DNA from: a virus
Direction: 5' to 3' (one strand)
Virus record (IMG/VR): IMGVR_UViG_3300046519_000214
Location: 1-64,000 of that record
Length of the DNA: 64,000 bases
Position numbers and translations under genes: made by a program. Shown piece by piece: positions 1 through 64,000 of the stretch. The notes beneath the pieces were generated by a model. That model ran no database searches and was not told the DNA's origin. It saw only the letters and a list, made by a program, of their open reading frames with translations. Each line of letters starts with the position of its first letter. The stretch's first letter is position 1.

Positions 1-916
1 ACTGGTCCTGGATCGCGTTACCGATCTCCAGGCCGAGCTCGCGGTGGATTGCGAAGTGGTTCATCTTCGTCCACTGACGGATCGACTGCAGAGCTGCCCA
101 GTAATCGTCACCGACCTGGGTGTCGGCGGGGAGCCAAGCGTTGTGTGCCGGTACCCGAGGAGCGTGGATCTTTGTATGCCGTTCAGCTGCCGCCTTACCC
201 CGCTTGTAGAGCTGGGCGCCGAGACCGCGGGAGCCGTGGTGGGTGACGACAGCGAGCTCGCCCGTCGACTGAAGCCGGCCGACGAAGAGGAAGTGGTTAC
301 CATCGCCCTGGGTCATGAAATGGTTCAGAGCGAACTGCTCGAGGCCCTTCAGGAATGGGTTGCGGTCGAAGGCACCAGCCAGCTTGTTGAGCTCGTCGTT
401 CCACCGGATCGGTGATGGGCGTCCACCAGGGCCGAAGTGAGTGACCCTCATAGCCGCATCGAGCACCTTGCTGACGTCTTCCTGGCGCTTGAACACCGAG
501 ATGAACATCGAGCAGCAGATGTCTGCCGAGTGGAAGCCAGGATGGATCGCGCCCTTCGTTGCGACGACGCCGCCCACGGGGATCGTGCCGAGAGCCGAGC
601 CCGAGGGGCAAGCGTCAGGCATCACTGCCGCACGCTCGATCGTCGGGGTCCGCACGAGCGCGTCCATGTGGGTCAGGACCGAGGTCGTGTTCAGGAGCTC
701 GTCGTCAGTCTCCGGTTCGATGAACTGGCCGAACGGGATGGAATTGGTCCGCAGGATGAGCTCAGGGGGCGTCTTCGGCGCCTGAGCCATGATTATGAAC
801 TTGATATCCTCGAACCCTCGACCTTGTCTCTCCATGAACTGAGCAGACGCGAGTGCCTCAGCGAACGCAGGTCCTTTCGGGAAGCCCCATTCAATAAGGG
901 TGTGTCCGGTAATCAA
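1..916 (-). CDS. rtcB: RtcB-like RNA ligase, 5' part (truncated by left window edge)
   Basis: About 305 codons are visible and the gene continues past the left edge. RtcB proteins seal RNA 2',3'-cyclic or 3'-phosphate ends to 5'-OH ends using GTP and Mn; phages use them to repair tRNA or mRNA cut by host defence nucleases. The N-terminal stretch starts GHTLIEWGFPKG. Family signatures follow in order: VMPDACPSGS (about 98-107), IPVGGVVATKGA (112-123), HSADICCSM with the metal-ligand Asp/Cys (129-137), GDGNHFLF (204-211) and HHGSRGLG (226-233). The C-terminal guanylylated His would lie outside the window. The start is a TTG overlapping the TGA of the upstream gene (TTGA), with a GAGGAA Shine-Dalgarno (SD) about 9 nt upstream. 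Family assignment is firm; activity is inferred. Confidence 0.85.
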   Translation of the reverse strand, partial: MITGHTLIEWGFPKGPAFAEALASAQFMERQGRGFEDIKFIIMAQAPKTPPELILRTNSIPFGQFIEPETDDELLNTTSVLTHMDALVRTPTIERAAVMPDACPSGSALGTIPVGGVVATKGAIHPGFHSADICCSMFISVFKRQEDVSKVLDAAMRVTHFGPGGRPSPIRWNDELNKLAGAFDRNPFLKGLEQFALNHFMTQGDGNHFLFVGRLQSTGELAVVTHHGSRGLGAQLYKRGKAAAERHTKIHAPRVPAHNAWLPADTQVGDDYWAALQSIRQWTKMNHFAIHRELGLEIGNAIQDQ

Positions 917-1191
917 TTGTCGTGTTCCTCTTCCGGAGTTTCTACACCGGCCTCTTCGTTGGTCACGTAGACCCATGCCATGACGAAAGCGCCGTCGTCG
1001 CCGCGAGAGATGACCGTGTCGACGTCGACCTCGAGCTCATCATCGGTCTTGACAGCTGCGGCGAAGGCCGCGGTATCAGGATCAGGTGGCTCGTTAAGAC
1101 GTTCGATGAGTGCTCCAACGTCAGCCCCTGGTAATTGAGCGAGCCCTTCGAGCACGAGGAGTCGCTCGGCATCATCAAGCCGCAGCCACAT
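913..1191 (-). CDS. Hypothetical acidic protein (92 aa)
   Basis: Ninety-two residues beginning MWLRLDDAERLLVLEGLA, acidic overall, ending in an EEEHDN tail. I do not recognise the family. The N-terminal third is predicted helical; the middle reads as beta strands (ELEVDVDTVISRGDDGAFVM). The start is the ATG at 1191, chosen over upstream in-frame codons because a strong SD (GGGGAGGGG) precedes it; the upstream extension is low-complexity and overlaps the previous gene. Its TGA overlaps the TTG start of the RtcB-like gene, so the two are probably translationally coupled. Confidence 0.7.
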   Translation of the reverse strand: MWLRLDDAERLLVLEGLAQLPGADVGALIERLNEPPDPDTAAFAAAVKTDDELEVDVDTVISRGDDGAFVMAWVYVTNEEAGVETPEEEHDN

Positions 1192-1522
1192 CGAGGCCCC
1201 TCCCCTCGAGCGCCTCGAGCTCGTTCGCTGGAACCGTGCCGTGCTTGCCGGTGTCGAACTTGACCCAGACAGAGTCCTCGCTGTTCGCGACGACGGTGCC
1301 CCTGATCGGCGTTCGACCGCTGTTGATCTTCTGGACTCGCTCACCTGGAGCGAAGAACGGGATCTGGATCGTGAGCTGCTCAGGCTTCACGAAGATCGTC
1401 TGGTGATGGTCTTCGACCTTGATCGAGACCTGGCCACCAATGTGGTTGACCTCGGCGTCGTAATGTCGCTCGACGACGGCGCGGATGGTGACGATGTCAC
1501 CCTTGCGGTATGTGCGGCTCAT
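1175..1522 (-). CDS. Hypothetical protein with SH3-like beta repeats (115 aa)
   Basis: Begins MSRTYRKGDIVTIRAVVERH. It is rich in short beta strands with two KGD/PGE-type turns (RKGDIVTI and FAPGERVQKI), which suggests tandem small beta-barrel (KOW/SH3-like) modules, as seen in nucleic-acid-binding or host-interaction proteins; this is a fold guess only. The ATG at 1522 has an ideal SD (AGAAGGAGACAGC) and forms an ATGA junction with the preceding gene. It overlaps the next gene by 17 nt. Confidence 0.7.
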   Translation of the reverse strand: MSRTYRKGDIVTIRAVVERHYDAEVNHIGGQVSIKVEDHHQTIFVKPEQLTIQIPFFAPGERVQKINSGRTPIRGTVVANSEDSVWVKFDTGKHGTVPANELEALEGRGLDVAAA

Positions 1523-1911
1523 GCTGTCTCCTTCTGAGTGATCGTCCGCATCAGCTTGAGCAGCTGGGACTGGGTGAAGAGGTAAAGCGTGCAGTCGTCG
1601 TCCTGGGCAGGATCCGCGATCTGATCGACGGCCTCGAGTAAGTAGCCGTCTGCTTCGTCGTTGATGAAACCATCCTCGCGTGTCAGGCTCGCATTCGCCT
1701 CGAGCAACATCCGGCACCAGCCGCTGGGTAGTTCCGGACTTTCGGCGTTTACGAAGACGCAGGTAGGAAGGATCGCGTCGATTTCCTCGAGCGAAGGGTT
1801 GCCTTCCATCGAGCCCTTGAGCGTGATTTCCTTATAATTTTTCTGATCACTGACGATCAGCTCGAACGTGCCATCCTGGAATGAGGCGAAGCCGAGTTGT
1901 AGTTGGGTCAT
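1519..1911 (-). CDS. Hypothetical acidic protein (130 aa)
   Basis: Starts MTQLQLGFASFQDGTFELI. Its composition is acidic, with a C-terminal helix (LYLFTQSQLLKLMRTITQ). No family recognised. The ATG at 1911 overlaps the TAA of the upstream gene (TAATG), so translation is probably coupled; a TTG five codons upstream is a weaker alternative. It sits in a minus-strand run of four overlapping genes leading into the RtcB-like gene. Confidence 0.65.
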   Translation of the reverse strand: MTQLQLGFASFQDGTFELIVSDQKNYKEITLKGSMEGNPSLEEIDAILPTCVFVNAESPELPSGWCRMLLEANASLTREDGFINDEADGYLLEAVDQIADPAQDDDCTLYLFTQSQLLKLMRTITQKETA

Positions 1912-2714
1912 TAGTGGCCGTTCCAATCTTTGACGGAGGTGAGGTTGAGATCCTTGCCGAGCTCTTCGACGAAATCGGCAGCCTTCTGCCCTTCCTCGAA
2001 TGCAGACTCGAAAAGTTCGGGGTGTTCGTTCAGGAGCTCAGGATAGCCCCAGAGACGCTTCGCAGCGGCGCGGGCCTGGTTCAGCCAGGTCGTGCGAGGA
2101 TCGTTGTGCTCGAACCGATCAGGGTCGCTCGTGAGCATGTCCTGGAAGATCGCGTCGATGTCTGGCTGGTAGGCCTCGCCGGCATATTGGTTGTCCATGG
2201 CGAGCTTCTTCCAGTCGAGACGAATGAGAACCGCCGGGACGAACTCCCAGTCGTATGCCTCCACGAACTCGTAATCGAGCTCAGTCATCCGATCGTGGAC
2301 GGCGAGCACGATCGTGCCGGCCTGCTGCGAGCACATCCGCATAGCGGCGTAGCCGAGGCCTTCCCAGACGCCGTGGAAGATCTTGTGTTTCGGGTTCTCG
2401 AACATCCACTCCCAGGAGCAGAGCGCCGCCTCCATTTCGAGGGGTGAGAACATTTCTCGTCGGGAAACCCTTGCAGACGTGAAGTCCAGCTCGACGTCCT
2501 CGAGCGAGTGCTGATCTTTGTAGTCGTCGAGCTCGAGGAGCGCGGCGTAAGCCTCATCGACGGAGGCTGGGAATGGTTCCGATTTGTGGTTCTCCCAATC
2601 GCTCTCTACACGGCTGCGAAACTCGGCTTCCGCTTCGGACTTCTTGGTGAACGTGTTGGTCGTGAAGCCGACCCAATCATTGTAGCTGATGACATTCCAG
2701 ACGGTGATTTTCAT
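1911..2714 (-). CDS. Hypothetical protein (267 aa)
   Basis: Two-part protein. Residues 1-60 form a short alpha/beta segment (MKITVWNVISYNDWVG, then a helix). The remainder is helix-rich and aromatic, with motifs such as CSWEWMFENPKHKIFHGVWE and a tryptophan-rich centre, ending DWNGH. No known family is recognised. SD GAGGAG precedes the ATG at 2714. It is the first gene after a terminator at 2729-2760, so it probably heads the transcription unit that runs leftwards to rtcB. Confidence 0.7.
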   Translation of the reverse strand: MKITVWNVISYNDWVGFTTNTFTKKSEAEAEFRSRVESDWENHKSEPFPASVDEAYAALLELDDYKDQHSLEDVELDFTSARVSRREMFSPLEMEAALCSWEWMFENPKHKIFHGVWEGLGYAAMRMCSQQAGTIVLAVHDRMTELDYEFVEAYDWEFVPAVLIRLDWKKLAMDNQYAGEAYQPDIDAIFQDMLTSDPDRFEHNDPRTTWLNQARAAAKRLWGYPELLNEHPELFESAFEEGQKAADFVEELGKDLNLTSVKDWNGH

Positions 2715-2728
2715 GGGAGCTCCTCGCT

Positions 2729-2760
2729 AAAAGAAAAAGGCCACCCGGATGGGGTGGCCT
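2729..2760 (-). terminator. Rho-independent terminator
   Basis: An AGGCCACC/GGTGGCCT stem with a short loop is followed, on the minus strand, by TTTTTCTTTT. It ends the terB transcript and separates it from the 2714 gene. Confidence 0.85.
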
Positions 2761-2786
2761 CTGCGGTCATTCTGATTTTGGGAGGA

Positions 2787-3236
2787 TCAGAACTCGAACT
2801 TGGCAGCGTCGACGCCGAGACGGGCAGCGAGCTTCTTCAGGATATCGGCTTCCGCCGGTTCCTGTTCGCCGTCCGAGTTGGCGATGTCGAGAGCGATCAG
2901 GTAGGCGTCTTCTGCCATCTGGGCGCCATCCGTCTTGCCCTTCACGTCGTCGAGCTCGCGGGCCAGCATCTGGCGACCGGAGGCGTCCTTCGCACGCTTG
3001 AACATGGTCTCGGCCGTCGACTCGATGACCTGCGTCGAGTAGAGCTTGGACAGTGTCGGGTGGTTCGAGATGATCGAGATCACCTTACGGCGCTCGGACT
3101 CTTCGATTTCGCCATCAGCTGCGGCGACGAGGGCAGATGCAGCGAGAACCGCTTCGAGGAAGTCCTTGTTCTGGCCGTACTCAGCCTTGACTTCCTTGGT
3201 TGCAGCGCCAGCGACTTTCTTCAGAATACCAAACAT
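2787..3236 (-). CDS. TerB-domain protein
   Basis: A 149-aa all-helical protein matching the TerB family. It has two acidic metal-binding repeats: VAAADGEIEESERR (about 40-53) and IANSDGEQEPAEADIL (about 122-137), the usual D-x-G-x-x-x-x-E pattern. TerB is a cytoplasmic metal-binding component of tellurite-resistance/stress complexes, and stand-alone TerB domains are thought to link membrane signals to stress or phage responses. The ATG at 3236 has SD AAGGAG; an upstream in-frame ATG lacks one. It is transcribed alone between a small membrane-protein gene and the terminator. Its role in the phage is unknown. Confidence 0.75.
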   Translation of the reverse strand: MFGILKKVAGAATKEVKAEYGQNKDFLEAVLAASALVAAADGEIEESERRKVISIISNHPTLSKLYSTQVIESTAETMFKRAKDASGRQMLARELDDVKGKTDGAQMAEDAYLIALDIANSDGEQEPAEADILKKLAARLGVDAAKFEF

Positions 3237-3262
3237 ATTTATCTCCTTGATGATGTTGGGTT

Positions 3263-3379
3263 TTAGAACTTTAGGAACGACTTGCGTCGATCCCACTTGC
3301 CACGGAGGATCCAGACCATGCTGGTCCAGCACAGCCCGAGCGCCAGCTCAGGCAGATTGTTGATGATTGCGAAAATCAT
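3263..3379 (-). CDS. Small hydrophobic membrane peptide (38 aa)
   Basis: Sequence starts MIFAIINNLPELALGLCWTS and ends in a basic tail (RGKWDRRKSFLKF), so it reads as one membrane segment with positive-inside topology at the C terminus. SD AGAAGGG lies 6 nt before the ATG at 3379. No homologue is recognised. It is short, but the SD, hydrophobic profile and placement just upstream of terB support a real gene. Confidence 0.5.
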   Translation of the reverse strand: MIFAIINNLPELALGLCWTSMVWILRGKWDRRKSFLKF

Positions 3380-3412
3380 GAGTTACCCTTCTGAGCCAAC
3401 GGGCTCCATGAG

Positions 3413-3434
3413 GGGCTCCCCCACGGGGGAGCCC
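3413..3434 (-). repeat. GC-rich perfect hairpin downstream of the TAXI-type gene
   Basis: Inverted repeat GGGCTCCCCC/GGGGGAGCCC with a 2-nt centre. It recurs in near-identical form at 19345-19364 and 20167-20180. There is no T-tract on either side, so it may be a weak terminator, an RNA-stability hairpin or a protein site. Confidence 0.5.
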
Positions 3435-3450
3435 ATCGCAGAGACGGTTG

Positions 3451-4314
3451 TTAGGAGCCGAAGTTGGAGACGACGTTCTGGCGAGCCTTCATGACCGACC
3501 GGATCAGTGTCTTGCGGACATTGGCGTCAGATAGCGTGTCCTTGTTGACGTAGACCTTGGCGAGCCAAGAGATGGTCGACTTGCCGCTGAACCAGCCCTG
3601 CAGCTTCGGGTAGGTGCCCGAGGGGATCTTGCTGTAGGTGTAGAGCGGCTTGCCCTGACTATCCGGAGCGTCGTCGAAGTCCTTGTCGTTGACACCGACG
3701 AGGACCAAGTTGTCGCTGTAAAGCTCGTCGGCCGACCGCATTACGGAGTTGATGAGAGCAGCCGGTACCAGTGCGCACGTCGTCTGGTCGTTGGCGACGG
3801 CCGAGAGTGCATCATCACCACTTTCGGCAGTGGGGCGGACGCCAGAGTAGTCGCTGTCCTCCGAGATGAAGTTCTGCCAAATCAACCAGGCGCCCGAGCC
3901 ACGCTCGCCAAGAGCGATCGAATACTTGGTCGCGTCGTTTTCGAGACCCCCGATGTCAGTAATGCCAGAATTTTTTCCGCAGACTGCGGTTGCATATTCA
4001 CGGTGAAGGTCAGCGATCGGCAGGAACTTGGCGGCGTTGGCCGGCTCGGTTCGCTTGAGGTAAGCAAGAGCATCGGGCTGGGCGATAATTGCATCGCACT
4101 TGCCTTGGAGAGAGAGCTGGACGTTGCCCCAGCTACCACCAGTATCTTTAACGACTTCGACATCCAGGCCGTTCCCCTTGGCTTCGTCCTTGATGAGTTC
4201 GCCAGCTGCGGCGTAGGGTTGATCCGCGGCGCCAGTGCAGAGGCGGATGGTTGCGGCATGAGCAGGCACAGAAATGAGCAGCGCCGCTATGGCGCCGAGG
4301 AAAAATTTCTTCAT
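3451..4314 (-). CDS. Secreted TAXI/TRAP-type periplasmic solute-binding protein
   Basis: A 287-aa protein. Residues 1-20 are a classic Sec signal peptide (MKKFFLGAIAALLISVPAHA) without a lipobox. The mature part looks like TAXI-family TRAP receptors: an early ligand-loop region (CTGAADQPYAAAGELIKDEA), a VEVVKDTGGSWGNVQLSLQG segment typical of the family, and an IAQPDAL strand. Such proteins capture small organic acids or amino acids in the periplasm for TRAP transporters; no TRAP membrane subunit is encoded here. The ATG at 4314 with SD AGGAGAT is preferred over an in-frame ATG at 4371. The palindrome GAGTTCTGAGAACTC lies 72 bp upstream, suggesting control by the phage regulator. It is unusual in a phage and was probably acquired from a host. 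Confidence 0.75.
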   Translation of the reverse strand: MKKFFLGAIAALLISVPAHAATIRLCTGAADQPYAAAGELIKDEAKGNGLDVEVVKDTGGSWGNVQLSLQGKCDAIIAQPDALAYLKRTEPANAAKFLPIADLHREYATAVCGKNSGITDIGGLENDATKYSIALGERGSGAWLIWQNFISEDSDYSGVRPTAESGDDALSAVANDQTTCALVPAALINSVMRSADELYSDNLVLVGVNDKDFDDAPDSQGKPLYTYSKIPSGTYPKLQGWFSGKSTISWLAKVYVNKDTLSDANVRKTLIRSVMKARQNVVSNFGS

Positions 4315-4385
4315 GGGATCTCCTGATGAAGTTGCGTGATTTTGGTAGTTGGTCCCCATGTTGGGGGACAATCCGTGATCGGCGG

Positions 4386-4400
4386 GAGTTCTGAGAACTC
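4386..4400. promoter_or_regulatory. Palindromic operator candidate GAGTTCTGAGAACTC
   Basis: Perfect 7-1-7 palindrome between the terminator of the upstream gene and the TAXI-type gene start (4314). The same motif occurs at 18110, 18204, 20465 and, looser, 23685. Confidence 0.6.
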
Positions 4401-4404
4401 GGGC

Positions 4405-4430
4405 AAAAAAAAGCCCGCTCGGGGCGGGCC
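4405..4430 (-). terminator. Rho-independent terminator
   Basis: A GCCCGC/GCGGGC stem is followed on the minus strand by eight T residues. It begins at the stop codon of the 4430-4717 gene, ending that operon. Confidence 0.85.
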
Positions 4431-4717
4431 TAGATGGGAATGTCTTCTGCGAAGTCTTGGGGTCGTGCCTTTCTCATTTCTCGCTGGACCTGCTCCAGCT
4501 GTTTCAATTTTCCGGAATTGCCCTTGCGTCGGCAGACCTCGATCGCGTTAGCGCGATGCTCGGGCGTCATGTCGTACATGTTGATCAGGCCCTCGGCCGA
4601 TCGCCACATGAAGTCGCCGCTTCCAGATTGATAGGTCGGTCGTCGCCGGCTGCGGCGGTGGTCATGGGCCACGCCGAAGATCATCCGGTCGATCATTTCG
4701 TCGGCCATTTCACCCAT
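4430..4717 (-). CDS. Hypothetical basic protein (95 aa)
   Basis: Starts MGEMADEMIDRMIFGVAHDH, followed by an arginine-rich stretch (HRRSRRRPTY) and a long helical C-terminal half with alternating charge (KLKQLEQVQREMRKARPQ). No family recognised; the basic stretch suggests nucleic-acid contact. SD GGAGGATC precedes the ATG at 4717. It is the last gene of a three-gene unit (5607 to 4430) and overlaps its upstream neighbour by 8 nt. Confidence 0.65.
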   Translation of the reverse strand: MGEMADEMIDRMIFGVAHDHRRSRRRPTYQSGSGDFMWRSAEGLINMYDMTPEHRANAIEVCRRKGNSGKLKQLEQVQREMRKARPQDFAEDIPI

Positions 4718-5078
4718 CGAGATCCTCCGTCACAACGTACCGACCCAGTCGGTACTTTCCGTTCCTGCTGTCCTGGCGAACGAACCAACCCTTCTCGGTC
4801 AGCTCGGGAAGGAGTTCGTTAATGGCGCGGAGGGCAATGAGCGCCCTCCCCGGTAGTGTTTCCCGGCGCCGCTGCTGTTCCTCGCGTTTGATCTCGCGAT
4901 GAACCATCTTCTGCAGATCGAGAATTTCGAACCAGGTTCGCTGTCCGCCACCCTTCCAACTCTTCACGAGAGGCCAGGTAATTGTCAGGAACTGCTCAGC
5001 GGTCGAAATACCATTGTTCCGCAGCAAGTTACCGGCTCGAACGCTCAATTCGAGCGTGTCGATGAAGGTGTTAGCCAT
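4710..5078 (-). CDS. RNA polymerase alpha C-terminal-domain-like protein
   Basis: A 122-aa protein. Residues about 6-52 match the alpha-CTD helix-hairpin-helix fold: TLELSVRAGNLLRNNGIST corresponds to the 'LELSVRxxNxLxxxGIxTxxxL' core that binds UP elements and activators, followed by a 'GGGQRTWFEI' segment in place of the usual GKKSLxEI turn. The C-terminal half is a basic helix (KMVHREIKREEQQRRRETL) and a small alpha/beta end. A free alpha-CTD could sit on promoters or host RNA polymerase and redirect transcription; that is inference. The ATG at 5078 has SD GAAGG; the upstream in-frame extension overlaps the previous gene and is discarded. Confidence 0.7.
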   Translation of the reverse strand: MANTFIDTLELSVRAGNLLRNNGISTAEQFLTITWPLVKSWKGGGQRTWFEILDLQKMVHREIKREEQQRRRETLPGRALIALRAINELLPELTEKGWFVRQDSRNGKYRLGRYVVTEDLDG

Positions 5079-5607
5079 AATGCCGACCTTCAGCCTGATC
5101 CTGCTGGCTCCTGACATGGAACAAGTCCTTGAGTGCCTTGTCGACGAAGTCTCGGAGTTGAGCACGGAGACCATCCTTGAGGTGGGCGGTCACTGTGACA
5201 GCTTCGGCTTTGAGAAGTTTGGAGAAATCCTCACCGCAAGCCTTGAGCATCACGTATTGAGCGCGGGTCATGGCTGAACTGTAGGAGTCTTTGGTCTCCT
5301 TGCCGTTACTGTCTACCTTCTTCTCCCAGTAACCAGAGACGGCGTCTTCGAGCTGCTTCCGGATCGTCGTGGCCTCCCCCTGTGGTTGGCCCCAGGAATC
5401 GACACGCCGGTACTCACGGTCGAATCCATCTTCGACCGCCTGGTCGATTGCTGCACGGATCCGCACTTCGGCCTGTTCTTTGAAGAGAGTGTCGATGCGG
5501 GATTTGAACTCGACGTCGATCTGGCGAGTGTAGTCGCGATTTTCGAGAAGGCGCTCCACCGCGCTTTCAACGATTGCCTTTTCAATTGCTGCCTGGTTTA
5601 GTTCCAT
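5071..5607 (-). CDS. Hypothetical helical protein (178 aa)
   Basis: Begins MELNQAAIEKAIVESAVERL and is almost entirely helical and charged, with a central conserved-looking segment (YRRVDSWGQPQGEATTIRKQ) and a C-terminal amphipathic helix (RDFVDKALKDLFHV). No family recognised. SD TTGGAGCC is 6 nt before the ATG at 5607. First gene of the unit that includes the alpha-CTD-like gene; it starts just after a terminator. Confidence 0.65.
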   Translation of the reverse strand: MELNQAAIEKAIVESAVERLLENRDYTRQIDVEFKSRIDTLFKEQAEVRIRAAIDQAVEDGFDREYRRVDSWGQPQGEATTIRKQLEDAVSGYWEKKVDSNGKETKDSYSSAMTRAQYVMLKACGEDFSKLLKAEAVTVTAHLKDGLRAQLRDFVDKALKDLFHVRSQQDQAEGRHYG

Positions 5608-5617
5608 TTTCGGCTCC

Positions 5618-5648
5618 AAAACAAAAAGCCCCGGCGGTTGCCAGGGCT
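5618..5648 (-). terminator. Rho-independent terminator
   Basis: Nine-bp stem AGCCCTGGC/GCCGGGGCT (one G-T wobble) with AACC loop, then TTTTTGTTTT on the minus strand. It ends the 7200-5823 operon. Nearly identical in sequence to the terminator at 7211-7240, so one is a copy of the other. Confidence 0.85.
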
Positions 5649-5666
5649 GTGAACGTTGATTATATT
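5638..5666 (+). promoter_or_regulatory. Sigma70-type promoter for a plus-strand small RNA
   Basis: TTGCCA at 5638-5643, a 17-nt spacer, then TATATT at 5661-5666. It points away from all neighbouring genes, which are on the minus strand, and is followed within 7 nt by a hairpin and then a plus-strand terminator. Confidence 0.65.
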
Positions 5667-5672
5667 GCTGGA

Positions 5673-5758
5673 GCAAGGGACAGGACCGAAATCCTGCCCC
5701 CCGCTCTTAGATTACGAAGACGACCCGCACATCAGCCTGCCAGCCTGTGCGGGTTTTT
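5673..5758 (+). ncRNA. Candidate small RNA (about 86 nt) ending in a Rho-independent terminator
   Basis: The predicted transcript starts about 7 nt after the TATATT box. It contains a compound hairpin at 5671-5706 (arms GAGC, GGG, CAGGA pairing with TCCTG, CCC, GCTC around a CCGAAA loop). A 16-nt linker that looks single-stranded (TTAGATTACGAAGACG) follows, then a 9-bp terminator stem ACCCGCACA/TGTGCGGGT at 5723-5754 followed by TTTTT. No open reading frame of note is present. It occupies an otherwise gene-free interval (5608-5822). The promoter-hairpin-linker-terminator order is that of a trans-acting sRNA; its target is unknown. Confidence 0.6.
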
Positions 5759-5760
5759 CG
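5723..5760 (+). terminator. Rho-independent terminator of the small RNA
   Basis: Nine-bp stem ACCCGCACA/TGTGCGGGT followed by TTTTTCG on the plus strand only; on the minus strand the hairpin is followed by CGTCTTCG, so it is directional. No plus-strand protein gene precedes it. Confidence 0.8.
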
Positions 5761-5822
5761 TATCGTAAGAGTGAGGTTGATGGGTAAGAACCACATCGCT
5801 CAACTCCAGTTTGAGGACCAGG

Positions 5823-6167
5823 CTATGCCCAGTCAGGAGAACCATTCTCCTGATGCACCTGGCAGGATGCGTCTGCTTCGGCCCCCAAAGACTCATGTGA
5901 CAGTTCTAGCTCATCCGGAGCCACGCTGTCGATGTACTCACTGTCCACCGACATATTTGTGGCTAGGCTCAGCTCCGGAAGCTCTGGATCGTCGAAGCTG
6001 CGTTCACTGACCGGTACACGGTCCTCGCCCACTTCGAACTCGTCGACTGGCATCTGCAGGCATTCATATCTGAGCTTGCGGAGCTTCTCGACTGCCTCTT
6101 CCGGCGTGGCCGCTCGGATGTAAGCCGTCGCCCAAACTTTCACGTCGATCGAATAGACGTTGGTCAT
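5823..6167 (-). CDS. Hypothetical acidic protein (114 aa)
   Basis: Starts MTNVYSIDVKVWATAYIRA and continues with a short helix (TPEEAVEKLRKLRYECLQM), the pattern of small phage proteins whose N terminus is a beta-alpha 'ATPEEAVEK' module; the C-terminal half is acidic and probably disordered. No function recognised. The ATG at 6167 overlaps the upstream TGA (ATGA). Last gene of a three-gene operon headed by the PP-loop enzyme. Confidence 0.6.
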   Translation of the reverse strand: MTNVYSIDVKVWATAYIRAATPEEAVEKLRKLRYECLQMPVDEFEVGEDRVPVSERSFDDPELPELSLATNMSVDSEYIDSVAPDELELSHESLGAEADASCQVHQENGSPDWA

Positions 6168-6442
6168 GGTTCGACATGCCCCACGATGATAGCATCCCTG
6201 CCCCACTCGATCACCCCGAGCTCGTTCGGATCGAAGATGAGTTCGTAGACCAAGAGCTTGTCTTCAGCCTTCGCAGCTGGCGTTCCAGAGACCAATTGGC
6301 CGCTGTAGATCGCGTCTTCAGGGCACTCCTCGAACCAGTGGGCGAGCCACATGCCGTGAGCCTGGTGCATGTTCGGGGCGCGGACGTGGAGCGTGTAATC
6401 CTCGCCGTTGTCGTCGCGACCGCAGAGGTAGTAGAGATTCAT
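6164..6442 (-). CDS. Hypothetical protein (92 aa)
   Basis: Begins MNLYYLCGRDDNGEDYTLHV with the same beta-alpha style as its downstream neighbour (HVRAPNMHQAHGMWLAHW), which suggests a shared small fold. SD CGGAGC precedes the ATG at 6442, which overlaps the TGA of the PP-loop gene. Function unknown. Confidence 0.6.
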   Translation of the reverse strand: MNLYYLCGRDDNGEDYTLHVRAPNMHQAHGMWLAHWFEECPEDAIYSGQLVSGTPAAKAEDKLLVYELIFDPNELGVIEWGRDAIIVGHVEP

Positions 6443-7200
6443 GCTGCAAGCTCCGGAGTGAGGCCGGTGATTTCGGCCAGGGTTCGAGGGACGCCCTTGC
6501 GAGGCATCATCATGGTTCGGCCGAGGCGCTGCTCGAGCTCCGAGTAGCGGGCGAACATTTGGGGGTTGTGCTTGGCGGCGATCGTCAGGTCACCATCGCT
6601 GGCCATGATGCAGAAGATGCAGGACAAACGGGTCATGCCGAGGGAGTAAGCGAAGTGCGGCTTCTGACCGGCGTCCTCGATCGTCTCCCATACTTCGTCG
6701 AGCGTCATCTTGTGGATCGGGAGCCAATCCCACCATGTGCGGCCGGCGATGCTGTGGCGCAGGCTGAGCTTGATCGGGGTCGCCTTAGCACGGTTCGAGC
6801 TCTCTTCGGCTCGCAGCCCCATGCAGTTGACGACGTGACCGCCGAAGTGTGGATTTTCGCGGAGGTAGCGGCGGATCTCGCGGTTGATCGGATCCCGCTT
6901 CAGGTCGCTCGTGCATTGCCGCTGCTGCGGCGACGGGAACATGCCTCGACGCTCGACCATCTCCAAGAACGTCTTGTTTTCGTTCTTGCAGACGATCAGC
7001 GGCAGGCCCTCGGTCGTCGCCTTGATGTGGTCGATCACACCTGGCCACTCCACCTCCCCGAGGCTGGCGTGGATCACCAACAGCTGTTCATCGGGGATCA
7101 TGGCGCGGAGCACCGCGGTCATCGCTTGGCTGTCCTTGCCACCACTATGGTTGATGACAAAGAGTGCCCCTTGTTCGACAAGGGGTGTGGGGTCGTACAT
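6439..7200 (-). CDS. PAPS-reductase-like PP-loop ATP pyrophosphatase
   Basis: A 253-aa protein of the adenine-nucleotide alpha-hydrolase class. The PP-loop is HSGGKDSQAM (about 18-27). Further family signs are IHASLGEVEWPG (about 43-54), a QQRQCTSDLKRDPI block (about 91-104) and SCIFCIMAS (about 192-200), whose cysteines could hold an Fe-S cluster as in APS/PAPS reductases and DndC. It probably adenylates or transfers sulphur on a nucleic-acid or small-molecule substrate. No dnd partner genes are seen nearby, so DNA phosphorothioation is not supported. SD TGGAGAT precedes the ATG at 7200; it heads an operon between two near-identical terminators. Confidence 0.75.
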   Translation of the reverse strand: MYDPTPLVEQGALFVINHSGGKDSQAMTAVLRAMIPDEQLLVIHASLGEVEWPGVIDHIKATTEGLPLIVCKNENKTFLEMVERRGMFPSPQQRQCTSDLKRDPINREIRRYLRENPHFGGHVVNCMGLRAEESSNRAKATPIKLSLRHSIAGRTWWDWLPIHKMTLDEVWETIEDAGQKPHFAYSLGMTRLSCIFCIMASDGDLTIAAKHNPQMFARYSELEQRLGRTMMMPRKGVPRTLAEITGLTPELAA

Positions 7201-7210
7201 GGTATCTCCA

Positions 7211-7240
7211 AAAGAAAAAGCCCCGGCGGTGGCCAGGGCT
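7211..7240 (-). terminator. Rho-independent terminator after the partition operon
   Basis: Stem AGCCCTGGC/GCCGGGGCT (one wobble) with 4-nt loop, followed on the minus strand by TTTTTCTTTT. Same hairpin as at 5618-5648 apart from the loop. Confidence 0.85.
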
Positions 7241-7252
7241 TGATTGAATGAC

Positions 7253-7278
7253 GTGCGTTGACGCAGATGCGTTAAATG
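7253..7278. repeat. Iteron cluster downstream of the partition genes
   Basis: Two imperfect copies of a GCGTTRAcgca-type unit (GCGTTGACGCA then ATGCGTTAAATG), partly overlapping the 3' end of the ribbon-helix-helix gene. The same core recurs at 8247-8362, 8575-8602 and 8710-8745. Confidence 0.5.
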
Positions 7279-7559
7279 TTCGCTCGGTCCATGAGCTCCT
7301 TGAGAGCCTCGGGGTACGAGAGCCGCTGCTCCATCGCCCAGGTCACAAACCGGTTGTAGGTGGAGATCGGCGGACGGATGTTGAGGTTGGCGGAAGGTTC
7401 GGCTTCCTTGCGGCGGACCACCTTCTGAATCGGCTCGCGTGAAACAAAACCGTGCTTCTCAGCCACTTCGTCGATCTTGCGATCGGGAACTTTTGGTTCG
7501 TCGTCGACATCCGGCTTGATTGCGCTGAGGGCACTAAAGCCCAAGTTCTTCCCGGTCAT
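7272..7559 (-). CDS. Ribbon-helix-helix partition adaptor (ParB/ParG-type)
   Basis: A 95-aa protein. Residues 1-60 are flexible and charged (MTGKNLGFSALSAIKPD, then KIDEVAEKHGFVSREP). The C-terminal 40 residues look like a ribbon-helix-helix unit: strand ANLNIRPPIS, then helices STYNRFVTWAMEQ and YPEALKELMDR. This is the plan of small centromere-binding partners of ParA in plasmids of alphaproteobacteria. It follows parA with a 4-nt ATGA overlap, the usual arrangement. It would bind the flanking iterons and recruit ParA. Confidence 0.7.
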   Translation of the reverse strand: MTGKNLGFSALSAIKPDVDDEPKVPDRKIDEVAEKHGFVSREPIQKVVRRKEAEPSANLNIRPPISTYNRFVTWAMEQRLSYPEALKELMDRANI

Positions 7560-8230
7560 GCTGCTTCTTTCTTCTGGACCACGAGGTTGACCAGCTCCTC
7601 AGCGAGGCGCAGGGCGTTCTCGCGGGCCTGGGGCACGCCGTTGACCTCTCCCTCGTCAAGCTCGTTTAGATCGAGCTGGTGGAAGAACATCGACTTGTAG
7701 GCGGCACGCTCGTTCAAGTGATTGTTGAAGGAAGGCACCTCCCCTCCCCTCAGCTGCGCCAGGATCGCTTTCTCAAGCTTGGTGGCAATGACCGGCGAGG
7801 TTCGAGTGAACAGGATCTGGTACGGGATCCGCTTCTCAAATGCCTGCTCCTCTTCCTGGATCAGGCGGATGGCCTTGGCGGCGAGCTCGGCGTCGGTGGG
7901 GCTGGCCTGGATGGGGATAACCACCATCTGGGCTCGTGCGAGTGCTCGGGACATCAGGCGGCTGGCTACACCTTCAAGATCGACGAAGACGAACTGGAAT
8001 TTCTTCCGGTACTCGTCGAGCTTGGAAGTGATGTTGCTTTCGTTCACGTCGCCGTCGACGATCACGGTGTTCTTCGAGGATCCACTACGCCAGCCGGTGA
8101 TTGGTTGGTTCGGATCACAGTCGAGGATGATGGTGGTGGCGCCCTGAGCGGCCAGTGTGGTGGCGAGAACGAGGGTCGTGGTCGACTTCCCTGCCCCACC
8201 CTTGGGGTTCGCTACGGCGATAACAGGCAT
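7556..8230 (-). CDS. parA: ParA-family partition ATPase
   Basis: A 224-aa protein with a deviant Walker A, NPKGGAGKSTTT (about 7-18), containing the signature lysine of ParA/MinD ATPases, the A' box ILDCDPN (about 37-43) and Walker B FVFVDLEGV (about 82-90). It lacks an N-terminal helix-turn-helix, so it is the short 'type Ib'-like form that depends on a small partner for DNA binding. ParA forms ATP-dependent gradients on nucleoid DNA to segregate low-copy replicons. The ATG at 8230 has SD AGGAAGG. Upstream (8247-8362) lies an iteron cluster, the expected position for a centromere and operator. Confidence 0.85.
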   Translation of the reverse strand: MPVIAVANPKGGAGKSTTTLVLATTLAAQGATTIILDCDPNQPITGWRSGSSKNTVIVDGDVNESNITSKLDEYRKKFQFVFVDLEGVASRLMSRALARAQMVVIPIQASPTDAELAAKAIRLIQEEEQAFEKRIPYQILFTRTSPVIATKLEKAILAQLRGGEVPSFNNHLNERAAYKSMFFHQLDLNELDEGEVNGVPQARENALRLAEELVNLVVQKKEAA

Positions 8231-8246
8231 GTGCGTCCTTCCTGAT

Positions 8247-8362
8247 GAACGTTGTAGCGTCATGATGCGGCGGAACGCTTTACGAGACGTTAACGTGCAT
8301 CATAATGGTTCATGAAGCGTCTGCGTCAGAGTACGTTGACGTTGACGCATTATGTAGCGTAC
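8247..8362. repeat. Iteron cluster upstream of parA (putative centromere/operator)
   Basis: Several degenerate copies of a GTTRACGYRYAT-type unit: GTTAACGTGCATCATAATG at 8289-8307, GTTGACGTTGACGCATTATG at 8335-8354, and a looser GCGTCATGATGCG at 8257-8269. It extends into the 3' end of the next gene. The interval 8231-8349 contains no gene. Confidence 0.55.
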
Positions 8363-8562
8363 CGAACTTCGGCCACGTAGCTGGCGTTCATCTTCGCGAT
8401 CAGCTTGTCGCTAGCGTAGACTTCATACCAAGTGATGCCGTAGGTGCCGAGGTTCTCGGTGACCTCGCGGATTTCGGTGACGCCGTCGTAGTCGATGACC
8501 CACGCGGTAGGATACTCGGGCTTATGAACGGGTTCAGGACCGATGATACTCTTGATTTTCAC
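8350..8562 (-). CDS. Hypothetical protein (70 aa)
   Basis: Starts GTG (MKIKSIIGPEPVHKPEYPTA) with a strong SD, AAGGAGAG. It is mainly beta (WVIDYDGVTEIREV, then GITWYEVYASDKLIAKM). No family recognised. It lies inside the iteron-flanked partition region, with iterons both over its stop codon and just upstream of its SD, so it may be part of the same maintenance module. Confidence 0.6.
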   Translation of the reverse strand: MKIKSIIGPEPVHKPEYPTAWVIDYDGVTEIREVTENLGTYGITWYEVYASDKLIAKMNASYVAEVRYAT

Positions 8563-8574
8563 TAACTCTCCTTC

Positions 8575-8602
8575 TGCGTCAACGTTGACGCATCATGATG
8601 CT
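8575..8602. repeat. Iteron / inverted repeat upstream of the 70-aa gene
   Basis: TGCGTCAACGTTGACGCA is an 18-bp perfect palindrome, followed by TCATGATG, itself palindromic. It shares the GTTGACGCATNATGATG core with the parA upstream cluster. It lies between the SD of the 8562 gene and the tRNA-like element. Confidence 0.6.
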
Positions 8603-8606
8603 TGTA

Positions 8607-8664
8607 ACCCTCGCATCGTTGCGCCCCTGGCTCCAAGCCAGGTGCTCCACCGTTCCGCGAGGGT
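8607..8664 (-). ncRNA. tRNA-Pro(UGG)-like remnant or structured 5' leader
   Basis: On the minus strand an 8-bp outer stem (ACCCTCGC/GCGAGGGT) encloses a D-loop-like GGTGGAGC and a perfect anticodon-type arm CCTGG-CTTGGAG-CCAGG (anticodon UGG, U33 present). Only 11 nt remain where a T arm should be, so it cannot be a normal tRNA (58 nt in all). It sits in the leader of the 8562 gene. The gene-free interval 8563-8737 also contains a CTGACCGC/GCGGTCAG hairpin (about 8684-8707). Either a degenerate tRNA or a cis-regulatory fold. Confidence 0.35.
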
Positions 8665-8709
8665 AGGGGTTCGAGGAGTAGGGCTGACCGCGATGTCCGG
8701 CGGTCAGTC

Positions 8710-8745
8710 CGCGTTGACGTGCGTTAACGCTCATGCGTCATATAC
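8710..8745. repeat. Iteron cluster upstream of the 70-aa gene unit
   Basis: GCGTTGACGTGCGTTAACGC followed by TCATGCGTCATATAC: two GTTRACG cores plus a TCATGCGTCAT element, overlapping the stop codon of the 8738-8953 gene. Fourth cluster of the partition-region repeat. Confidence 0.5.
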
Positions 8746-8953
8746 TCTCGCTGCAAGGGTAGACCCTTTCCGTGCTGAACTCATCCAGGCTTTCGACATT
8801 GTCGACATGACCGATCAGCTCGAAAGTTTCTGAGCGGGCACCCGCGCGATTCATTTGGATGAAATTCTGGTGAACTTGAATCTCGACCGTTGTGGGCATG
8901 TTCCGAAGTATTCGACGCAGCCGAGAGAACCACTGTTTCTCTTCTGGGTTCAT
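8738..8953 (-). CDS. Hypothetical protein (71 aa)
   Basis: Starts MNPEEKQWFSRLRRILRNMP, with a basic amphipathic N-terminal helix, followed by a beta hairpin (TTVEIQVHQNFIQMNR) and an acidic C terminus. The style is that of small conserved phage proteins, but I cannot name the family. ATGA overlap with the upstream gene; last in a run that starts at 9750. Confidence 0.6.
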   Translation of the reverse strand: MNPEEKQWFSRLRRILRNMPTTVEIQVHQNFIQMNRAGARSETFELIGHVDNVESLDEFSTERVYPCSESI

Positions 8954-9207
8954 ACCGTGAACACCACGGTCTCGCCGTCGAGCTCGTACTTCACGGCCTT
9001 GCTGAGCAAAGCCCGAGCCGCTTCGACTGGGATCTTCCAGCCGTCCGAGATGATTTTCTCGAGCGTCTTGCGGTCGGGCTTGTTCCAGTAGCCGCTCATT
9101 GCCCAGTTCACGATACCTGGAGCATAGACGGCGTGATTTGAGCCGAGGCGATAGGTCTTAGGGTCGGTAGCTGAGGAGCTCAGTGTAGCCTCCAATGTGT
9201 TTGCCAT
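8950..9207 (-). CDS. Hypothetical protein (85 aa)
   Basis: Starts MANTLEATLSSSATDPKTYR. The core NHAVYAPGIVNWAMSGYWNK and a following helix (DRKTLEKIISDGWKIP) look like a compact alpha/beta protein. No family recognised. The start is uncertain: the ATG at 9207 overlaps the glutaredoxin gene by 50 nt and has no good SD, whereas an in-frame CTG a few codons downstream follows GGAGG. Confidence 0.55.
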   Translation of the reverse strand: MANTLEATLSSSATDPKTYRLGSNHAVYAPGIVNWAMSGYWNKPDRKTLEKIISDGWKIPVEAARALLSKAVKYELDGETVVFTV

Positions 9208-9355
9208 TGTGGAAGATCTGGGGAAAAGTGCCGAAGCCACCTTCCTTGACGATCAGCTGCGCCGTGAAATCCGAGAGGACGATCGCGTCGGGGAGCATGG
9301 CCTTGGCCATCTCGCAGTAATCGCAGCCGTCGCGGGCCAGGATGATGTATTTCAA
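9158..9355 (-). CDS. Glutaredoxin-like protein
   Basis: A 65-aa short glutaredoxin: strand MKYIILARDG, redox-active CDYC at about 11-14, the cis-proline region FGTFPQIF (about 41-48) and the GKHIGGYTEL glutathione-site segment (about 51-60). Shorter than typical glutaredoxins (about 80 aa), as in many phages. It probably supplies reducing equivalents, for example to the phage NrdA/NrdB encoded at 57.5-60 kb. The ATG overlaps the TGA of the upstream gene. Confidence 0.85.
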   Translation of the reverse strand: MKYIILARDGCDYCEMAKAMLPDAIVLSDFTAQLIVKEGGFGTFPQIFHNGKHIGGYTELLSYRP

Positions 9356-9750
9356 TGCACTGCTCCGAAAATGTACGGGGCATGACCTTCCAGCTGGTCG
9401 TCAGCGTCGGCCGGGAGCCCGTGGTAGATAAGATGGCGGATCCGCTTGGCGGCGCCGGCGGGTGTGTCGTCTCTCCAGTACCAGCCGCCGCTGAAGCACC
9501 AGGAGAACTCGGGGCTCCCAGGCAGCAGTCCAAAGGTGTCGATCGCATATTCTCCCCAAGACTGGGCATCACCGACAGGCAGGCCTGCTCCTGGTCCATG
9601 GCCAACGGCGCACGCGACCGTCGCACACTCGTGAGCCGGGGGGTCGAGCCGATCGCCGTGTTCGTCGCGGGCAAACGAGTCCATGGCGAAGGCTGGCTGT
9701 GGAACGTGGTCGAGATGGTTCGCAAGTATTGTCAGGTTCTGAATATTCAC
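9352..9750 (-). CDS. Hypothetical protein (132 aa)
   Basis: Starts GTG (MNIQNLTILANHLDHVPQ), with SD AGGAGTT about 10 nt upstream. It carries the pattern HECATVACAVGHGP (about 40-53) followed by WCFSGGWYW, a Cys- and Trp-rich pattern I associate with a common but uncharacterised phage family adjacent to metabolic genes. Function unknown; coupled to the glutaredoxin gene by ATGA. Confidence 0.7.
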   Translation of the reverse strand: MNIQNLTILANHLDHVPQPAFAMDSFARDEHGDRLDPPAHECATVACAVGHGPGAGLPVGDAQSWGEYAIDTFGLLPGSPEFSWCFSGGWYWRDDTPAGAAKRIRHLIYHGLPADADDQLEGHAPYIFGAVH

Positions 9751-9793
9751 TGACAGTAACTCCTAAGTATTTCGTGGAAAGGGAGGGAGGAGG

Positions 9794-10681
9794 CTAAGCC
9801 GCCACCCCGTATTGCTCCTCGACCGAGATGAGGAAGTCGTCCGCCGTCATGCCCATGGCGAGCAGCAGTTCAGCTGCGAGCTCGGGGTACTCATAGACGA
9901 GGTCGTTCATGCTGAGATCAGCCGGTTCGCGTTGACGACGAGGGGCGTAGCGGTGGTCGACTTCTTCCTTCGGATCCCGCTCGACGACCAGGTTCTCCCA
10001 CCGCACCTGGAGCAGAGCTTCGCGGAGCGCCAGCAGGAACGGGATGTCCTGCTTCTCGTCCTTGTGGTGCTGGTGGAAGTAGCCGACCGACACGTTGGTG
10101 CATTCCGCGACCAGGTGGGGGTACTCGTTGGTGTCCGTGTAGACACCTTCGTCGGAGGGCTGGTAGCTACCGCCGAGCTCGGCCGCGAGGGACAGAGCGA
10201 AGGCATCGGAGGCTGTCCGCCGGCCGCACTGGTGGGTGATGATGTCGTCATAACCCATGCGGTCGAAGGCGATCGCAATGTCGATGTGTTCGAAGAACTC
10301 CGGGTTGTCCTTGGCCAACGCTCGCGAGCCCTGGCATCCCATCTCCTCACCGAAGTGGATAACGTAGACGCCCTCGATCCCAGCCTTGGCCATCTCGAGC
10401 ATCAGGAAGACGCCGGCAGTGTCGTCGGCGCCGAGGCAGTTTGCGTCGGTCTGCGTCAGGAACTGGCCGTCGAACTTTAGCGACTGGTTCCTGCCATCGA
10501 AGCGGTGGACCGTGTCCATGTGGCTGGAGAACAGGATCCGCGGCTTGTCACCGATCGTCCGCACCATGTTGCCATAGGCGTCCTTTCTGAACCCCTTCAG
10601 GTACTTGTTGACGAAGAGTTTCTCGGTCACGCCACCGGAGGGGCGCTGATACGAGAACATGTCGATGAGGGTATCCATCAT
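9794..10681 (-). CDS. M20/M42-type zinc peptidase
   Basis: A 295-aa cytoplasmic metallopeptidase. Metal-site motifs appear in order: SSHMDTVHRFDG (about 52-63, first zinc His and the Asp near it), CLGADDTAGVFLML (about 82-95, bridging Asp), GEEMGCQGSRAL (about 111-122, catalytic Glu and zinc Glu) and IAFDRMGYDD (about 136-145). The family hydrolyses short peptides or acyl-amino acids. The C-terminal 60 residues are acidic and phage-specific. The start is ATG 10681 or 10678 (tandem ATGs) with SD AGGAAG. The TAATG junction couples it to the large upstream gene. Confidence 0.75.
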   Translation of the reverse strand: MMDTLIDMFSYQRPSGGVTEKLFVNKYLKGFRKDAYGNMVRTIGDKPRILFSSHMDTVHRFDGRNQSLKFDGQFLTQTDANCLGADDTAGVFLMLEMAKAGIEGVYVIHFGEEMGCQGSRALAKDNPEFFEHIDIAIAFDRMGYDDIITHQCGRRTASDAFALSLAAELGGSYQPSDEGVYTDTNEYPHLVAECTNVSVGYFHQHHKDEKQDIPFLLALREALLQVRWENLVVERDPKEEVDHRYAPRRQREPADLSMNDLVYEYPELAAELLLAMGMTADDFLISVEEQYGVAA

Positions 10682-12207
10682 TATGCGGCTTCCTGAATTG
10701 GGAGTTCGAGTTGGTTCGGGTCCGGCGGGGTTTTGACGCAGGCCCCGATGTCACGCAGGTATTCCTCGAAGTCCTCCCGGTTGTGGAAGGATTTCATGTT
10801 TACCGATGTGTGATTGTCGAGTTTTACTTGCTGGTCTTCGTCTTCGTTGACGAACCATTCTTCGCTATACTCACAGAAGTAGCCGTGCTCTGCGGCGTAC
10901 TCTGTAGTATAGTGGTCCTCGTTGATGTCCACGACGTATTCGGTCTCAGCCTTCTTGTGCCAGGTGTTAGTGCCCTCGCACTTGAACCAGTCGCTGTTGT
11001 ACTCGACGTGATCCAGTGAGTAGTTTTCGTCTGTCTCGGTTTTCGCCAAGCGATGGTCAGGGTAATCCTCTTGCGAACCTTCGCAGAAGAAGTAACCCCT
11101 TGAGTAGCAATGCTCGCAGACCCGCGTTTCGCTGTACGAGATGTAGTAGTCCTCGTCCTCATCTATCCGAGCGTTGCAGTCGTCACACCGCCTACGCTCG
11201 ATTTCCTCGCTGAGACCGGTTGTGCCGTCGTGGCAGATGTCGCTCCCGATGCGGAAGTGATCACCGTAGTCGTCGACGCCATCACAGAAATCGAAGTAGG
11301 GGAGGACGAACCGGTCGTCCTTCGCCTCGATCTTTTGGATCCTGGCTCCACGCCAGCTGGAGCTCAGTGGCTCACGATAGCCAGCAGCCTGGAGCGCCGC
11401 TTCCATGCGAGACTCATCACCATAGATCGAGGTGTGAAACTTCTTCTCGGGCCATACAACGGAACGGGCGAGGGGCTGCTCGATCGAGCCGATGTAAGCG
11501 ACGGCCAGGTCTGGTCCAGCGTAGACACGGGCAGGGTGGCACGGGCCGTCATAGCTGTCGTCCGAGAACCACATGCAGGAGCCGAAGTGGCGAGCCTTGT
11601 AGATCTGCTCGATCTCGTCGGCGTCCTGGGTGATCCTCAGCGTCTTGAGATCAGTCCAGTTGCCCCACTCGTGGGCCAGCTCATGGATCTCAGTTTCGGA
11701 AAGAATGTCCCCGAAGAATTTCTTGAGAAAGCGTCCCGGCTTGATTGGGGTGCGGATGTTGCGTGCCCGCTTATCCAGGTTCTGGAAGTAGGCGACCGCA
11801 CCTGGCACCGTCTCGCTCGGCCGTGGCAGGAGCTCGACCCAGCGGAGGAAGTTCTCGCGGAACCAGTGGTGCCGGAGCCACGGGTTCCCCTCGAACGTCG
11901 TGGCGACTTCTTCCTCATGGAACTGCAGGCCTCCGTCCTTTGGCGGACGGAGCACGTGAATCTTCTGGCAGAAGTCGCTGTTCAGCGACGACACTTCCTT
12001 GAGACCGACGTAGGTCGTGCCCTGGAGCTCCAGTTCGCCATCCGTGGTCAACATGATGACCGATCGATATCGGGTCTCAATTCCGAAGGCCGCGTCGGAC
12101 AGTAGCTCCCCATGAGGCATGCTCACGGAGACGAGGTCGTCCCAACGTTCGGTATCTGGAGGCAGCACAAAGCCGCCCGCTGGTTTCACAGCAGGAGAAG
12201 CAATCAT
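10681..12207 (-). CDS. Large hypothetical protein with Cys clusters (508 aa)
   Basis: Unrecognised. It starts MIASPAVKPAGGFVLPPDTE. Residues about 1-330 are alpha/beta with many aromatic residues. A zinc-ribbon-like cluster follows, RRCDDCNARIDEDEDYY (about 347-363) and VCEHCYSRGYFFCEG (about 371-385), then repeated acidic/aromatic segments (WFKCEGTNTWHK, YFCEYSEEWFV). The repeated cysteine pairs suggest several structural zinc sites. SD AAAGGCGA precedes the ATG. Likely a phage-family protein acting on nucleic acid or host protein; not assigned. Confidence 0.7.
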   Translation of the reverse strand: MIASPAVKPAGGFVLPPDTERWDDLVSVSMPHGELLSDAAFGIETRYRSVIMLTTDGELELQGTTYVGLKEVSSLNSDFCQKIHVLRPPKDGGLQFHEEEVATTFEGNPWLRHHWFRENFLRWVELLPRPSETVPGAVAYFQNLDKRARNIRTPIKPGRFLKKFFGDILSETEIHELAHEWGNWTDLKTLRITQDADEIEQIYKARHFGSCMWFSDDSYDGPCHPARVYAGPDLAVAYIGSIEQPLARSVVWPEKKFHTSIYGDESRMEAALQAAGYREPLSSSWRGARIQKIEAKDDRFVLPYFDFCDGVDDYGDHFRIGSDICHDGTTGLSEEIERRRCDDCNARIDEDEDYYISYSETRVCEHCYSRGYFFCEGSQEDYPDHRLAKTETDENYSLDHVEYNSDWFKCEGTNTWHKKAETEYVVDINEDHYTTEYAAEHGYFCEYSEEWFVNEDEDQQVKLDNHTSVNMKSFHNREDFEEYLRDIGACVKTPPDPNQLELPIQEAA

Positions 12208-12220
12208 AACGATTTCGCCT

Positions 12221-12544
12221 TTAGAGAGTGGTAGTCATCTGCCAGAGCTCGCGGAAGTGAGCTCGCATGGTCTTGACGTCGTCTTCCGATCGGTACGGGA
12301 CGTAGACGGTGACGAAGGATGCGGAGTGAACCTCGACGCTCGCGAGGCCGGGGTACGTGCCGGCGGCAAGGAACACGGCCGGCATGTTGGTCTTGGTGTG
12401 GAAGCTGATCGCAATCTGCGGTCGGCTGTCGCGGACCCGATACTTGAGCATCTCAGTGTTGAAGAGGCTCTGTTGCTTGTGCGTCTCGGCAAGGAGACCG
12501 GGATTTATCTTGCCATACGCGGAGCCATCACTGGTGACGTGCAT
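12221..12544 (-). CDS. Hypothetical protein (107 aa)
   Basis: Starts MHVTSDGSAYGKINPGLLAE and has a beta-rich centre (AISFHTKTNMPAVFLAAGTY, then VEVHSASFVTVYVPY) and a C-terminal helix. No family recognised. Its ATG lies inside the 3' end of the DUF6197-type gene upstream (17-nt overlap), the same junction type seen for other DUF6197-type copies. Confidence 0.6.
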   Translation of the reverse strand: MHVTSDGSAYGKINPGLLAETHKQQSLFNTEMLKYRVRDSRPQIAISFHTKTNMPAVFLAAGTYPGLASVEVHSASFVTVYVPYRSEDDVKTMRAHFRELWQMTTTL

Positions 12545-12857
12545 CGGATTTGGCCAGCTCGATCGCCTTGTCCCAAGCCTCGAGAACTTCGGCGTGAGTG
12601 TGCTTATCGTTGAAACTCACCATCCATCCGCCTGCGACACGGTCCAGAAGTCTTTTGACCTCGAACTTCAGGTCGAGTTGGTACCGACCCAGCACCTTGT
12701 GAACCGCGCCGATCGAGCAGAAGCACGTGGCCTTTGGATCCCAGGGATGCTCGACAGATTCGCCTGCCTTGTTGCGGGCAAGGGTTCGCTGCGTCCAGTT
12801 CTTCGGATCCGCGAGCAGTTCGCGGCCGGTGGTGAGGACTTCGAGAGGTGTGTTCAT
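12528..12857 (-). CDS. DUF6197-type paralogue 1 (109 aa)
   Basis: First, isolated copy of a six-member family in this window. Conserved blocks: N-terminal helix LEVLTTGRELLADPKNWTQR (about 5-24), core ATCFCSIGAVHKVL (about 43-56) and C-terminal FNDKHTHAEVLEAWDKAIEL (about 82-101). The FND-xHTH block with invariant His residues could be a metal or active site. Function is unknown; I match it to DUF6197 from memory. SD GGAGCC; ATGA overlap with a 31-aa acidic gene upstream. Its last codons contain the start of the next gene. Confidence 0.75.
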   Translation of the reverse strand: MNTPLEVLTTGRELLADPKNWTQRTLARNKAGESVEHPWDPKATCFCSIGAVHKVLGRYQLDLKFEVKRLLDRVAGGWMVSFNDKHTHAEVLEAWDKAIELAKSDARHQ

Positions 12858-12949
12858 GAGTTCAGGCTCCGGAGAACTTCGTTGATGTCGACCTCGTCGA
12901 ACTCGTCGAGGTCATTGGGGTAGGGGAGGTCGTCAGGGTGCTCATCCAT
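12854..12949 (-). CDS. Small acidic protein (31 aa)
   Basis: Starts MDEHPDDLPYPNDLDEFDEV and ends in a short helix (INEVLRSLNS); extremely acidic. SD AAGGAAAGCT lies directly upstream of the ATG at 12949 and the TGA overlaps the next ATG. First gene of the leftward unit; a plus-strand gene (13014) starts 65 bp away in the opposite direction. Tiny acidic phage proteins often act as inhibitors or DNA mimics, but nothing here proves that. Confidence 0.5.
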   Translation of the reverse strand: MDEHPDDLPYPNDLDEFDEVDINEVLRSLNS

Positions 12950-13013
12950 GAGCTTTCCTTTTTTCTTGACATTGCCTCGCATGGTCACCACTGATTCGTT
13001 TCAGAGGTGGCTA

Positions 13014-13337
13014 ATGTTCGAGAGACTGTCCGTTCGAGAGGTGCTGGTTTGCATCGAAAAGCGCCGGGGCATCAGTATGCGCCGGCATTCCACGCTGGAG
13101 GATTTGGCCTACAGCTTGCTCTACCGCTGGCCTGATGATTGCCGCGGCAAGGAGTGGATAAGGGCACAGACGATGTGTCTGGAGGCTATGGAAGGGGTCC
13201 GAGATCCAGAGCAGGCTAGAGCCGCGTTCGTCGCCGCAGCCAATGCTGCGGAGATGCTCATGGTTCGTGAGGAGTACATTCAGGAGCGGCCTGAGAAGCG
13301 TTCCCGCCGAAATAGCCAGCGTCCTTCGCAGCCTTGA
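13014..13337 (+). CDS. DUF982-type protein on the opposite strand (107 aa)
   Basis: One of only two plus-strand genes left of 23.7 kb. The core LEDLAYSLLYRWPDDCRGKE (about 30-49), then CLEAMEGVRDPEQARAAFVA (about 57-76), resembles DUF982: a WP turn, a charged helix with a conserved Cys, and an ARxAFxxAA end. DUF982 is best known from Rhizobiales chromosomes, plasmids and phages and has no known function. The ATG at 13014 follows SD AGAGGTGG; upstream in-frame ATGs have none. TTGACA at 12966-12971 may be a -35 box, but its -10 is poor. The 3' end overlaps the convergent minus gene by 80 nt. Confidence 0.65.
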   Translation: MFERLSVREVLVCIEKRRGISMRRHSTLEDLAYSLLYRWPDDCRGKEWIRAQTMCLEAMEGVRDPEQARAAFVAAANAAEMLMVREEYIQERPEKRSRRNSQRPSQP

Positions 13338-13734
13338 GGGCTCGACGACCACCAGCCTCGGCTTGTGTCCAAGCGTTGGTGTCGAGGTAGTTCTGTGGTT
13401 CGTAGAACGCGAGGATGAAGTTGAGGGCGCCGGCCATCTGCTCGATCAGCTGGAAGCTGGCTCGGATTTGAGCGTGGTTGTCTGCCAGCCAGGTAACCGC
13501 CTCGTCGTTGTATCCTGCCCAATCCCGATTGCCATCCAGGTACCCTGGGTAGGTCTCTTCATCATAAGGCCGTCGATCTTGGGTCGGCGGCATCCCCTGC
13601 AGGGGAGGCGGGTTCGGAGCAGCCTGGACCATTGCTCGATACTTGGCGTCCAGATCCGACTTGGGATCCAAGTCGATTGCGGCCTTCGCCATGTCGAGTG
13701 TGGGCTCGAGGGGAACGAGTTTCCAGCTGGTCAT
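13258..13734 (-). CDS. Hypothetical protein (158 aa)
   Basis: Starts MTSWKLVPLEPTLDMAKAAI, the common N-terminal 'WxLVPxEPTxxM' signature of phage and host proteins that report on substrates or stress but whose function is unknown. The centre is proline-rich (AAPNPPPLQGMPPTQDRRPY) and the C terminus helical. SD TGGAGATC precedes the ATG at 13734. Its 3' end is convergent with, and overlaps, the DUF982-type gene. Confidence 0.65.
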   Translation of the reverse strand: MTSWKLVPLEPTLDMAKAAIDLDPKSDLDAKYRAMVQAAPNPPPLQGMPPTQDRRPYDEETYPGYLDGNRDWAGYNDEAVTWLADNHAQIRASFQLIEQMAGALNFILAFYEPQNYLDTNAWTQAEAGGRRALKAAKDAGYFGGNASQAAPECTPHEP

Positions 13735-13910
13735 TTGATCTCCAGAACGTGGTCGACGTGCAGCTTGAATGATTTGTCGCTGCGCTCGCCTTTGACGGTG
13801 AGGTACTTGCGGACGGTCACGCGGGCATGGGTCTCGCCTCGCATGAACCAATCGGATGCAGGGTGGATGCGGATGCGGTCTCCGCGTTTGAAGTCCGAGA
13901 GTTCGAACAT
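13731..13910 (-). CDS. Small beta-rich protein (59 aa)
   Basis: Starts MFELSDFKRGDRIRIHPASD and is almost entirely beta (RGETHARVTVRKYLTVKG), consistent with a small SH3-like barrel. SD GGAAGAG precedes the ATG at 13910. The longer frame reaching 14060 overlaps the divergent zinc-ribbon gene and is rejected. ATGA overlap with the next gene. Confidence 0.55.
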   Translation of the reverse strand: MFELSDFKRGDRIRIHPASDWFMRGETHARVTVRKYLTVKGERSDKSFKLHVDHVLEIK

Positions 13911-13946
13911 ATTGACTCTTCCGTTAGCGTGAACGAAATAAGAACG

Positions 13947-14234
13947 ATGAAACATCGTCGAGGCGTAGATCTGATCCGCCCAAAGGCAGGCGAGATCCTT
14001 TACCTGGGGCCATTGATGGACCCAGTTCACACGACGTTTGACGATATTCCGGAGTGGCATGCACTGGGCGGTTACTGCCCGAAGTGCGAGCGTGAGGCGT
14101 GGCTCTTGAGATGGGAGCTGGCCAAAAAGTGGGGGCAGGGGGCTTACCTCGGATCACTCACCTCGCGATTGCGGTGCATTGGCTGTGGCAATCGCGAGGG
14201 GAACAAGTGGATCCTGGGTCAGCTGCCTCGCTAG
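13947..14234 (+). CDS. Zinc-ribbon protein on the opposite strand (95 aa)
   Basis: Plus-strand gene in a minus-strand region. It starts MKHRRGVDLIRPKAGEILYL. A four-cysteine zinc ribbon is formed by YCPKCEREAWL (about 43-53) and LRCIGCGNREGN (about 76-87). The SD is weak, so a GTG six codons upstream is possible. It is divergent from the 59-aa gene with only 36 bp between the starts, and its stop overlaps the convergent 14231 gene by 4 nt. With the DUF982-type gene it forms a small inverted island, possibly a separate insertion. Confidence 0.6.
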   Translation: MKHRRGVDLIRPKAGEILYLGPLMDPVHTTFDDIPEWHALGGYCPKCEREAWLLRWELAKKWGQGAYLGSLTSRLRCIGCGNREGNKWILGQLPR

Positions 14235-14515
14235 AGCTGGATCACCACAGGTTCGGTGTCAGGCCGGCGGTTCATCATCAGCATCTCGTAGGCTTCCCGA
14301 GTGTTCTGATACTGATTGCGGTCGTACTTCCGCATCACGAATTCAGCGAACTCGCGCTGAGTGTTGAAGCGGCCGAGGAGTGGTCCGTCGATTGTGCCGT
14401 TGCACATCCGGCTCCAGTCCGCGAAGTGGACCTTGTTCACCTCCGGATCGTGGATCGCGGTGATGACCTGGCCCTCTGCGGTGTAGAGGCGCTTAGTGTT
14501 GAAGGTGAGCTTCAT
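14231..14515 (-). CDS. Hypothetical protein (94 aa)
   Basis: Starts MKLTFNTKRLYTAEGQVITA, with an N-terminal beta meander (ITAIHDPEVNKVHFADWSRM) and C-terminal helices (REFAEFVMRKYDRNQY). No family recognised. SD AGAGGAATG precedes the ATG at 14515. Overlaps the upstream gene by 23 nt. Confidence 0.6.
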   Translation of the reverse strand: MKLTFNTKRLYTAEGQVITAIHDPEVNKVHFADWSRMCNGTIDGPLLGRFNTQREFAEFVMRKYDRNQYQNTREAYEMLMMNRRPDTEPVVIQL

Positions 14516-14828
14516 TCGAGCATTCCTCTTCGATGTGCTTGATCAGCGTGTGAGGGGTGGTCTTCTTGAAGCTCGTGTACCCACACCAATAGTGGTCACC
14601 GATCTTCACGTATGTGGCGGCGATGTCGCCGGTCAGCATCTCGATCATGCGGAAGCCGCCGACGCAGTAGGCGGGAGGGAGCATCTCGAGGAACTCGTCG
14701 AAGATATCCCTGTCGATCATCCAGAACCGGCCGAGCATCTGTTCGGCCGGGAAACAGAACTTGTTGTATTCGTTCAGGTTCTCGAAGTGCTGGTGACGAT
14801 TGTTGCGGGCGCTAGGCAGCTGTTGCAC
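14493..14828 (-). CDS. DUF1419-like protein (111 aa)
   Basis: GTG start (MQQLPSARNNRHQHFENLNE). The centre WMIDRDIFDEFLEMLPPAYC (about 36-55) followed by VGGFRMIEMLTGDI (about 56-69) resembles DUF1419, a rhizobial family of unknown function; this is a recollection, not a search result. The start codon lies inside the final codons of the DUF6197-type copy upstream, whose AAGGGAG sequence acts as its SD. Confidence 0.6.
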   Translation of the reverse strand: MQQLPSARNNRHQHFENLNEYNKFCFPAEQMLGRFWMIDRDIFDEFLEMLPPAYCVGGFRMIEMLTGDIAATYVKIGDHYWCGYTSFKKTTPHTLIKHIEEECSNEAHLQH

Positions 14829-15144
14829 GGGCGAGCTCCCTTGCTTTGTCGAACATCGCCATCACCTCGGCGTGGGTCGTGACCGGTTGGTCGTTGAACT
14901 CGGGCACCGCTCCAACTCGGTGATCATTGAGGGCGCGGCCGAGCAAGTCGAAGGTGTCGTGATCATCAGGCACATGGCCGAGTACATGGCCGATCGCGCC
15001 GAGGGCGCAGAAGCAGATGGCTTCCGAACTGGTTGGATCGACTGCACCTCCATTGTCGTCGAATGCGAAGTCACCCTTGGCCCAATGTGCCGGATTGCGG
15101 ATCAGCTCCTGGGCAGCGGTCAGGATTTCAAGATTAGATTGCAC
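14812..15144 (-). CDS. DUF6197-type paralogue 2 (110 aa)
   Basis: GTG start (VQSNLEILTAAQELI) with SD GAAGGAAATCGCCA supplied by the last codons of paralogue 3. Conserved blocks: ILTAAQELIRNPAHWAKG, EAICFCALGAIGHVLGH and FNDQPVTTHAEVMAMFDKAR. It carries a two-residue insertion in the FND-THAE motif compared with the others. The long N-terminal extension of the open frame (to 15204) is antisense-like low complexity and discarded. Confidence 0.75.
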   Translation of the reverse strand: MQSNLEILTAAQELIRNPAHWAKGDFAFDDNGGAVDPTSSEAICFCALGAIGHVLGHVPDDHDTFDLLGRALNDHRVGAVPEFNDQPVTTHAEVMAMFDKARELARATAA

Positions 15145-15433
15145 TGGCGATTTCCTTCGCGCGGTCCCACAGGTCGATGACCTCGGCGTGGGTGTGGGTG
15201 TCATTGAAAGCGATGATGCTGCCGCCTGCCAGCTTATCGAGGATGTCGATCGCGGGGAGGTAGGAGTAACCCTGGTCCGCCCTGTGCAGGGCGCCGACGG
15301 AGCAGAAGCAGGTGGCTCGTTTGATGGTGACTGGGAGACCCTGGTCGTCGACTGCGGCCATGCCCTGGATCCAATTCTTCGGATCGCGGATCAGATCCTG
15401 GGCGGCGTGGAGGAGCTCAAACGTGGTTTGCAC
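15134..15433 (-). CDS. DUF6197-type paralogue 3 (99 aa)
   Basis: GTG start (VQTTFELLHAAQDLIRD) with SD AAGGGAGCTCGCCC provided by the end of paralogue 4. Blocks: LLHAAQDLIRDPKNWIQG, ATCFCSVGALHRA, and FNDTHTHAEVIDLWDRAKEI. Shortest copy. It ends in the sequence that serves as SD and start of paralogue 2 (11-nt overlap). Confidence 0.75.
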   Translation of the reverse strand: MQTTFELLHAAQDLIRDPKNWIQGMAAVDDQGLPVTIKRATCFCSVGALHRADQGYSYLPAIDILDKLAGGSIIAFNDTHTHAEVIDLWDRAKEIASAI

Positions 15434-15770
15434 GGGCGAGCTCCCTTGCCTTGTCCCACACGGCCATGACTTGCTCATGAGTGTGCTCATCGTTGAACTC
15501 GTGGATGTAATTGAAACGTGAGCTCTCCGATGTCGCGTCGGTGAGGTAGCGGCGCGTCTCGTAAAACATGTCGAGTACATCCGTGGTCGAGAATACGCTG
15601 GGCTGGAGCACCCTATGGAGGGCGCCCAGGCTGCAGAAGCAGGTGGCGTCGGAGTCAGTGGCGTTACGCTCGAAGCCCTCGGGGTTGCGAGCGTAGACCT
15701 GCTGCGTCCAGTGAGCGGGGTCGCGGATCAGGTCTTGGGCTTCAGTCAGGATCTCATATGCGGTTTTCAT
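15417..15770 (-). CDS. DUF6197-type paralogue 4 (117 aa)
   Basis: ATG start (MKTAYEILTEAQDLIRD) with SD AGAAGG. Blocks: ILTEAQDLIRDPAHWTQQ, ATCFCSLGALHRVL and FNDEHTHEQVMAVWDKAREL. The loop between the core and C-terminal blocks is the longest of the family (an extra aromatic helix, LDMFYETRRYLTDA). It overlaps the small gene upstream by 17 nt. Confidence 0.75.
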   Translation of the reverse strand: MKTAYEILTEAQDLIRDPAHWTQQVYARNPEGFERNATDSDATCFCSLGALHRVLQPSVFSTTDVLDMFYETRRYLTDATSESSRFNYIHEFNDEHTHEQVMAVWDKARELARANHV

Positions 15771-15933
15771 TGCCGGCCTTCTTCTGCTGGGCGTCGATCG
15801 CCTTCATGATGTTGATCTGCTTCTCAACTTCCTGAGGGCTCAACACGCCCGGGAAGCTCGAGAGCACTTTGGACACGGGGTCATGAGCAAGGGTCACTGG
15901 ACCCCTGCTGGTTTGTTCGATTGTGACCCTCAT
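15754..15933 (-). CDS. Small protein between DUF6197-type copies (59 aa)
   Basis: Starts MRVTIEQTSRGPVTLAHDPV and ends in a helix (LSPQEVEKQINIMKAIDAQQ). It is the only non-DUF6197 member of the tandem run. Its ATG overlaps the TGA of paralogue 5 and its SD (AGGGAGCTCGC) is the penultimate part of that gene; its own 3' end overlaps paralogue 4 by 17 nt. No family recognised. Confidence 0.6.
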   Translation of the reverse strand: MRVTIEQTSRGPVTLAHDPVSKVLSSFPGVLSPQEVEKQINIMKAIDAQQKKAGNENRI

Positions 15934-16250
15934 GCGAGTGCGAGCTCCCTAGCCTTGTCCCAAGCAGCCATGACTTCCTCATGGGTGTTGTGATCGTTGA
16001 ACCCAGCGATACCCATCTCACCGGAGATCAAGTTGACGGCGCGGTAGAGGAACAGCCGTCCCTGTTGTCGCACTAGATCGTCACCGTCAGCTGCTTTGAT
16101 CAGAGCGCCGATCGAGCAGAAGCAGAAACCTTCTTCAGCTCCGCAGGGGTGTCCGCCCTCGGTTCGAGCGTAAGTGCCCTGGGTCCAGTGTTCTGGATCG
16201 CGGATGATGTCCTGAGCTGCGGTCAGGAGATTGTAGACGTCGGTGGTCAT
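15930..16250 (-). CDS. DUF6197-type paralogue 5 (106 aa)
   Basis: ATG start (MTTDVYNLLTAAQDIIRD). Blocks: LLTAAQDIIRDPEHWTQG, GFCFCSIGALIKAA and FNDHNTHEEVMAAWDKAREL. The ATGA junction with paralogue 6 reuses that gene's AAGGGAGCTCGC ending as SD. The C-terminal DNA sequence is nearly identical to paralogue 6, indicating recent duplication or conversion. Confidence 0.75.
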   Translation of the reverse strand: MTTDVYNLLTAAQDIIRDPEHWTQGTYARTEGGHPCGAEEGFCFCSIGALIKAADGDDLVRQQGRLFLYRAVNLISGEMGIAGFNDHNTHEEVMAAWDKARELALA

Positions 16251-16585
16251 GCGAGTGCGAGCTCCCTTGCCTTGTCCCACATCGCCATCACTACCTCGTG
16301 GGTATGATTGTCGTTGAAATTGGGGACAGTGATCTCGAAGCCGGCCACCAGCTTGGAGGCGCGGTTCAGTATCGAACGTGCCGTCCTCCGATCGTCGGTG
16401 AGCGTCGGTTCGGCGTGGAAGAGGGCGCCCAGGCTGCAGAAGCAGGTGGCGTGCTCACTTTCGGGGGAGGCGAGGTAGCCCTGAGAGTCGAGGGCAAACT
16501 CACCCTGGATCCACGCTTCAGGATCGCGGATCAGGTCTTGGGCACGGGTAAGCAATTCGTGGACGGCGTTCGTCACGATGGTCAT
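16247..16585 (-). CDS. DUF6197-type paralogue 6 (112 aa)
   Basis: First gene of the tandem run. It starts MTIVTNAVHELLTRAQDLIR. Blocks: LLTRAQDLIRDPEAWIQG, ATCFCSLGALFHAE and FNDNHTHEVVMAMWDKAREL. The SD is weak (AAAGG directly before the ATG). The 125 bp upstream (16586-16710) hold no gene; I see no convincing promoter or terminator there. Confidence 0.75.
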   Translation of the reverse strand: MTIVTNAVHELLTRAQDLIRDPEAWIQGEFALDSQGYLASPESEHATCFCSLGALFHAEPTLTDDRRTARSILNRASKLVAGFEITVPNFNDNHTHEVVMAMWDKARELALA

Positions 16586-16710
16586 CCTTTGATTGTGATT
16601 GGAGGGAGCAGTTTTCGATCTTGCTCAGGATCTTCTCGGGGGTGCCCGACTATTAGTCCCGGCGGGCTGCGGCGCAGCACTTTCGTGGCTGCTCTACGTA
16701 TCAGGGAGGG

Positions 16711-16938
16711 CTATGGTCCCTGAATTTCGGCCAGCTCCGTGGGTACGAAGCAGTATCGGTGTATTGGATCGTGGGCATTGCCCGTCAGCTGCTGCAGAAG
16801 CTTGACGCTTTCGACTGCCCACATCCCATCCTTCCCAGAGGAAGTGCGGTTGACCAGTTCGAGTCGGGTGCCCTTCGGTAGCGTGATGGCCGAGCCCCAA
16901 ATGGTCAGGGTGTGGTCCTGGCTCAGGATCGCCTTCAT
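16711..16938 (-). CDS. Small beta-rich protein (75 aa)
   Basis: Starts MKAILSQDHTLTIWGSAITL and is beta-rich throughout (LPKGTRLELVNRTSSGKD, then WAVESVKLLQQL). No family recognised. The ATG at 16938 follows GGGTGAAATCC; an in-frame ATG five codons upstream has no SD. It overlaps the DUF551-like gene by 4 nt and is the last gene before a 125-bp gap. Confidence 0.6.
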   Translation of the reverse strand: MKAILSQDHTLTIWGSAITLPKGTRLELVNRTSSGKDGMWAVESVKLLQQLTGNAHDPIHRYCFVPTELAEIQGP

Positions 16939-17351
16939 GCGGATTTCACCCATGGTAGAAATTGGTCGGGGATTTTGACGTTGGGCATCCAGCACAGTGG
17001 TTCTGACTGGATGTCTGCCGCGTTCATCCACTTGCCTTTCATGAAGGCACCCTGAATTGAGTAGACGAATGGACCGCTCTTGATCGCGAGGATGCAGTGC
17101 TTACCGTCCAGAGGGGCGGTTTCCATTGGTTGCCAGCCCACGGGGTTCACGCTCTCAACCTGGACCGTGAACTCACGGCTGACGCCGTCATCCTTGCTGT
17201 GGATCCCGTCGATGTAGCCGACGATCATGATTGGGATGCGGAGCTCCTCGGGGCACGGCCCCATTCGGGGTCGAGGTTCAAAGTGGTTGAACAGCTCATC
17301 ACGACCCTTCTTCACGTCGAGGATGGCGAATTCGGATTGGATCTTGATCAT
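16935..17351 (-). CDS. DUF551-like protein (138 aa)
   Basis: The C-terminal half carries the signature GWQPMETAPLDGKHCILA (about 73-90) and a closing PLCWMPNVKIPDQF, as in DUF551 proteins of phages and prophages (W-x-P-M-x-x-A-P ... W-M-P). The N-terminal half (MIKIQSEFAILDVKKGRD) is different. Function unknown. The ATG at 17351 has SD AAGGAAAG and overlaps the TGA of the zinc-ribbon gene. Confidence 0.7.
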   Translation of the reverse strand: MIKIQSEFAILDVKKGRDELFNHFEPRPRMGPCPEELRIPIMIVGYIDGIHSKDDGVSREFTVQVESVNPVGWQPMETAPLDGKHCILAIKSGPFVYSIQGAFMKGKWMNAADIQSEPLCWMPNVKIPDQFLPWVKSA

Positions 17352-17608
17352 GCTGATGCTTTCCTTGCATTCATCTGTTCGCGGGTTTCGAACATGGGAT
17401 GACCGAGGCGAGGTTCGAAGTCTCGCTTCCAGTGAGCCAGGTTCATGTGGTCGAACTGGATCTGGACGCGGCAATCTTCGCAGTACCAGGAGTACGAGCC
17501 GTGGTTGTACCAAAGTGCTGGTGCGCTCTGGCAGCGTGTGCGGTTGCAGCTGCCGCCTTCCTTACCCTTGTCGGGCTTGTTGGGTCCGTCGTAATCACCG
17601 TATGCCAT
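17348..17608 (-). CDS. Small zinc-ribbon protein (86 aa)
   Basis: Starts MAYGDYDGPNKPDKGKEGG. Cysteine pairs CNRTRC (about 21-26) and YCEDC (about 42-46) flank an aromatic strand (ALWYNHGSYSWY), consistent with one structural zinc. It reads like a phage nucleic-acid-binding ribbon, but no specific family is recognised. TAATG overlap with the upstream gene. Confidence 0.6.
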   Translation of the reverse strand: MAYGDYDGPNKPDKGKEGGSCNRTRCQSAPALWYNHGSYSWYCEDCRVQIQFDHMNLAHWKRDFEPRLGHPMFETREQMNARKASA

Positions 17609-17799
17609 TAGTCGAATGGTCCGATCTTGGTTTGGGGTTCGAGGATCTGACACAGGATCGACTTCAGATCCTGGATCGTGGTCGCGGTCTGGGCTCGGAA
17701 GAGCAGATCCTCGGCTATGGCGATCTCTTTGGCGCGGTGCATCCCGAGTGTGGGTTGGAGTTCGCGGATCCGGTTCAGGATCTGGTTAGAAGCGGACAC
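17608..17799 (-). CDS. Small helical protein (63 aa)
   Basis: GTG start (MSASNQILNRIRELQPTLGM) with SD AAAGGTAGG. Entirely helical with periodic hydrophobics. No family recognised. Overlaps the 38-aa gene upstream by 14 nt and the next gene by 1 nt. Confidence 0.5.
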   Translation of the reverse strand: MSASNQILNRIRELQPTLGMHRAKEIAIAEDLLFRAQTATTIQDLKSILCQILEPQTKIGPFD

Positions 17800-17902
17800 A
17801 GTGACCTACCTTTCCGGCTCGATAGATCGGGGTCCATCGATCGCGGATCTGGATACAGGTCCACCAATAACCGTCGCTCAGGGCGAAGGCTTTCCAAGTC
17901 AT
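17786..17902 (-). CDS. Small Trp-rich protein (38 aa)
   Basis: Starts MTWKAFALSDGYWWTCIQIR and ends HCVRF; aromatic and basic, probably a small beta hairpin. SD GGAGAAAAC precedes the ATG at 17902. Too short for family assignment, but tightly packed between overlapping genes. Confidence 0.45.
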   Translation of the reverse strand: MTWKAFALSDGYWWTCIQIRDRWTPIYRAGKVGHCVRF

Positions 17903-18087
17903 GGTTTTCTCCGAGGTTCTGGTTCGCGGATCTGGATCAGGTCCAGATGCGTGCTGGTTGACTCACAGCGAGTCACCAGCGCGTTTTGTGAGGGTGTCGA
18001 AGGGAATGCACCATGGAGGTGCCAGCGCTCGCCGCAGGGCGAATTTGACCACAGGGGTGGTTTGAACGGCCCCGTTTTTGAGGGCAA
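17899..18087 (-). CDS. Possible small protein with TTG start (62 aa)
   Basis: Open frame from TTG 18087 with SD AGGGAAA 5 nt upstream; the TGA overlaps the next ATG (ATGA). The centre NSPCGERWHLHGAFPS is compositionally ordinary, and no family is recognised. The case rests on SD plus junction type; the plus strand also has an open frame here. It is the first possible gene downstream (minus strand) of the two-operator control region at 18110-18220. Confidence 0.35.
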   Translation of the reverse strand: MPSKTGPFKPPLWSNSPCGERWHLHGAFPSTPSQNALVTRCESTSTHLDLIQIREPEPRRKP

Positions 18088-18109
18088 CCAGTTTCCCTAG
18101 TCTCTCTTT

Positions 18110-18220
18110 AGTTCTTAGAACTTATTCTTTTTTCCCTGGAGTAAAGTAGAAAGAAAAAGAAGAGATATATAATAGGGGACCAACTCTAACATCTGAGCTT
18201 ACCTGAGTTCTTAGAACTCA
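18110..18220. promoter_or_regulatory. Control region with two palindromic operators flanking an AT-rich promoter-like core
   Basis: AGTTCTTAGAACT at 18110-18122 and TGAGTTCTTAGAACTCA (perfect 8-1-8 palindrome) at 18204-18220 flank purine-rich DNA containing TATAAT (plus strand, 18168-18173) and TATTATATA on the minus strand. No gene occupies 18088-18239. I could not assign a convincing -35 on either strand. Confidence 0.55.
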
Positions 18221-18239
18221 CACCTCCACCACCGACTGG

Positions 18240-18407
18240 TCAACTGCGGACCCGAACCAGAGCCTGGTCCAACACCAACAATCCGCGATCCCGATCCAGC
18301 CCCCGGATCTCCACCGCAACCTCGCGGCTCCGGTTCAGGTCCGATAGCTCGCGGCTGGTTCTAAGACCAGCCGGAAAGCCATCCCTCACAATTGCGTATA
18401 GTTTCAC
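18240..18407 (-). CDS. Hypothetical protein (55 aa)
   Basis: GTG start (VKLYAIVRDGFPAGLRTSRE) with SD GGGGAGC; the start overlaps the upstream TGA (GTGA). Alpha/beta with a charged C terminus (VRVRS). No family recognised. Last gene before the operator region. Confidence 0.5.
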   Translation of the reverse strand: MKLYAIVRDGFPAGLRTSRELSDLNRSREVAVEIRGLDRDRGLLVLDQALVRVRS

Positions 18408-18604
18408 AGTGCCAGCTCCCCGTACCGACGAGTACGCTTTTCGATCCGACGCTCGCGGCCCTTGCGGACCCGAGGCTTGAATTTCGTTACCTTGTCGTAG
18501 GCAATGCCCTGCAGGCTGAGCCATGCATGGGCATCGCGAAACGAGAATGCCTGCAATGAGCCGAGCATCCGGCCCTCAGAGTCCAGATACCAGAACTCTG
18601 TCAT
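18404..18604 (-). CDS. Small basic protein (66 aa)
   Basis: Starts MTEFWYLDSEGRMLGSLQAF and has a strongly basic C-terminal half (KFKPRVRKGRERRIEKRTRR), suggesting nucleic-acid contact. ATGA junction with the membrane-protein gene. No family recognised. Confidence 0.55.
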   Translation of the reverse strand: MTEFWYLDSEGRMLGSLQAFSFRDAHAWLSLQGIAYDKVTKFKPRVRKGRERRIEKRTRRYGELAL

Positions 18605-18822
18605 ACAGCCACCGCCACGCCCTGGGCGATCCACGTGGTGAGCACGCCACCCATGGTGATGGCCAGCGCACCGAGAGCGATGAGCTGCATCATGCGATCG
18701 GTCGCACGGTAGCGAGTACCAGCATCATAACCCTGCTGGTACCCGTCACTCGGTTCTAAATAGAATGGGCCATTGCCGCGAATGGCATCCTGGTACCCAT
18801 GCTGGTATGTATTCAAAAACAT
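18601..18822 (-). CDS. Small membrane protein (73 aa)
   Basis: Starts MFLNTYQHGYQDAIRGNGPF with an unusual tyrosine/glycine repeat (YQHGYQDA, YQQGYDAG), then one transmembrane helix (MMQLIALGALAITMGGVLTT). The HGYxDG-type N terminus is the sort seen in small phage membrane proteins. SD GAGGGACATCTG precedes the ATG at 18822. Confidence 0.6.
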   Translation of the reverse strand: MFLNTYQHGYQDAIRGNGPFYLEPSDGYQQGYDAGTRYRATDRMMQLIALGALAITMGGVLTTWIAQGVAVAV

Positions 18823-19232
18823 CAGATGTCCCTCGCCCTTTGGTAGTATAATTCTGAAACCTGACCGCCGAGCTGGTCGGCGAGCAGCTTCATCTGGTCC
18901 ACGATCCACGGCAGTGAGCCGCGAACCCGAGCAAAAATCTCGTGTGTGGTTCGATCACGAATGAGCCAGAGCGGTGCATCGGGAGCCTGATCCACGATCC
19001 ACATGCTCGACCCGAGCGGCCTGTCCCGCGGCTCAGGTTCGCGGCTCGGAGCCTCATGAGGCAGTCGATCGCGAAATGGTTCTTGAGGCTGGCCCTTGGA
19101 CATGGACCGCGATCCGGCGCTCACGAAGTCGCCATCATAGATCTGAGCTGCTGGCCGGTCAGGCAGCATCCGGACCCGACCCGAATGTTGAGCGGGCTGG
19201 TGGTACTTTGGGTTCGTCGTTTCACGGATCAT
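18822..19232 (-). CDS. Hypothetical protein (136 aa)
   Basis: Starts MIRETTNPKYHQPAQHSGRV. The first 70 residues are polar and arginine/proline-rich, probably disordered; the last 60 fold as alpha/beta (SSMWIVDQAPDAPLWLIRD, then a helix and VSELYYQRARDI). No family recognised. SD AGGAAGG precedes the ATG at 19232. The 19233-19371 gap holds only a hairpin. Confidence 0.55.
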   Translation of the reverse strand: MIRETTNPKYHQPAQHSGRVRMLPDRPAAQIYDGDFVSAGSRSMSKGQPQEPFRDRLPHEAPSREPEPRDRPLGSSMWIVDQAPDAPLWLIRDRTTHEIFARVRGSLPWIVDQMKLLADQLGGQVSELYYQRARDI

Positions 19233-19344
19233 TTCCAAACGCCTTCCTGTGCGCTTTTAGGTTTTGGCTCTCGCGTCGATATGCGACGCATGGTTGTAGG
19301 TGTAGGCGCGGTTCGGGTGTGAGCCGCGCTTCCGTGGGGGTGGA

Positions 19345-19364
19345 GGCTCCCCCGTGGGGGAGCC
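19345..19364 (-). repeat. GC-rich perfect hairpin downstream of the 249-aa gene
   Basis: GGCTCCCCC/GGGGGAGCC with a 2-nt centre, immediately after the 19372 stop codon on the minus strand; the same element as at 3413-3434. No T-tract, so termination is uncertain. Confidence 0.5.
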
Positions 19365-19371
19365 GGGAGGC

Positions 19372-20121
19372 TTAGGCCGCGTTGGCGGCTGGGCCGTTGA
19401 TCGTGCGGGCCGCATTGGCGATCATGTTCTCCAATGCATCCCGCATCAGGATCATGTTCTCGACCTCGATCTTGGAGACGATGAAGGCCGCGACCTGCAT
19501 CAAGTCATCCTGCCCTGCCTCAGCAAGGGCGCCGATCGCTGCCTCAGCGGCAGTGCGTTCGGGCGTTGCCGTCGCTGTGGCTTGCGCCTCAGTCTCGGCC
19601 GTCTTGTCGGTCTCGGCCTTCTCGGCCTTCTCCGCTGCCGCAGCAGCATCGGCCGCTGCCTTATCCGCTGCCTTTTGCTCAAAGAAGCGGGCCGCTTCGG
19701 AGACCGACAGGTTGCAGACCGACGCATAGTCGTTCTTGCCCGAGACCCCCAGTTGCGACATGTGGGCGTTGATGGAAAGGATCACGTTCGACACTGCGTC
19801 GTCGATGGCCATGGACCGGATGTCATCCCAGTCGCGATTGCCAAGGACCGTGTTGCGGGCGTTCGCCGCAATCGACCACATGTTCTGGAAGTTCTTCGAA
19901 GGCTTGCCGCCCCTGCCGAAGACCGCTTCGATAAGCTTCTTCTTATCGACGTTCTTGGCCATGGCGAGCAAGGCGAGCGTCAGATAACGCTTCCATGCTG
20001 CCTTCTCAGCGTTGCCCGCTGCATCGAGATCCATATCCGCGATGCGAGCGGCAACCGTAGCTGCCTGATAACCAGCGGCCTTTGCAGTTGCGACAGTCTC
20101 GATTGCCGTATCCGTTGCCAT
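19372..20121 (-). CDS. Hypothetical Ala-rich protein (249 aa)
   Basis: Starts MATDTAIETVATAKAAGYQA. Residues about 1-145 are helical and ordered (KKKLIEAVFGRGGKPSKNFQ, then NMWSIAANARNTVLGNRD). Residues about 160-205 are an Ala/Glu/Lys-rich linker (AEKAEKAETDKTAETEAQAT). The C-terminal 45 residues form another helix. This plan, an ordered basic core plus an acidic Ala-rich linker, is seen in phage DNA-binding or replication accessory proteins, but no family is recognised. The ATG at 20121 with SD AAGGGAAA is preferred over an in-frame start near 20265. It has a long, operator-containing leader. Confidence 0.65.
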   Translation of the reverse strand: MATDTAIETVATAKAAGYQAATVAARIADMDLDAAGNAEKAAWKRYLTLALLAMAKNVDKKKLIEAVFGRGGKPSKNFQNMWSIAANARNTVLGNRDWDDIRSMAIDDAVSNVILSINAHMSQLGVSGKNDYASVCNLSVSEAARFFEQKAADKAAADAAAAAEKAEKAETDKTAETEAQATATATPERTAAEAAIGALAEAGQDDLMQVAAFIVSKIEVENMILMRDALENMIANAARTINGPAANAA

Positions 20122-20138
20122 TTCCGTTTTCCCTTCCG

Positions 20139-20310
20139 TTCCCCCGCAGGGGAGAGTGTTGAACCTTCCCCCGTGGGGGAGACTTGGAGTGGAGACACAG
20201 CTCCGCCCCAAGCCCGTGGCCCGAAGGCCACTTGCCTCGTCGATCTGTCGATCAACTGTCATCAATCTAATGGGTCACTACATGAAGTACCACATAAGGG
20301 TACCACGTAA
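20139..20310. promoter_or_regulatory. Leader of the 249-aa gene: GC hairpins and tandem 11-bp repeats
   Basis: No gene lies in 20122-20464. The interval holds two GC hairpins (TTCCCCCGCAGGGGA near 20139 and TCCCCCGTGGGGGA near 20167), then two direct repeats GTACCACATAA (20287-20297) and GTACCACGTAA (20300-20310) spaced 13 bp apart, on an AT-rich background. The tandem repeats are candidate regulator sites. Confidence 0.4.
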
Positions 20311-20464
20311 TTATCTGATTTTATTACACTATTCGGCCCTAATAGGGTCAGAGAAACTCTGGGAAGTTTTTCGTTTTTCTGACTGCTATCATATGGCTCC
20401 GGGTCGGTTTCGATGACCGGACTCCTACTTCCAGCCGCGGACCAGAATCCAGACCAGAATCGCG

Positions 20465-20481
20465 TGAGTTCTGAGAACTCA
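20465..20481. promoter_or_regulatory. Palindromic operator candidate TGAGTTCTGAGAACTCA
   Basis: Perfect 8-1-8 palindrome directly downstream (minus strand) of the primase operon terminator and upstream of the 249-aa gene. Same arrangement relative to a terminator as the 4386 copy. Confidence 0.6.
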
Positions 20482-20485
20482 AACA

Positions 20486-20510
20486 CGAAAAAGGGCGCCC
20501 GAAGGCGCCC
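20486..20510 (-). terminator. Rho-independent terminator of the primase-helicase operon
   Basis: Stem GGGCGCC/GGCGCCC with a 4-nt loop, then TTTTTCG on the minus strand. Follows the 42-aa membrane protein gene after a gene-free 100 bp. Confidence 0.85.
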
Positions 20511-20613
20511 ATTTTACCCGATTTTGAGCCAGAACCAGGCCCAAAACCCTATGTTTTTCCGTCGCTTGAGGGTCGGAACCGCCCTGGAGGACGTCGATTT
20601 TTGACCCTGACGA

Positions 20614-20742
20614 CTACGAGATCGTCATCGAAACGTGGGTCAGAAGCCAATAAATCAGCCAAATTCCACCTCCGAGGCTCAAGATCGCACCAATAGCGGC
20701 CCAGATCAGAAGAAAATACAGAAGGTTTCCAAGTCCAGTCAT
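20614..20742 (-). CDS. Small membrane protein (42 aa)
   Basis: Starts MTGLGNLLYFLLIWAAIGAI and is hydrophobic for most of its length (GGGIWLIYWLL), so one or two membrane helices. SD AGGAGTTGG precedes the ATG at 20742, which overlaps the primase stop (TGATG). No family recognised. Confidence 0.55.
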   Translation of the reverse strand: MTGLGNLLYFLLIWAAIGAILSLGGGIWLIYWLLTHVSMTIS

Positions 20743-23150
20743 CAGATTCCAACTCCTATGTAGTAAATTTCGTTCTTGCCGCGGATGTCGATGTCGAACG
20801 GGAACGTGCCCGACAGCTCCTTCATCAGCTTCGTGAATTTCGTGATGTTCACCCGAGTTGAGTTGCCAGTCGCGATGCAGAACTGCCAATACTGGGTGTG
20901 CATCTCGGCCAGCGAGAACTCGTGCTGAGCGCCCCACTTCAGACCCGTGCCCGTCGACGAAAGGAAGTGACGAACCGAGTTGTTGTCCGCCGCCATCTGA
21001 TCAACGAGAGCCAGGTGCGAGGTCGGAAGAGTGAAGTTTCCAGCATCGACCAGGCGCTTGTAGCCCTGGATCGCCCAGGCAACGATCGCTTCGCGCTCGT
21101 GCTCGAGGATCTGAGCATCCAGATCGATGACCCGCTTGTCGGGGCTGATCCGGTTGTTGAACTCGAGGATCAACCAGCGACGATTGAAGCCCTCGGAGCT
21201 GTCCCTCGTCTTCGGCAGGTGGTTCGAGTTGAACCAGTGAGCGCATTCCGGGATGAAAACGAAGGGGTTTTGGTTCTTGAACTGAACCTGCATCTCTTCG
21301 CCCGACACCACCTTCTTGAAGATGTCGCCAGGAATCGGCCGCGTTTCCGACAACTCGCCTGCGAAGTTGACGACCTTGCCGAACATCTCGGCCGGCAGGA
21401 ACCGGTCGGACCAGTCAGACGGCACAATGGCCGACGAGGAACCAAACGGCATCAAACCCCGCATGATGGCCTGGAGCACGGACTTGCCAGCACCCGCCTG
21501 ACCGAACAGGAGGAACGCCATCTGAAAACGTGGCGCCATGCCCATGAGCGAAACACCGAGCATCTCCTGCAGAGCCAGCAGCTTGTCACCGTAATCCGCG
21601 TCCGTCGCCCAGCTATCATTGAGGAACTGGTCGAACATCGGCATGTGACCGGCCTTCTCGGGTGTGTACCGGTAGGGCAGGGTGTAGGTCATGCCGTATT
21701 CCGGAGCGTGCGGAACGAGCTCGAGGTTCTCGGTCAGGTAGCCGTTGGCGAAGTTGACACCCTTGACGTACGAATTGCGAAGCGGCTCCGAAGCGATGGC
21801 CTTCATGACCTTGAGCACACCGTTGTGGTCGCTCTGGCGCTTGCCGGCCGGATATGAACCATAGTTTTCCGCGATGATCTTCAGCAGCTCCTGCTCCTGG
21901 CACTTCACCCAGGCAGCACCGCGCCACTGCCAGAAGTGGCTGGCGTCGTAGCGGACGTCACCGTACTTGCGGAGGAAGCCCAGGCAGGCATCCGCGAGCT
22001 CGGCGTGCGTCTCACCGAGGATTTCACCACGGCGAAGGGTCTGCAGCTGACGCTTCAGGTCTGGTACGGACAGACCGTTGTTCGCATGGTTGACGATGAA
22101 CTTGAGGAGGATTGCCTCGTCGATCGGGCTCAACGGCGGGTTGGTCCGTACAATTCGGTCCAGGGCGACCGAGATCGCATTGCTGCGGCCTTCGGAGCGG
22201 ACGTCCATATGACGCTCGAACTCCAGAGAGACATAATCCATGATCTTCTGCGGCGACCAGCTCTTGTCGTCGTCCGTGAAGGTCAGGCCGAGCTTGACAA
22301 GATCCTCTTCCGTCAGACCCTCATCCCAACCAAGCGGCAGGGCCTTGCGAGCCTCGCCGGTCACATCGCGAACGAGGAACTCGACGACCTTCCCTTGGGC
22401 CTTGTCGATCGTGAGCGGATCCCCGACCACCTTCTCGACATAGTTCTCGACCCACGCAGCCATCTCACCCATCACCTGGAGGAGCGAACGCTCGCCGCGG
22501 AGCACGGCTCGAGCCAGCAGACCGGCATGCCACACCATGGTGGCATCGCGAGCACCGGCCGGTACGAAGTTGACGGTCTTGTTGCCACCACCGGTGGAGA
22601 CCTTGATCCCAGCTTCCTGCAGGGCGCTCTTCAGCACCTTCTCGAAATTGAGGGGCAGGGGAGGAGCGTTCTTCGCGATCTCCCAGAGATTGCCGTCAGC
22701 CGTGTAGGGCTGCTTGGTATCCGGGTGGATCGACGGCGGGAGAACGAACTGCGTGCCCTTGGACAGGATTTCGCAGATCATCGAGCCGTCTTCGGCCTTG
22801 ATACGAGCGGTACGCTCGCCCGACCAGCGATAGATCTGGACCCGACCCTTACGACCAACGCGGTGCCACGGAGACGGCGGCAGGACGCGATCAAGAACCT
22901 GGAGGACTACCGGATCCTCGGAGTCGACGTCGATCGCGACGAGGCCAGCAGCTGGACCCATTGGCAGACCGATGTTGCCAGCTGCGAAGGCATGCAACCA
23001 TGCAGCCTGATCTTCCTTCGTCGGGAAGGCGTCGGAGTACATCTGCCAGCGTGGGATGGCGGGGCGCTTGTTCTCGAAGACGAGGGGAATGGCTGGCAAG
23101 CCAGCGGCCCAGTAGAGTGGGGCGTGGGTTTCGAAAATCTTATCGGCCAT
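20742..23150 (-). CDS. Primase-polymerase / SF3 (D5-type) helicase
   Basis: An 802-aa replication protein. The N-terminal about 1-200 is a bifunctional primase-polymerase (prim-pol) domain: LPAIPLVFENKRPAIPRW, then the catalytic AIDVDSEDP (two Asp, about 72-80) and GSMICEILSKGTQFVLPPS. The C-terminal 400 residues form a D5/SF3 helicase: Walker A LLFGQAGAGKSVL (about 543-555), then FVFIPECAHWFNSNHLP with the motif C Asn, and an arginine-finger-type segment GFNRRWLILEF. Such fused proteins unwind and prime phage or plasmid origins. SD GGAGTG precedes the ATG. It overlaps the upstream gene by 11 nt. Confidence 0.88.
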   Translation of the reverse strand: MADKIFETHAPLYWAAGLPAIPLVFENKRPAIPRWQMYSDAFPTKEDQAAWLHAFAAGNIGLPMGPAAGLVAIDVDSEDPVVLQVLDRVLPPSPWHRVGRKGRVQIYRWSGERTARIKAEDGSMICEILSKGTQFVLPPSIHPDTKQPYTADGNLWEIAKNAPPLPLNFEKVLKSALQEAGIKVSTGGGNKTVNFVPAGARDATMVWHAGLLARAVLRGERSLLQVMGEMAAWVENYVEKVVGDPLTIDKAQGKVVEFLVRDVTGEARKALPLGWDEGLTEEDLVKLGLTFTDDDKSWSPQKIMDYVSLEFERHMDVRSEGRSNAISVALDRIVRTNPPLSPIDEAILLKFIVNHANNGLSVPDLKRQLQTLRRGEILGETHAELADACLGFLRKYGDVRYDASHFWQWRGAAWVKCQEQELLKIIAENYGSYPAGKRQSDHNGVLKVMKAIASEPLRNSYVKGVNFANGYLTENLELVPHAPEYGMTYTLPYRYTPEKAGHMPMFDQFLNDSWATDADYGDKLLALQEMLGVSLMGMAPRFQMAFLLFGQAGAGKSVLQAIMRGLMPFGSSSAIVPSDWSDRFLPAEMFGKVVNFAGELSETRPIPGDIFKKVVSGEEMQVQFKNQNPFVFIPECAHWFNSNHLPKTRDSSEGFNRRWLILEFNNRISPDKRVIDLDAQILEHEREAIVAWAIQGYKRLVDAGNFTLPTSHLALVDQMAADNNSVRHFLSSTGTGLKWGAQHEFSLAEMHTQYWQFCIATGNSTRVNITKFTKLMKELSGTFPFDIDIRGKNEIYYIGVGI

Positions 23151-23616
23151 TGGTGAGCACTCCGTCGATACGCTTCATGAAATCGGTGATCTGATCTTTG
23201 GTGAGGATTTCATCCATGAACTGGATGACTGTGGACCTGAACTCATTGATCTGCTTGAGGTTTGCGGCCCGCTCCAGGTTGTTCAGGAGCTTCTCGAGGA
23301 GGGAGTTTTTCGTCTTGAAATACTGCAGCTTCTCAGAGTTATCGTCGGCGCCGAGCTTCTGCCCGTAGTCCTCGAGATCGTTGATCAGCTTCTGGATCTG
23401 CTTCTCGATCGCCACCACTTGGTCGCCTTCGAAGAGATCCTCAGCCACTCCACCCTGGGAGGCTCGAGCCTGCTTCAGGAAGAAGTCCTTGACGAGCGGA
23501 GGGTAGGGGCACTGAGCGTCGGAGAGATATTCAGGGTTCTCGCTGATGCTCCGCAACACTCGATTTACGAGGAGGATTTGGTCCTCGCTGATGTTCGGAA
23601 AATATTTCGGGTTCAT
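23140..23616 (-). CDS. Helical protein divergent from terminase; possible small terminase subunit
   Basis: A 158-aa protein starting MNPKYFPNISEDQILLVNRV. It is helical with a coiled-coil-like centre (VVAIEKQIQKLINDLEDYGQ and a KNSLLEKLLNNLERAANL stretch). Its place next to terL would suit TerS, but it is on the opposite strand and co-transcribed with the primase, and I see no clear helix-turn-helix. A replication accessory role is equally possible. SD TGGAGCC precedes the ATG. Confidence 0.55.
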   Translation of the reverse strand: MNPKYFPNISEDQILLVNRVLRSISENPEYLSDAQCPYPPLVKDFFLKQARASQGGVAEDLFEGDQVVAIEKQIQKLINDLEDYGQKLGADDNSEKLQYFKTKNSLLEKLLNNLERAANLKQINEFRSTVIQFMDEILTKDQITDFMKRIDGVLTNGR

Positions 23617-23790
23617 TTGGGCTCCATGTCTGTTGGAGCTTAGGTAGAAAACCGGAGGAGGTTTGGCTACACGAGCCGTGCATCAGTTCCAAGAACTCAA
23701 GCAGATTACGCAATATCTCTCGACTTCCATTTCTGGGAATGTCTCGCACTAATTGCAAATGAACTCTCGGCTACCCATATAGCCAAACAC
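23617..23790. promoter_or_regulatory. Divergent early/late control region
   Basis: The switch point between the leftward early and rightward late genes. It contains a looser operator copy AGTTCCAAGAACT (23685-23697) and a plus-strand promoter candidate TTGCAA (23753-23758), 17 bp, CATATA (23776-23781). Transcription from that promoter would begin only 2-4 nt before the terL ATG. Confidence 0.45.
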
Positions 23791-25560
23791 ATGTATCGCA
23801 ATGACTATTTGTCCGACTTCCGAGCCCAGCTGCGCCAGCGATTTGCGGAAGATTCGATCAATATGTCGATGTCCGAATGGATCATCAAGAACACCCATCT
23901 GAGAAAGAAGCAGTTCAGTTTCGCTGGCTATGAGTTCCAGCAGCAGATCGTCGACGACATGCATCCGGACCTCTGGACGATCAAATGCTCTCAGATCGGC
24001 CTGACCGAAGTTCAGCTCCGCAAGTTCGCGGGTTTCCTGGCCCGAACCACTGCCGTCAACGCGATCTTCTCTCTGCCGACCGACGTGATGTTCAAGCGCG
24101 TGTCTCAGACACGTTTCGGCCCTCTGATCAACGACGAGCCAGTCTTCAACATGGCATCTGTCGACAAGCCCGTGCGCTCAGTCGGCCTCTATCAGATCAA
24201 CCAGTCATTCGGATTCTTCACCGGGGGCAAGGAATCGGATGCCACTTCGATCAACGCCGACGCGCTTTTCCAGGACGAAATCGATCTCGCAGATCAGGAA
24301 ATGCTGGCTCTCTACCAGTCACGTCTCCAGGGCTCTGACTACAAGATCACACAAAGCTTCTCGACCCCCACGTTCGAAGGATATGGGGTCCACGCGGGGT
24401 TTCAGACATCCGACCAGCACGAGTACGTCCTCAAGTGCGAAGGGTGCAACCACTACAACATCCCGCAGTTCAACCCGAAATTCATCCACATCCCGGGGCT
24501 CTCCAGTGACATCAACGATCTCTCAGAAATCGACTCGGAACTTGCTGACAAGCTGGACCTTAGAGCCGGCTACGTTCGATGTGAGGCTTGTGGACGCCGT
24601 CTTAATACCTCTGATCCTTCGCTGCGGTCTTGGGTGCCTCGCTTTCCTGGGCGCCGCTCTCGCGGTTACAGGGTTAGCCCCTTCTGCGTTCACCGCATAG
24701 CGAACCCGGAATACATCGTCGACCAGCTCCTCAAGTACAAGAAGCGTGACGCGCTGCGCCGCTGGTACAACACGGTGCTGGGCGAAGCCTACAACGACGC
24801 CAGCGCTCGCCTGAGCGAAGTCGACATCCGCGCCGTCATGAAGGGGGAGGGCAGCGCCGACGTCAGCAGCCTCGAGCCCGTAATGATTGGCATCGACGCC
24901 GGTCTCACCTGCCACATCACGCTTGCCACCATTGGCCAGGCCCAGCCAGTCGTCTTTAGTTTCCGCCAGGTATCCGCGGACAATCTCTACGACGAGGTCA
25001 AAACGATCCTCGGCCGATACAACGTCGTGGGTGGGTGCATGGACCGCAATCCATACACGCCGCTCGCGAACGAAATCCGTGACCTGTCGGCGGGTCGCAT
25101 CCTCCCTGTCCAGTACGCCGGCCAACCAGGCGCCGCGGCGGTCACCTTCGTCAAGGACGAGCTCGATCAACTGTCACACCTGGTTGGCAACCGCACGACC
25201 ATGCTCGACGCTGTGGCCGGCGCCGTCCGCAAGCGGAGGGTCTCGTTCTACGGCTACGGTCGCCTCGAACGCATCATCCTCGATCACCTGCAGGACATGG
25301 TGCGTATCGAGAACGAGCTGAACGAGAAAACCAAGGACGAGATCCCCGCCCGCTGGGCCAAGCTCACGGGCAATGATCACTTCTTCCACTCACTCGGTTA
25401 CCTGCTCTACGCCATCCGCGTGAACACCGCGATCGACTACCGCGAGGAGGATCCTCGCACCCAGGTCACCGTCTCGAACGTAGTCGTTCCGGTTCAAAAC
25501 GCATCACGACTGGGGCTGCAGCGTGGGGTCCGAACCCCCACATCTCTCGGAATACGCTAG
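23791..25560 (+). CDS. terL: Terminase large subunit (GpA type)
   Basis: A 589-aa packaging motor resembling lambda GpA. The ATPase N-terminal part has the atypical Walker A-like KCSQIGLTEVQ (about 65-75) and the Walker B-like ALFQDEIDLAD (about 157-167). A zinc-binding insert follows (LKCEGCNHYN and RCEACGRRL). The C-terminal nuclease has Asp at VMIGIDAGLTC (about 366-376) and GCMDRNPYTPL (about 412-422). It packages DNA into proheads with TerS and the portal. No SD precedes the ATG at 23791; the alternative ATG at 23863 has only a weak one. Confidence 0.88.
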   Translation: MYRNDYLSDFRAQLRQRFAEDSINMSMSEWIIKNTHLRKKQFSFAGYEFQQQIVDDMHPDLWTIKCSQIGLTEVQLRKFAGFLARTTAVNAIFSLPTDVMFKRVSQTRFGPLINDEPVFNMASVDKPVRSVGLYQINQSFGFFTGGKESDATSINADALFQDEIDLADQEMLALYQSRLQGSDYKITQSFSTPTFEGYGVHAGFQTSDQHEYVLKCEGCNHYNIPQFNPKFIHIPGLSSDINDLSEIDSELADKLDLRAGYVRCEACGRRLNTSDPSLRSWVPRFPGRRSRGYRVSPFCVHRIANPEYIVDQLLKYKKRDALRRWYNTVLGEAYNDASARLSEVDIRAVMKGEGSADVSSLEPVMIGIDAGLTCHITLATIGQAQPVVFSFRQVSADNLYDEVKTILGRYNVVGGCMDRNPYTPLANEIRDLSAGRILPVQYAGQPGAAAVTFVKDELDQLSHLVGNRTTMLDAVAGAVRKRRVSFYGYGRLERIILDHLQDMVRIENELNEKTKDEIPARWAKLTGNDHFFHSLGYLLYAIRVNTAIDYREEDPRTQVTVSNVVVPVQNASRLGLQRGVRTPTSLGIR

Positions 25561-25569
25561 GAAACCTCT

Positions 25570-27069
25570 ATGGCCTCTTTGGGCAAAGCCGTTCTGTCGA
25601 TCATTGCTCCTAAGAAGGCGGTCAAGAAGGGTGGCTTCGCAGCCACGGGCACCTTTAGCCCGTCGACGAGCCAGAACGTCCTCACAGCTCCGACCTACCA
25701 GGACCACCTCAACGACATCTTCTCCACCAGGACGGCCGACGACGCCCGCACGCTGATCGTCAGCCTTATGGAGCAGGATCCGGATGTATCGGCTGCGCTG
25801 CACGCTTATCTCACCATGGCGAACACGCAGCCGGTCATCCTCGTCAAGGATATGAACGATCAGATCGACGCCGCAGCAACGGCCGAGCTGATGCAGAAGA
25901 TCAAGTTCATGACGCGGCCGACCGACTACACCAAGGGCTTCCAGATGAAGATGACCCTGGAGCAGTGGTGCGAAGAGATCCGCTACATGGTCCTCATGCG
26001 GGGTGGCGCGGCGATCGAGCTCATCTACGACGAGAAGATGATCCCCTCGGATCTCCGGAACGTCGACCTGGCGTCCGTCGAGTGGTTCGAAAAGAAGCCT
26101 GGGGAATACAAGCCGCGCCAGAAGGTTTCTGGCGTGCAGGACGGCATCAATCTGGACATCGCGACGTTCTTCGTCGCCTACTACCGCCAGAACCCGACCA
26201 AGATCTATTCGAACTCACCGTTCGTCTCTACGATCAACACGATCGCCGCTCGCCAGCAGGTGATCAACGATCTCTACCGCATCATGCAGTACACCGGCTA
26301 TCCGCGCCTCGAGGTGACGGTCGTCGAAGAAGTGCTGCGCAAGAACATGCCGGTCAACATCCAGGCGGACGAGACCAAGAAGACAGAATGGATCAACGCC
26401 CGACTGGCTGAGATCCGCAACTCTGTTCAGGATATCAGGGCTGACACCGCCTTCGTCCACATGGACTCGGTGACGCCAGGTATCATGAACGAAAAGTCCC
26501 CAGGCGCCGGGATCGACATCAGCAAGGTGATCGAGACTCTTAACGCACAGAATCAAGCGGGTCTGAAGACCATGGCTACTGTGATCGGTCGCGGTGCCTC
26601 GGGGGTCAACACCGGCTCCGTGGAAGCGCGTATCGCTGCCATGAACGCCGACGAGCTCAATGCGCCTGTGTCAGCCATCCTGAGCAACGTGTTCTCCTTC
26701 ATGTTGCATCAGGGTGGCTACCAGGGGTTTGCCGAAGTCTCCTTCGTTAAAGGTGAGCTTCGTCCGGAGCTCGAGCTCGAGCCTCAGCTCACGATGCGTC
26801 AGGCCCGTCTGCAGACCGATCTCTCACTCGGCCTGATCAGCGACCTCGAGTACCATTTGCAGATGTACCACCGGCTCCCGCCGGAAGGTGCTCCGGAGCT
26901 GAGTGGCACTGGCTTCATGCAAGCCGTCGCGGGTGGCGCTGAGAGCCGCGCTGATGAGGTCACCCCGAACTCGGACCCGCTCGGCCGCTCACTCGCGCCG
27001 GAAGGCTCCAAGATGGCGAAATCCAAGCAGGTGAAGAAGCCTGCCGCTAAGAAGAAGGAGGCCGCATGA
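25570..27069 (+). CDS. Portal protein
   Basis: A 499-aa protein between terL and the fibre cassette. Portal-type features: N-terminal arm, then LIVSLMEQDPDVSAALHAYL (about 62-81) and MVLMRGGAAIELIYDEKMIP (about 140-159), a long stem helix region and a lysine-rich tail (MAKSKQVKKPAAKKKEAA). Forms the dodecameric ring for DNA passage. SD AGGAAACC precedes the ATG. ATGA overlap with the next gene. Confidence 0.8.
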   Translation: MASLGKAVLSIIAPKKAVKKGGFAATGTFSPSTSQNVLTAPTYQDHLNDIFSTRTADDARTLIVSLMEQDPDVSAALHAYLTMANTQPVILVKDMNDQIDAAATAELMQKIKFMTRPTDYTKGFQMKMTLEQWCEEIRYMVLMRGGAAIELIYDEKMIPSDLRNVDLASVEWFEKKPGEYKPRQKVSGVQDGINLDIATFFVAYYRQNPTKIYSNSPFVSTINTIAARQQVINDLYRIMQYTGYPRLEVTVVEEVLRKNMPVNIQADETKKTEWINARLAEIRNSVQDIRADTAFVHMDSVTPGIMNEKSPGAGIDISKVIETLNAQNQAGLKTMATVIGRGASGVNTGSVEARIAAMNADELNAPVSAILSNVFSFMLHQGGYQGFAEVSFVKGELRPELELEPQLTMRQARLQTDLSLGLISDLEYHLQMYHRLPPEGAPELSGTGFMQAVAGGAESRADEVTPNSDPLGRSLAPEGSKMAKSKQVKKPAAKKKEAA

Positions 27070-27398
27070 AGCCCCCGTATCGCGACATCAACCTCTGGCG
27101 CGGCAACTCCGAAACGCTGACCTTCCGGCTACGTGATGCATCCGGCGTTGCCTATGATCTGACGGGCGACGTCCTGAAGATGTTTATTGAGAGCGACGAG
27201 GTCGTCACGGAGATAGTTGCCACGGTGACCGACGCCCTCGTTGGCGAGTTCCAGGTCCACATCACCAGCGCCATCACCAAGACCATCACCGCCAAGACCC
27301 ACCAGGCGAACTACGAGATCGTTCGTTTCTTCGAGGCCGAGGAGAAGACGGTCCTCCACGGCAACCTCCTGATGGCGGGAAGCATCAACCATGGCTGA
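27066..27398 (+). CDS. Beta-sandwich fibre-associated protein (110 aa)
   Basis: Starts MKPPYRDINLWRGNSETLTF. The N-terminal half, YRDINLWRGNSETLTFRLRD followed by YDLTGDVLKMFIES, matches the BppU/phage Ig-like N-terminal fold that caps receptor-binding or fibre modules. Probably links the adjacent fibres to the virion. ATGA overlap with the portal gene. Confidence 0.6.
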   Translation: MKPPYRDINLWRGNSETLTFRLRDASGVAYDLTGDVLKMFIESDEVVTEIVATVTDALVGEFQVHITSAITKTITAKTHQANYEIVRFFEAEEKTVLHGNLLMAGSINHG

Positions 27399-27714
27399 AG
27401 TCATCCTGGTCGAGATCTCGAATGGGCCAAGCCTGATCGAGGTTGTCGAACCAGCGAAGCCTGAAGTCGTCGAGATCGTCCAGAAGGGTGACCGGGGTAC
27501 CCAAGGTATCCAAGGCATTCAGGGGATCCAAGGCATCCAAGGCCTGAAGGGTGACAAGGGTGACAAGGGTGACCAGGGCATCCAAGGCATCCAGGGTCTG
27601 AAGGGTGACAAAGGGGATCAAGGCATCCAGGGCATCCAGGGAATCCAAGGCATCCAGGGTGAACTTGGGCAGCTCCCGGATCTCGTTGCATTGTTTGAGA
27701 ATGGATTGATTTGA
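27391..27714 (+). CDS. Collagen-like repeat protein (107 aa)
   Basis: Residues about 32-92 are uninterrupted Gly-X-Y triplets, mostly GIQ and GLKGDKGDQ units (for example GTQGIQGIQGIQ and GLKGDKGDKGDQ), flanked by short N- and C-terminal domains (MAEVILVEISNG and LPDLVALFENGLI). Collagen-like triplets form trimeric shafts in phage fibres; glutamine at Y is unusual for animal collagen but common in phage. It overlaps the previous gene by 8 nt. Confidence 0.8.
   Translation: MAEVILVEISNGPSLIEVVEPAKPEVVEIVQKGDRGTQGIQGIQGIQGIQGLKGDKGDKGDQGIQGIQGLKGDKGDQGIQGIQGIQGIQGELGQLPDLVALFENGLI
27485..27665 (+). repeat. Tandem collagen-coding repeats
   Basis: Repeated 9-bp unit variants of GGCATCCAG and GGTGACAAG over about 180 bp. 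Prone to copy-number change by recombination, giving variable fibre length. Confidence 0.8.
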
Positions 27715-29723
27715 TGTTTGCAGCCGATACGATCGTCGCCCTCACAAGCCGCCTCTCTGCTGAGTTCAAGAGTGTCCGCACCGCGATCGAGAATGCGGCT
27801 TCCTACGTCCGGAAAGCGAACAACGGTTCTGACTTCGCAGATCCTGCCGCAGTGCGTACCAATATCGGAGCTCAGGCTGCTCTAACCCTTGTTACTCCCG
27901 CGCTAGCTCAGGCTGGAACAGACACGACACTGACTGGTTGGAGCTCTCTCCGCGTTAGGCAGAACGTCTCGGCCTATGCGGCTCCAACGGTCCACGTCCA
28001 CACGACAGCGGATATCACTGGCCTGGATGCTTACCTTGCGGCCCTCGCCCCTCTTGTCGATGCACACTTGCAAGGGACACCGACCGCGCCGACTGCAGCA
28101 TTGGGCACGAACACCACTCAGATCGCCACGATGGCTGCTGTCAAAGCCGCGGTCGACAACCTTAAGGTTGGTGCTCCCGCTCTCTACGACACCCTGGCAG
28201 AGATCGGCACGTGGCTCGATTCTAACGATACAGAGCTCGCCAACGCGATCTCGTTCAAGCTGGACGCATCGGCATATACCGCGGCCGACGTTCGCGCCAA
28301 GCTACTGACAGTCGATGGTGATAGCAGTGGGCTAGATGCCGATCTCCTGGATGGCCAACACGGAGCCTACTTCCTCAACCTGGTGAACGCGACAGGTAAG
28401 CTGCCCGCCGCCAACTTCGACGACACCGGTCACGGAGCGCGAGGCGGTGGCACCCTTCACGCCACCGCCACCCCAACGGTTCAAGGCTTCATGCTGGATG
28501 CCCCGAACGATGGGCTTGGCTATATGCGTAAGAACGGCGTGTGGTCGCCTAGCACTGGTGGGGCGCACACTGACGACGCTCCACCGGCCGCGCCGCTCCA
28601 GGATGGACAGCTGTGGTGGAAGTCGAGCACGGGCGTCCTGTATGTCTGGTATGACGATGGCAACACCCAGCAGTGGGTTGCGACGTCTGGCAACGCGCAG
28701 ATCGTCGACCAGAACTACGTCCGCAAGACGGCCGAACGGCGCAATCGCGTTGTCAACCCGGCGATGCAGATCAGCCAGGAGAACGGTAATACACAGGTCC
28801 TGACGGCGAACAGCTATCCGGTCGACCAGTTCTTTCTGGCGTGGTCAGGTGCAATGGTACTCGGTGGCCAGCGGGTGCAGACCAAGACGCCAAACGGAAG
28901 CCGCGACCGACTGCAAATCTCGGTTGGCACCATCGACGCTTCGATGACGACAACCGACTATACGGCGCTGTTTACCCGTATTGAAGGCATTGACGTGGCC
29001 GACTTCCTTTGGGGCACCACCAATGCCAAACAGACGATATTGCGTTTCGGCTTCAAAGGACCGGCAGGCACCTATTCCGTGAGCGTTCAAAATGGGGCCG
29101 GGGATCGCTCTTATCTGGCACAATTCACTATTTCGGCGGCACAAGCGGGCACTGACACGGAACAGATTTTGATTGTCCCTGGCGACATCACCGGCACCTG
29201 GTCGGTCGATAATACTAAAGGGGTGCAAATTGTTTGGTGTCTTGCTTGCGGCCCGACTTACACCGGCGCACTTGGCTGGCAGGCCGGAAACTTTATTGCT
29301 GGACCGGGGCAGTTCAATGGTGTGGCGGCAGGCAACACCTTTGATGTCTTTGATGTCGGGCTCTACCTCGACCCTGATAAGACTGGTATCCCGCCGAAGT
29401 GGGAACTACCAGATGAGGCCGCACAACTGGCAAAGTGCCTACGCTACTACTTCATGCTGGCCGCCGAGGGCGTGGTAAACTCCATACAAGTCCGTGGTTA
29501 CGCAGCGGCTGGCACTGGCGTCAGCAACACCATCCCATTACCGCAGCCGATGCGCGTAGCACCAACCATGTCACAGAGTGGCAACACCCTCGTAAATGCA
29601 GCGTCCGTATCAATGAATTGCTCAACGCGTCAATTCATTATCGCGCTCCCGTCAACGGCAACCGGTGACACCTATCTAACTGCCACAACCACCGGCAAAG
29701 TCATAGCAAACGCGAGGATGTAA
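27714..29723 (+). CDS. Fibre protein (669 aa)
   Basis: Modular fibre. N-terminal helical region (ALTSRLSAEFKSVRTAIENA), a repeat-rich shaft including AKLLTVDGDSSGLDADLLDG and a GGTLHATATPT turn, a linker DDAPPAAPLQDGQLWWKSST with the 'WWKSSTGVLYVWYDDG' module, and a C-terminal domain starting RRNRVVNPAMQISQENG that recurs in the 30496 gene. Ends in NARM, as does that gene. The ATG at 27714 is preferred to a TTG one codon upstream. Whether it is a tail or head fibre is open because of its position among head genes. Confidence 0.7.
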   Translation: MFAADTIVALTSRLSAEFKSVRTAIENAASYVRKANNGSDFADPAAVRTNIGAQAALTLVTPALAQAGTDTTLTGWSSLRVRQNVSAYAAPTVHVHTTADITGLDAYLAALAPLVDAHLQGTPTAPTAALGTNTTQIATMAAVKAAVDNLKVGAPALYDTLAEIGTWLDSNDTELANAISFKLDASAYTAADVRAKLLTVDGDSSGLDADLLDGQHGAYFLNLVNATGKLPAANFDDTGHGARGGGTLHATATPTVQGFMLDAPNDGLGYMRKNGVWSPSTGGAHTDDAPPAAPLQDGQLWWKSSTGVLYVWYDDGNTQQWVATSGNAQIVDQNYVRKTAERRNRVVNPAMQISQENGNTQVLTANSYPVDQFFLAWSGAMVLGGQRVQTKTPNGSRDRLQISVGTIDASMTTTDYTALFTRIEGIDVADFLWGTTNAKQTILRFGFKGPAGTYSVSVQNGAGDRSYLAQFTISAAQAGTDTEQILIVPGDITGTWSVDNTKGVQIVWCLACGPTYTGALGWQAGNFIAGPGQFNGVAAGNTFDVFDVGLYLDPDKTGIPPKWELPDEAAQLAKCLRYYFMLAAEGVVNSIQVRGYAAAGTGVSNTIPLPQPMRVAPTMSQSGNTLVNAASVSMNCSTRQFIIALPSTATGDTYLTATTTGKVIANARM

Positions 29724-30499
29724 TGGCAATCGACTTTCCTTCCTCACCCATCGTAGGCCAGCAGTTCACCGGGGGCTCAACCAACTACCAGTGGGATGGC
29801 ACCGCGTGGAACATCGTGCCGCAGATAGGGCCGATGTACATCGGAGACACACCACCCTCCAATCCAGCCATCGGGCAGCAATGGTGGCGGTCGAGCAACG
29901 GGCAGCAGTACCTCTGGTATGATGACGGCAACACCAAACAGTGGGTACAGTCGGCCGGTGCAGCAGCGGCGGCGGCATTGGGATCGTGGGAAACGCTGTT
30001 CACCAAAACCTACACTGGCGGGTTGATCGGTGACATCGTCAGGGACTTGGCGCCTTATCGGGAAATCAAATTTACAATCGATGGCCGTGCGGTCGGCGTT
30101 GACACGGTGGTCTTGGCCAATCCAAGCACCGACAACGGCAGCACCTTCATAACGACGGCCGGGGCATTTCCGCTCGACCAGCTTTACAGCATCAGCGGTG
30201 GCGCACCATCCTACAACACCAGCGCCCAAAGCGGGCTGGTTGTGGCCAATCCAGTCCCGGCTAACACTGGGGTAAACAGCGGCTTTGGCGGTGATATGAC
30301 GCTTTATGGCTTCAACACGACACTACCTCTTAAAATGGGGCAGGGCCGGTCAGCTTACATCGACAACTCGTCCAATAGGGTGAACAACTCTTGGGCGACC
30401 TTTGTCAGCAATAGCAACGCTTGGAACGCCCTGAAATTGAGCCAAAGCGGGGGAACTGGTTTCATAGGCTTCATCGCAGTACAGGGGATGCGCGGATGA
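29723..30499 (+). CDS. Fibre protein (258 aa)
   Basis: Starts MAIDFPSSPIVGQQFTGGST, an N-terminal module ('FPssPxVGQxF ... YxWDGxAW') shared with the next gene. Then comes the WWRSSNGQQYLWYDDGNTKQW module shared with the 669-aa gene, then a unique C-terminal beta domain ending FIAVQGMRG. TAATG junction. One of three modular fibre genes. Confidence 0.65.
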   Translation: MAIDFPSSPIVGQQFTGGSTNYQWDGTAWNIVPQIGPMYIGDTPPSNPAIGQQWWRSSNGQQYLWYDDGNTKQWVQSAGAAAAAALGSWETLFTKTYTGGLIGDIVRDLAPYREIKFTIDGRAVGVDTVVLANPSTDNGSTFITTAGAFPLDQLYSISGGAPSYNTSAQSGLVVANPVPANTGVNSGFGGDMTLYGFNTTLPLKMGQGRSAYIDNSSNRVNNSWATFVSNSNAWNALKLSQSGGTGFIGFIAVQGMRG

Positions 30500-31578
30500 T
30501 CGACTTTCCAACTAACCCCACGGTCGGGCAGGTTTTCAACTCTGGCGTCGGGCCGATCTACACATGGGATGGTATCGCGTGGAGCCTACCACCGGTCAAT
30601 GTAAAGACGGCCGACCGGCGTAATCGCGTCGTCAACCCTGTTATGCAGGTGAGCCAAGAGAACGGCTCCAGCGTCGTCTCAACGGTTGGTGCCTATCCGG
30701 TCGACCAGTGGATGATTACTTCTAGCGGCTTAACGATGCAGGCGGCACAGGCAGCGATAGTATCACCCGCCCGTGCCAAGAACACACTGGTGCAATCTTA
30801 CGGGGTCGCCAAGGCATCACTGGCGGCTACCGATTATGGGCAGATTTACCAACCCCTTGAAGGCCAGCGAGTGCAGGATTTTGCGTGGGGAACGCCGGCA
30901 AAGGCCATACCCGCGGTGCTGCGCTTTTCAGCCTATGCCGATATCGCTGGCACCTATACAGCTTCCGTGACTGATCCAGCAGGCAATGTTTCGTTCCTGT
31001 ACCCTTTCACTCTTGATGCCGTGGGTGTTTGGAAGACCTTCAATATTCCGATCCCCGCGCCGATATCAGGCGGCACATGGGCAACCGATGGCTCGGCTGG
31101 CATGCTGTTGCATTTCTGCACTGCCTGCGGCACCACTTATCAAGGCGTGCAGGGGTGGCAGACCGGCAACAAGGTGGGCCTGGCCAGCCAAGCGAACCTT
31201 GCGTCGGTGATTAATAAGAACCTCGCCATTGCCGATGTCGGGCTCTATGCCGACCCCGACAATACAGGCATCGCGCCACCCTTCGAGGTGACGGAATACG
31301 GCAACGATCTGCGCGATTGCAAACGGTATTTCTTCAACATCAATTCTTGTTTGATCTTCACGTCCTACGCGAGTGCAGGCGGACTGGTAATCACCACACA
31401 CCAATTTGAGCCGATGCGAACGACACCAACTGCTGGCTACACTAGCGTCTCATATGCAAACGCCACCGCCCTAGCAACCAATGCCGTCACAGACCGCTTG
31501 ATCCGGCCGCAGGTCACCGCGACGGCGGCTGGCCAAGCCTATGGCGGCTGCAATATTCTTTTGAACGCGAGGATGTAA
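30496..31578 (+). CDS. Fibre protein (360 aa)
   Basis: Starts MIDFPTNPTVGQVFNSGVGP (module shared with the 258-aa gene). Then DRRNRVVNPVMQVSQENGSS begins a C-terminal domain homologous to that of the 669-aa protein, including GLYADPDNTGIAPPFEVTEY and a terminal NARM. The ATG at 30496 overlaps the upstream TGA. Receptor-binding function is inferred. Confidence 0.65.
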   Translation: MIDFPTNPTVGQVFNSGVGPIYTWDGIAWSLPPVNVKTADRRNRVVNPVMQVSQENGSSVVSTVGAYPVDQWMITSSGLTMQAAQAAIVSPARAKNTLVQSYGVAKASLAATDYGQIYQPLEGQRVQDFAWGTPAKAIPAVLRFSAYADIAGTYTASVTDPAGNVSFLYPFTLDAVGVWKTFNIPIPAPISGGTWATDGSAGMLLHFCTACGTTYQGVQGWQTGNKVGLASQANLASVINKNLAIADVGLYADPDNTGIAPPFEVTEYGNDLRDCKRYFFNINSCLIFTSYASAGGLVITTHQFEPMRTTPTAGYTSVSYANATALATNAVTDRLIRPQVTATAAGQAYGGCNILLNARM

Positions 31579-31580
31579 CC

Positions 31581-31991
31581 ATGTCACTCACCAAATTCGT
31601 TTCCGCTAAATGGCAGATGCCAATACCTGGCCAAGAGCCCACTATCAAAGCCGTTGGTGACGACGGGCTCGAATACTTCCTCCCCTCGGTGAATAGCGAC
31701 GTGCCACCGTGGCCGCAGTTTATCGCTGAAGGTGGAGTGATCGACCCGCTGGTCGAACCAGAACCGATCACCACCTATGTGCTGTCGAAGTTGCTGGTTT
31801 GGACGCGCCTGTCTGACGAGGAGGCCGAAACAGCCAGCGCGGCCATGTCGACGCAATCAGCCAAACTACAGGGCATCTGGAACTCGGCCACTGAAGTCCA
31901 AAGTGACAGCGAGTTTTTTGGAAACCTGCAAACTTTCCTGACCGCTGTGCTTGGCGAGGAAAGAGCAACGCAAGTCCTGGCACCGGCCTAA
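31581..31991 (+). CDS. Hypothetical protein after the fibre genes (136 aa)
   Basis: Starts MSLTKFVSAKWQMPIPGQEP and has a C-terminal helical half (RLSDEEAETASAAMSTQSAK). Its position suits a fibre assembly chaperone, but no chaperone motif is recognised. SD GAGGATG precedes the ATG. It ends the fibre cassette; the 103-bp gap after it holds the hairpin of the next gene. Confidence 0.5.
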   Translation: MSLTKFVSAKWQMPIPGQEPTIKAVGDDGLEYFLPSVNSDVPPWPQFIAEGGVIDPLVEPEPITTYVLSKLLVWTRLSDEEAETASAAMSTQSAKLQGIWNSATEVQSDSEFFGNLQTFLTAVLGEERATQVLAPA

Positions 31992-32060
31992 CGCAGCGTA
32001 ATGAATCACAATTAATCATTGTGCTTCAATGCTTTAATTGAACTTCCTAAACTAAATTTC

Positions 32061-32097
32061 CATCTGTCAGTGAACCCCACGGGACCACTGACAGATG
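32061..32097 (+). promoter_or_regulatory. 12-bp hairpin including the start codon of the protease/scaffold gene
   Basis: CATCTGTCAGTG (32061-32072) is the exact inverse of CACTGACAGATG (32086-32097), with a 13-nt loop. The last three bases are the ATG start codon, and no clear SD lies outside the stem. Transcripts reading through would hide the start. Confidence 0.7.
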
Positions 32098-33204
32098 AAG
32101 CAAATCGCAAAAACACAGGCCATCAAGGATCTACTCACCGCTTCGGCGGGTGACGTCGATGTTGATGGTCTGCGCGTCTACGAAGCGATTGCTTTCAACA
32201 CCCTGCCGATCCGTAAGGAACACCCGCTCTACAAGGGTGCTCGCGCCGATCGCGCCTTCCTCCTCGAGATGGCCGGTGAGCTAAAGCGTGAATCTCGCCC
32301 CGTGCAGATCATGCACAACACCTCGCCGCTCCCAATTGGCCGCGTCTTCCATGGTGAAGTCGTAGACACGGGCGTCGAGTCCGAACTCCGCGTGCTCTTC
32401 TTCCTCGATCCGACCGCCAATGACCAGGCGACCAAGATCGAGGCTGGCAGCGTTGACCAGGTGTCTGTCTCTGTTCTCGCAAAGCAGATGCTTAATTCCA
32501 AGTCGGGTTTTGATTACTTCGGCCCCGACTCCTCGTCCGACAACATCTGGTCCGGAACGGACAACGACGGAAACCAGGTCGGCAAAAACGGCGTCTACGC
32601 CCGCATGGTCGGTCTCGACAAGTTTTTCGAGCTGTCCCTCGTCGGCCAGGGCGGCGCCCAAAATGCACGGATCGTTTCACGCGACCGGTCGCACTTCGGC
32701 CAGTCCCTCGAGCAGCTCGCTGCCTCTGGGATGGATCCGAACTCCCTCGTCCTGCTCGCAACCGCCTCCAAGGAAGATTCTATGGACCTCGCAACTCTCG
32801 TCGCCAACCTGACGACCACGACTGCTGACCTCACGAACGCCAAGCGCGACCTTACGGACGCAACCGGCAAGGTCACCACGCTCGAAGCCACCATCACCGA
32901 ACGTGACGCAACGATCGCTGATCTGAACACCCAGCTGACCGCTGCCAATGCTGTCGACGTCAACGCTGTCACCGCTGACCGCGATGCTGCCGTTGCTGCC
33001 CTCTCGGAAGTCGCCAAGAGCGTCCTGACGAAGGTTGGCAAGCTCAACGTCGAACTGCCGAAGACGGTCACCGAGCTGTCCGCCCTGATCAACGAGCACT
33101 CCGCTGTTCTCGTGATCCAGGCAGGTGGCAAGGCCAGCGACAAGCCGACCGACCTGGCGAACCAGCCGTCCCGCAACGCCGCTGCTTTCCGCTCGGCCCG
33201 CTAA
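32095..33204 (+). CDS. Head maturation protease/scaffold protein
   Basis: A 369-aa protein. Residues 1-200 are alpha/beta with a protease-like core (PVQIMHNTSPLPIGRVFHGE, VDQVSVSVLAKQML, FFELSLVGQGGAQNARIVSR). Residues about 226-300 are a long Thr/Asp/Ala coiled coil (TTTTADLTNAKRDLTDATGK) typical of scaffolding regions. The position just upstream of decoration and major capsid genes fits a fused protease-scaffold. Active-site residues cannot be fixed confidently by eye. Translation is probably controlled by the hairpin at its ATG. Confidence 0.65.
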   Translation: MKQIAKTQAIKDLLTASAGDVDVDGLRVYEAIAFNTLPIRKEHPLYKGARADRAFLLEMAGELKRESRPVQIMHNTSPLPIGRVFHGEVVDTGVESELRVLFFLDPTANDQATKIEAGSVDQVSVSVLAKQMLNSKSGFDYFGPDSSSDNIWSGTDNDGNQVGKNGVYARMVGLDKFFELSLVGQGGAQNARIVSRDRSHFGQSLEQLAASGMDPNSLVLLATASKEDSMDLATLVANLTTTTADLTNAKRDLTDATGKVTTLEATITERDATIADLNTQLTAANAVDVNAVTADRDAAVAALSEVAKSVLTKVGKLNVELPKTVTELSALINEHSAVLVIQAGGKASDKPTDLANQPSRNAAAFRSAR

Positions 33205-33229
33205 TCACCCACCACGGAGATAAACTACC

Positions 33230-33628
33230 ATGGCATCCTTCCACACCAAAGTCAGTCTTCGTGGTTTCCACTTCGAAGACTTCATCCTGACCTTCACGCT
33301 CGCAGCAGGCATCGTCGCTGCTGACGTAGGCAAGGCAGTGTCGCTCGACACGTCCGCGCCGAACAAGGTCAAGCTCGCCGCTGATGGCGACGTGATCGTT
33401 GGCCGTCTGTCGACTGTCGAAGATCGCAAGGTCGAAGGTCAGCTCGTCGGCGCCGTCGCTCTGAAGTTCGCAAACCTGCTTCCGATCAAGAACGGCGATG
33501 CAGCCGCAGTTGGCGACACGGTCATCGGCGGCGGTAGCGGCACAGTCAAGAAGGCCGCTGCGAACGACGCCACCAAGAACTTCGTCGCGGAAATCATCGG
33601 GACCGACGCCGTCGTCGTCCTGGTCTAA
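33230..33628 (+). CDS. Head decoration (cement) protein
   Basis: A 132-aa beta-rich protein starting MASFHTKVSLRGFHFEDFIL. Segments such as DVGKAVSLDTSAPNKVKLAA, GDVIVGRL and ALKFANLLPIKNGDAAAVGD match phage lambda D-like or 'capsid decoration' proteins that encode repeated GD turns. SD GGAGATAA precedes the ATG. Sits between protease and major capsid. Confidence 0.7.
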   Translation: MASFHTKVSLRGFHFEDFILTFTLAAGIVAADVGKAVSLDTSAPNKVKLAADGDVIVGRLSTVEDRKVEGQLVGAVALKFANLLPIKNGDAAAVGDTVIGGGSGTVKKAAANDATKNFVAEIIGTDAVVVLV

Positions 33629-33667
33629 CGCGCCGCGCCGCCCCAAACTCAACGGAGAATTTTTGAA

Positions 33668-34855
33668 ATGACCGAATCCCTTACTCGAGTTCAGCGTCGT
33701 GGCGTAGAAACCCTTCGCGTACTCCTGGTGGAAGACGAGGCGGCATCGAAGAGCGAAGCTGCGAAGCTCATTCGCGAAGCTAAGAACTTCGGCCTCAATC
33801 TGCGTGACTTCCTGACACTGGCGATCGACGCCTCGCAGTCCGAGCACTCCGAACGTTACCAGGACGCCAACGGCTTCCTGAATGGCTACGAAGCCTCCCT
33901 GGCCTTCCTGAACCTCCCGGTTCGTGATGACTTCGCCCAGGGCGTTGTCCTCGACGCCGCGTCCGACACCTTCCAGACCTACGCCGGTACCCGTGCGCTG
34001 TTCCCGGAAGTTGTCGACGACATGGTCCGCTGGAAGTACCGCCAGAGCCAGCTCGAGAGCGTTCAGCCGTTGATCTCCCAGTCGCGTTCCATTTCGGGCA
34101 ACGAAATGATTTCGACGGTGATCGATGACAAGCAGGACGACTACCAGACGACTCGTGCGGTTGCAGAACTTGGTCGCGTACCGGTTCGCACGATCCGGTC
34201 CAGCCAGACCTCGGTCCAGATCTTCAAGCACGGTGGTGGTCTGCGTTATTCGTACGAGTTTGGCCGTCGAGCCCGCCTCGATCTGATGACGCCATACTTC
34301 GTCCGCATGCTGCGCGAAGCTGAGATGTCCAAGGTTTCGGCCGCGGTATCTCTGCTCGTGAACGGTGACGGCGTGAATGCCGCTGCTCCAGTCGTCACGC
34401 AGTCCAGCCTCGACGCTGGTGCAACCGCTGGCAAGATCAGCCGCCGTGCCCTCGTCAAGTGGATGATCAACCGCGCCAAGGCTGGCACCCCGATCGACAC
34501 GGTTGTCGGTAACTGGGACGCCTACCTGGAATGGCTCGAGCTGTTCGTCATGCCGAACGCTGCCCTCCAGGGCAAGACTGAGGTTGAGATCGCTCAGGCT
34601 CAGGGCTTCCAGCTCGGCGGCATCCCGCTTCTGCAGGGCGTTGCCAACTTCGCGATCGCCAGCGATGCCCCGGTCGGCAAGCTCATTGGTCTCTCCAAGG
34701 GTGACACCATGGAAGAGCTGATCGAAGCCGGCTCGGATATCGAGGAGTCCGAACGCTCCATCACCAACCAGTCGGTCACGGTCACCAAGACCACAAACGC
34801 TGGTTACAAGATGAACTTCGGAGACACCCGCTCGATCTTCGACTTCTCGGCTTAA
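33668..34855 (+). CDS. Major capsid protein
   Basis: A 395-aa protein, the expected size, following protease and decoration genes. An N-terminal helical arm (about 1-60, RGVETLRVLLVEDEAASKSE) could be a delta domain. The remainder looks HK97-like, with TIRSSQTSVQIFKHGGGLRY, LVNGDGVNAAAPVV and IGLSKGDTMEELIEAGSDIE. A strong SD (GGAGAA) and a downstream terminator fit high expression. Confidence 0.8.
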   Translation: MTESLTRVQRRGVETLRVLLVEDEAASKSEAAKLIREAKNFGLNLRDFLTLAIDASQSEHSERYQDANGFLNGYEASLAFLNLPVRDDFAQGVVLDAASDTFQTYAGTRALFPEVVDDMVRWKYRQSQLESVQPLISQSRSISGNEMISTVIDDKQDDYQTTRAVAELGRVPVRTIRSSQTSVQIFKHGGGLRYSYEFGRRARLDLMTPYFVRMLREAEMSKVSAAVSLLVNGDGVNAAAPVVTQSSLDAGATAGKISRRALVKWMINRAKAGTPIDTVVGNWDAYLEWLELFVMPNAALQGKTEVEIAQAQGFQLGGIPLLQGVANFAIASDAPVGKLIGLSKGDTMEELIEAGSDIEESERSITNQSVTVTKTTNAGYKMNFGDTRSIFDFSA

Positions 34856-34876
34856 TCACCGAGAAGCACCCAACCG

Positions 34877-34912
34877 GCCCGTCGTTCAAACCCTGGACGA
34901 CGGGCTTTCTAT
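34877..34912 (+). terminator. Rho-independent terminator after the major capsid gene
   Basis: Stem GCCCGTCG/CGACGGGC with a 13-nt loop, then TTTCTATT. The T-tract is weak, so partial termination is likely. Confidence 0.65.
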
Positions 34913-34925
34913 TAGGAGAACCCCC

Positions 34926-35213
34926 GTGAAAATTCTTGCTGAGACCACTGGTGACTTCATGCTGGCGGATATGTCCACTGGGCATGACATCCAGGCTCAC
35001 CGTCCCTCTGTTGTAGCCCGCTCTGGCTTCATCGACTCCCGTATCGCTCTCGGCCAGGTGACTAAGGTTGCTGATGTTCCGGACGAAGCCACCGACGAAG
35101 AGTTCCTGGCCTTCTGGATCGACTCTGGAGACCGCGATCTCGCGATCGCATCCTTCCTCTCGAAGTTCGACGAGAACGCACCTGCGGCTCCGAAGGTACG
35201 GAAGGTTAAGTAA
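34926..35213 (+). CDS. Small head-completion region protein (95 aa)
   Basis: GTG start (MKILAETTGDFMLADMSTGH) with SD AGGAGAA. Acidic centre (DVPDEATDEEFLAFWIDSG) and a basic tail (APKVRKVK). Small proteins of this kind commonly follow the major capsid gene; the family is not recognised. TAATG junction with the next gene. Confidence 0.55.
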   Translation: MKILAETTGDFMLADMSTGHDIQAHRPSVVARSGFIDSRIALGQVTKVADVPDEATDEEFLAFWIDSGDRDLAIASFLSKFDENAPAAPKVRKVK

Positions 35214-35932
35214 TGGACATCATCGGGGGCACACCGTCTGCATTGACCATCCCATTCATGGTTGGCGACCGGCCGGTTGCCCCTGATCTCGGGTCCGTAA
35301 CATACACCGTCCGCAACCAGGCGGGCGCCGCTATGCCAGGGCTGGAGGACATTCCTTATGTCACCACCTCCGCGACCTATCAGATGACGGTCCTCGTTCC
35401 GTCGTCGGCCCACCAGATCGACCCGACGCGCAGCTTTGAGCGCCGCACAGTCGTCGTCAAATTCACCGTCCAGGGTCAGGAAGTCCAGCTCAATCGCGCT
35501 TACCGCGTTGTGCCGGAACCCGTCCACACCACAACTGGTCAACAAGTCCGCGCCTTCATCGGTATCGAGGAGCACGAGCTCCCGGACTCTGACATCGATA
35601 TCTTCTCCGCGTTCCTCACGGTCGAGCGTGAAATCGGCGCCGACGAGCTCGCAGCAGCACTCGTTTCGGGCACCACGGCCGAGCTCGCCGCTAACACCCT
35701 GATCTGCATGCGAGCTGTTCTCGATGTGCTGCCATCCGCCAAGCAGCGGATGGCTCAGTCCGAGAAGAACGGCGTCAAGGAATTCAGCCGCGTGGATCTG
35801 AAGGAGCTCGACAAGCTGAAGATCGAAGCCGAGAAGCGCTACCAGGAAGCCATCGACCAGGTCGTGACCAAGAACGAAGTCACGCCGTCGTTCTTCCTGG
35901 TCACCTCGAACACTGACGCAATCACGGGGTGA
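35213..35932 (+). CDS. Head-tail connector-region protein (239 aa)
   Basis: Two parts. Residues 1-95 are beta-rich (MDIIGGTPSALTIPFMVGDR, GSVTYTVRNQAGAAM). From about 105 it is helical (TGQQVRAFIGIEEHELPDSD, then long helices), like gp6-type adaptor proteins. The fusion of an Ig-like domain and an adaptor-like domain is unusual. Position after the capsid supports a connector role. Confidence 0.55.
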   Translation: MDIIGGTPSALTIPFMVGDRPVAPDLGSVTYTVRNQAGAAMPGLEDIPYVTTSATYQMTVLVPSSAHQIDPTRSFERRTVVVKFTVQGQEVQLNRAYRVVPEPVHTTTGQQVRAFIGIEEHELPDSDIDIFSAFLTVEREIGADELAAALVSGTTAELAANTLICMRAVLDVLPSAKQRMAQSEKNGVKEFSRVDLKELDKLKIEAEKRYQEAIDQVVTKNEVTPSFFLVTSNTDAITG

Positions 35933-35935
35933 TGA

Positions 35936-36481
35936 ATGGTTAGCCTGAAAACCGCCGGCCTTCGTTTCGACAGCCTGATGTATCGTGACGACGGACTGCC
36001 ATTCAAAGGCACCGTCGAGCAGGATCTCGAGGGCAAGCTGATCGGCTACGATTTCAGCTTCCCCCGTCGTCTCCTCCGCGTTTCTCCGGACTGCCTGGTC
36101 CAGACCCTCGACGTGATCATCGACGGCCTCGAGCGCCGTTACCTGGTGGCCGACCACGATGGCTCCTTCGCCTACAACGTCGCTGAGTACCGATCGCACA
36201 TGCTGATCCCACTCACCGAGCAGGTGGCCTGGGAGCGCGAGACGCAAGTCATCGACCCGCTGACAAAGCGGCCGAAGTCCGCCGGCCGACAGCCGCTTGG
36301 TGATATCTGGATCCTGCCTGAACGTGTGAACCGTGAGCAGGCCGATGGCACCATGCGTGTGAAGGAGCAATCCTTCACCGTCTTCACCGCGGCAAAGCTC
36401 GAGCTCAACGACATCGTCAGGGGCATGACGGTCAAGCGTATCGATGTCGTCCGTGGTGTCTATCTCGCGGAGATCCAGTAG
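35936..36481 (+). CDS. Head-closure-like protein (181 aa)
   Basis: Starts MVSLKTAGLRFDSLMYRDDG and has a beta-rich body (RRLLRVSPDCLVQTLDVIID, RRYLVADHDGSFAYNVAEYR) ending VKRIDVVRGVYLAEIQ. The pattern suits head-closure/stopper proteins. Located between adaptor-like and neck genes. Confidence 0.5.
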   Translation: MVSLKTAGLRFDSLMYRDDGLPFKGTVEQDLEGKLIGYDFSFPRRLLRVSPDCLVQTLDVIIDGLERRYLVADHDGSFAYNVAEYRSHMLIPLTEQVAWERETQVIDPLTKRPKSAGRQPLGDIWILPERVNREQADGTMRVKEQSFTVFTAAKLELNDIVRGMTVKRIDVVRGVYLAEIQ

Positions 36482-37341
36482 TGCCCGTCAAGGTCACCTT
36501 CAAGGTCGGGAACCGCAAGGTCAGCAACGCTGAGATGTCTGAAGGCATCGACCAGTTCATCCAGGCGGTAGGCGTGAAGACCGTGGACCAAGCCGCAACT
36601 GTCGACCGCGTCCAGGTCCAGGCGTTGCGGGCAAAGCTGACCGGCCGTGTGGAGCGCTCGCTCGAGGCCGCAGTTAATTTCGCAGCTAACACCATGGTTG
36701 GTACGAAATCGAATGTGGCCATGAAGGGTAGGGGTGCAGAGACGGCAATCCATTTCGATTGGTCGGAGCCATACAATCCGATTGTCAATGCCAGTAAGGC
36801 CCAGATCGAAAGCCTCAAGACTGGCGACGTCATCTATTGGGAAGCGCTGAGCCGCAAGACCATTATGAAGAAGTCGAACACCCAGGCAAACGGAGCTGTC
36901 GCCGGCCGAGGTGACTCTCCTCGCGAGCGAGCGCGGCAATACTTCGTCCACACCGGTGCTCTGCAGGCTGAGCTGCGCCAGCTCGCCAAGACCATCACGA
37001 CCAAGACCGGCACGGTCACAGTGGGTTACATGAAGGGCAACGCGAAGAACTTCCGCTCGTCGAAGGATCTTCCGAAGCGCATCAAGGTCGGCAAGATCCA
37101 GATTGCCTTCTTGCCGAAGGCCAACCTCAAGAACCTACCTGGTGCCCATACCGCTGAAGTCTCGAACTGGGATCCGAATGTTCTGTTCGAACGGAGCCTC
37201 GGGATCTCCAAGCCGTCACTTCGAAAGCTACGTGGTGTAGACGGACATCATCGTCCGCTCCTCCAGCCGATCTTCACCTTCTGGGCGCTGAACCGCATAC
37301 CGCGGATTGTTGCGACCACGATCCAGAACAGCCTCAAGTAA
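36481..37341 (+). CDS. Neck/tail-completion-like protein (286 aa)
   Basis: GTG start overlapping the previous stop (TAGTG); begins MPVKVTFKVGNRKVSNAEMS. Basic, with helices early and a beta-rich end. The segment AMKGRGAETAIHFDWSEPYN and its position between closure and tail terminator suggest a gp10-like neck protein. Tentative. Confidence 0.5.
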   Translation: MPVKVTFKVGNRKVSNAEMSEGIDQFIQAVGVKTVDQAATVDRVQVQALRAKLTGRVERSLEAAVNFAANTMVGTKSNVAMKGRGAETAIHFDWSEPYNPIVNASKAQIESLKTGDVIYWEALSRKTIMKKSNTQANGAVAGRGDSPRERARQYFVHTGALQAELRQLAKTITTKTGTVTVGYMKGNAKNFRSSKDLPKRIKVGKIQIAFLPKANLKNLPGAHTAEVSNWDPNVLFERSLGISKPSLRKLRGVDGHHRPLLQPIFTFWALNRIPRIVATTIQNSLK

Positions 37342-37353
37342 GGGTTTGCTAAT

Positions 37354-37806
37354 ATGTATGAGAACATTTGGGGATCCATCGTCGCCTTCTCGAACGATAT
37401 CATCGACGATCGTCGAGCCAAATACCCAGGCGTCGACATTGAATACGTGGACTGGGAAGCCCATGCCAACATCCAGGAGCTGCCAGAAGGCGACCTCATT
37501 GGCACAACGGCGATCACCTTCACGGAGGATCAGCCTGAGTTGTTCAACGGCTCGTTCACGATCGGTGTGTCGACCTATGCCGACGACAGCAATCTCTTCA
37601 GGCTTCGCAATTATGTGGGAGAGGTTTTCAACCGGCTGCGGCCGGGGATGAAAGTGCCCTTCTACGATCATGAGACGCTCGAGCAGAAGGGATGGTTTCA
37701 CATTGTCGATGGGACGATTGTGCTACCAATGACGAGGGCGGATGCCCGCCCTCTCCAATTCGTTCAATGTCAGTTTGTCTTCGACCCAGTCACTGCGACT
37801 GGCTGA
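37354..37806 (+). CDS. Tail terminator-like protein (150 aa)
   Basis: Starts MYENIWGSIVAFSNDIIDDR, with the alpha-beta pattern of gpU/tail terminator proteins (LIGTTAITFTEDQPELFNGS, FTIGVSTYADDSN). It lies right before the tail tube gene. SD AAGGG precedes the ATG. Its 3' end overlaps the convergent Arc-like gene by 17 nt. Confidence 0.6.
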   Translation: MYENIWGSIVAFSNDIIDDRRAKYPGVDIEYVDWEAHANIQELPEGDLIGTTAITFTEDQPELFNGSFTIGVSTYADDSNLFRLRNYVGEVFNRLRPGMKVPFYDHETLEQKGWFHIVDGTIVLPMTRADARPLQFVQCQFVFDPVTATG

Positions 37807-37993
37807 GAGACGAGAGCCCGCCCTGGGCAATCATGACAGTCCGGAGGATCTCCAGATTATCGCCGTGCTCTGCAGCGAGCGCGGCTTCAAGAAGGAAGAT
37901 GACTTCCTTGTTCATCGATCGACGATTGATCTCTGCTCTGCCTTCAAGCAGTGCAAATAACTCGTCTGGAAGGCTAGTTGAAAGACGACGCAT
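37790..37993 (-). CDS. Arc-like ribbon-helix-helix repressor (moron)
   Basis: A 67-aa protein on the minus strand inside the late operon. The Arc pattern is clear: strand RRLSTSLPDELFALLEG (about 2-18), then RAEINRRSMNKEVIFLLEAA (about 19-38) with the RRSxNxE helix-2 motif, and a short helical tail. Binds operator DNA as a dimer. It has its own promoter (38027-38054) and so can be expressed when late genes are silent. Targets unknown. Confidence 0.8.
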   Translation of the reverse strand: MRRLSTSLPDELFALLEGRAEINRRSMNKEVIFLLEAALAAEHGDNLEILRTVMIAQGGLSSLSQSQ

Positions 37994-38026
37994 TTCCCAC
38001 CATTTTGAATAATCTTGTGCCTAGCA

Positions 38027-38054
38027 AATATAAGTATCTCTCCTCATTTATCAA
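38027..38054 (-). promoter_or_regulatory. Sigma70-type promoter of the Arc-like gene
   Basis: Reading the minus strand: TTGATA, 16 nt, TATATT; transcription would start about 27 nt before the ATG at 37993. The gap 37994-38093 has no gene. Confidence 0.6.
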
Positions 38055-38093
38055 GCAGCAACACCTGTTCTGAACAATGAGGAACTCTCACCC

Positions 38094-38894
38094 ATGGCTG
38101 GCAACGCTAAGACCAAAAACTTCCTTCTTTCTACGGCGACCGTCATGATTGGCGCTCCTGACAAGCTGCACCAACTCAACCCTGCCGAACACTCGATCGG
38201 TCTCGTCAAGAACTTCCAGATGACCGCTGATCCGACGTTCGTCGAGCTCACGCAGGGCGTCAAGAACTCGGTCGTCATGTCCGTCAAGAACGGCGAAGGC
38301 CTGAAGTGCTCGATGGAAGTCTACGAGTACACGCTCCGCAACATGGCTTACGCAGCTGGTCTCGACGCCTCGGGCGTTGAGTTCGATTCGATCACCGACA
38401 TCTGGATCGCATCCGGCGCCTACGCAACGGCTGGCAAGACGATCGAAGTTGGCACCGACATCAGTGCGAAGCTGAGTGCCGGCGACTACATCTTCCTGCA
38501 GAACGGCCTGGACGATAAGGTCCACATTGCCAAGGTCGCCTCGTCTGCCTTCGCTGCGGCCAAGACCACGATCACCCTCGCCGCTGGCTACGAGCCATCT
38601 GCGACGGTCACGTTCCCGATCGGTACCCGTATCGGTAAGGTCAAGCGTATCGACGTTGGTGGCACGGATGTGCAGCCGGAATTCGCGGTCAAGATCGTCG
38701 GCCTCCTACCGGTCGACAACGCGCCGTTCACGATCTACCTGCCGAAGGTCAAGATCACGAAGGGTCTCGGTGTCGCGTTCCAGACGGACAACTTCGGCAA
38801 CCTGCCGTTTGAGTTCACTCCGTACTCTGGTGTCGAGAGCGATCCTCTTTACGCTGAATACGGACCTGCAGCGGCCATCCTCTTCAACCGCTAA
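38094..38894 (+). CDS. Major tail tube protein
   Basis: A 266-aa beta-rich protein between tail terminator and chaperone genes. Starts MAGNAKTKNFLLSTATVMIG and contains VELTQGVKNSVVMSVKNGEG and a C-terminal PYSGVESDPLYAEYGPAAAI. Central insertion (about 95-185) could be a surface Ig-like domain. SD GAGGAACTC; followed by a strong terminator. Confidence 0.75.
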   Translation: MAGNAKTKNFLLSTATVMIGAPDKLHQLNPAEHSIGLVKNFQMTADPTFVELTQGVKNSVVMSVKNGEGLKCSMEVYEYTLRNMAYAAGLDASGVEFDSITDIWIASGAYATAGKTIEVGTDISAKLSAGDYIFLQNGLDDKVHIAKVASSAFAAAKTTITLAAGYEPSATVTFPIGTRIGKVKRIDVGGTDVQPEFAVKIVGLLPVDNAPFTIYLPKVKITKGLGVAFQTDNFGNLPFEFTPYSGVESDPLYAEYGPAAAILFNR

Positions 38895-38917
38895 GCCCTC
38901 AAACTCTCTTGCAAATA

Positions 38918-38957
38918 TGCGCCCCAGTCACCACATGACTGGGGCGCAATTGTTTGT
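38918..38957 (+). terminator. Rho-independent terminator after the tail tube gene
   Basis: A 13-bp stem TGCGCCCCAGTCA/TGACTGGGGCGCA with a 5-nt loop, followed by ATTGTTTG. Very strong hairpin, modest T-tract. Confidence 0.75.
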
Positions 38958-38972
38958 AACTCTGGATCACAA

Positions 38973-39380
38973 ATGACCGAAATTCCCAATCCAAAATTGA
39001 CCATTACTCAGGACGGCAAAGAGCGCGAACTCTTCATGTCCTATGGACTTCTGAACGTGCTTTCGATCGCAGTCGGCTCGCCCGAACTGGTGCCGGCAAT
39101 GTCCCTCGACGATGAACTTCGAACCGAAGTTCTGAAGGCCGTCCTGGCTGAACGCAAGGTCACCGGCAAGGTCGTCCAGGCGATCGCGGATCTCGAAGAG
39201 ATCGAGATCTCCATCGACGACGTTGAAGCGGTTCTCGACTGGGCTGGAGAGCACCTCATGGGTTTTTTCATGCGGCGCTTGGCAAAGTCAGCCAAGCACG
39301 TGGAAAACCACAAAAGCCTACTCGAGGGCCTCAAGTCTTCCATGGATGGCTTGCGGAGCTTAGCTTCCGCGACAGCATAA
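38973..39380 (+). CDS. Tail assembly chaperone, short form (G-like)
   Basis: A 135-aa acidic helical protein, MTEIPNPKLTITQDGKEREL, followed by a helix-rich body (SLDDELRTEVLKAVLAERK). It precedes the tape measure, the position of lambda G. It contains T TTT TTC at codons 97-99, from which a -1 shift gives the GT form. Confidence 0.75.
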   Translation: MTEIPNPKLTITQDGKERELFMSYGLLNVLSIAVGSPELVPAMSLDDELRTEVLKAVLAERKVTGKVVQAIADLEEIEISIDDVEAVLDWAGEHLMGFFMRRLAKSAKHVENHKSLLEGLKSSMDGLRSLASATA

Positions 39381-39637
39381 TTTGGGCGCTGGGCGTCAGG
39401 CCCAGCCTTCTCGAGGAAGTGTACTGGTCGCACTCCCTCGAGGATCTGACCACTCTGGTGAGTTTGAAATCACAGGAGCGTATGGCCGGATACTACCAGG
39501 AATACGAAACGTTCCGCCTGGTAGTCGATGAAGCACTCGGAGGGGGAGGAAACTCCAAACCTGATGAGAGCGAGGCGATCCAAACCTTCGATCAACTCGC
39601 CAGGGCATTTGCCGACGTAGGAGGCACACTTGGCTGA
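38973..39637 (+). CDS. Tail assembly chaperone, frameshifted long form (GT-like)
   Basis: Predicted product of -1 frameshifting at 39263-39269. From 39269 the -1 frame is open through to the TGA at 39635-39637. The extension includes LAELSFRDSIIWALGVRPSL, then LLEEVYWSHSLEDLTTLVSL and QERMAGYYQEYETFRLVVDE, which clearly codes for protein and has no good start of its own. Its end overlaps the tape measure TTG start. As in lambda, the long form would bind the tape measure during tail assembly. Confidence 0.7.
39263..39269 (+). promoter_or_regulatory. Programmed -1 frameshift site T TTT TTC
   Basis: Canonical X XXY YYZ heptamer in the zero frame (GGT TTT TTC). The resulting -1 frame has no stop before 39635. 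Confidence 0.65.
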
Positions 39638-42600
39638 GAATACCTTTGAAGTTGATTATGAACTGAACGCTGCCCAGGCTCGAGATGAGCTGGAGAAGGT
39701 TCGTAAACAACTCGACGGTGTCACAGCCAAGTTCAACAGTAATCTCGGGACTGCTAAGAAGGGCATTCTCGAGCTGACCAAGCTCCTCAGCGACATGGTC
39801 GCCGCAACCGAGAAAGGCACTGCTGCTCGCGCCCGTGCCGAGCGCAGTGCCACCTCGATCCTCGGAGCTCGCTACCAGCAACTTGGCCAGGGCTCGGGCG
39901 TCCAGAAGTCTCAGGAAAACCAGCTCAACCGAGTCGCCGCCCAGGCACTCGTCAACGATATTCAGAACACCGCAAAGGCTGCAGAAGCCCGCGTCACTGA
40001 GGCGATCGTCAAGCAGACCGTCAGCCTTCTGAAGACGACCGAGGCCGCGGTCGCAGCTCGCATCAAAAACGCCACGTTCGCCAACAACCAGTCGATCGCG
40101 AACTCCGACGATCGTTATCTCAGCGCCCGCAACACGCTGGCCAACCAGCGCCGTGCCGACGCCATCTATGCCGCAGAGAATGGTCGCGCCGCCCTGTCGA
40201 GCCGCAACCGTCTCGAGCAGCTGAACTATAACGGCGGCGCCGATCTCATGGGAATCCAAGGTCGCGTCATGCTGAACTACGCCGCAGTCGGTGGCCTGTT
40301 CAACACGATCAAGGGCGCCGGAACCGGCCTCGTCGAGCTGGACAAGGAACTGCATCAGTACCAGGCGATCTCTGCTGCCACGAACAAGGAGATGGTGCAG
40401 TTCAAGCAGAACCTGGTGCAGATCTCCCAGTCTGTTCCGTACACCACGCTCCAGATCACCCAGGCCGCAACCGCCCTTGCCCAGGCGGGTCTGTCCACTG
40501 GCCAGGTCAGCGAGTCCCTTGGCTCGATCGCGCAGTTTGCTACGGCCACGGGCTCGAGCCTGTCGCAGGCTGTTGACGTCGTGACCTCGACCCTCACGGC
40601 CTTCAACCTCGAAACGAGCCGCACGGGTGACGTCGCCAACATCTTCACCGCGGCGCTCAACCTCTCGAAGCTGTCCGTCGACAAGCTGCAGACCTCGCTG
40701 AACTACATCGGCCCGACCGCCGAAGCTCTTGGCCTGACGCTCGAGGAGACGACCTCGATCCTCGGTGCTCTTTCCCAGTCTGGCGTGAAGGCCTCGACGA
40801 TGGGCACAGGCTTCCGTGCTCTGCTCACCGACCTCCAGTCTCCATCCAAGAAACTGGTCGACGTGTTGAGGGCTGCTGGCCTGTCCGTCGACGACATCAA
40901 CGTCAAGACGAAGGGCTTTCTGCCTGTTATCGAGACGCTGAAGAAGGCGGGCTTTGGCGCAGCCGAGGCCTACGAAACTCTCGAGACCCGTTCCGCAGCA
41001 GCCTTCCTGGCACTGGCGAACAACACAGAACTGGCTCGTGATATGCAGCGTAGCTTCACGCTATCGGCTGCAGCTGTCGAGGCGAACGCCATTCAGATGA
41101 AGTCGCTGAGCAACACCGCCCAGGTCTTCAAGAACACTCTCGGCGCTTCTGTCTTCACCGCGTTCGAGCCCATCGTGGCGACACTGCAGCAGATAATCGC
41201 CGGTGCCACCACTGTCTTCTCCTGGCTCAATAAATTTCCTGGAGTGCTTCAGGCGATCGGCGCTGTCGCCGGCACCTTCGCAACCGTGCTCGGCGTCTCG
41301 CTGTTTGGCAGCTTGATCAAGAGCCTGGGTCTGATGATCCCGCTGCTCGCCAACTTCGCCACTGGGTTCAAGGGCGTGGGACTAGCCGCTACTGAGGGTG
41401 CTGTCGCCGTTGGCTTCTTCGGCCGCGTCCTCGCCGGCCTATCCGCTCTCACTCTCACCAACTGGATCGGTCTTGTCATCGCGGGTGTCGCCCTGGCGGC
41501 GGGAGCCTTCTTTGCCTGGAAGGGTAAGACCGACGAACTCACCAAGAGCATCGACGACCTCGAGTCCAAGGTCAATGAGCTGAAGGGCGCGGCCGACGCG
41601 ACCGAAAGCAAGATCGGCTCGCTCGACACCGCGATCCAAGGTCTGATCGACCGCCGCAAAGAACTTGACGGCGACCGGATCATGCGTGGCGCCAAGATCG
41701 ATGAGCTCCGTGCCCAGTTCAACGAGCTCGGTCTGTCCATCAAGGACGACACCATGTCGGTCACGGACCTCATCCGTGAGCTGAACGACCTTCGTGCGAC
41801 ATCCTCCCGAGTTCGTGCCGCTGAGCTGGCTGAGGCCGCTGAAGCTCGCCGTGGCGAGATCGACAAACTGAAGGAACAGCGCGGGAAGCTCACCGACCAC
41901 AATGGTCCTCAAGCCAACTACATCCGTGGTCTGGCCGATCAGGCGGTTGGTGGTGCCGGTGGTGGGATCGAGACCTCTGCGAACAACTACCTCATCGAGC
42001 AGATCAGCAAGCGTTTCGGCACCAACATCGGTGAGGCGCTTCGAATCTCGCTTGGCGATCTCAGCCAGGTCCACGATGCACGTCAGGCCCTTTCCCTCGG
42101 CAAGTACGTGAATGAACAGATCGGTGTTGCTCAGCGCCAGGGCGACCCCAACGGTAGCCTCGGCTTCCTCACGGAGCTGAAGGCCACGCTCGACCCGATC
42201 GTTGCCAACCTGACCAAGACTGCCGCAGCCGACGCCGATCTCGTCACCATCCTGCGCCGCGAAGCCGACGCTGGAATTCAGGGCTCGAAGTCCTTTGGTC
42301 GTTTGAGCGAGAAGTCGCAGTTCATCCAGAAGACGTTCGACGACAAGATGAGCGCGATCTCGACCGGGAATCTGAACGACGAGGAGAAGATCGAAGCATA
42401 CAGCGCCGTCCGCCGGTGGTTGGAAACCGTTCGCGACAAGTCGATCCAGGCGTTCAAGGATGATTTCGCGAAGGAATCTTCGACCGACCCCAACCTCGCC
42501 GGTCTCGACGACAAGTCCGTTTCGTCGCAGATCGACCAGGCGCTGGCCAGTCTGCAGCTGAAGCTGAACGAGGCGAGCCAGAAAGCTGTCACCAACCAGA

Positions 42601-45005
42601 CGAAGTACACCTCGAAGGAAGTCAAGAAGGCCGAGCAGAACCAGAACCGCGAGCTGGCCCGCTGGCAGCGGCAGATCTCTGGTGCCAAGAACAACGAAGC
42701 GTTCGAGGCTGCGAAGAAGGGCTACGACGAGCTCCGCAAGACGACGACGGCACAGATCATCAACTTCTATGATGAGCTCATCCGCCTCGCGAACCTGAAC
42801 AAGGATACCGACGCAGTCGAGAAGCTGCAGGAGGAGCGGAAGGAGTTTACGGAACGCGCTGCGGCCGAGTTGGCTGAGCAGAACCGTGCCAACGACGAGA
42901 AGGAACTCGACCTCCAGAAGGAGTCGCTGCAGCGCCAGCGTGAAGCTGTCCAGGACGCAGCGAAGACCCTCCGCACCAAGATCGAGGAAGCAACGGCCGA
43001 GCTGAAGAAGACGCCGCCGAGTGCAGCCATGAACGCGCTCGTCGACAAGATCAAGGAGCTGACCGGCCAGCTCAGCGGCGAGCTCAACAAGATCGGCAAC
43101 ATTGACGTCCAGCTCGAGGGCATCGATCTGAACGAGCCGATCAGCCAAGCAATGGCTGGTAGCGCCCAGTCTGCGATCAAGCACTATATGGACCGCGGTC
43201 TTTCCAAGGCTGGCGCCGCTGCGATCGCGTCGAACCTGTCCGTCGAGTCCGAGTTCAATCCGAATGCTCTAGGCGACCATGGCACCGCCCATGGTGTTGC
43301 CCAGTGGCGAGGCACACGCTGGAACGAGCTCCGGTCCTTTGCAATCCAAAAGGGCACAGCCGCGAACGATGTCAACACTCAGTATGATTTCGTACTGAAG
43401 GAGCTTATGCGTGACTACCCGGATCTCTTCGCACGGCTGAAGGCAGGTACCGAAGATCCGCAGGCTTTGTCGAAGGCGTTCATGAACATCTTCGAACGGC
43501 CAAACAAAGATCCGTCGATCAACCACGTCGGCAAGCGCATGTCTCGCGCCCAGGCGTTTCTTTCTGGCACGGACACCGCCGGTTCGGCTGAAACGTCCAA
43601 GATCCTCGAAGAGACCGAACGTCAGGCCACGGAGAACATCAACAAGGGTATCGAGGCCCAGGCAGAAGCTGCGATCACCAGCCTCAAGTCCCGTATCGGC
43701 AACCTGAAGACCCAGGTCCGCTTCACGGACGACGCAAAGTCGCTCAAGGATCTGCAGTCACAGATCCAGAGCGCCCACGACCAGCTCCTGGATCAGGAGA
43801 TCAAGAAGTTCGATGCTGAGAATGCCGAGCTCAAGAACACCAACCCGACCGACTACACGAACAAGCTCAAGGAGCTGAAGGACGGCCTGCACGAAAACCT
43901 CAACTCCGACCTTCAGAAGGTGATTGAGGAATATTTCAAAGCCGCGGAAGAAGAGCTGCAGCGGCCGGTCGATCGCGCCAAGGCTGCACTGGATGTTGCC
44001 CAGCAGCCCGACATGGCCAGCAAGTACACCACTCTGGACATTCAGAAGCTTCAGCAGAACGTGGTCGATCGCGAGCGTGAGGCAGCTGCCAACCGTGTCC
44101 TGCTCATCGAGCAGCAGATCGCTGAAGTTCGCCGCATGGCGGCTGACGCAGAAGCGAACAACACGGACGGCTCGCGTGACACCGAGGTGCTGCAGTGGCG
44201 CACCCTCGAGAACGACCTCATCGAGAAGAACAACCAGCTGAAGGAGCAGAACAACCTCCTCGACGCTGCCAAGGCGAACCAGGGGCCAACAACGGTCAAT
44301 GCGATCCAGTCCGCAACCGCAGCCTGGGCTCAGCAGAACGGCATCATCGACGCTACCGGTAAGATGATCCCGCTGGCAACCCAGGTGGGCAACGCCTGGG
44401 GTCAGGTGCTTGATGGTTTGTCTTCCGGCTTCTCGCAGTTCTTCATGAACATTTCCTCTGGCACCATGTTGGCCGGCGAGGCGTTCAAGCAGCTCGGCCA
44501 GACCATCCTCCAGATGTTCATGCAGATCATCGCCAAGGCCCTCGCCAACCAGATCATCATGTCGCTGTTCAGCGGTGGATCCGGCGGCTCTAGCATCCTC
44601 TCTCAGCTGGGGGAGGGTCTCTTCGGCATCGTCGGCGGCAAGGCTGTTGGTGGCCTGATCCGAGCCGCCAATGGTGCGGTCGCTCCGTTCCGCGACGGTG
44701 GCGCCTACCAGCTGATGCCTGGTGAGATGGTTCTGCGTCAGTCGGCCGTCCAGGCGATCGGTGAGGATAAGTTGACCCACATCAACAACCTGGGCAACCG
44801 CCAGATCTCGGAAGGCGCTCTCCAGGGTCTCGCTGCGAACAGCAACAAGAAGCAGGATCCTGGCATGGTCAACGTATGGGTTGTCTCGCCGGATCAAGTC
44901 CCACAGTCTGGCCCGAACGACATCATCGCTACCGTCAGCGCCAACATCCAGAACCGCGGCTCGATCAAGCAATTGATCCAGCAGGTAGCGATGGGTCAGA
45001 TCTAG
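39630..45005 (+). CDS. Tape measure protein with tail lysozyme domain
   Basis: A 1791-aa protein, the largest gene in the window. TTG start with SD GGAGG. Order: coiled-coil N terminus; a TP901-type core (about 215-500; FKQNLVQISQSVPYTTLQIT, SKLSVDKLQTSLNYIGPTAE, GVKASTMGTGFRALLTDLQS); hydrophobic segments about 520-635; long coiled coils; a Phage_lysozyme2-like domain about 1180-1300 (GAAAIASNLSVESEFNPNAL with a likely catalytic Glu, then HGVAQWRGTRWNELRSFA); coiled coils; a C-terminal Gly-rich hydrophobic end. Sets tail length and probably opens the cell wall locally. Its stop overlaps a convergent stop. Confidence 0.88.
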   Translation: MAENTFEVDYELNAAQARDELEKVRKQLDGVTAKFNSNLGTAKKGILELTKLLSDMVAATEKGTAARARAERSATSILGARYQQLGQGSGVQKSQENQLNRVAAQALVNDIQNTAKAAEARVTEAIVKQTVSLLKTTEAAVAARIKNATFANNQSIANSDDRYLSARNTLANQRRADAIYAAENGRAALSSRNRLEQLNYNGGADLMGIQGRVMLNYAAVGGLFNTIKGAGTGLVELDKELHQYQAISAATNKEMVQFKQNLVQISQSVPYTTLQITQAATALAQAGLSTGQVSESLGSIAQFATATGSSLSQAVDVVTSTLTAFNLETSRTGDVANIFTAALNLSKLSVDKLQTSLNYIGPTAEALGLTLEETTSILGALSQSGVKASTMGTGFRALLTDLQSPSKKLVDVLRAAGLSVDDINVKTKGFLPVIETLKKAGFGAAEAYETLETRSAAAFLALANNTELARDMQRSFTLSAAAVEANAIQMKSLSNTAQVFKNTLGASVFTAFEPIVATLQQIIAGATTVFSWLNKFPGVLQAIGAVAGTFATVLGVSLFGSLIKSLGLMIPLLANFATGFKGVGLAATEGAVAVGFFGRVLAGLSALTLTNWIGLVIAGVALAAGAFFAWKGKTDELTKSIDDLESKVNELKGAADATESKIGSLDTAIQGLIDRRKELDGDRIMRGAKIDELRAQFNELGLSIKDDTMSVTDLIRELNDLRATSSRVRAAELAEAAEARRGEIDKLKEQRGKLTDHNGPQANYIRGLADQAVGGAGGGIETSANNYLIEQISKRFGTNIGEALRISLGDLSQVHDARQALSLGKYVNEQIGVAQRQGDPNGSLGFLTELKATLDPIVANLTKTAAADADLVTILRREADAGIQGSKSFGRLSEKSQFIQKTFDDKMSAISTGNLNDEEKIEAYSAVRRWLETVRDKSIQAFKDDFAKESSTDPNLAGLDDKSVSSQIDQALASLQLKLNEASQKAVTNQTKYTSKEVKKAEQNQNRELARWQRQISGAKNNEAFEAAKKGYDELRKTTTAQIINFYDELIRLANLNKDTDAVEKLQEERKEFTERAAAELAEQNRANDEKELDLQKESLQRQREAVQDAAKTLRTKIEEATAELKKTPPSAAMNALVDKIKELTGQLSGELNKIGNIDVQLEGIDLNEPISQAMAGSAQSAIKHYMDRGLSKAGAAAIASNLSVESEFNPNALGDHGTAHGVAQWRGTRWNELRSFAIQKGTAANDVNTQYDFVLKELMRDYPDLFARLKAGTEDPQALSKAFMNIFERPNKDPSINHVGKRMSRAQAFLSGTDTAGSAETSKILEETERQATENINKGIEAQAEAAITSLKSRIGNLKTQVRFTDDAKSLKDLQSQIQSAHDQLLDQEIKKFDAENAELKNTNPTDYTNKLKELKDGLHENLNSDLQKVIEEYFKAAEEELQRPVDRAKAALDVAQQPDMASKYTTLDIQKLQQNVVDREREAAANRVLLIEQQIAEVRRMAADAEANNTDGSRDTEVLQWRTLENDLIEKNNQLKEQNNLLDAAKANQGPTTVNAIQSATAAWAQQNGIIDATGKMIPLATQVGNAWGQVLDGLSSGFSQFFMNISSGTMLAGEAFKQLGQTILQMFMQIIAKALANQIIMSLFSGGSGGSSILSQLGEGLFGIVGGKAVGGLIRAANGAVAPFRDGGAYQLMPGEMVLRQSAVQAIGEDKLTHINNLGNRQISEGALQGLAANSNKKQDPGMVNVWVVSPDQVPQSGPNDIIATVSANIQNRGSIKQLIQQVAMGQI

Positions 45006-45367
45006 AATTTGACGGAATGAAGGGGACCGCACTCAGGATGAGGTGCGATCCCCGGCCCGCCGAGTGCATCGATCACCTGGTTGTTCTTGAAGAACACCAG
45101 GTAGAACCCTTGGCTGTACGCCCCGAAACTATTCTTCGCATAGAAGGTCGTGCAGACTGCCCATGCTCGAGGATAGCGGAAATTGTCGACCGCCTGGTGG
45201 GGCTTGCCAGCCTTCAGATCCCGAACCGACCATGGATCCTTTGCTGACTTGCGAATGATGTCCGCGACCTTCTTGTCAGTCCCGGTAGGTGCCGGCTCAC
45301 TGGCAGCGTAAGCGGTGGTGGCGATCAACGTGATCGCTGCTGCGGACAAAATTCTGAAAAACTGCAT
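45002..45367 (-). CDS. Secreted moron protein (121 aa)
   Basis: Minus-strand gene in the late operon. Residues 1-21 are a Sec signal peptide (MQFFRILSAAAITLIATTAYA). The mature domain has RKSAKDPWSVRDLKAGKPHQ (a DPxSVxD motif seen in small periplasmic proteins of alphaproteobacteria) and a CTTFYAKNSFGAYSQGFYLV strand pair. SD AAGGG precedes the ATG at 45367. Probably acts in the periplasm during lysogeny or infection (for example, superinfection control); not proven. Confidence 0.7.
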   Translation of the reverse strand: MQFFRILSAAAITLIATTAYAASEPAPTGTDKKVADIIRKSAKDPWSVRDLKAGKPHQAVDNFRYPRAWAVCTTFYAKNSFGAYSQGFYLVFFKNNQVIDALGGPGIAPHPECGPLHSVKF

Positions 45368-45520
45368 AACCCTTAACAGCACCTTAACGATCTATCGACA
45401 ATTCTAATCTGTGGACCCCTGCGCGTTTTCTGCTCAGGGGTTGGCACGACTCAACCACTAGGCCACAATATCACTGATTTGCAACGGGGGACGTGAGTCT
45501 TGACGTAATTTACCCACAAA

Positions 45521-45550
45521 CGAAAAAGCACCGGGTTGCCGCCCAGTGCT
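45521..45550 (-). terminator. Rho-independent terminator (minus strand)
   Basis: Nine-bp stem AGCACTGGG/CCCGGTGCT (one wobble), then TTTTTCG on the minus strand. No annotated gene ends just upstream on that strand; it lies in the 45368-45677 gap and would isolate the secreted-protein gene from antisense readthrough. Confidence 0.75.
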
Positions 45551-45677
45551 TGTTCAAACCTTCAGAGAGCTCTTGAAGCCCCTTCACAAGGTCAAAGCTC
45601 TCATAAAACGAATCAGGTGTCAACGGGAAATTTGCCGATTTCTCGAACGATATCTTATACCTAAGTGAGGTACAGCT

Positions 45678-46466
45678 TTGACGGGAAACCTATTGGTTGC
45701 TCTGCAACTCAAACGTGCTATTTCCAAAGCCACAAAACTTCAGGTCTGCACCAATCTCTCGAGGATCCTTTGGGATCAGCACCACAAAGGCGAGCTCAGC
45801 GACCGGCGAGCTCACCAGCTCGACGCGGCCCTGAAACTACGCCAGACTCTGATCCACCAACGGATCATCACGGTGTTCACCGAGATCGAGCGGAAGAAGC
45901 CACAGCCCCGGAAGAGGGAGGCGTCGATTGCCCGCCGTCGTGGACTGGTTGCAGCGGGATTTCTTCCTCCGGAGATCGCTACCCAGTTCACCATGTCTGA
46001 GCAGGCGGTCCTCACAACATTGGCGAAGCTGGCTGGTGAGTGCTCTGTCATTCGTTGCGCCGTCGACGCCATCGCTGCCCGTGCGGCTGTCTCGAGATCC
46101 ATGGTTCAGAAGACGATCCGGAAAGCCCACGATATGCGGCTGATCGAGCGAAAGATTCAGAAGCGGAAGGGCGAGAAGAACGACTTCAACCTGATCAGGC
46201 TTCTGTGCCCGAAGTGGCTCGGCTGGTTGTCGCGGAGGATAGGGTGGAAAAAAGAAAGCACCACGAATACTCAAGGTTTATCTACTAAGAGCGCAGCGAC
46301 CGCAAACCCTTGTATTGCAAGGGAATCAAACCCATATCAACCCGCATGGAAACGTATGATTTCCCGTACTTCACCTGGACAACGGAATACCCAGAGTCCT
46401 CTCCAAAGGTGCAGCTCGGGCGAGGCTATGAATTTGCAGCCAGACCTCGCGGACCTGATCAGGTAA
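45678..46466 (+). CDS. Helix-turn-helix DNA-binding protein (moron)
   Basis: TTG start with SD GTGAGGT, 262 aa. Helical N terminus (LLVALQLKRAISKATKLQVC, NLSRILWDQHHKGELSDRRA), then a winged-helix-like region (about 100-185: MSEQAVLTTLAKLAGECSVI, AVDAIAARAAVSRSMVQKTI, LIERKIQKRKGEKNDFNLIR). This resembles replication/plasmid-type helix-turn-helix proteins of rhizobia. A possible promoter is TTGCCG-17-TTATAC (about 45632-45660). The last 65 residues are low-complexity and overlap the next gene by 121 nt, so the natural C terminus may have been lost on insertion. Confidence 0.65.
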   Translation: MTGNLLVALQLKRAISKATKLQVCTNLSRILWDQHHKGELSDRRAHQLDAALKLRQTLIHQRIITVFTEIERKKPQPRKREASIARRRGLVAAGFLPPEIATQFTMSEQAVLTTLAKLAGECSVIRCAVDAIAARAAVSRSMVQKTIRKAHDMRLIERKIQKRKGEKNDFNLIRLLCPKWLGWLSRRIGWKKESTTNTQGLSTKSAATANPCIARESNPYQPAWKRMISRTSPGQRNTQSPLQRCSSGEAMNLQPDLADLIR

Positions 46467-46726
46467 AGTACACGCTCCACTACAAGACGATGAAGTTTTA
46501 CACGGACGAGACTGGCCGTGTCCTCACGGGTATCATGCCCAAGATCAACATCGCTCGTCTGGAAGAGTTCTACCTGAAGCACAAGCTGTTCGAGAAGTTC
46601 ATTCTGCCTTTGCCGGGGAAGGGGCTTTTGACCGTTCGCTTCAGCAAGCCGCTGAAATACCGTGTCGCTGAGGACGGTCAAGGTACTGTCGAATCCTTCG
46701 AGATGGAGGTCACGACCCAGCCATGA
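46346..46726 (+). CDS. Minor tail protein M-like
   Basis: A 126-aa protein, METYDFPYFTWTTEYPESSP, then YTLHYKTMKFYTDETGRVLT and a C-terminal YRVAEDGQGTVESFEMEVTT. The YPxFxWxPxYPxS opening and closing strand fit the phage minor tail M family. The ATG has no SD; a CCCTTG/CAAGGG hairpin lies 25 bp upstream, and its start is overlapped by the helix-turn-helix gene. ATGA junction with the L-like gene. Confidence 0.7.
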   Translation: METYDFPYFTWTTEYPESSPKVQLGRGYEFAARPRGPDQVKYTLHYKTMKFYTDETGRVLTGIMPKINIARLEEFYLKHKLFEKFILPLPGKGLLTVRFSKPLKYRVAEDGQGTVESFEMEVTTQP

Positions 46727-47214
46727 CGTCGACTGCGCCTCTTGAGCACAAACAAGAAGCACAGAAACTCACAGCCGACGCGCTGGTCGATCTCTACACG
46801 ATCATCCTGAAGAACCAACCGGTCATCTTCCGCTTCAAGACCGACAACACCACCACGTGGCAGGGACAGCTTTACGAAGGCATGGCCACACGCATGACCG
46901 GCGACACTCGATCGGCGGACGGCGAGGAAAGCCGGCCAATTCTCCAGGTCATGAACCCGTTCGGGATCTTTAACTCGGCCGCGATCAAGGGCCAGCTCGA
47001 CCAGGCCACCGTGATCCGTCGTCGCGTCCTCCGCGATCATGTCGAGAAGGATGTGAACAAATTCGAGCAACGCATGTGGTACGTCGGCCGCATCCGCGAG
47101 CTCATCTCCGGACAGAGCATCTCGCTCGAGCTCCGCAACATGACCGAAGGCGCGAACTTCCAGATTCCGTGCCGCATGTTCATCCCGCCTGAGTTCCCGA
47201 TGGTGTCGCTCTAA
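46723..47214 (+). CDS. Minor tail protein L-like
   Basis: A 163-aa protein starting MTSTAPLEHKQEAQKLTADA. The order M-L-K-I-J and beta-rich body (YTIILKNQPVIFRFKTDNTT, KFEQRMWYVGRIRELISGQS) fit the L family. I see no conserved Cys cluster for an Fe-S site (one Cys only), unlike lambda L. TAATG junction with the next gene. Confidence 0.6.
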   Translation: MTSTAPLEHKQEAQKLTADALVDLYTIILKNQPVIFRFKTDNTTTWQGQLYEGMATRMTGDTRSADGEESRPILQVMNPFGIFNSAAIKGQLDQATVIRRRVLRDHVEKDVNKFEQRMWYVGRIRELISGQSISLELRNMTEGANFQIPCRMFIPPEFPMVSL

Positions 47215-47702
47215 TGTTGAAATATGAGCACCTGCTGCACCGACCGTTCAGCTACAAGAACCAGAACTGCTACCACCTGATCCGCGGCTTCTACGCTGAC
47301 AACTTCGGCATTCAGCTACCCAACTACGCTGGCCCGAAGGATTTCTGGAACAACGATCTCGACCTCTACATGAACCGCTATCGCAAGTGCGGCTTCTATT
47401 TGCTCGACTGCCACCCATCCGAATACCAACCAGGTGACGTGATCCTCTGTGGCATCGACTCTCCCGTAGCCAACCACGTGGGTGTGTTCGTCGAGAACGG
47501 CCAGGTGCTTCATCATCTCTGGGGCCGGCTGTCGACCGTGGAGTCGTATCGGGCTCTGCTTCGCAACACCACTCTCGCCGTCCTCCGTCACAAGGACGTC
47601 AAACTCGAGCAGACCGAGAGCTCTGTGAACCTCCTCGATATTGTTAGCCCGAGCGTCAAAAGGAAACTCGATGACTTCCTCCGAACTTCTCCACTTGTAT
47701 GA
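47214..47702 (+). CDS. NlpC/P60 tail peptidase (K-like C domain)
   Basis: A 162-aa protein. Catalytic Cys in YKNQNCYHLIRGFY (about 15-28); His in SPVANHVGVFVEN (about 81-93); typical PGDVILCGI strand before it. Cleaves peptidoglycan peptides or acts in tail maturation. In lambda this domain is fused behind a JAB domain; here it is a separate, upstream gene. Confidence 0.8.
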   Translation: MLKYEHLLHRPFSYKNQNCYHLIRGFYADNFGIQLPNYAGPKDFWNNDLDLYMNRYRKCGFYLLDCHPSEYQPGDVILCGIDSPVANHVGVFVENGQVLHHLWGRLSTVESYRALLRNTTLAVLRHKDVKLEQTESSVNLLDIVSPSVKRKLDDFLRTSPLV

Positions 47703-47991
47703 GGGCGACAAGGAACGCTGTGGTTTCATCCTGAAGACAGGCGAGATCGTCGAGTGCGAGAACATCTGCGAGCAGCCAACTGAGGGCTTCGATTTCCGGG
47801 GTGAGGATCTCGTCCTTTACACGCCGGTCGCAGCCGCCAGCTGGCACACCCACCCTGGCGAGGACTCGAACCTATCTGCCGGCGACTTCCATTCGTTCAT
47901 CAACTGGCCCGAGCTCGAGCACTACATCATCGGCAATGATGGTGTGACGAAGTACGTGGTCGCGGACGGAGATGTTCTCGTTGCGGATTAA
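47671..47991 (+). CDS. JAB/MPN metalloprotease (K-like N domain)
   Basis: A 106-aa protein. JAMM motif SWHTHPGEDSNLSAGD (about 66-81: His-x-His-Pro, Ser, Asp) and a Glu in GFILKTGEIVECENI (about 18-32). The ATG at 47671 follows SD AGGAAACTCG. Overlaps the NlpC gene by 32 nt and the next by 20 nt. Confidence 0.8.
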   Translation: MTSSELLHLYEGDKERCGFILKTGEIVECENICEQPTEGFDFRGEDLVLYTPVAAASWHTHPGEDSNLSAGDFHSFINWPELEHYIIGNDGVTKYVVADGDVLVAD

Positions 47992-48541
47992 GGTCATTCT
48001 CCACGGCTATTTCGCTGCCTTTCATGATGGCCCGATTGAGATGGTGGGTCACACCGTCGCGGACATCATCGAAGGTGTCACACGCCAGGTCAAAGGCTTC
48101 CAGCCTGACCCCGTTCGTGGTCGCCATCGCATCAAGATTGTCGGCTTTGATACGGAGGAGTCCCTCCACACGCCGATCGAGCCCGACGTCGAATTCATCC
48201 ATATCGTCCCGCAGCTGAGCGGTGGCAAGAAGGGTGGTCTGCTTCAGATCCTCCTCGGCGTTGTACTTGTCGGCGTCGGCCTTATGCTGGGCGCTGGCTC
48301 GCTCGTCGGCTCGCTTCTGATCAAGGTTGGTGCCTTGGCCCTACTCGGAGGCCTGACAGCACTCCTGGCCCCGAAGCCTGAGACCGACACGCAAGGGGAT
48401 AGCACGCGAAAGAGCGGCTATCTCGGCACGCCGAAGAACACGGTGGCGATCGGTACCCGCATCCCAATCCTCTACGGCAGGCGCCGCGTCTACGGACACT
48501 TCCTGTCGTTCGATATCAACGCGATCGAGTACAAACCATAG
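47972..48541 (+). CDS. Tail assembly protein I-like
   Basis: A 189-aa protein: ubiquitin-like N-terminal domain (RIKVILHGYFAAFHDGPIEM, VEFIHIVPQLSGG), a Gly-rich hydrophobic hairpin (LQILLGVVLVGVGLMLGAGS), and a C-terminal VAIGTRIPILYGRRRVYGHF, the I-family ending. A TTG at 47981, better spaced from the GGAG, may be the true start. Confidence 0.75.
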   Translation: MFSLRIKVILHGYFAAFHDGPIEMVGHTVADIIEGVTRQVKGFQPDPVRGRHRIKIVGFDTEESLHTPIEPDVEFIHIVPQLSGGKKGGLLQILLGVVLVGVGLMLGAGSLVGSLLIKVGALALLGGLTALLAPKPETDTQGDSTRKSGYLGTPKNTVAIGTRIPILYGRRRVYGHFLSFDINAIEYKP

Positions 48542-48549
48542 GATCTCTA

Positions 48550-49587
48550 ATGCGTCCATCTGAAGACCTCATCAAGCAGGCAGTTGGCATGACGGGGGGC
48601 TTCAGACCCGCCGCTCGCTATCTGCGGGAGCAGGGCTACGACATCTCCGAGTCTGGCATCCGTGGGATGAAGAAACGCTGGGACGACAGCGACTTCGAGC
48701 TTGTCGACGAGCCAAAACCCTCGATCGACATCGAAGCCCTGGTCGAGCGCCGCATCAACCAGTTCGCTCAGAAGCGGGAGAAATTCGAGCGGGAGAAAAT
48801 CATCCCGGTTCGCGTCAAGCGCGACGGCCCAATCGGCATTGGCTTCTTCGGTGACATGCACCTGGACGACGATGGCACAGACCTGGCCCAGGTGCTCGAG
48901 CACGTCAATCTCTTCGACGGCCGGAATGAAGGTCTATATGCGGCCAACGTCGGTGACGTCTTCAACAACTGGGCTGGCCGTCTGGCTCGTCTCTACTCGG
49001 AACAGAGCACCTCGGCGGACGAAGCCCTGGCACTGGTCGAGTACGTTCTCCAGAAGATCGACTGGCTCTATTACACGGACGGCAACCACGATCTGTGGGG
49101 GCAGGGTGGCGACATCCTGAAGCACATCCTCGCGAACAACGCTCTGGTCCACAAGTCGAACAAGGTTCGTCTGCAGCTGCAGCTGCCCAACGGACGTGAC
49201 GTGAAGATCTATTCGGTCCACGGGTTCCGCGGTAAGTCCATGTGGTCGGAGTCCTATGGTGCTGCGAAGGCAGCTCAGCTCGACGGCGATCACCACGACA
49301 TCTACGTCGCCGGCCACATCCACACCTCGGGTTATGCCCATGGCATGCGTCCATCATCCTCGCAGATCTGGCACGCTCTCCAGGTCGCCTCGTACAAGAA
49401 GATTGACCGCTACGCCGAGGAGCTGAACCTCGACGCCAAGGATCTCTACAATTGCCCTGTGGCACTCATCGATCCCTACGCGACGAGCGAGATGAACTTC
49501 ATCCGTTTCGAGTTTGATCCTGGTGAAGCAGCCGAGCGTCTGAAGTGGATGCAGAACCGCTGGCGCTCTGGAAAAACAGCTCATTAA
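48550..49587 (+). CDS. Metallophosphoesterase with N-terminal helix-turn-helix
   Basis: A 345-aa protein. Residues about 1-45 form a homeodomain-like helix-turn-helix (IKQAVGMTGGFRPAARYLRE, GYDISESGIRGMKKRW). Then the phosphoesterase core: GDMHLDDDG (about 101-109), VGDVFNNW (about 134-141), DGNHDLWG (about 177-184), VHGFRGKS (about 222-229) and GHIHTSG (about 254-260). Such enzymes cut DNA ends or phosphodiesters (SbcD/YfcE type). Its place between tail I and J is unusual. SD AGGATC precedes the ATG. Confidence 0.8.
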   Translation: MRPSEDLIKQAVGMTGGFRPAARYLREQGYDISESGIRGMKKRWDDSDFELVDEPKPSIDIEALVERRINQFAQKREKFEREKIIPVRVKRDGPIGIGFFGDMHLDDDGTDLAQVLEHVNLFDGRNEGLYAANVGDVFNNWAGRLARLYSEQSTSADEALALVEYVLQKIDWLYYTDGNHDLWGQGGDILKHILANNALVHKSNKVRLQLQLPNGRDVKIYSVHGFRGKSMWSESYGAAKAAQLDGDHHDIYVAGHIHTSGYAHGMRPSSSQIWHALQVASYKKIDRYAEELNLDAKDLYNCPVALIDPYATSEMNFIRFEFDPGEAAERLKWMQNRWRSGKTAH

Positions 49588-49628
49588 TCCCCACTTAAAC
49601 CGGTACATAAGAAACGCCGGATAAGTCT

Positions 49629-52600
49629 ATGACAATTCAAGATATCTCCCTTCGGAAACTTAGCGGTTCGAAGGGAGGATCTAGTTCCAGTCCTAAACAG
49701 ACAGCCGACTCCCTTTTCGCGACCGATGTGGTCGAAGCACTTTTGGGCATCAGCGAAGGCCCAATCAAAGGTCTGGAGAACGGCGCCAAATCCTACCTGG
49801 TCGGTGAGACCCAACTCCAGGACGACAGCGGCTCCAACAACTTCGAAAACTTCGAGCTCGTCGACTACAAAGGAAGCGAGCAGGGGGAGGAGATCTACTC
49901 CCGTCTTGGTGGCTTCGGCGCGTCCACCACGGTCAACACCGAGATGGCACCCAACGTCGCTATCATCCGGCAGGGCACCCATACGGACATCGACTACATT
50001 GATTTGCGCTTCGTCATCAACCAGCTGGTGACGCAGAACGACAAGGGCACCTTTAATCACACCGGCCGCTGGCGCATCGAACACAAACTCGTCAGTGGCC
50101 AGTATTGGGAACCCGTCCGGACGCCGAGCGTCAATCCACTCCCGCCGCAAATCTCTGGCGACAGCTTCGACATCTATTATGGGACTGGTGGAACACCGGC
50201 AAAGATCAACGCCTCTCCAGGTGATCGGCCGACTTACTGGGCACCATCGCAGCCGATCACGACGGCCAACGCTGGCATCTGGTTCGACACCTCGAACAAC
50301 TATAAGCCAAAGATCTGGGACGGATATAACTGGTATTTCCCAGCCGGTCTCTACTTCGCGAGCAATCGCTGGACCTGGTCCGAGGCTTCCTCATGGGGAG
50401 GCGATCGGGCCACCAGAGCATTCGTCGGCCCGCAACTCGGCTTCGCTCCTGAGCAAGGCGACTACTGGCTGCACACGGGCGCCCAGCGTCCATACTTCTT
50501 CAACGGCTCGAGCTGGATCCAGGCGGGATCCTCGCTCCGTCCTGGTACCTTCGGTGAGAACGGGACCGGCGGTGACGTCGTCCTGACGAATGGTGAAATC
50601 GCGATCACCGCGAAGACCACTCAACCGTTCCCGAAAGAGCTCCGCATCCCGGTCGCTCGGGCCAACGAGCCCTACATGTTCCGCGTCACCAAGACCTCTC
50701 CGATCGATACGACGGAGAACTTCTTCAGCATCACCTGGGAGTCGTTCCAGGAGGTGACCGCGAAGAACTACAAGTTCCCGGGTCTCGCCTGCACCCAGGT
50801 GATCGCTCGAGCGAGCGAGCAGTTCTCGTCGATCCCGGATTTCTCAGGCATTTACCTCGGCCGCATCGTTCGTGTTCCGTCCAACTACAACTCGACGACC
50901 CGTGTCTACACCGGGGTCTGGGACGGCACCTGGAAGCTCGCCTACACGAACAACCCAGCCTTCGTCGCCAACGATGTTGTGCTGAACGACCGGTATGGCA
51001 TGAATGCCTACTACCCGATCGTGATCGACAAGTGGGATGTCTATGACGCTGGCGTCTGGTGCGACACGCGAACGGCGTCTGGGAAACCCCGCTTCACCTT
51101 CAACGGTTTGATCTCGGACCCGAAGGGTGGCCGCGACACCATCAATTACATTTGCGGCATCTTCGCCGGCCGTTTCTTTGACGACGGCAATGGTCAGGGC
51201 GTCATCAAGATTGACCGCGATCTCAATCCCGCCGTGGCCTTCACGCCTGAGAACGTTGTCGACGGACTTTTCACGTACTCGTTCACCGAGATCTCGACCC
51301 GCCACAACGATCTGACGGTCACGTTCACGAATGAGAACCTGGGCTGGCAGGACGACCGCCGTCGTGTCTACGACCAGGACCATATTAATAAGTACGGTCG
51401 CATCCCGTTCAACTTCGAAGCGATCGCCTGCACCGACGAAGAAGAAGCGATCCGCCGCGCTCGGTATCATCTGATCACCGGCACGACCGAGACCATGATG
51501 GTCAACTTCAAGACCAACCGCATGGGTCTCTATCTCACGCCGTATGATGTTATCACCGTCGCGGATGAGGACATGGAAGCTGGCCTCAGCGGACGTGTGA
51601 AGAGTGTGACCGGCAAGCGGACGATCAATCTCCGCGACCCACTCTTCCTCGAACCTGGCTACTCCTACCAGGTGGGCTTCCAGCGGATCAGCGAGGCGAC
51701 TGGCGACTTCGTGATGGACAGCCGCGAGCTGACCAATGTCACGGGCGCTGTGACCGCTCTGACGACCACTGTGGACTTGCCGGATCTTCCGGACGACGCC
51801 GTCTTCACCATCTCCCAGATGAATGGTGATGTGGCACCGCTCGCGTTCCGCGTCATGTCGATCACGGAAGTGGACGGCGATCCGGACAACGTCGAAATCC
51901 AGGCCATGCAGATGAACCGAGCCAAGTGGCTCTACGTCGACGGCTACATTGGTTCGATCGATGACCTGGATAAGTACGTCCTAGATCAGAAGAAGAAGCC
52001 CGAACCTATCACGGATCTGAAGGTGAGGGCGACCAGCCGCTCCGTTGGCGCCCGCAAGGTCACGACACTCACCCTGGCCTGGAACCCGAGCCCGACGAAG
52101 ACCGTCACCAAATACAAGATCTCTGGCTCGCGAGACAACGGCCCAATCGCGCTGCTTGGCGAAGTCCCGGTCCCCCAGTTTGAGTGGGACGACATTCCGG
52201 CCGGCGAATATTATTTCGAGGTGACGGCTGTCGACGTGAACGGCTACGCTTCTGCAGCGGCCATTATCGAGCACCGCCTGATTGGCGACACCCGCGTGGT
52301 AGACGGGATCGCCGGTCTCCGGATGATCGACGAGCCGACCGAGACGGACTTCGAAAGCCGTTCGCCGCTCTTCCAATGGGGTGCATCGAAGGACGACTAT
52401 TTCAAGCAGTACATCATGCAGATCCGCGATCTGAGCGATCTCGTGATCCGCGAGGAAATCCTCGACCGCACGTGGTACACCTACGAGTACACGGTCAATA
52501 TGAACGACGGCGGTGGAACGCCTCGTCGTGCCTTCAAGATCGCCATCGCGACCGAGGACCAGTTCGGGTTCAGGTCCGACTTCGTCACACTGGCCGTCAA

Positions 52601-53435
52601 GAACGATGCACCGGCAGCTCCTGCCACCCAGAGCGTCGAGGTTCTCTACGAAGCTGCCGTCGTCCATTATGACGTGCCGCCGATCCGCGACTTCCGCGGC
52701 GTCGTGGTCCATGCCTCATTGACGGACAGCTTCACGCCAGATGACAGCAACCTCGTCTACAAGGGACCGAACAACAACGTCGCGATCCCGCTCGAGGCCG
52801 ACAACACCTGGTACTTCAAGCTGGCGTTCTACGACTTGTTCGAGGACGATTCCGATCTCAACTTCGGCAACCAGATGATGCTCGAGATCCCGCTTCCGAG
52901 CGGTGGCGTGGGTGACGAGATTCCGCCGGAACCTCCGACAAGCCTGTCGGTCGCACCTGGCTTCAAGATCCTGGTCGCCAACTGGGTGAATCCGTCCGAC
53001 TCCGATATCTCGTACATTGAGCTGTTCACCAATACGGTCAACGACGTGACGACGTCCACGTTCGGCGGCAATGCTTCAGGCACCCGTGGCGTGATCATTG
53101 GCCTGAGCGCCAGTGTGAAATATTGGGTCTGGGCACGAGCCGTCGACAAGTCTGGGAACCGTTCGGTATTCACGTCAACCGAAGTCTTCGGAACACCGCT
53201 GGCGCTCGGCGCGACCGAGATCTCGGACGATGCCATCAAAACGAATCATCTTGATGCAGGAAGCGTCACTGCGGAGCAGCTCGCGGCTGGATCTGTCACC
53301 GCTGCGAAACTAAGTGTGTCTTCACTATCGACCGTCACCGCAAACATGGGTGATTTGACCGCGGGCGTGGCTCGATCGGCAAACAACAAGATGCGGATCG
53401 AGCTCGACAACACCAGGATTCTAATCGCGGACTAA
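49629..53435 (+). CDS. Tail tip / host-specificity protein J-like
   Basis: A 1268-aa protein. N-terminal J-type section (DVVEALLGISEGPIKGLENG, IIRQGTHTDIDYIDLRFVIN), a lectin-like insertion about 165-300, tail-hub domains (THRG-like: AIACTDEEEAIRRARYHLIT, GLYLTPYDVITVADEDMEAG), and at least two fibronectin III-like domains (TDLKVRATSRSVGARKVTTL, PPEPPTSLSVAPGF). C-terminal VTAEQLAAGSVTAAKLSVSS is a typical fibre-attachment end. Forms the central tip and binds the receptor complex. Confidence 0.85.
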   Translation: MTIQDISLRKLSGSKGGSSSSPKQTADSLFATDVVEALLGISEGPIKGLENGAKSYLVGETQLQDDSGSNNFENFELVDYKGSEQGEEIYSRLGGFGASTTVNTEMAPNVAIIRQGTHTDIDYIDLRFVINQLVTQNDKGTFNHTGRWRIEHKLVSGQYWEPVRTPSVNPLPPQISGDSFDIYYGTGGTPAKINASPGDRPTYWAPSQPITTANAGIWFDTSNNYKPKIWDGYNWYFPAGLYFASNRWTWSEASSWGGDRATRAFVGPQLGFAPEQGDYWLHTGAQRPYFFNGSSWIQAGSSLRPGTFGENGTGGDVVLTNGEIAITAKTTQPFPKELRIPVARANEPYMFRVTKTSPIDTTENFFSITWESFQEVTAKNYKFPGLACTQVIARASEQFSSIPDFSGIYLGRIVRVPSNYNSTTRVYTGVWDGTWKLAYTNNPAFVANDVVLNDRYGMNAYYPIVIDKWDVYDAGVWCDTRTASGKPRFTFNGLISDPKGGRDTINYICGIFAGRFFDDGNGQGVIKIDRDLNPAVAFTPENVVDGLFTYSFTEISTRHNDLTVTFTNENLGWQDDRRRVYDQDHINKYGRIPFNFEAIACTDEEEAIRRARYHLITGTTETMMVNFKTNRMGLYLTPYDVITVADEDMEAGLSGRVKSVTGKRTINLRDPLFLEPGYSYQVGFQRISEATGDFVMDSRELTNVTGAVTALTTTVDLPDLPDDAVFTISQMNGDVAPLAFRVMSITEVDGDPDNVEIQAMQMNRAKWLYVDGYIGSIDDLDKYVLDQKKKPEPITDLKVRATSRSVGARKVTTLTLAWNPSPTKTVTKYKISGSRDNGPIALLGEVPVPQFEWDDIPAGEYYFEVTAVDVNGYASAAAIIEHRLIGDTRVVDGIAGLRMIDEPTETDFESRSPLFQWGASKDDYFKQYIMQIRDLSDLVIREEILDRTWYTYEYTVNMNDGGGTPRRAFKIAIATEDQFGFRSDFVTLAVKNDAPAAPATQSVEVLYEAAVVHYDVPPIRDFRGVVVHASLTDSFTPDDSNLVYKGPNNNVAIPLEADNTWYFKLAFYDLFEDDSDLNFGNQMMLEIPLPSGGVGDEIPPEPPTSLSVAPGFKILVANWVNPSDSDISYIELFTNTVNDVTTSTFGGNASGTRGVIIGLSASVKYWVWARAVDKSGNRSVFTSTEVFGTPLALGATEISDDAIKTNHLDAGSVTAEQLAAGSVTAAKLSVSSLSTVTANMGDLTAGVARSANNKMRIELDNTRILIAD

Positions 53436-53884
53436 TGACCAACAGAATTATCCTCGGCGCCTTCGAAGGCACATATGTCCTAAGAGCCTCCAAGCCAGGT
53501 TACAATGTTCTCGATCCTGCCCTGACCAAGGAGCAGCTGGCCTTCGATAGCCGTTACTTCACCGCCATGCGTGTCCTTTCCCAGGGAACTGTCCAAGGTC
53601 TCCTGGAATGGGCCGACATGGTCGGATGGTCCTGGTTCGGGGCCTCACCAATCTATCTAGGCGGCAGCTGGGATGCGAACGAGCTCCCCACCATGGTTGT
53701 CGCGCCACGTTGCAACTTCAGCAACGATATAATCGGTCAGGCCCAGATCGGTGGCCTCTTCTCTTCTGGAGGCTATGACGCCACAGGCAAGACCTTGGGA
53801 TTTGGTGCCACAGCCGCCTGGTATCCTCCTGATCGAGTCACCCGCACGTACGGATGGTTCGACTACTGGATTGTGAAACCGTAA
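53435..53884 (+). CDS. Tip-associated paralogue A (149 aa)
   Basis: TAATG junction with J. Starts MTNRIILGAFEGTYVLRASK. The N-terminal 'R-h-h-L-G-x-x-G-x-x-x-x-h-S/T-K-P-G' motif recurs in the next two genes. The C-terminal beta-rich half ends WFDYWIVKP. Probably trimeric tip or fibre elements. Family not recognised. Confidence 0.6.
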   Translation: MTNRIILGAFEGTYVLRASKPGYNVLDPALTKEQLAFDSRYFTAMRVLSQGTVQGLLEWADMVGWSWFGASPIYLGGSWDANELPTMVVAPRCNFSNDIIGQAQIGGLFSSGGYDATGKTLGFGATAAWYPPDRVTRTYGWFDYWIVKP

Positions 53885-54285
53885 TGGTAGGTCGCGTCCT
53901 CCTCGGTAAGCGGGGCACTGAATATGGATTGTGGATCACCAAACCTGGCAAGGAAGTTCAGACCGCCACACTGGACAGCGACTTTCTGCTTCGGGTCGAC
54001 ACCAAGATGGTGCAGGTGGTCCAGAGTGGGGTCATTCCTCAAACCGCCGGTGGCTTCACACCAACCGTCGTGAACATTCCGAACCTTGGCTTCAAGCCCG
54101 TCGTCGAGTTCGAGAGCGTCGGTTGGTACGAGGTTGTTTGCCAGTATCTGAGTTGGACTCAAATCTATTTCATCCAATCACCTAACGGTGGTGATGGAAG
54201 CCTGGGCAATCGCTTCACCCCCGCAGGCAGTGCGGCCCAGAGATATATCCGCTATCGAGTTTGGAGCTTGCCCGCCGTTGCCTAA
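53884..54285 (+). CDS. Tip-associated paralogue B (133 aa)
   Basis: TAATG junction. Starts MVGRVLLGKRGTEYGLWITK, with the same N-terminal motif as paralogue A. Body beta-rich (VVQSGVIPQTAGGFTPTVVN, KPVVEFESVGWYEVVC). Ends RYRVWSLPAVA. Confidence 0.6.
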   Translation: MVGRVLLGKRGTEYGLWITKPGKEVQTATLDSDFLLRVDTKMVQVVQSGVIPQTAGGFTPTVVNIPNLGFKPVVEFESVGWYEVVCQYLSWTQIYFIQSPNGGDGSLGNRFTPAGSAAQRYIRYRVWSLPAVA

Positions 54286-54655
54286 TCGTGTGCTGCTCAG
54301 CAATGAGGGTTTGAAGGTATCACGTCCAGGCATGGACGTGCTGAGTGCTGCAAATGTAAACCTGAACTTCTCGTCTGATTGGTCAGCAATGACGCTGCTC
54401 ATCTCGGGCAAGGTCTACGTCACCGGGACGACCGTCATCCCTTTTGGCAAGACCTTCTCTCGAATCCCCCAGGTAACCGTCCCGTACAACTTCAACTCGG
54501 CCGAGTTGGGTTATCAATGGATGTATTTGCAGTTCAACGATTTGACCCTGGGATTGAACGGGGTTGCACAAGTTTTCAACGATCGGCTGGAACTCTACGC
54601 GGGCACCTGGGGACCGATCTACATGGGCTACTTCATTTGGGATTACGCTGTATGA
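54278..54655 (+). CDS. Tip-associated paralogue C (125 aa)
   Basis: TTG start overlapping the previous gene by 8 nt. Starts LPNRVLLSNEGLKVSRPGMD, the same motif with a two-residue deletion. Body beta-rich (SAMTLLISGKVYVTGTTVIP, RIPQVTVPYNFNSAELGYQ); ends YFIWDYAV. Start inferred from the shared N-terminal motif. Confidence 0.55.
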   Translation: MPNRVLLSNEGLKVSRPGMDVLSAANVNLNFSSDWSAMTLLISGKVYVTGTTVIPFGKTFSRIPQVTVPYNFNSAELGYQWMYLQFNDLTLGLNGVAQVFNDRLELYAGTWGPIYMGYFIWDYAV

Positions 54656-55215
54656 TTATCGAACACTTACCTGACGGCCGGATCACTCACGCCATCTGGG
54701 ATCCAGTCTCCCCCGACATTCATGCCGCTTTCGAGGAGCAGGGGCGACCCTACTTGGATTTCCCTCCAGTGGCCCTGCCTGACATCGGCGCCGTCGACCC
54801 CACAACGGGCCAGCCCATCATGGAGACGGTCCAGATTCCAAGGATCGACGCTGAAGGTCAGCCCGTCGTCGATGAGCTGGGCGAGCAGGTAGTCGACACC
54901 TTCGAGCAGCAGATAGTCATCACCGGTCGTCTGGAATCCGTGAAGTGTGCCATTGAGAGCGACTACATTCTGGATGGACAGATCACGGCACGGCCGAAGT
55001 TCGATGTACCTGCCGAAATCAATCTCAAGGTCGGTGAGACTGTCAAGCTGACTGGCTTGCCGGATCCTTGCAACGTTTGGGTGGACCGCGATCCCACTAT
55101 CCTGACCGGTGGCGAGCTCGAGCTCGAGGCCGAGATGCCGGCGACCTACAACATCGTGCTCGAGAAGTGGCCGTACATGGAACGCTACGTGAAGGTGACG
55201 ATCGATGAAGCTTAA
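54652..55215 (+). CDS. Hypothetical tail-region protein (187 aa)
   Basis: ATGA junction. Starts MIIEHLPDGRITHAIWDPVS. Beta-rich with a C-terminal Ig-like segment (FDVPAEINLKVGETVKLTGL, GGELELEAEMPATYNIVLEK). Looks like a fibre accessory or assembly protein; no family recognised. Confidence 0.55.
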   Translation: MIIEHLPDGRITHAIWDPVSPDIHAAFEEQGRPYLDFPPVALPDIGAVDPTTGQPIMETVQIPRIDAEGQPVVDELGEQVVDTFEQQIVITGRLESVKCAIESDYILDGQITARPKFDVPAEINLKVGETVKLTGLPDPCNVWVDRDPTILTGGELELEAEMPATYNIVLEKWPYMERYVKVTIDEA

Positions 55216-55585
55216 TCTGAAGAAGGATCTGACTCCGATCCGCGCCGCGGCGATCGCCAAGATCGATGCTGCAGCCGAGCTCGCACGTGGAAGGTACATC
55301 ACGCTCGGCGCCGGTCAGGCCATGACCTACCTGGAGAAGGAACGCCAAGCAGAGACGGTTTGCGCGGACCCGAACATAAACCCGAACCTGGTCCGCCTAG
55401 TGGCGATCGACGCTGAGCGATACAACGTCACGCTCCTGGACGCCGCGGCTGTCATTCTCACTATGGCCGAGAGCTGGCGTGTCGTCGGACCTATGATCGA
55501 AGACAAACGCATGGTGGCCAAGGATCTTGTGGCCGCAGCGACAACACCAGCCGCAATCGAAGCAGCAACGGAGATAGCCTGGTGA
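55205..55585 (+). CDS. Hypothetical helical tail-region protein (126 aa)
   Basis: Starts MKLNLKKDLTPIRAAAIAKI. The block AAAELARGRYITLGAGQAMT (about 22-41), then YLEKERQAETVC, matches a small-protein family common at the 3' end of tail operons, next to fibre accessory genes. Function unknown. Overlaps the previous gene by 11 nt. Confidence 0.6.
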   Translation: MKLNLKKDLTPIRAAAIAKIDAAAELARGRYITLGAGQAMTYLEKERQAETVCADPNINPNLVRLVAIDAERYNVTLLDAAAVILTMAESWRVVGPMIEDKRMVAKDLVAAATTPAAIEAATEIAW

Positions 55586-55743
55586 GCAAGACCCGAAACA
55601 AAGGCATCATCGCGTATGGCACGGACGAGGATCGCGAGAAGCTCGCGGTCCTGGCCGACACCTATGGACTGTCCGGAAGCGAGTTTCTGATTAAGATGAT
55701 CAGGGAAAAATTTGAACAACTATTCGGTGCATCGGTTCCATAA
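55582..55743 (+). CDS. Small ribbon-helix-helix-like protein (53 aa)
   Basis: GTG start overlapping the previous TGA; SD GGAGATAG. VSKTRNKGIIAYGTDEDREK then LAVLADTYGLSGSEFLIKMI fits strand-helix-helix. Immediately followed by two 21-bp direct repeats upstream of the lysis genes, so a local autoregulator is plausible. Confidence 0.55.
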   Translation: MSKTRNKGIIAYGTDEDREKLAVLADTYGLSGSEFLIKMIREKFEQLFGASVP

Positions 55744-55754
55744 CAGAACCTATG

Positions 55755-55805
55755 CGATTATCCGTCATAAGGTTTAAGCCTTTCCGATTATCCGTTATAA
55801 GGTTT
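55755..55805 (+). repeat. Two 21-bp direct repeats upstream of the lysis genes
   Basis: CGATTATCCGTCATAAGGTTT (55755-55775; shown here to 20 nt limits as CGATTATCCG + TCATAAGGTTT) and the same with T for C at 55785-55805, exactly 30 bp apart; a partial inverted copy CTTATAAC follows at 55815. No gene in 55744-55909. Confidence 0.65.
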
Positions 55806-55909
55806 CGCCCAGCCCTTATAACCTTCAAACTGAACCGTTCTGAGTCAACCGGAACGGGAATCCTCCAGCCACTGTAACCATATTTACGGGAACCAATTGG
55901 AGTTCCCGT

Positions 55910-56239
55910 ATGCCCCTCACCGACGCTTTCACCCACCGGCTTGACGGCCTTGAATCGGCAGTCCGGCAGATGTCTGATCGCCTCGTTGCAATGGCGGAGT
56001 TTATGGAGCGCCTGGTCGTGCTCGAGGAGCGTAACAGCTTCGTCTCGACCCAGGTGAAGGAAGTGAAGGATGGCTTCAAGGAGGCCATTGGGGAACTCAA
56101 AGCCCAACACACGGACCTCGAGAAAAAGTACACGGCCTTGAATGAGAAGGTCGTCCGCCTGGTGACGCTTTGCTCCGTTGCCAGTGCTGTGATCTCCGCT
56201 GTTGGCCCGCTGCTCCTCAAGAAGTTCGTGGGGCTCTGA
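55910..56239 (+). CDS. Coiled-coil membrane protein of the lysis cassette (109 aa)
   Basis: A heptad-rich N-terminal part (HRLDGLESAVRQMSDRLVAM, VKDGFKEAIGELKAQHTDLE) followed by one C-terminal transmembrane helix (LVTLCSVASAVISAVGPLLL). XhlA-like layout; may assist or restrain the holin. SD GGAGTTC precedes the ATG. Confidence 0.65.
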   Translation: MPLTDAFTHRLDGLESAVRQMSDRLVAMAEFMERLVVLEERNSFVSTQVKEVKDGFKEAIGELKAQHTDLEKKYTALNEKVVRLVTLCSVASAVISAVGPLLLKKFVGL

Positions 56240-56487
56240 TGCCGAAGCTGCACCCCGACTGGTGGACGATTCTGCGTCACTCCTGGTCGCTGATGTGCGT
56301 CTACTTCTTCCTGTTCCTCGTCGTGCTTGAGCCGATCTGCGACACGCTGCTGTCCATGATGGCTGGCTCGTCGCTTCCGCCGGCCGTCCGACTTGGCTTC
56401 TCCATCCTGGACGGCCTGGTCGGCCTCGGCGCGGTCTACGGACGCCTCATCCCCCAGAAGAAAATCTCAGGAGCCAAGAATGGCTAA
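56239..56487 (+). CDS. Holin-like membrane protein (82 aa)
   Basis: Starts MPKLHPDWWTILRHSWSLMC, with two membrane helices (WSLMCVYFFLFLVVLEPICD and GFSILDGLVGLGAVYGRLI) and a basic tail. The HPDWxxILRxxWS opening is common in a phage holin family. TGATG overlap with the coiled-coil gene; next to the endolysin. Confidence 0.75.
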   Translation: MPKLHPDWWTILRHSWSLMCVYFFLFLVVLEPICDTLLSMMAGSSLPPAVRLGFSILDGLVGLGAVYGRLIPQKKISGAKNG

Positions 56488-56971
56488 GAAGACGATCATC
56501 GGCACGATCGCCAGTGCTGCTGTTGCGATCGGCGTCTCCATTGCTGAACCGGCGGAAGGTTATGTCGGCTACGTCTACCGCGATGCGGTCGGCGTGCTGA
56601 CCTACTGCATGGGAGAAACTGAAAATGCGAAGTCCATGCAGGGCCGGAAGTTTTCCAGGCAAGAGTGTCATGACCTGCTGGTTAAGCGCATGGCCCACTA
56701 CGATCAAGGTAACGCGGCATGCGTCAAGAACTGGGACGCCCTCCCCGTCGAGACTCGAGGAGCCTTCGACAGCTTCAGCTACAACATCGGAGTCGGGGGC
56801 TTCTGTGGCTCGAGCTCGGCCCGCTATCTTCGCACCGGAAACATCAAAGCCGCCTGCGAAGGAATGCTGGCCTGGAACAAGGGGACAGTGAACGGCAAGA
56901 AGGTCGTGCTCCCGGGCTTGGCGAAGCGCAGAGCGACGGAGCGGAACATGTGCATGCGGGGAGTGGAATGA
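56480..56971 (+). CDS. SAR endolysin (GH24 lysozyme)
   Basis: A 163-aa protein. N-terminal signal-anchor-release segment (TIIGTIASAAVAIGVSIAEP). The catalytic triad matches E-x8-D-x5-T: Glu in PAEGYVGYVYRDAVGVLTYC (E26 or so), Asp 9 residues later and Thr 6 after that. A Cys just after the triad (LTYC) may take part in activation by disulphide exchange. SD AGGAGCC precedes the ATG. Confidence 0.88.
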   Translation: MAKKTIIGTIASAAVAIGVSIAEPAEGYVGYVYRDAVGVLTYCMGETENAKSMQGRKFSRQECHDLLVKRMAHYDQGNAACVKNWDALPVETRGAFDSFSYNIGVGGFCGSSSARYLRTGNIKAACEGMLAWNKGTVNGKKVVLPGLAKRRATERNMCMRGVE

Positions 56972-57324
56972 TTCCTCTCACGCTCCTCGAGCCGTTAGCA
57001 AAACCGGTCCTGATCTGTGCCGTGGCAGCAGGCCTGGTCTTTGGCGGATACTTCTACGGACAGCACGTCGCGAACGAGAGGCACGAAGCGGCCGAGCTCG
57101 CCAAGTGGGTGAAGGACATCAACCTCGGAATAGCGATCGACTCTGCTGACCGCGTGAAGCGGGAACAGGATCAGAGTCGGATTACAGAATTGCAGAAGGA
57201 GCTGGCGAATGCTCGCGCCAAGATTAAGAAGCCTGACGATACCTGCTTTGACAGCGATGATGTTGAGCAGCTGTGGAACATCTGGCCTCACGGACAGAGC
57301 AAACCTGCCTCTCCTGCCCGCTGA
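56968..57324 (+). CDS. Rz: i-spanin Rz
   Basis: A 118-aa protein: one N-terminal transmembrane helix (PVLICAVAAGLVFGGYFYGQ) followed by a periplasmic coiled coil (DRVKREQDQSRITELQKELA). ATGA overlap with the endolysin. Disrupts the outer membrane with Rz1. Confidence 0.82.
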   Translation: MIPLTLLEPLAKPVLICAVAAGLVFGGYFYGQHVANERHEAAELAKWVKDINLGIAIDSADRVKREQDQSRITELQKELANARAKIKKPDDTCFDSDDVEQLWNIWPHGQSKPASPAR

Positions 57325-57508
57325 CATCCGGACCTGTTTCGACGAGACAGTGCCTCCTCCCGAGCGTGGCAAGCGGATGTCGAAGGTGCAGGTGTACGAC
57401 AAGTTCGGGGAGTTCATCACCCTGGACGAAAAGAAGTCGTCCTGTGGTCGACGACTGATCGAGAGAGATGACGCTCTACGGACAGGACAAATAAAAAAGG
57501 CCCCGTGA
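57209..57508 (+). CDS. Rz1: o-spanin Rz1 (lipoprotein) overlapping Rz
   Basis: Starts inside Rz in another frame and extends 184 nt beyond it. Signal peptide with lipobox LSSC (TIPALTAMMLSSCGTS, Cys about 22), followed by a short region with PPPERG, as usual for proline-containing o-spanins. 99 aa, long for the class because the C-terminal half continues (VQVYDKFGEFITLDEKKSSC). Confidence 0.78.
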   Translation: MLAPRLRSLTIPALTAMMLSSCGTSGLTDRANLPLLPADIRTCFDETVPPPERGKRMSKVQVYDKFGEFITLDEKKSSCGRRLIERDDALRTGQIKKAP

Positions 57509-57520
57509 GGGGCCTTTTTC
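57492..57520. terminator. Bidirectional Rho-independent terminator
   Basis: AAAAAGGCCCC/GGGGCCTTTTT with GTGA loop: a T-tract is produced on both strands. Separates the convergent lysis operon and nrd operon. Confidence 0.9.
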
Positions 57521-59161
57521 TTATGCTTCACATGCCACACAGGACTCGTTCGATCGAGCCAGAGCCTGGGCCGGATTCGTCGACTCCTGATAATAGAGCG
57601 ACTTCAGACCGAGCTTGTGGGCCTTGAGGGTCAGACGCATCTGCTCCTTCGGCGTCACGTTCGGCGGCATCTTCAGGTTCAGGCTCTGACCCTGATCGAT
57701 GTAGCGACCACGAGCTGCGGCCTGTTCGATCACCTTGTCCATAGAGACCTCGCTGGCTGTCCGGAAGACGGCCTTCTCATGGTCCGTGAGGATGTCCAGG
57801 TGCTGAACCGAGCCCTCGCGAAGCAGGATCGAACGCCAGGTCTCAGCATTGTCCATGTTCTTCTGGCCGAGAACCTTCTCCAGGTACGGGTTGCGGAAGG
57901 TGAACTTGCCCTTCTGCAGATCCGGAACGAAGTAGTTGTTCTCGAACAGGCCGATGCCTTCAGAAGCTTGGCCGAGGATGAAGGCCGAGGACTTCGTCGG
58001 CGCGATCGCCATGGTGGTGCTGTTGCGGCGCTTGTAGTTGATCAGCATCTCCGGAACACCGTATTCTCGGCCGAGGAGCTCCGACGCCTCATAGGACTGA
58101 GCCTGCATCTGCTGGAAGATCTTGATGTTCAAGATCGAAGCTTCAGCGCTCTCGAACGCGATCATCTTGGACTGCAACAGCGAGTGCCAGCCGAGGATGC
58201 CGAGACCGAGGGCACGGTGATGCAGAGCGAAGCGATAGGAGCTGTCCATGAACGGCAGATCCTTCGTCTTCTCGATGTACTCGGACATGACGGCGTCGAG
58301 CAGATAGATGGCCACCTTCACCAGGTCGGTGTCCTTCCAGTCGTCATAGTGCAGCACGTTCAGGGAGAGCAGGTTGCAGACGAACGACTCTCTCGCCGTC
58401 GAGGGCAACATGATCTCGGTGCAGAGGTTGGACGACCAGATGGTCCGCTTCTGATCACGATAAACGTCCGCAGCGAAGCGATTGGCGTTGTCGTGGAAGA
58501 AGATGAACGGACGACCGTTGGCGCGACGGCGCTCGAGGATCTTGGCGAACACAGCCTGGTTGCGTTCACTGCCGGCGAAGGCGTCTTCCAGGAACTTGTC
58601 TGTGATGGATACGGCTGGCTGGACGTTCTGCAGCGGGCTGGCCTTCGTGCGGATCGTCAGATGTTCGTCGATGTCAGGGTGATCGGCCGGCAGGTAGACG
58701 GCGATCGAGCCACGGCGGACATTCGACTGGCTCACCACGGACGTTGTCGTTTCCGCCATCTGCATGAAATGGACAGCACCATAGCTCGAGCCGCCACCAG
58801 AGATGCCAGCGCCACGTCCACGGAGAGCACCATAGTAGGCAGAGGTGCCGGCGCCGTACTTGGTCTGGGCACCGATCTCGGCCGTCTTCAGCAGGATGCT
58901 GTCCATGGTATCGTCCATGAAGACGTTGTTGCAGCTGATCGGCAGGCCACGGGCGAGACCGAAGTTCGACCAGATTGGCGACGACAGGCTCATCCAGCCA
59001 TTCATCAGGTACTCGGAGATCTTCTTTCCGATGTCAGGGCGATCGAGGATCTCCCCTGCCCGCTTGCCGACCTCAGCAATGCGGTCCTCTACGGACACTG
59101 CCTCCCGCAGATATCCGCGGGAGAGAAACTTACGGGTGTCATCGGTAATCCAGGTGGTCAT
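57521..59161 (-). CDS. nrdA: Ribonucleotide reductase class I large subunit
   Basis: A 546-aa alpha subunit, shorter than the E. coli enzyme (about 760) because it has no N-terminal ATP cone. Catalytic residues visible: Cys in LPISCNNVF, N-x-C-x-E in SSNLCTEIM, the partner Cys in ESFVCNLLSL, the tyrosine pair in KSLYYQES and the C-terminal redox CVACEA. Reduces ribonucleotides for phage DNA synthesis with NrdB; without an ATP cone, overall activity regulation by dATP is probably absent. Coupled to nrdB by ATGA. Confidence 0.92.
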   Translation of the reverse strand: MTTWITDDTRKFLSRGYLREAVSVEDRIAEVGKRAGEILDRPDIGKKISEYLMNGWMSLSSPIWSNFGLARGLPISCNNVFMDDTMDSILLKTAEIGAQTKYGAGTSAYYGALRGRGAGISGGGSSYGAVHFMQMAETTTSVVSQSNVRRGSIAVYLPADHPDIDEHLTIRTKASPLQNVQPAVSITDKFLEDAFAGSERNQAVFAKILERRRANGRPFIFFHDNANRFAADVYRDQKRTIWSSNLCTEIMLPSTARESFVCNLLSLNVLHYDDWKDTDLVKVAIYLLDAVMSEYIEKTKDLPFMDSSYRFALHHRALGLGILGWHSLLQSKMIAFESAEASILNIKIFQQMQAQSYEASELLGREYGVPEMLINYKRRNSTTMAIAPTKSSAFILGQASEGIGLFENNYFVPDLQKGKFTFRNPYLEKVLGQKNMDNAETWRSILLREGSVQHLDILTDHEKAVFRTASEVSMDKVIEQAAARGRYIDQGQSLNLKMPPNVTPKEQMRLTLKAHKLGLKSLYYQESTNPAQALARSNESCVACEA

Positions 59162-60126
59162 GCGAATAGTTCCTTCGGGTCGTATGCGACGTCGTTTTCG
59201 GTGTAGTCGACGGGGTTCTTGTGGAAGAAATCGGTCTTGTTGGTCCCGAAGACTTCTTCATCCATCCAGAGCGTCTCGATCAGCGGCCAGTTGTTCAGGG
59301 GCGACGCAATACCGATGGCCTTGAGGCTGTCCTGCAGGCGGGTGGAGACGTAGTTCTTCAGGATATCGGCGCTGATGTTGTCGTCGGCGTAATCACCGAT
59401 CATCCAGTCGATCAGCTTGCTCTCGGCCGAGTACGCTTCGATGCACTCATCACGGATGCGCTCGGTCAGTTCGAAGTCGAACAGATCGGGATATTCCTGG
59501 CGCAGCGTGTTGATGATCTTGATGCCGACCTGGGCGTGGAGCGTCTCTTCGTTCTTCGTGTACTGAACCTGCTGAGCAGTGTCCTTCAGCACGTTCTTGA
59601 AGCGGTTGAACCACATGATCGTGTAGAACTGGCTGAAGAGACTGACGTTCTCGACGAAAAGCGTGAACAGGATGATTGAGTAGACGTACTGCTTGCGATC
59701 GTCCTCGTAGACACGTTGTGCATGCTTGCGGAGATAGTTCACGCGGGCGCGAACGACATCGATCTTCAGGTTCTCTTCGAAGACCGCCTCCAGACCCAGC
59801 ACCTCGAGCAGCCGCTCGTAGGCCTGGTTGTGGATCACTTCGGTGTACGCCATGACGTAGCCGAGATCCTTGATCGCAGGGTGACGCAGGTTCCGGCCCA
59901 GGTTCGCCCAGAAGTCCTTCACGGCGATCTCGATCTGGCCGATCGCGGAGAGCGTGCGGACGACGATCTGACGCTCCTGGTCGGTGAGAGCCGTCTTGAA
60001 CTGGTCGAAGTCAGACTGGAATGAGAACTCGTTGACTGTCCATGGTGAGGAGGTGATGGCGTGGATGAAGTCGTCAGTCCACGGATACAGGTTAGGCTTA
60101 CGCGCAATTTGCTCGTTGAAAAGCAT
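59158..60126 (-). CDS. nrdB: Ribonucleotide reductase class I small subunit
   Basis: A 322-aa beta subunit. Metal and radical residues: EIAVKDFW region, E-x2-H-x3-Y in YTEVIHNQAYER, Glu in FVENVSLF, and E-x2-H in NEETLHAQVG. The C terminus ends DVAYDPKELFA, which would dock into NrdA. SD AAGGAAAA precedes the ATG at 60126. Confidence 0.92.
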   Translation of the reverse strand: MLFNEQIARKPNLYPWTDDFIHAITSSPWTVNEFSFQSDFDQFKTALTDQERQIVVRTLSAIGQIEIAVKDFWANLGRNLRHPAIKDLGYVMAYTEVIHNQAYERLLEVLGLEAVFEENLKIDVVRARVNYLRKHAQRVYEDDRKQYVYSIILFTLFVENVSLFSQFYTIMWFNRFKNVLKDTAQQVQYTKNEETLHAQVGIKIINTLRQEYPDLFDFELTERIRDECIEAYSAESKLIDWMIGDYADDNISADILKNYVSTRLQDSLKAIGIASPLNNWPLIETLWMDEEVFGTNKTDFFHKNPVDYTENDVAYDPKELFA

Positions 60127-60158
60127 CAGTTTTTCCTTGTTGGATGTCTTAGGTGGTG

Positions 60159-60188
60159 AGCCCCGCCGGCGGTCGCCATGGCGGGGCT
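60159..60188 (-). repeat. GC-rich hairpin between nrdB and the next gene
   Basis: AGCCCCGCC/GGCGGGGCT around a 12-nt loop, without a T-tract. Resembles the other AGCCCCGGC-type hairpins at 5618 and 7211, but not a clear terminator. Confidence 0.5.
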
Positions 60189-60211
60189 GATGCGGTCTGG
60201 TTCAGTTAGGA

Positions 60212-60454
60212 TCAGCGGACGAAGGTGATCTTCGGACGGACGCTATTGCGCTCGCATTTGAAGAACATCTTCTCGAAATCCTGGAACCGACCCTCCTCTT
60301 TCAGCTTGGCAATCTTGGCCGGATTGGTCCGGACCTCTGCGACACTGGCCATCATGATCTTGGCGTTGTCCTCGCACTTATCCATGTCGTAGGGCAGCGG
60401 CCCCCAGGTTCCGCCGATCGAGGTGCCGACGTACAGAACGAGCCAGAGCTTCAA
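60212..60454 (-). CDS. Hypothetical small protein, possibly exported (80 aa)
   Basis: Starts MKLWLVLYVGTSIGGTWGPL: a short hydrophobic N terminus with one lysine that could be a weak signal peptide. Two Cys (DKCEDNAKI and FKCERNSV) could pair. No family recognised. ATGA overlap with MazG. Confidence 0.55.
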   Translation of the reverse strand: MKLWLVLYVGTSIGGTWGPLPYDMDKCEDNAKIMMASVAEVRTNPAKIAKLKEEGRFQDFEKMFFKCERNSVRPKITFVR

Positions 60455-61017
60455 TGGAACGTCACCTTTCCATTCGTGAGGTCGATCTCCACGGCGCCGG
60501 TTGGGCTCCGGAACACTTCGGCTTCCGCCTCGAGGTCACGGTTGACTGCGAGCTCCGTGGTGAACTTGTCCGGATAGCGCTTAGCCAGCTTGGCGATGTT
60601 GCGCTCGAACACTTCCTCGAACGTGATGTCGAACTTCTTGAATAGCAGCGACAGGTACCAGAGGAAATCGCCGCTCTCGTCGACGACACGGGCGCGGATG
60701 ACATCGCGGGGATCGTCCGACAGGACGGCCTCGGAGATCTCACCGACCTCCCCCTCCATGCCGAGGATGGCATGGAGCTCGTCCTCGTCCATGAAGAACG
60801 GGAGGCCGAGCGGGTTCTTGGCGATCTCGGCGTAGTCAGTCTTCTTGAGGCGCTCGGTGTTGCCGTAGATCAGCGCCCGCTTCACTGCGTCGATGATGTC
60901 GGCCGACTTCTTGCGAGCGTCCATCAACTGGCCGACGAAGGCCGGATTGACGTTATTCAGGAAGAAGACGGGAGCGAGAGTGCGGCCAAACTGCTGCTGG
61001 TATTCAGATGCTTGCAT
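60451..61017 (-). CDS. mazG: MazG-type nucleotide pyrophosphohydrolase
   Basis: A 188-aa protein. The catalytic metal motif is seen as GMEGEVGEISEAV (about 86-98, E-x2-E) with ARVVDESGDFLWYL (about 109-122, E-x3-D), followed by FERNIAKLAKRYPDKF. Hydrolyses NTP/dNTPs or alarmones; phage MazG proteins may tune nucleotide pools or (p)ppGpp. SD AAGGATCC precedes the ATG. Confidence 0.85.
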   Translation of the reverse strand: MQASEYQQQFGRTLAPVFFLNNVNPAFVGQLMDARKKSADIIDAVKRALIYGNTERLKKTDYAEIAKNPLGLPFFMDEDELHAILGMEGEVGEISEAVLSDDPRDVIRARVVDESGDFLWYLSLLFKKFDITFEEVFERNIAKLAKRYPDKFTTELAVNRDLEAEAEVFRSPTGAVEIDLTNGKVTFH

Positions 61018-61029
61018 GTACTTGGATCC

Positions 61030-61653
61030 TTAGTGGAAGACTACTTGTTCGCCGTTGAAAACGGGGAAACCGAAAGGGAGAGCGGAGGTGGGGATGCGGG
61101 GAGTGTCGGGGAACTTCACGACATTGTCCGGTGTGGGCTGTGGCTCGCCCTGGAACTCGACCCAACGGGCCAGTTCCCAGGCCGCGGTGACCAGGTGAGA
61201 GAGAGGACCACCGTCGCGGAATGCGAGAAGCTCGTTCAGCACCCAGATCAGGCTCGGTTCCGGATCGAACTCGATGCCTTCCGGAGCGGCCGAGGTGACG
61301 AAGCGATCGTCATTGCCAACACCCTGGCTGGCGAACTCGAGCAGGAAGGCGATGTTGCAGCCGAGGTGGCCGGCCTCGGACAGGTTGCTCTCAGGGTCCG
61401 TGGTGTGACCATCGAGCATGCGGATCAGGTGACGGAGAGCGCTGTTCATGACGCTGTCCCAGCTGCCGCCCTTGCGCCAGTTGTGGCTGCTGTACTTCTT
61501 GGCGCCGAAATCGAGCACCTCACCGACGAGCCAGATCAGCTTCGTCGGGAAGGCCGAGTGGCATTCATAGGCCGAGTTGAAGATGGCTTCGAAGAAGCTC
61601 GAAGGGATGAGTGCGAGCGGGTTCTTACCCGTGTTGTAGCGAAGCATGGTCAT
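61030..61653 (-). CDS. DUF5664-type dATP/dGTP diphosphohydrolase-like protein
   Basis: A 207-aa protein. The motif region GEVLDFGAKKYSSHNWRKGG (about 42-61), then ALRHLIRMLDGHTTDPESNL and GHLGCNIAFLLEF, matches DUF5664, a family that includes MazZ-type dNTP diphosphohydrolases. The C-terminal 90 residues are additional (VIDE-free, with PTPDNVVKFPDTPRIPTS). Two in-frame ATGs (61653, 61647). TGATG overlap with the HD gene. Confidence 0.7.
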   Translation of the reverse strand: MTMLRYNTGKNPLALIPSSFFEAIFNSAYECHSAFPTKLIWLVGEVLDFGAKKYSSHNWRKGGSWDSVMNSALRHLIRMLDGHTTDPESNLSEAGHLGCNIAFLLEFASQGVGNDDRFVTSAAPEGIEFDPEPSLIWVLNELLAFRDGGPLSHLVTAAWELARWVEFQGEPQPTPDNVVKFPDTPRIPTSALPFGFPVFNGEQVVFH

Positions 61654-62162
61654 CAGAGGAGTCCCAGGAAACGGAAGGTTTTGCGGAGGTTTTGTTCGGC
61701 TTCGCGCCATTCCCAGCCTTCGACACGCACGTTGAGTGGTGCCAGACCCGGGATGATGTACGGGGGCTCGAAAAGCTGCTCCATCTCGTCGGCGCAGATG
61801 CGGCGATCGTAGTGAGTGAGGAGCTCCATGTTCTCCCATGGTTCATTGAACTGCCGGAAGATGTGCATCTGCACGCTCTTCTCGAACTCGACGTAGTCAG
61901 GCAACGCCGCCTTGAAGGGATGAGGCAGATCGTTGGTGAGACCCTCGTTGAGATCGTGGAGAGCAGCCGCACGCTTCAGACCCACAGGCACCTTGTTGAC
62001 GAGGTGAACCGTGTGCTCCGCGACGGAGTAGAAGCGGTTGGTGTGGCCCGTGTAGCGGTTGAGCTTAGCGAGCGGCGGGATGAGTTCGTCGAGCGAAAGG
62101 ACTACGCCCTCGAGCGCGAACGGGTCGACGCGGCGACCGGAAGAAAGAAGGATCGCGGTCAT
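61653..62162 (-). CDS. YfdR-like HD-domain nucleotide hydrolase
   Basis: A 169-aa protein. HD signature: NRYTGHTNRFYSVAEHTVHL (first His), ALHDLNEGLTNDLPHPFK (HD pair), then MELLTHYDRRICADEMEQLF (last Asp). Closest by eye to E. coli prophage YfdR and related 5'-nucleotidases/dNTPases. Likely cuts or dephosphorylates nucleotides in the same module as MazG and DUF5664. Confidence 0.78.
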   Translation of the reverse strand: MTAILLSSGRRVDPFALEGVVLSLDELIPPLAKLNRYTGHTNRFYSVAEHTVHLVNKVPVGLKRAAALHDLNEGLTNDLPHPFKAALPDYVEFEKSVQMHIFRQFNEPWENMELLTHYDRRICADEMEQLFEPPYIIPGLAPLNVRVEGWEWREAEQNLRKTFRFLGLL

Positions 62163-62163
62163 C

Positions 62164-62583
62164 TTACATGACCACCATGGTGGAGAAAAAATTCCGACGT
62201 TCAGTCGGCTTCAGACGCGGGATCAGGTACAAGATGACCCAACCATTGAGTTCCGTGGTCTGGCACATTTCGTGGGTGCCGGCGTCGTACTTCTGACGGG
62301 CGTCCGCAATGACTGCGGTGAAATGCTTCGGCCATTCTTGGCCTTGACGCTTTACAGCGATGACATTGTGCTCGTGGCCTGGGCGGCCGAGCGTCCGGAT
62401 GTCTGCCGGTTCCGGTTCAGTGACCGTCGCGATACCCACGCGGCGGGTGGCAAGTTCACGCTTACGCTGGTCGAGCAGGGCGTGATAATCGAGACCGAGA
62501 GCACGGGCGACCTTCGAGAGATTGCCGCCCGTGCGCTTCAGTTCTTCCTTAATTAGATTGGAAGTCTGCGAGTTGGTATTCAC
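62164..62583 (-). CDS. Fis-like helix-turn-helix protein (139 aa)
   Basis: GTG start with SD AGGAGAAAA. The N-terminal helix-turn-helix (LIKEELKRTGGNLSKVARAL, GLDYHALLDQRKREL) is Fis/NtrC-like; the C-terminal 80 residues are alpha/beta (HNVIAVKRQGQEWPKHFTAV). Probably a phage transcription regulator. Overlaps the recombination gene by 35 nt. Confidence 0.65.
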   Translation of the reverse strand: MNTNSQTSNLIKEELKRTGGNLSKVARALGLDYHALLDQRKRELATRRVGIATVTEPEPADIRTLGRPGHEHNVIAVKRQGQEWPKHFTAVIADARQKYDAGTHEMCQTTELNGWVILYLIPRLKPTERRNFFSTMVVM

Positions 62584-64000
62584 TATTTTCTCCTACAGCG
62601 ATGAAGTAATCCGCTGAAGGAGATTTATGCGACACCAGTAAGAGTTGGGAGATCCTACCGGCGAGAGTTCTAAGAACATGGGCCGTTTTCTCGGCTCTAT
62701 TTTTGTCCATAGACTCGTCAATCTCATCGCCCATGAAGAGCGAAAAGACGTTGTTTGTCAGTACTTGACCAAGGCCAATTCGTAACGAGAGATTCGCCAC
62801 AGCCTTGCCAGAACCAGAGAGAGTGTCGATCGACTGATTGTCAACGAGGATGTTGAAGTCTTCGTCGACGATAATGCTCTGACGCTCACCCCCGGTCATG
62901 TGAGACAGGAGGCTGCTGGCGACCTTGTTCAGGCTCGGAACCAGATACTGCTTGATCTTCGAACGCAGGATCGTGAGAGCGTCCTTGACCCTGGACCAGT
63001 CGTCGGCTTCGAGGCGGTAGTTGGTTATCTTCCCGTGGGTTTCCGAGTAGATCTGGAACTCCCGGAACCAGACGGCGTAAGCCTGCTCGAAAGCGCGAGC
63101 CTGGTTCAGAGCCTCGATCAGATCCGGGTAGTCCTGCAGGTCGACCTCCAGCATGGTCAGCTGGATCGTCTTCTGTGCCCTCTCGGCTTCCCAGGCTTCG
63201 AACTCGGCTACCTGGTCGGACCAAACGGCGAGCTGAGCCTCATACTGCTGTGCCTCGCGGAGCATCTTGGCGTAATCAGGCTCGTCCTTGGTCTTCGTAG
63301 CTTCGAGCTGAGCCACGAGCTCTGCACGGCGGTCCTGCTGCTGGATCCCATGCTCGAGGCTGGCGAGCTGCTCGAGCGTCCAGCGGACCACTGGCTGCGT
63401 TTCCGGGGCGTGCTGGTGGATGGTCTCCCATTCCTCCTCGACGCGCTTCCAGGCGTCCAGCATCCGCTGATAACCGTCGATCTTCTCTTCGGTTAGGGCA
63501 CGGGTGTTGTACATGCGAGGCAGGGCGCTGACTTCCTTGAGCTCGGCTTTCACCTTGTCCAAAGCCTCGCCCGCGATCGGCCAGTGGTGGGTGCAGCTCG
63601 GGCAGACATGTTCGCCCTGCTCCTGGAGATCCTTCAGTTGATCGCACAGGTGGTCGAACCGCTTCTGGTTCTTCATCGCTTCCCAATCGACACGAAGCTG
63701 ATCGAGGAAGGCCTGGTTCCACTCCGGTTTGTGGTGAAGAGACTGGAACTGCCGGCGAGCTCGGTACGCTTGGGCGAGTTTGTGGTTCTCGCGGTCGGCG
63801 TTGATCTCGTCCATGGTGATGCCAGTCGCTACCGGAATACGAGCGAGCTCACCTTCCAGAACCTGGCGCTGGATCTTGCGGGCGTTCTGCTGGTCGAGCA
63901 TTTCCTGCACGATCGCGGATCCGAGTCCGTGTGGATTCGTCGGCTTGACCGGCCGCTTCTTCTCGTTCGCCAGCCAGCCCCGCAGCTGGTCGGCCTGCGA
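62549..64000 (-). CDS. SbcC/gp46-like recombination nuclease subunit (C-terminal part; truncated by right edge)
   Basis: 484 codons visible, open through the right edge, so the Walker A half is outside. Zinc-hook-like CPSCTHHW (about residue 133 of the visible part) lies between coiled coils. C-terminal ABC-type motifs: TLSGSGKAVANLSLRIGLGQ (signature) and LFMGDEIDESMDKNRAEKTA (Walker B). With a gp47-like nuclease it processes DNA ends for recombination-dependent replication. The internal GTG at 63910 is not the real start. Confidence 0.82.
   Translation of the reverse strand, partial: SQADQLRGWLANEKKRPVKPTNPHGLGSAIVQEMLDQQNARKIQRQVLEGELARIPVATGITMDEINADRENHKLAQAYRARRQFQSLHHKPEWNQAFLDQLRVDWEAMKNQKRFDHLCDQLKDLQEQGEHVCPSCTHHWPIAGEALDKVKAELKEVSALPRMYNTRALTEEKIDGYQRMLDAWKRVEEEWETIHQHAPETQPVVRWTLEQLASLEHGIQQQDRRAELVAQLEATKTKDEPDYAKMLREAQQYEAQLAVWSDQVAEFEAWEAERAQKTIQLTMLEVDLQDYPDLIEALNQARAFEQAYAVWFREFQIYSETHGKITNYRLEADDWSRVKDALTILRSKIKQYLVPSLNKVASSLLSHMTGGERQSIIVDEDFNILVDNQSIDTLSGSGKAVANLSLRIGLGQVLTNNVFSLFMGDEIDESMDKNRAEKTAHVLRTLAGRISQLLLVSHKSPSADYFIAVGENSEYQLADFQSN

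Follow-up and report, generated by a model that had tools for sequence, protein, structure and literature searches.

The window analyzed here is a stretch of 64,000 nucleotides within an 80,553-base IMG/VR virus record. It contains a single copy of an element that combines a very small gene on the minus strand with a predicted short RNA unit on the plus strand. The gene is a 29-codon ORF, MWFLPINLTLTIRKTRTGWQADVRVVFVI*, at positions 5707–5796 (minus strand), with homologs elsewhere and a Shine–Dalgarno sequence (SD) upstream. The ORF is unannotated, and its frame (5796–5707) was exposed by aligning 17 copies of the element. The minus-strand structure had been taken for a phage leader or a noncoding RNA, a reading that was dropped once this alignment revealed the 29 codons.

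The ORF appears to be under purifying selection in its own frame, pN/pS being 0.57 in the peptide frame, whereas the other frames give 0.84 and 1.56. Among 48 family members, the residues M1, P5, R16, and R24 are invariant, and all four proline codons occur at Pro5. The peptide has a net charge of +4.7, a GRAVY value of 0.27, and a hydrophobic moment of 0.41 at the β angle versus 0.15 at the helix angle; it is cationic and amphipathic at the β-strand angle and contains no classical hydrophobic transmembrane helix. TisB and IbsC are the toxin sequences with which it was compared. Searches of Pfam, NCBIfam, PADLOC, and the PDB gave no match to the peptide and PHROGs no significant one (best E 0.022), and none of the 48 family members matches Pfam, NCBIfam, or PHROG significantly. 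Decayed or read-through copies occur (L138 and L143). In the copy on Sinorhizobium medicae pMl1 (L020:3094–3185), the ORF is frameshifted while the remaining element is intact.

Downstream of the element, the peptide mRNA has an intrinsic terminator (AGCCCTGGCAACCGCCGGGGCT plus a T run; 5627–5648, minus strand), and the ribosome-binding site (RBS) of gene 5071–5607 (minus strand) comes next; the terminator is absent in the homologous locus L004. Near-identical terminator-plus-RBS cassettes, AGCCCTGGC[A/C]ACCGCCGGGGCTTTTT.TTTTGGAG, lie at 5627–5648 and 7218–7241 (minus strand), each directly before a different gene, and further copies are found 3′ of the element in L006, L007, and L014. Gene 5071–5607 belongs to phrog_14855 (function unknown), and its product shares 45% identity with a Pseudomonas phage protein that carries a GntR-family regulator label in one record. 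This gene was rejected as a partner of the element, as P0001 shows no relation to the gene located downstream in the Rhizobium phages. In Metarhizobium album (L014:1900–2010, minus strand), the downstream ORF stops within a few codons and adjoins an apparent IS transposase gene. Elsewhere in the window, a phage gene at 3451–4314 (minus strand) encodes a TAXI-type (TRAP transporter) solute-binding protein with a signal peptide, relatives of which occur in Agrobacterium, Sinorhizobium, and Vibrio phages.

Structure of the peptide mRNA

The region 5620–5770 folds with z = −7.6 on the minus strand versus −4.3 on the plus strand. The hairpin at 5671–5706 reaches −28.4 kcal/mol on the minus strand versus −17.1 kcal/mol on the plus strand, where the stem is interrupted. 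The minus strand folds better because its G-U pairs become A·C mismatches on the plus strand. On the mRNA, this hairpin follows directly after the stop codon (3′UTR; helix 8 of the structure model) and consists of 16 pairs closed by a UUCG loop. In L006 and L007, it is rebuilt by compensatory changes and carries GNRA or UUAG loops.

Directly upstream of the SD lies a structured 5′UTR (5810–5889, minus strand) with the shape of a four-way junction, made up of a closing helix and three hairpins with conserved loops. Part of it coincides with the 3′ end of ORF 5823–6167, which lies upstream, and its helices P2 and P3 show compensatory changes in all 12 pairs. An inverted repeat, CAACCCTGCATTCGTTG, is found upstream of the 5′UTR in five copies (L021, L052, L056, and L059) and may be an operator of one subfamily. 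An SOS-box-like site or a shared upstream operator was rejected, since this occurs at only three of 83 loci. Rfam (4227 families) gave no match above the gathering score for the window and six other loci; weak matches (Spot_42 with E = 0.08, and others) stayed under the gathering scores, were not repeated at other loci, and were discarded.

The SD, CUGGAG (5804–5809, minus strand, with GGAG at 5807–5804), pairs with an anti-SD, CUCCAG (5668–5673, minus strand), that is located past the stop codon and covaries with it. In the predicted fold of the window mRNA (z = −7.2), the CUGGAG:CUCCAG helix closes the ORF domain. A hand-named structure of 51 pairs has 83.5% paired cells across 48 full-length copies. 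Its covariation is 0.295 versus 0.164 in shuffled and at most 0.116 in slid controls; the homologs are related, so that the shuffled controls overstate independence, and the slid control, which keeps the relatedness, agrees. For the SD::anti-SD helix, own partners score 16.35 versus 14.77 for permuted partners, and none of 20,000 permutations scored as high. Partition-function folding of 78 loci predicts an SD accessibility of 0.27 in the full-length transcript versus 0.62 without the anti-SD, and for the window copy the two values are 0.03 and 0.55. In 11 of the 78 loci, predicted accessibility falls upon truncation. Scrambling only the 4-nt core of the anti-SD gives 0.36, a smaller effect than truncation. 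Covariation and predicted accessibility both point to a primary transcript rendered inert by SD occlusion.

Promoter, antisense RNA, and terminator on the plus strand

The earlier note had described a promoter on the plus strand, TTGCCA (5638–5643) and TATATT (5661–5666) with a spacing of 17 nt, and both the sequence and a consensus scan confirm it: the site scores 10 of 12 and is the top one of just four promoter-like matches in 12 kb. The predicted promoter (5638–5666) can also be read as GTTGCC-N17-TTATAT, which agrees in 9 of 12 positions with CTTGAN-N17-CTATAT, the type we take to be the alphaproteobacterial σ70 consensus. Across 83 nonredundant homologous loci that share the placement and spacing, at least 9 of 12 positions match this consensus in 67.5%, compared with 2.7% of shuffled sequences and 3.6% on the opposite strand. 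It is the most consistent of the regulatory signals predicted at the homologous loci. Loss of the promoter in L004, which has no TTGCCA, was considered and rejected, as the −35 element there is CTTGTA and the 17-nt spacing is kept. A sense-strand promoter is weak (12% of loci versus 5% of shuffles) and not clearly identified; a weak sense and a conserved antisense promoter are what would be expected with an excess of the antisense RNA.

The predicted antisense RNA, a putative antitoxin of ∼86 to 88 nt (5671–5758, plus strand; start placed from the promoter), extends from the anti-SD and 3′ hairpin halfway into the ORF, covering the 3′UTR hairpin and the last 17 codons. The sequence 5671–5760 folds with z = −5.8, a value equaled by none of 200 shuffles. 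The compound hairpin with GAGC, GGG, and CAGGA arms was found again at 5671–5706, and so was the 9-bp stem ACCCGCACA/TGTGCGGGT at 5723–5731/5746–5754 with TTTTT at 5754–5758. Comparison among homologs points to more than a chance arrangement and supports a conserved small-RNA unit equipped with promoter and terminator: the promoter keeps its position and spacing, and the stem of the terminator shows covariation. Missing conservation of promoter and hairpin in related phages had been named as grounds for giving up the unit; both proved to be conserved.

The intrinsic terminator of this RNA (5723–5758, plus strand; helix 7 of the structure model) is located inside peptide codons 13 to 25 (KTRT…VRV), and its stem coincides with codons 15 to 17 and 23 to 25. 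In 130 sequences, base 2 of codon 15 and base 1 of codon 25 form C-G (119), G-C (4), A-U (2), U-A (1), or no standard pair (4). By this pairing, Thr/Val, Ser/Leu, Asn/Phe, and Met/Ile switch jointly; as the terminator lies inside the codons of the putative toxin, two amino acids 10 residues apart would coevolve via RNA base pairing. The third bases of codons 16 and 23 are G-C in 93, C-G in 33, and A-U in two cases. The codons preceding the stem are A-rich, with Ile12 encoded by ATA in 26 of 29 and Arg13 never by CGC, and give rise to the U run of the antisense RNA.

Distribution of the family

Some 130 distinct homologs of the ORF turned up, nearly all of 28 to 29 residues. Their carriers are chromosomes and plasmids of Hyphomicrobiales as well as phages and gene-transfer-agent (GTA) clusters. 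A BLASTN search with L014, the copy from Metarhizobium, matched phages of Rhizobium and Ochrobactrum; among plasmids, it matched those of Sinorhizobium, Shinella, Roseibium, and others. The matched copies nearly always had no annotated feature. The peptide search yielded 44 plasmids and ∼14 phages, and a DNA-pattern search yielded 39 viral-contig stretches with the family. A match in Pseudomonas vlassakiae (L013) was set aside as a chance pattern match. Carriers number 87 of 398 sampled genomes in Rhizobiaceae, 14 of 398 in the order, and one of 385 in the class, rates that are not directly comparable, as the order and class searches used other queries and stricter cutoffs.

Related viral contigs keep the element with different genes upstream and downstream. 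Several viral contigs of 8 to 15 kb are GTA clusters (GTA_TIM, Rcc01698_C, DUF2460, and NlpC/P60), in which the copies, encoded on the opposite strand, separate the NlpC/P60 gene from a tail gene of the GTA_TIM/Rcc01698 type encoding 1260 aa. Rhizobiaceae GTA clusters carry one to three tandem copies (L114:8962–13533, L108:881–7673, and L119:619–5393). Tandem copies are frequent in general and are spaced by ∼310 to 400 bp. Between them, the 5′UTR is the most conserved part and, in four of seven pairs, the 3′ hairpin the least conserved one, which is consistent with, though no proof of, the 3′ hairpin setting antisense specificity.

A probable type I toxin–antitoxin-like module

The locus, whose architecture has good support, is probably a type I toxin–antitoxin-like module that consists of a toxic peptide and a cis-antisense RNA. 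The proposed mechanism builds on the conserved ORF, on the covarying SD and anti-SD, on the mRNA fold as predicted, and on an antisense promoter and terminator that are both conserved. The minus-strand mRNA, transcribed from ∼5890 to 5627, would carry the peptide ORF and be translationally inert at full length, its SD hidden by the anti-SD past the stop codon. Trimming of the 3′ end would remove the anti-SD and open the SD. The conserved σ70-type promoter at the 3′ end of the mRNA would drive a short plus-strand RNA that begins in the anti-SD/3′ hairpin and terminates inside the ORF. This RNA would pair with the mRNA, complementary hairpins first, with inactivation or decay as the outcome; herein, the mRNA 3′UTR hairpin is the putative target of the first hairpin of the antisense RNA. 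Since the antisense RNA covers the anti-SD itself, its effect would have to be duplex formation or decay, not direct masking of the SD. Most likely, the peptide would inhibit growth or be toxic, and the role of the module would most probably be the maintenance of, or competition between, mobile elements.

The earlier note had held that the promoter and terminator serve nothing else and had read the plus-strand RNA as a trans-acting phage small RNA or sponge. Its own promoter and terminator and its stable fold would suit such a role, yet a trans-acting RNA is encoded away from its target, and this one lies opposite a conserved ORF and its 3′UTR. A cis-encoded antisense regulator is a far simpler reading, because the RNA is fully antisense to the 3′ half and 3′UTR of a conserved mRNA (5796–5668, minus strand) and because the conservation of this mRNA extends to the promoter, terminator, and hairpin of the RNA. 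Both strands are co-conserved, and it is the minus strand that folds better and covaries. The 16-nt “unpaired linker” TTAGATTACGAAGACG, proposed as the seed, turned out to be the complement of the final codons of the peptide, GTC TTC GTA ATC TAA. Neither the trans-acting role nor the claim that the signals serve nothing else is upheld, and we consider a trans-acting RNA improbable. Slightly more doubtful still is a riboswitch-like leader or attenuator of gene 5071–5607. Structured RNA and a terminator do stand directly 5′ of the RBS of that gene, and the 5′UTR loop sequences are conserved; however, aptamers are placed upstream of functionally related genes, and the downstream genes vary among homologs and are unrelated, the terminator is absent in L004, and Rfam has no match. 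A riboswitch in the 5′UTR was rejected on a covariance model of this region only, all strong matches of which come with the peptide ORF, intact or decayed. That the RNA is purely noncoding and the ORF coincidental is scarcely credible: structure and covariation are very strong, but an ORF of fixed length with an SD is present in ∼130 sequences, proline codons of every kind stand at P5, the low pN/pS is confined to the peptide frame, and the other frames hold stops.

The most serious competitor, albeit an unlikely one, keeps the architecture and regards the peptide as nontoxic, that is, as an antisense-controlled regulatory or structural micropeptide such as a modulator of a host enzyme or of superinfection. 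A cationic, β-amphipathic peptide that is not membrane-helical would fit this, as would a frame and fixed length kept in phages, plasmids, and chromosomes. On the other hand, the silencing layers (long-range SD occlusion, an antisense RNA, and a strong antisense promoter), the tandem arrays, and the carriage on mobile elements are typical of addiction or toxin loci, and the few decayed or read-through copies hint weakly in the same direction, as this also occurs with toxins.

The toxin-like reading can be set beside known type I systems. The 28- to 29-residue ORF with its SD is in keeping with their small proteins (<60 aa, under translational control), and the predicted antisense RNA is likewise cis-encoded, has its own promoter, and is complementary to the putative toxin mRNA. 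Hok is a membrane-helical protein of ∼50 aa with an accompanying mok reading frame, and the 5′ leader is where Sok acts. For IsoA, the overlap is with the 5′ half of the mRNA. In txpA/RatA and bsrG/SR4 of Bacillus, a convergent antisense RNA covers the 3′ end of the toxin mRNA, and in ibs/sib and ldr/rdl of Escherichia coli, very small ORFs are arranged in tandem with an antisense RNA for each. The hok/sok loci of the plasmid R1 family resemble the present one in an mRNA that stays inert because its 3′ end pairs with the translation-initiation region (fbi/tac), in coupled covariations, in an antisense RNA, and in plasmid and prophage carriage. They differ in that the peptide here is cationic, β-amphipathic, and 29 aa long and that the antisense RNA lies opposite the 3′UTR and the 3′ half of the ORF; no sequence similarity to hok/sok was detected, and the peptide is not a Hok-like membrane-anchored toxin of ∼50 aa. 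The toxins of txpA/RatA and bsrG/SR4 are different transmembrane proteins of 38 to 59 aa, and those RNAs overlap at their 3′ ends, whereas the antisense terminator here lies inside the ORF. With ibs/sib and ldr/rdl, the family shares the tandem array of very small ORFs, but those are enterobacterial arrays of hydrophobic peptides without homology to it. An untranslatable primary transcript with long-distance 5′–3′ SD occlusion is a hallmark of type I loci (PMC6733600), which the long-range occlusion predicted here matches. The aapA/IsoA loci of Helicobacter and Campylobacter are alike in this SD/anti-SD occlusion, in the small toxic protein (toxicity being what we infer for the present peptide), in a cis-overlapping antisense RNA, and in multiple loci (PMC6733600); their peptide and bacterial class are different, and a four-way-junction 5′UTR of the present kind is lacking. 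We conclude that the locus would work like a type I toxin–antitoxin module and is a candidate member of that class.

The tiny peptides and RNA antitoxins of type I systems make them hard to detect. No rhizobial example was found in the literature searched, of which coverage is partial, and we know of no earlier type I addiction-module family of Hyphomicrobiales. Tentatively, and with rather less confidence than in the module itself, the elements may constitute such a new family, with a β-amphipathic cationic toxin and an antisense terminator in the toxin codons, that is spread by phages, conjugative plasmids, and GTA clusters. The family is unannotated nearly everywhere checked, despite its presence on many accessory plasmids, phages, and GTA clusters. 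With an RNA terminator set in coding sequence, the element would exemplify natural dual coding in a clean form. Provided that the peptide is toxic, it would be of an unusual toxin type, and the module would partly explain the stability of rhizobial mobile elements; within the genes of the GTA particle, it would then act as an addiction device.
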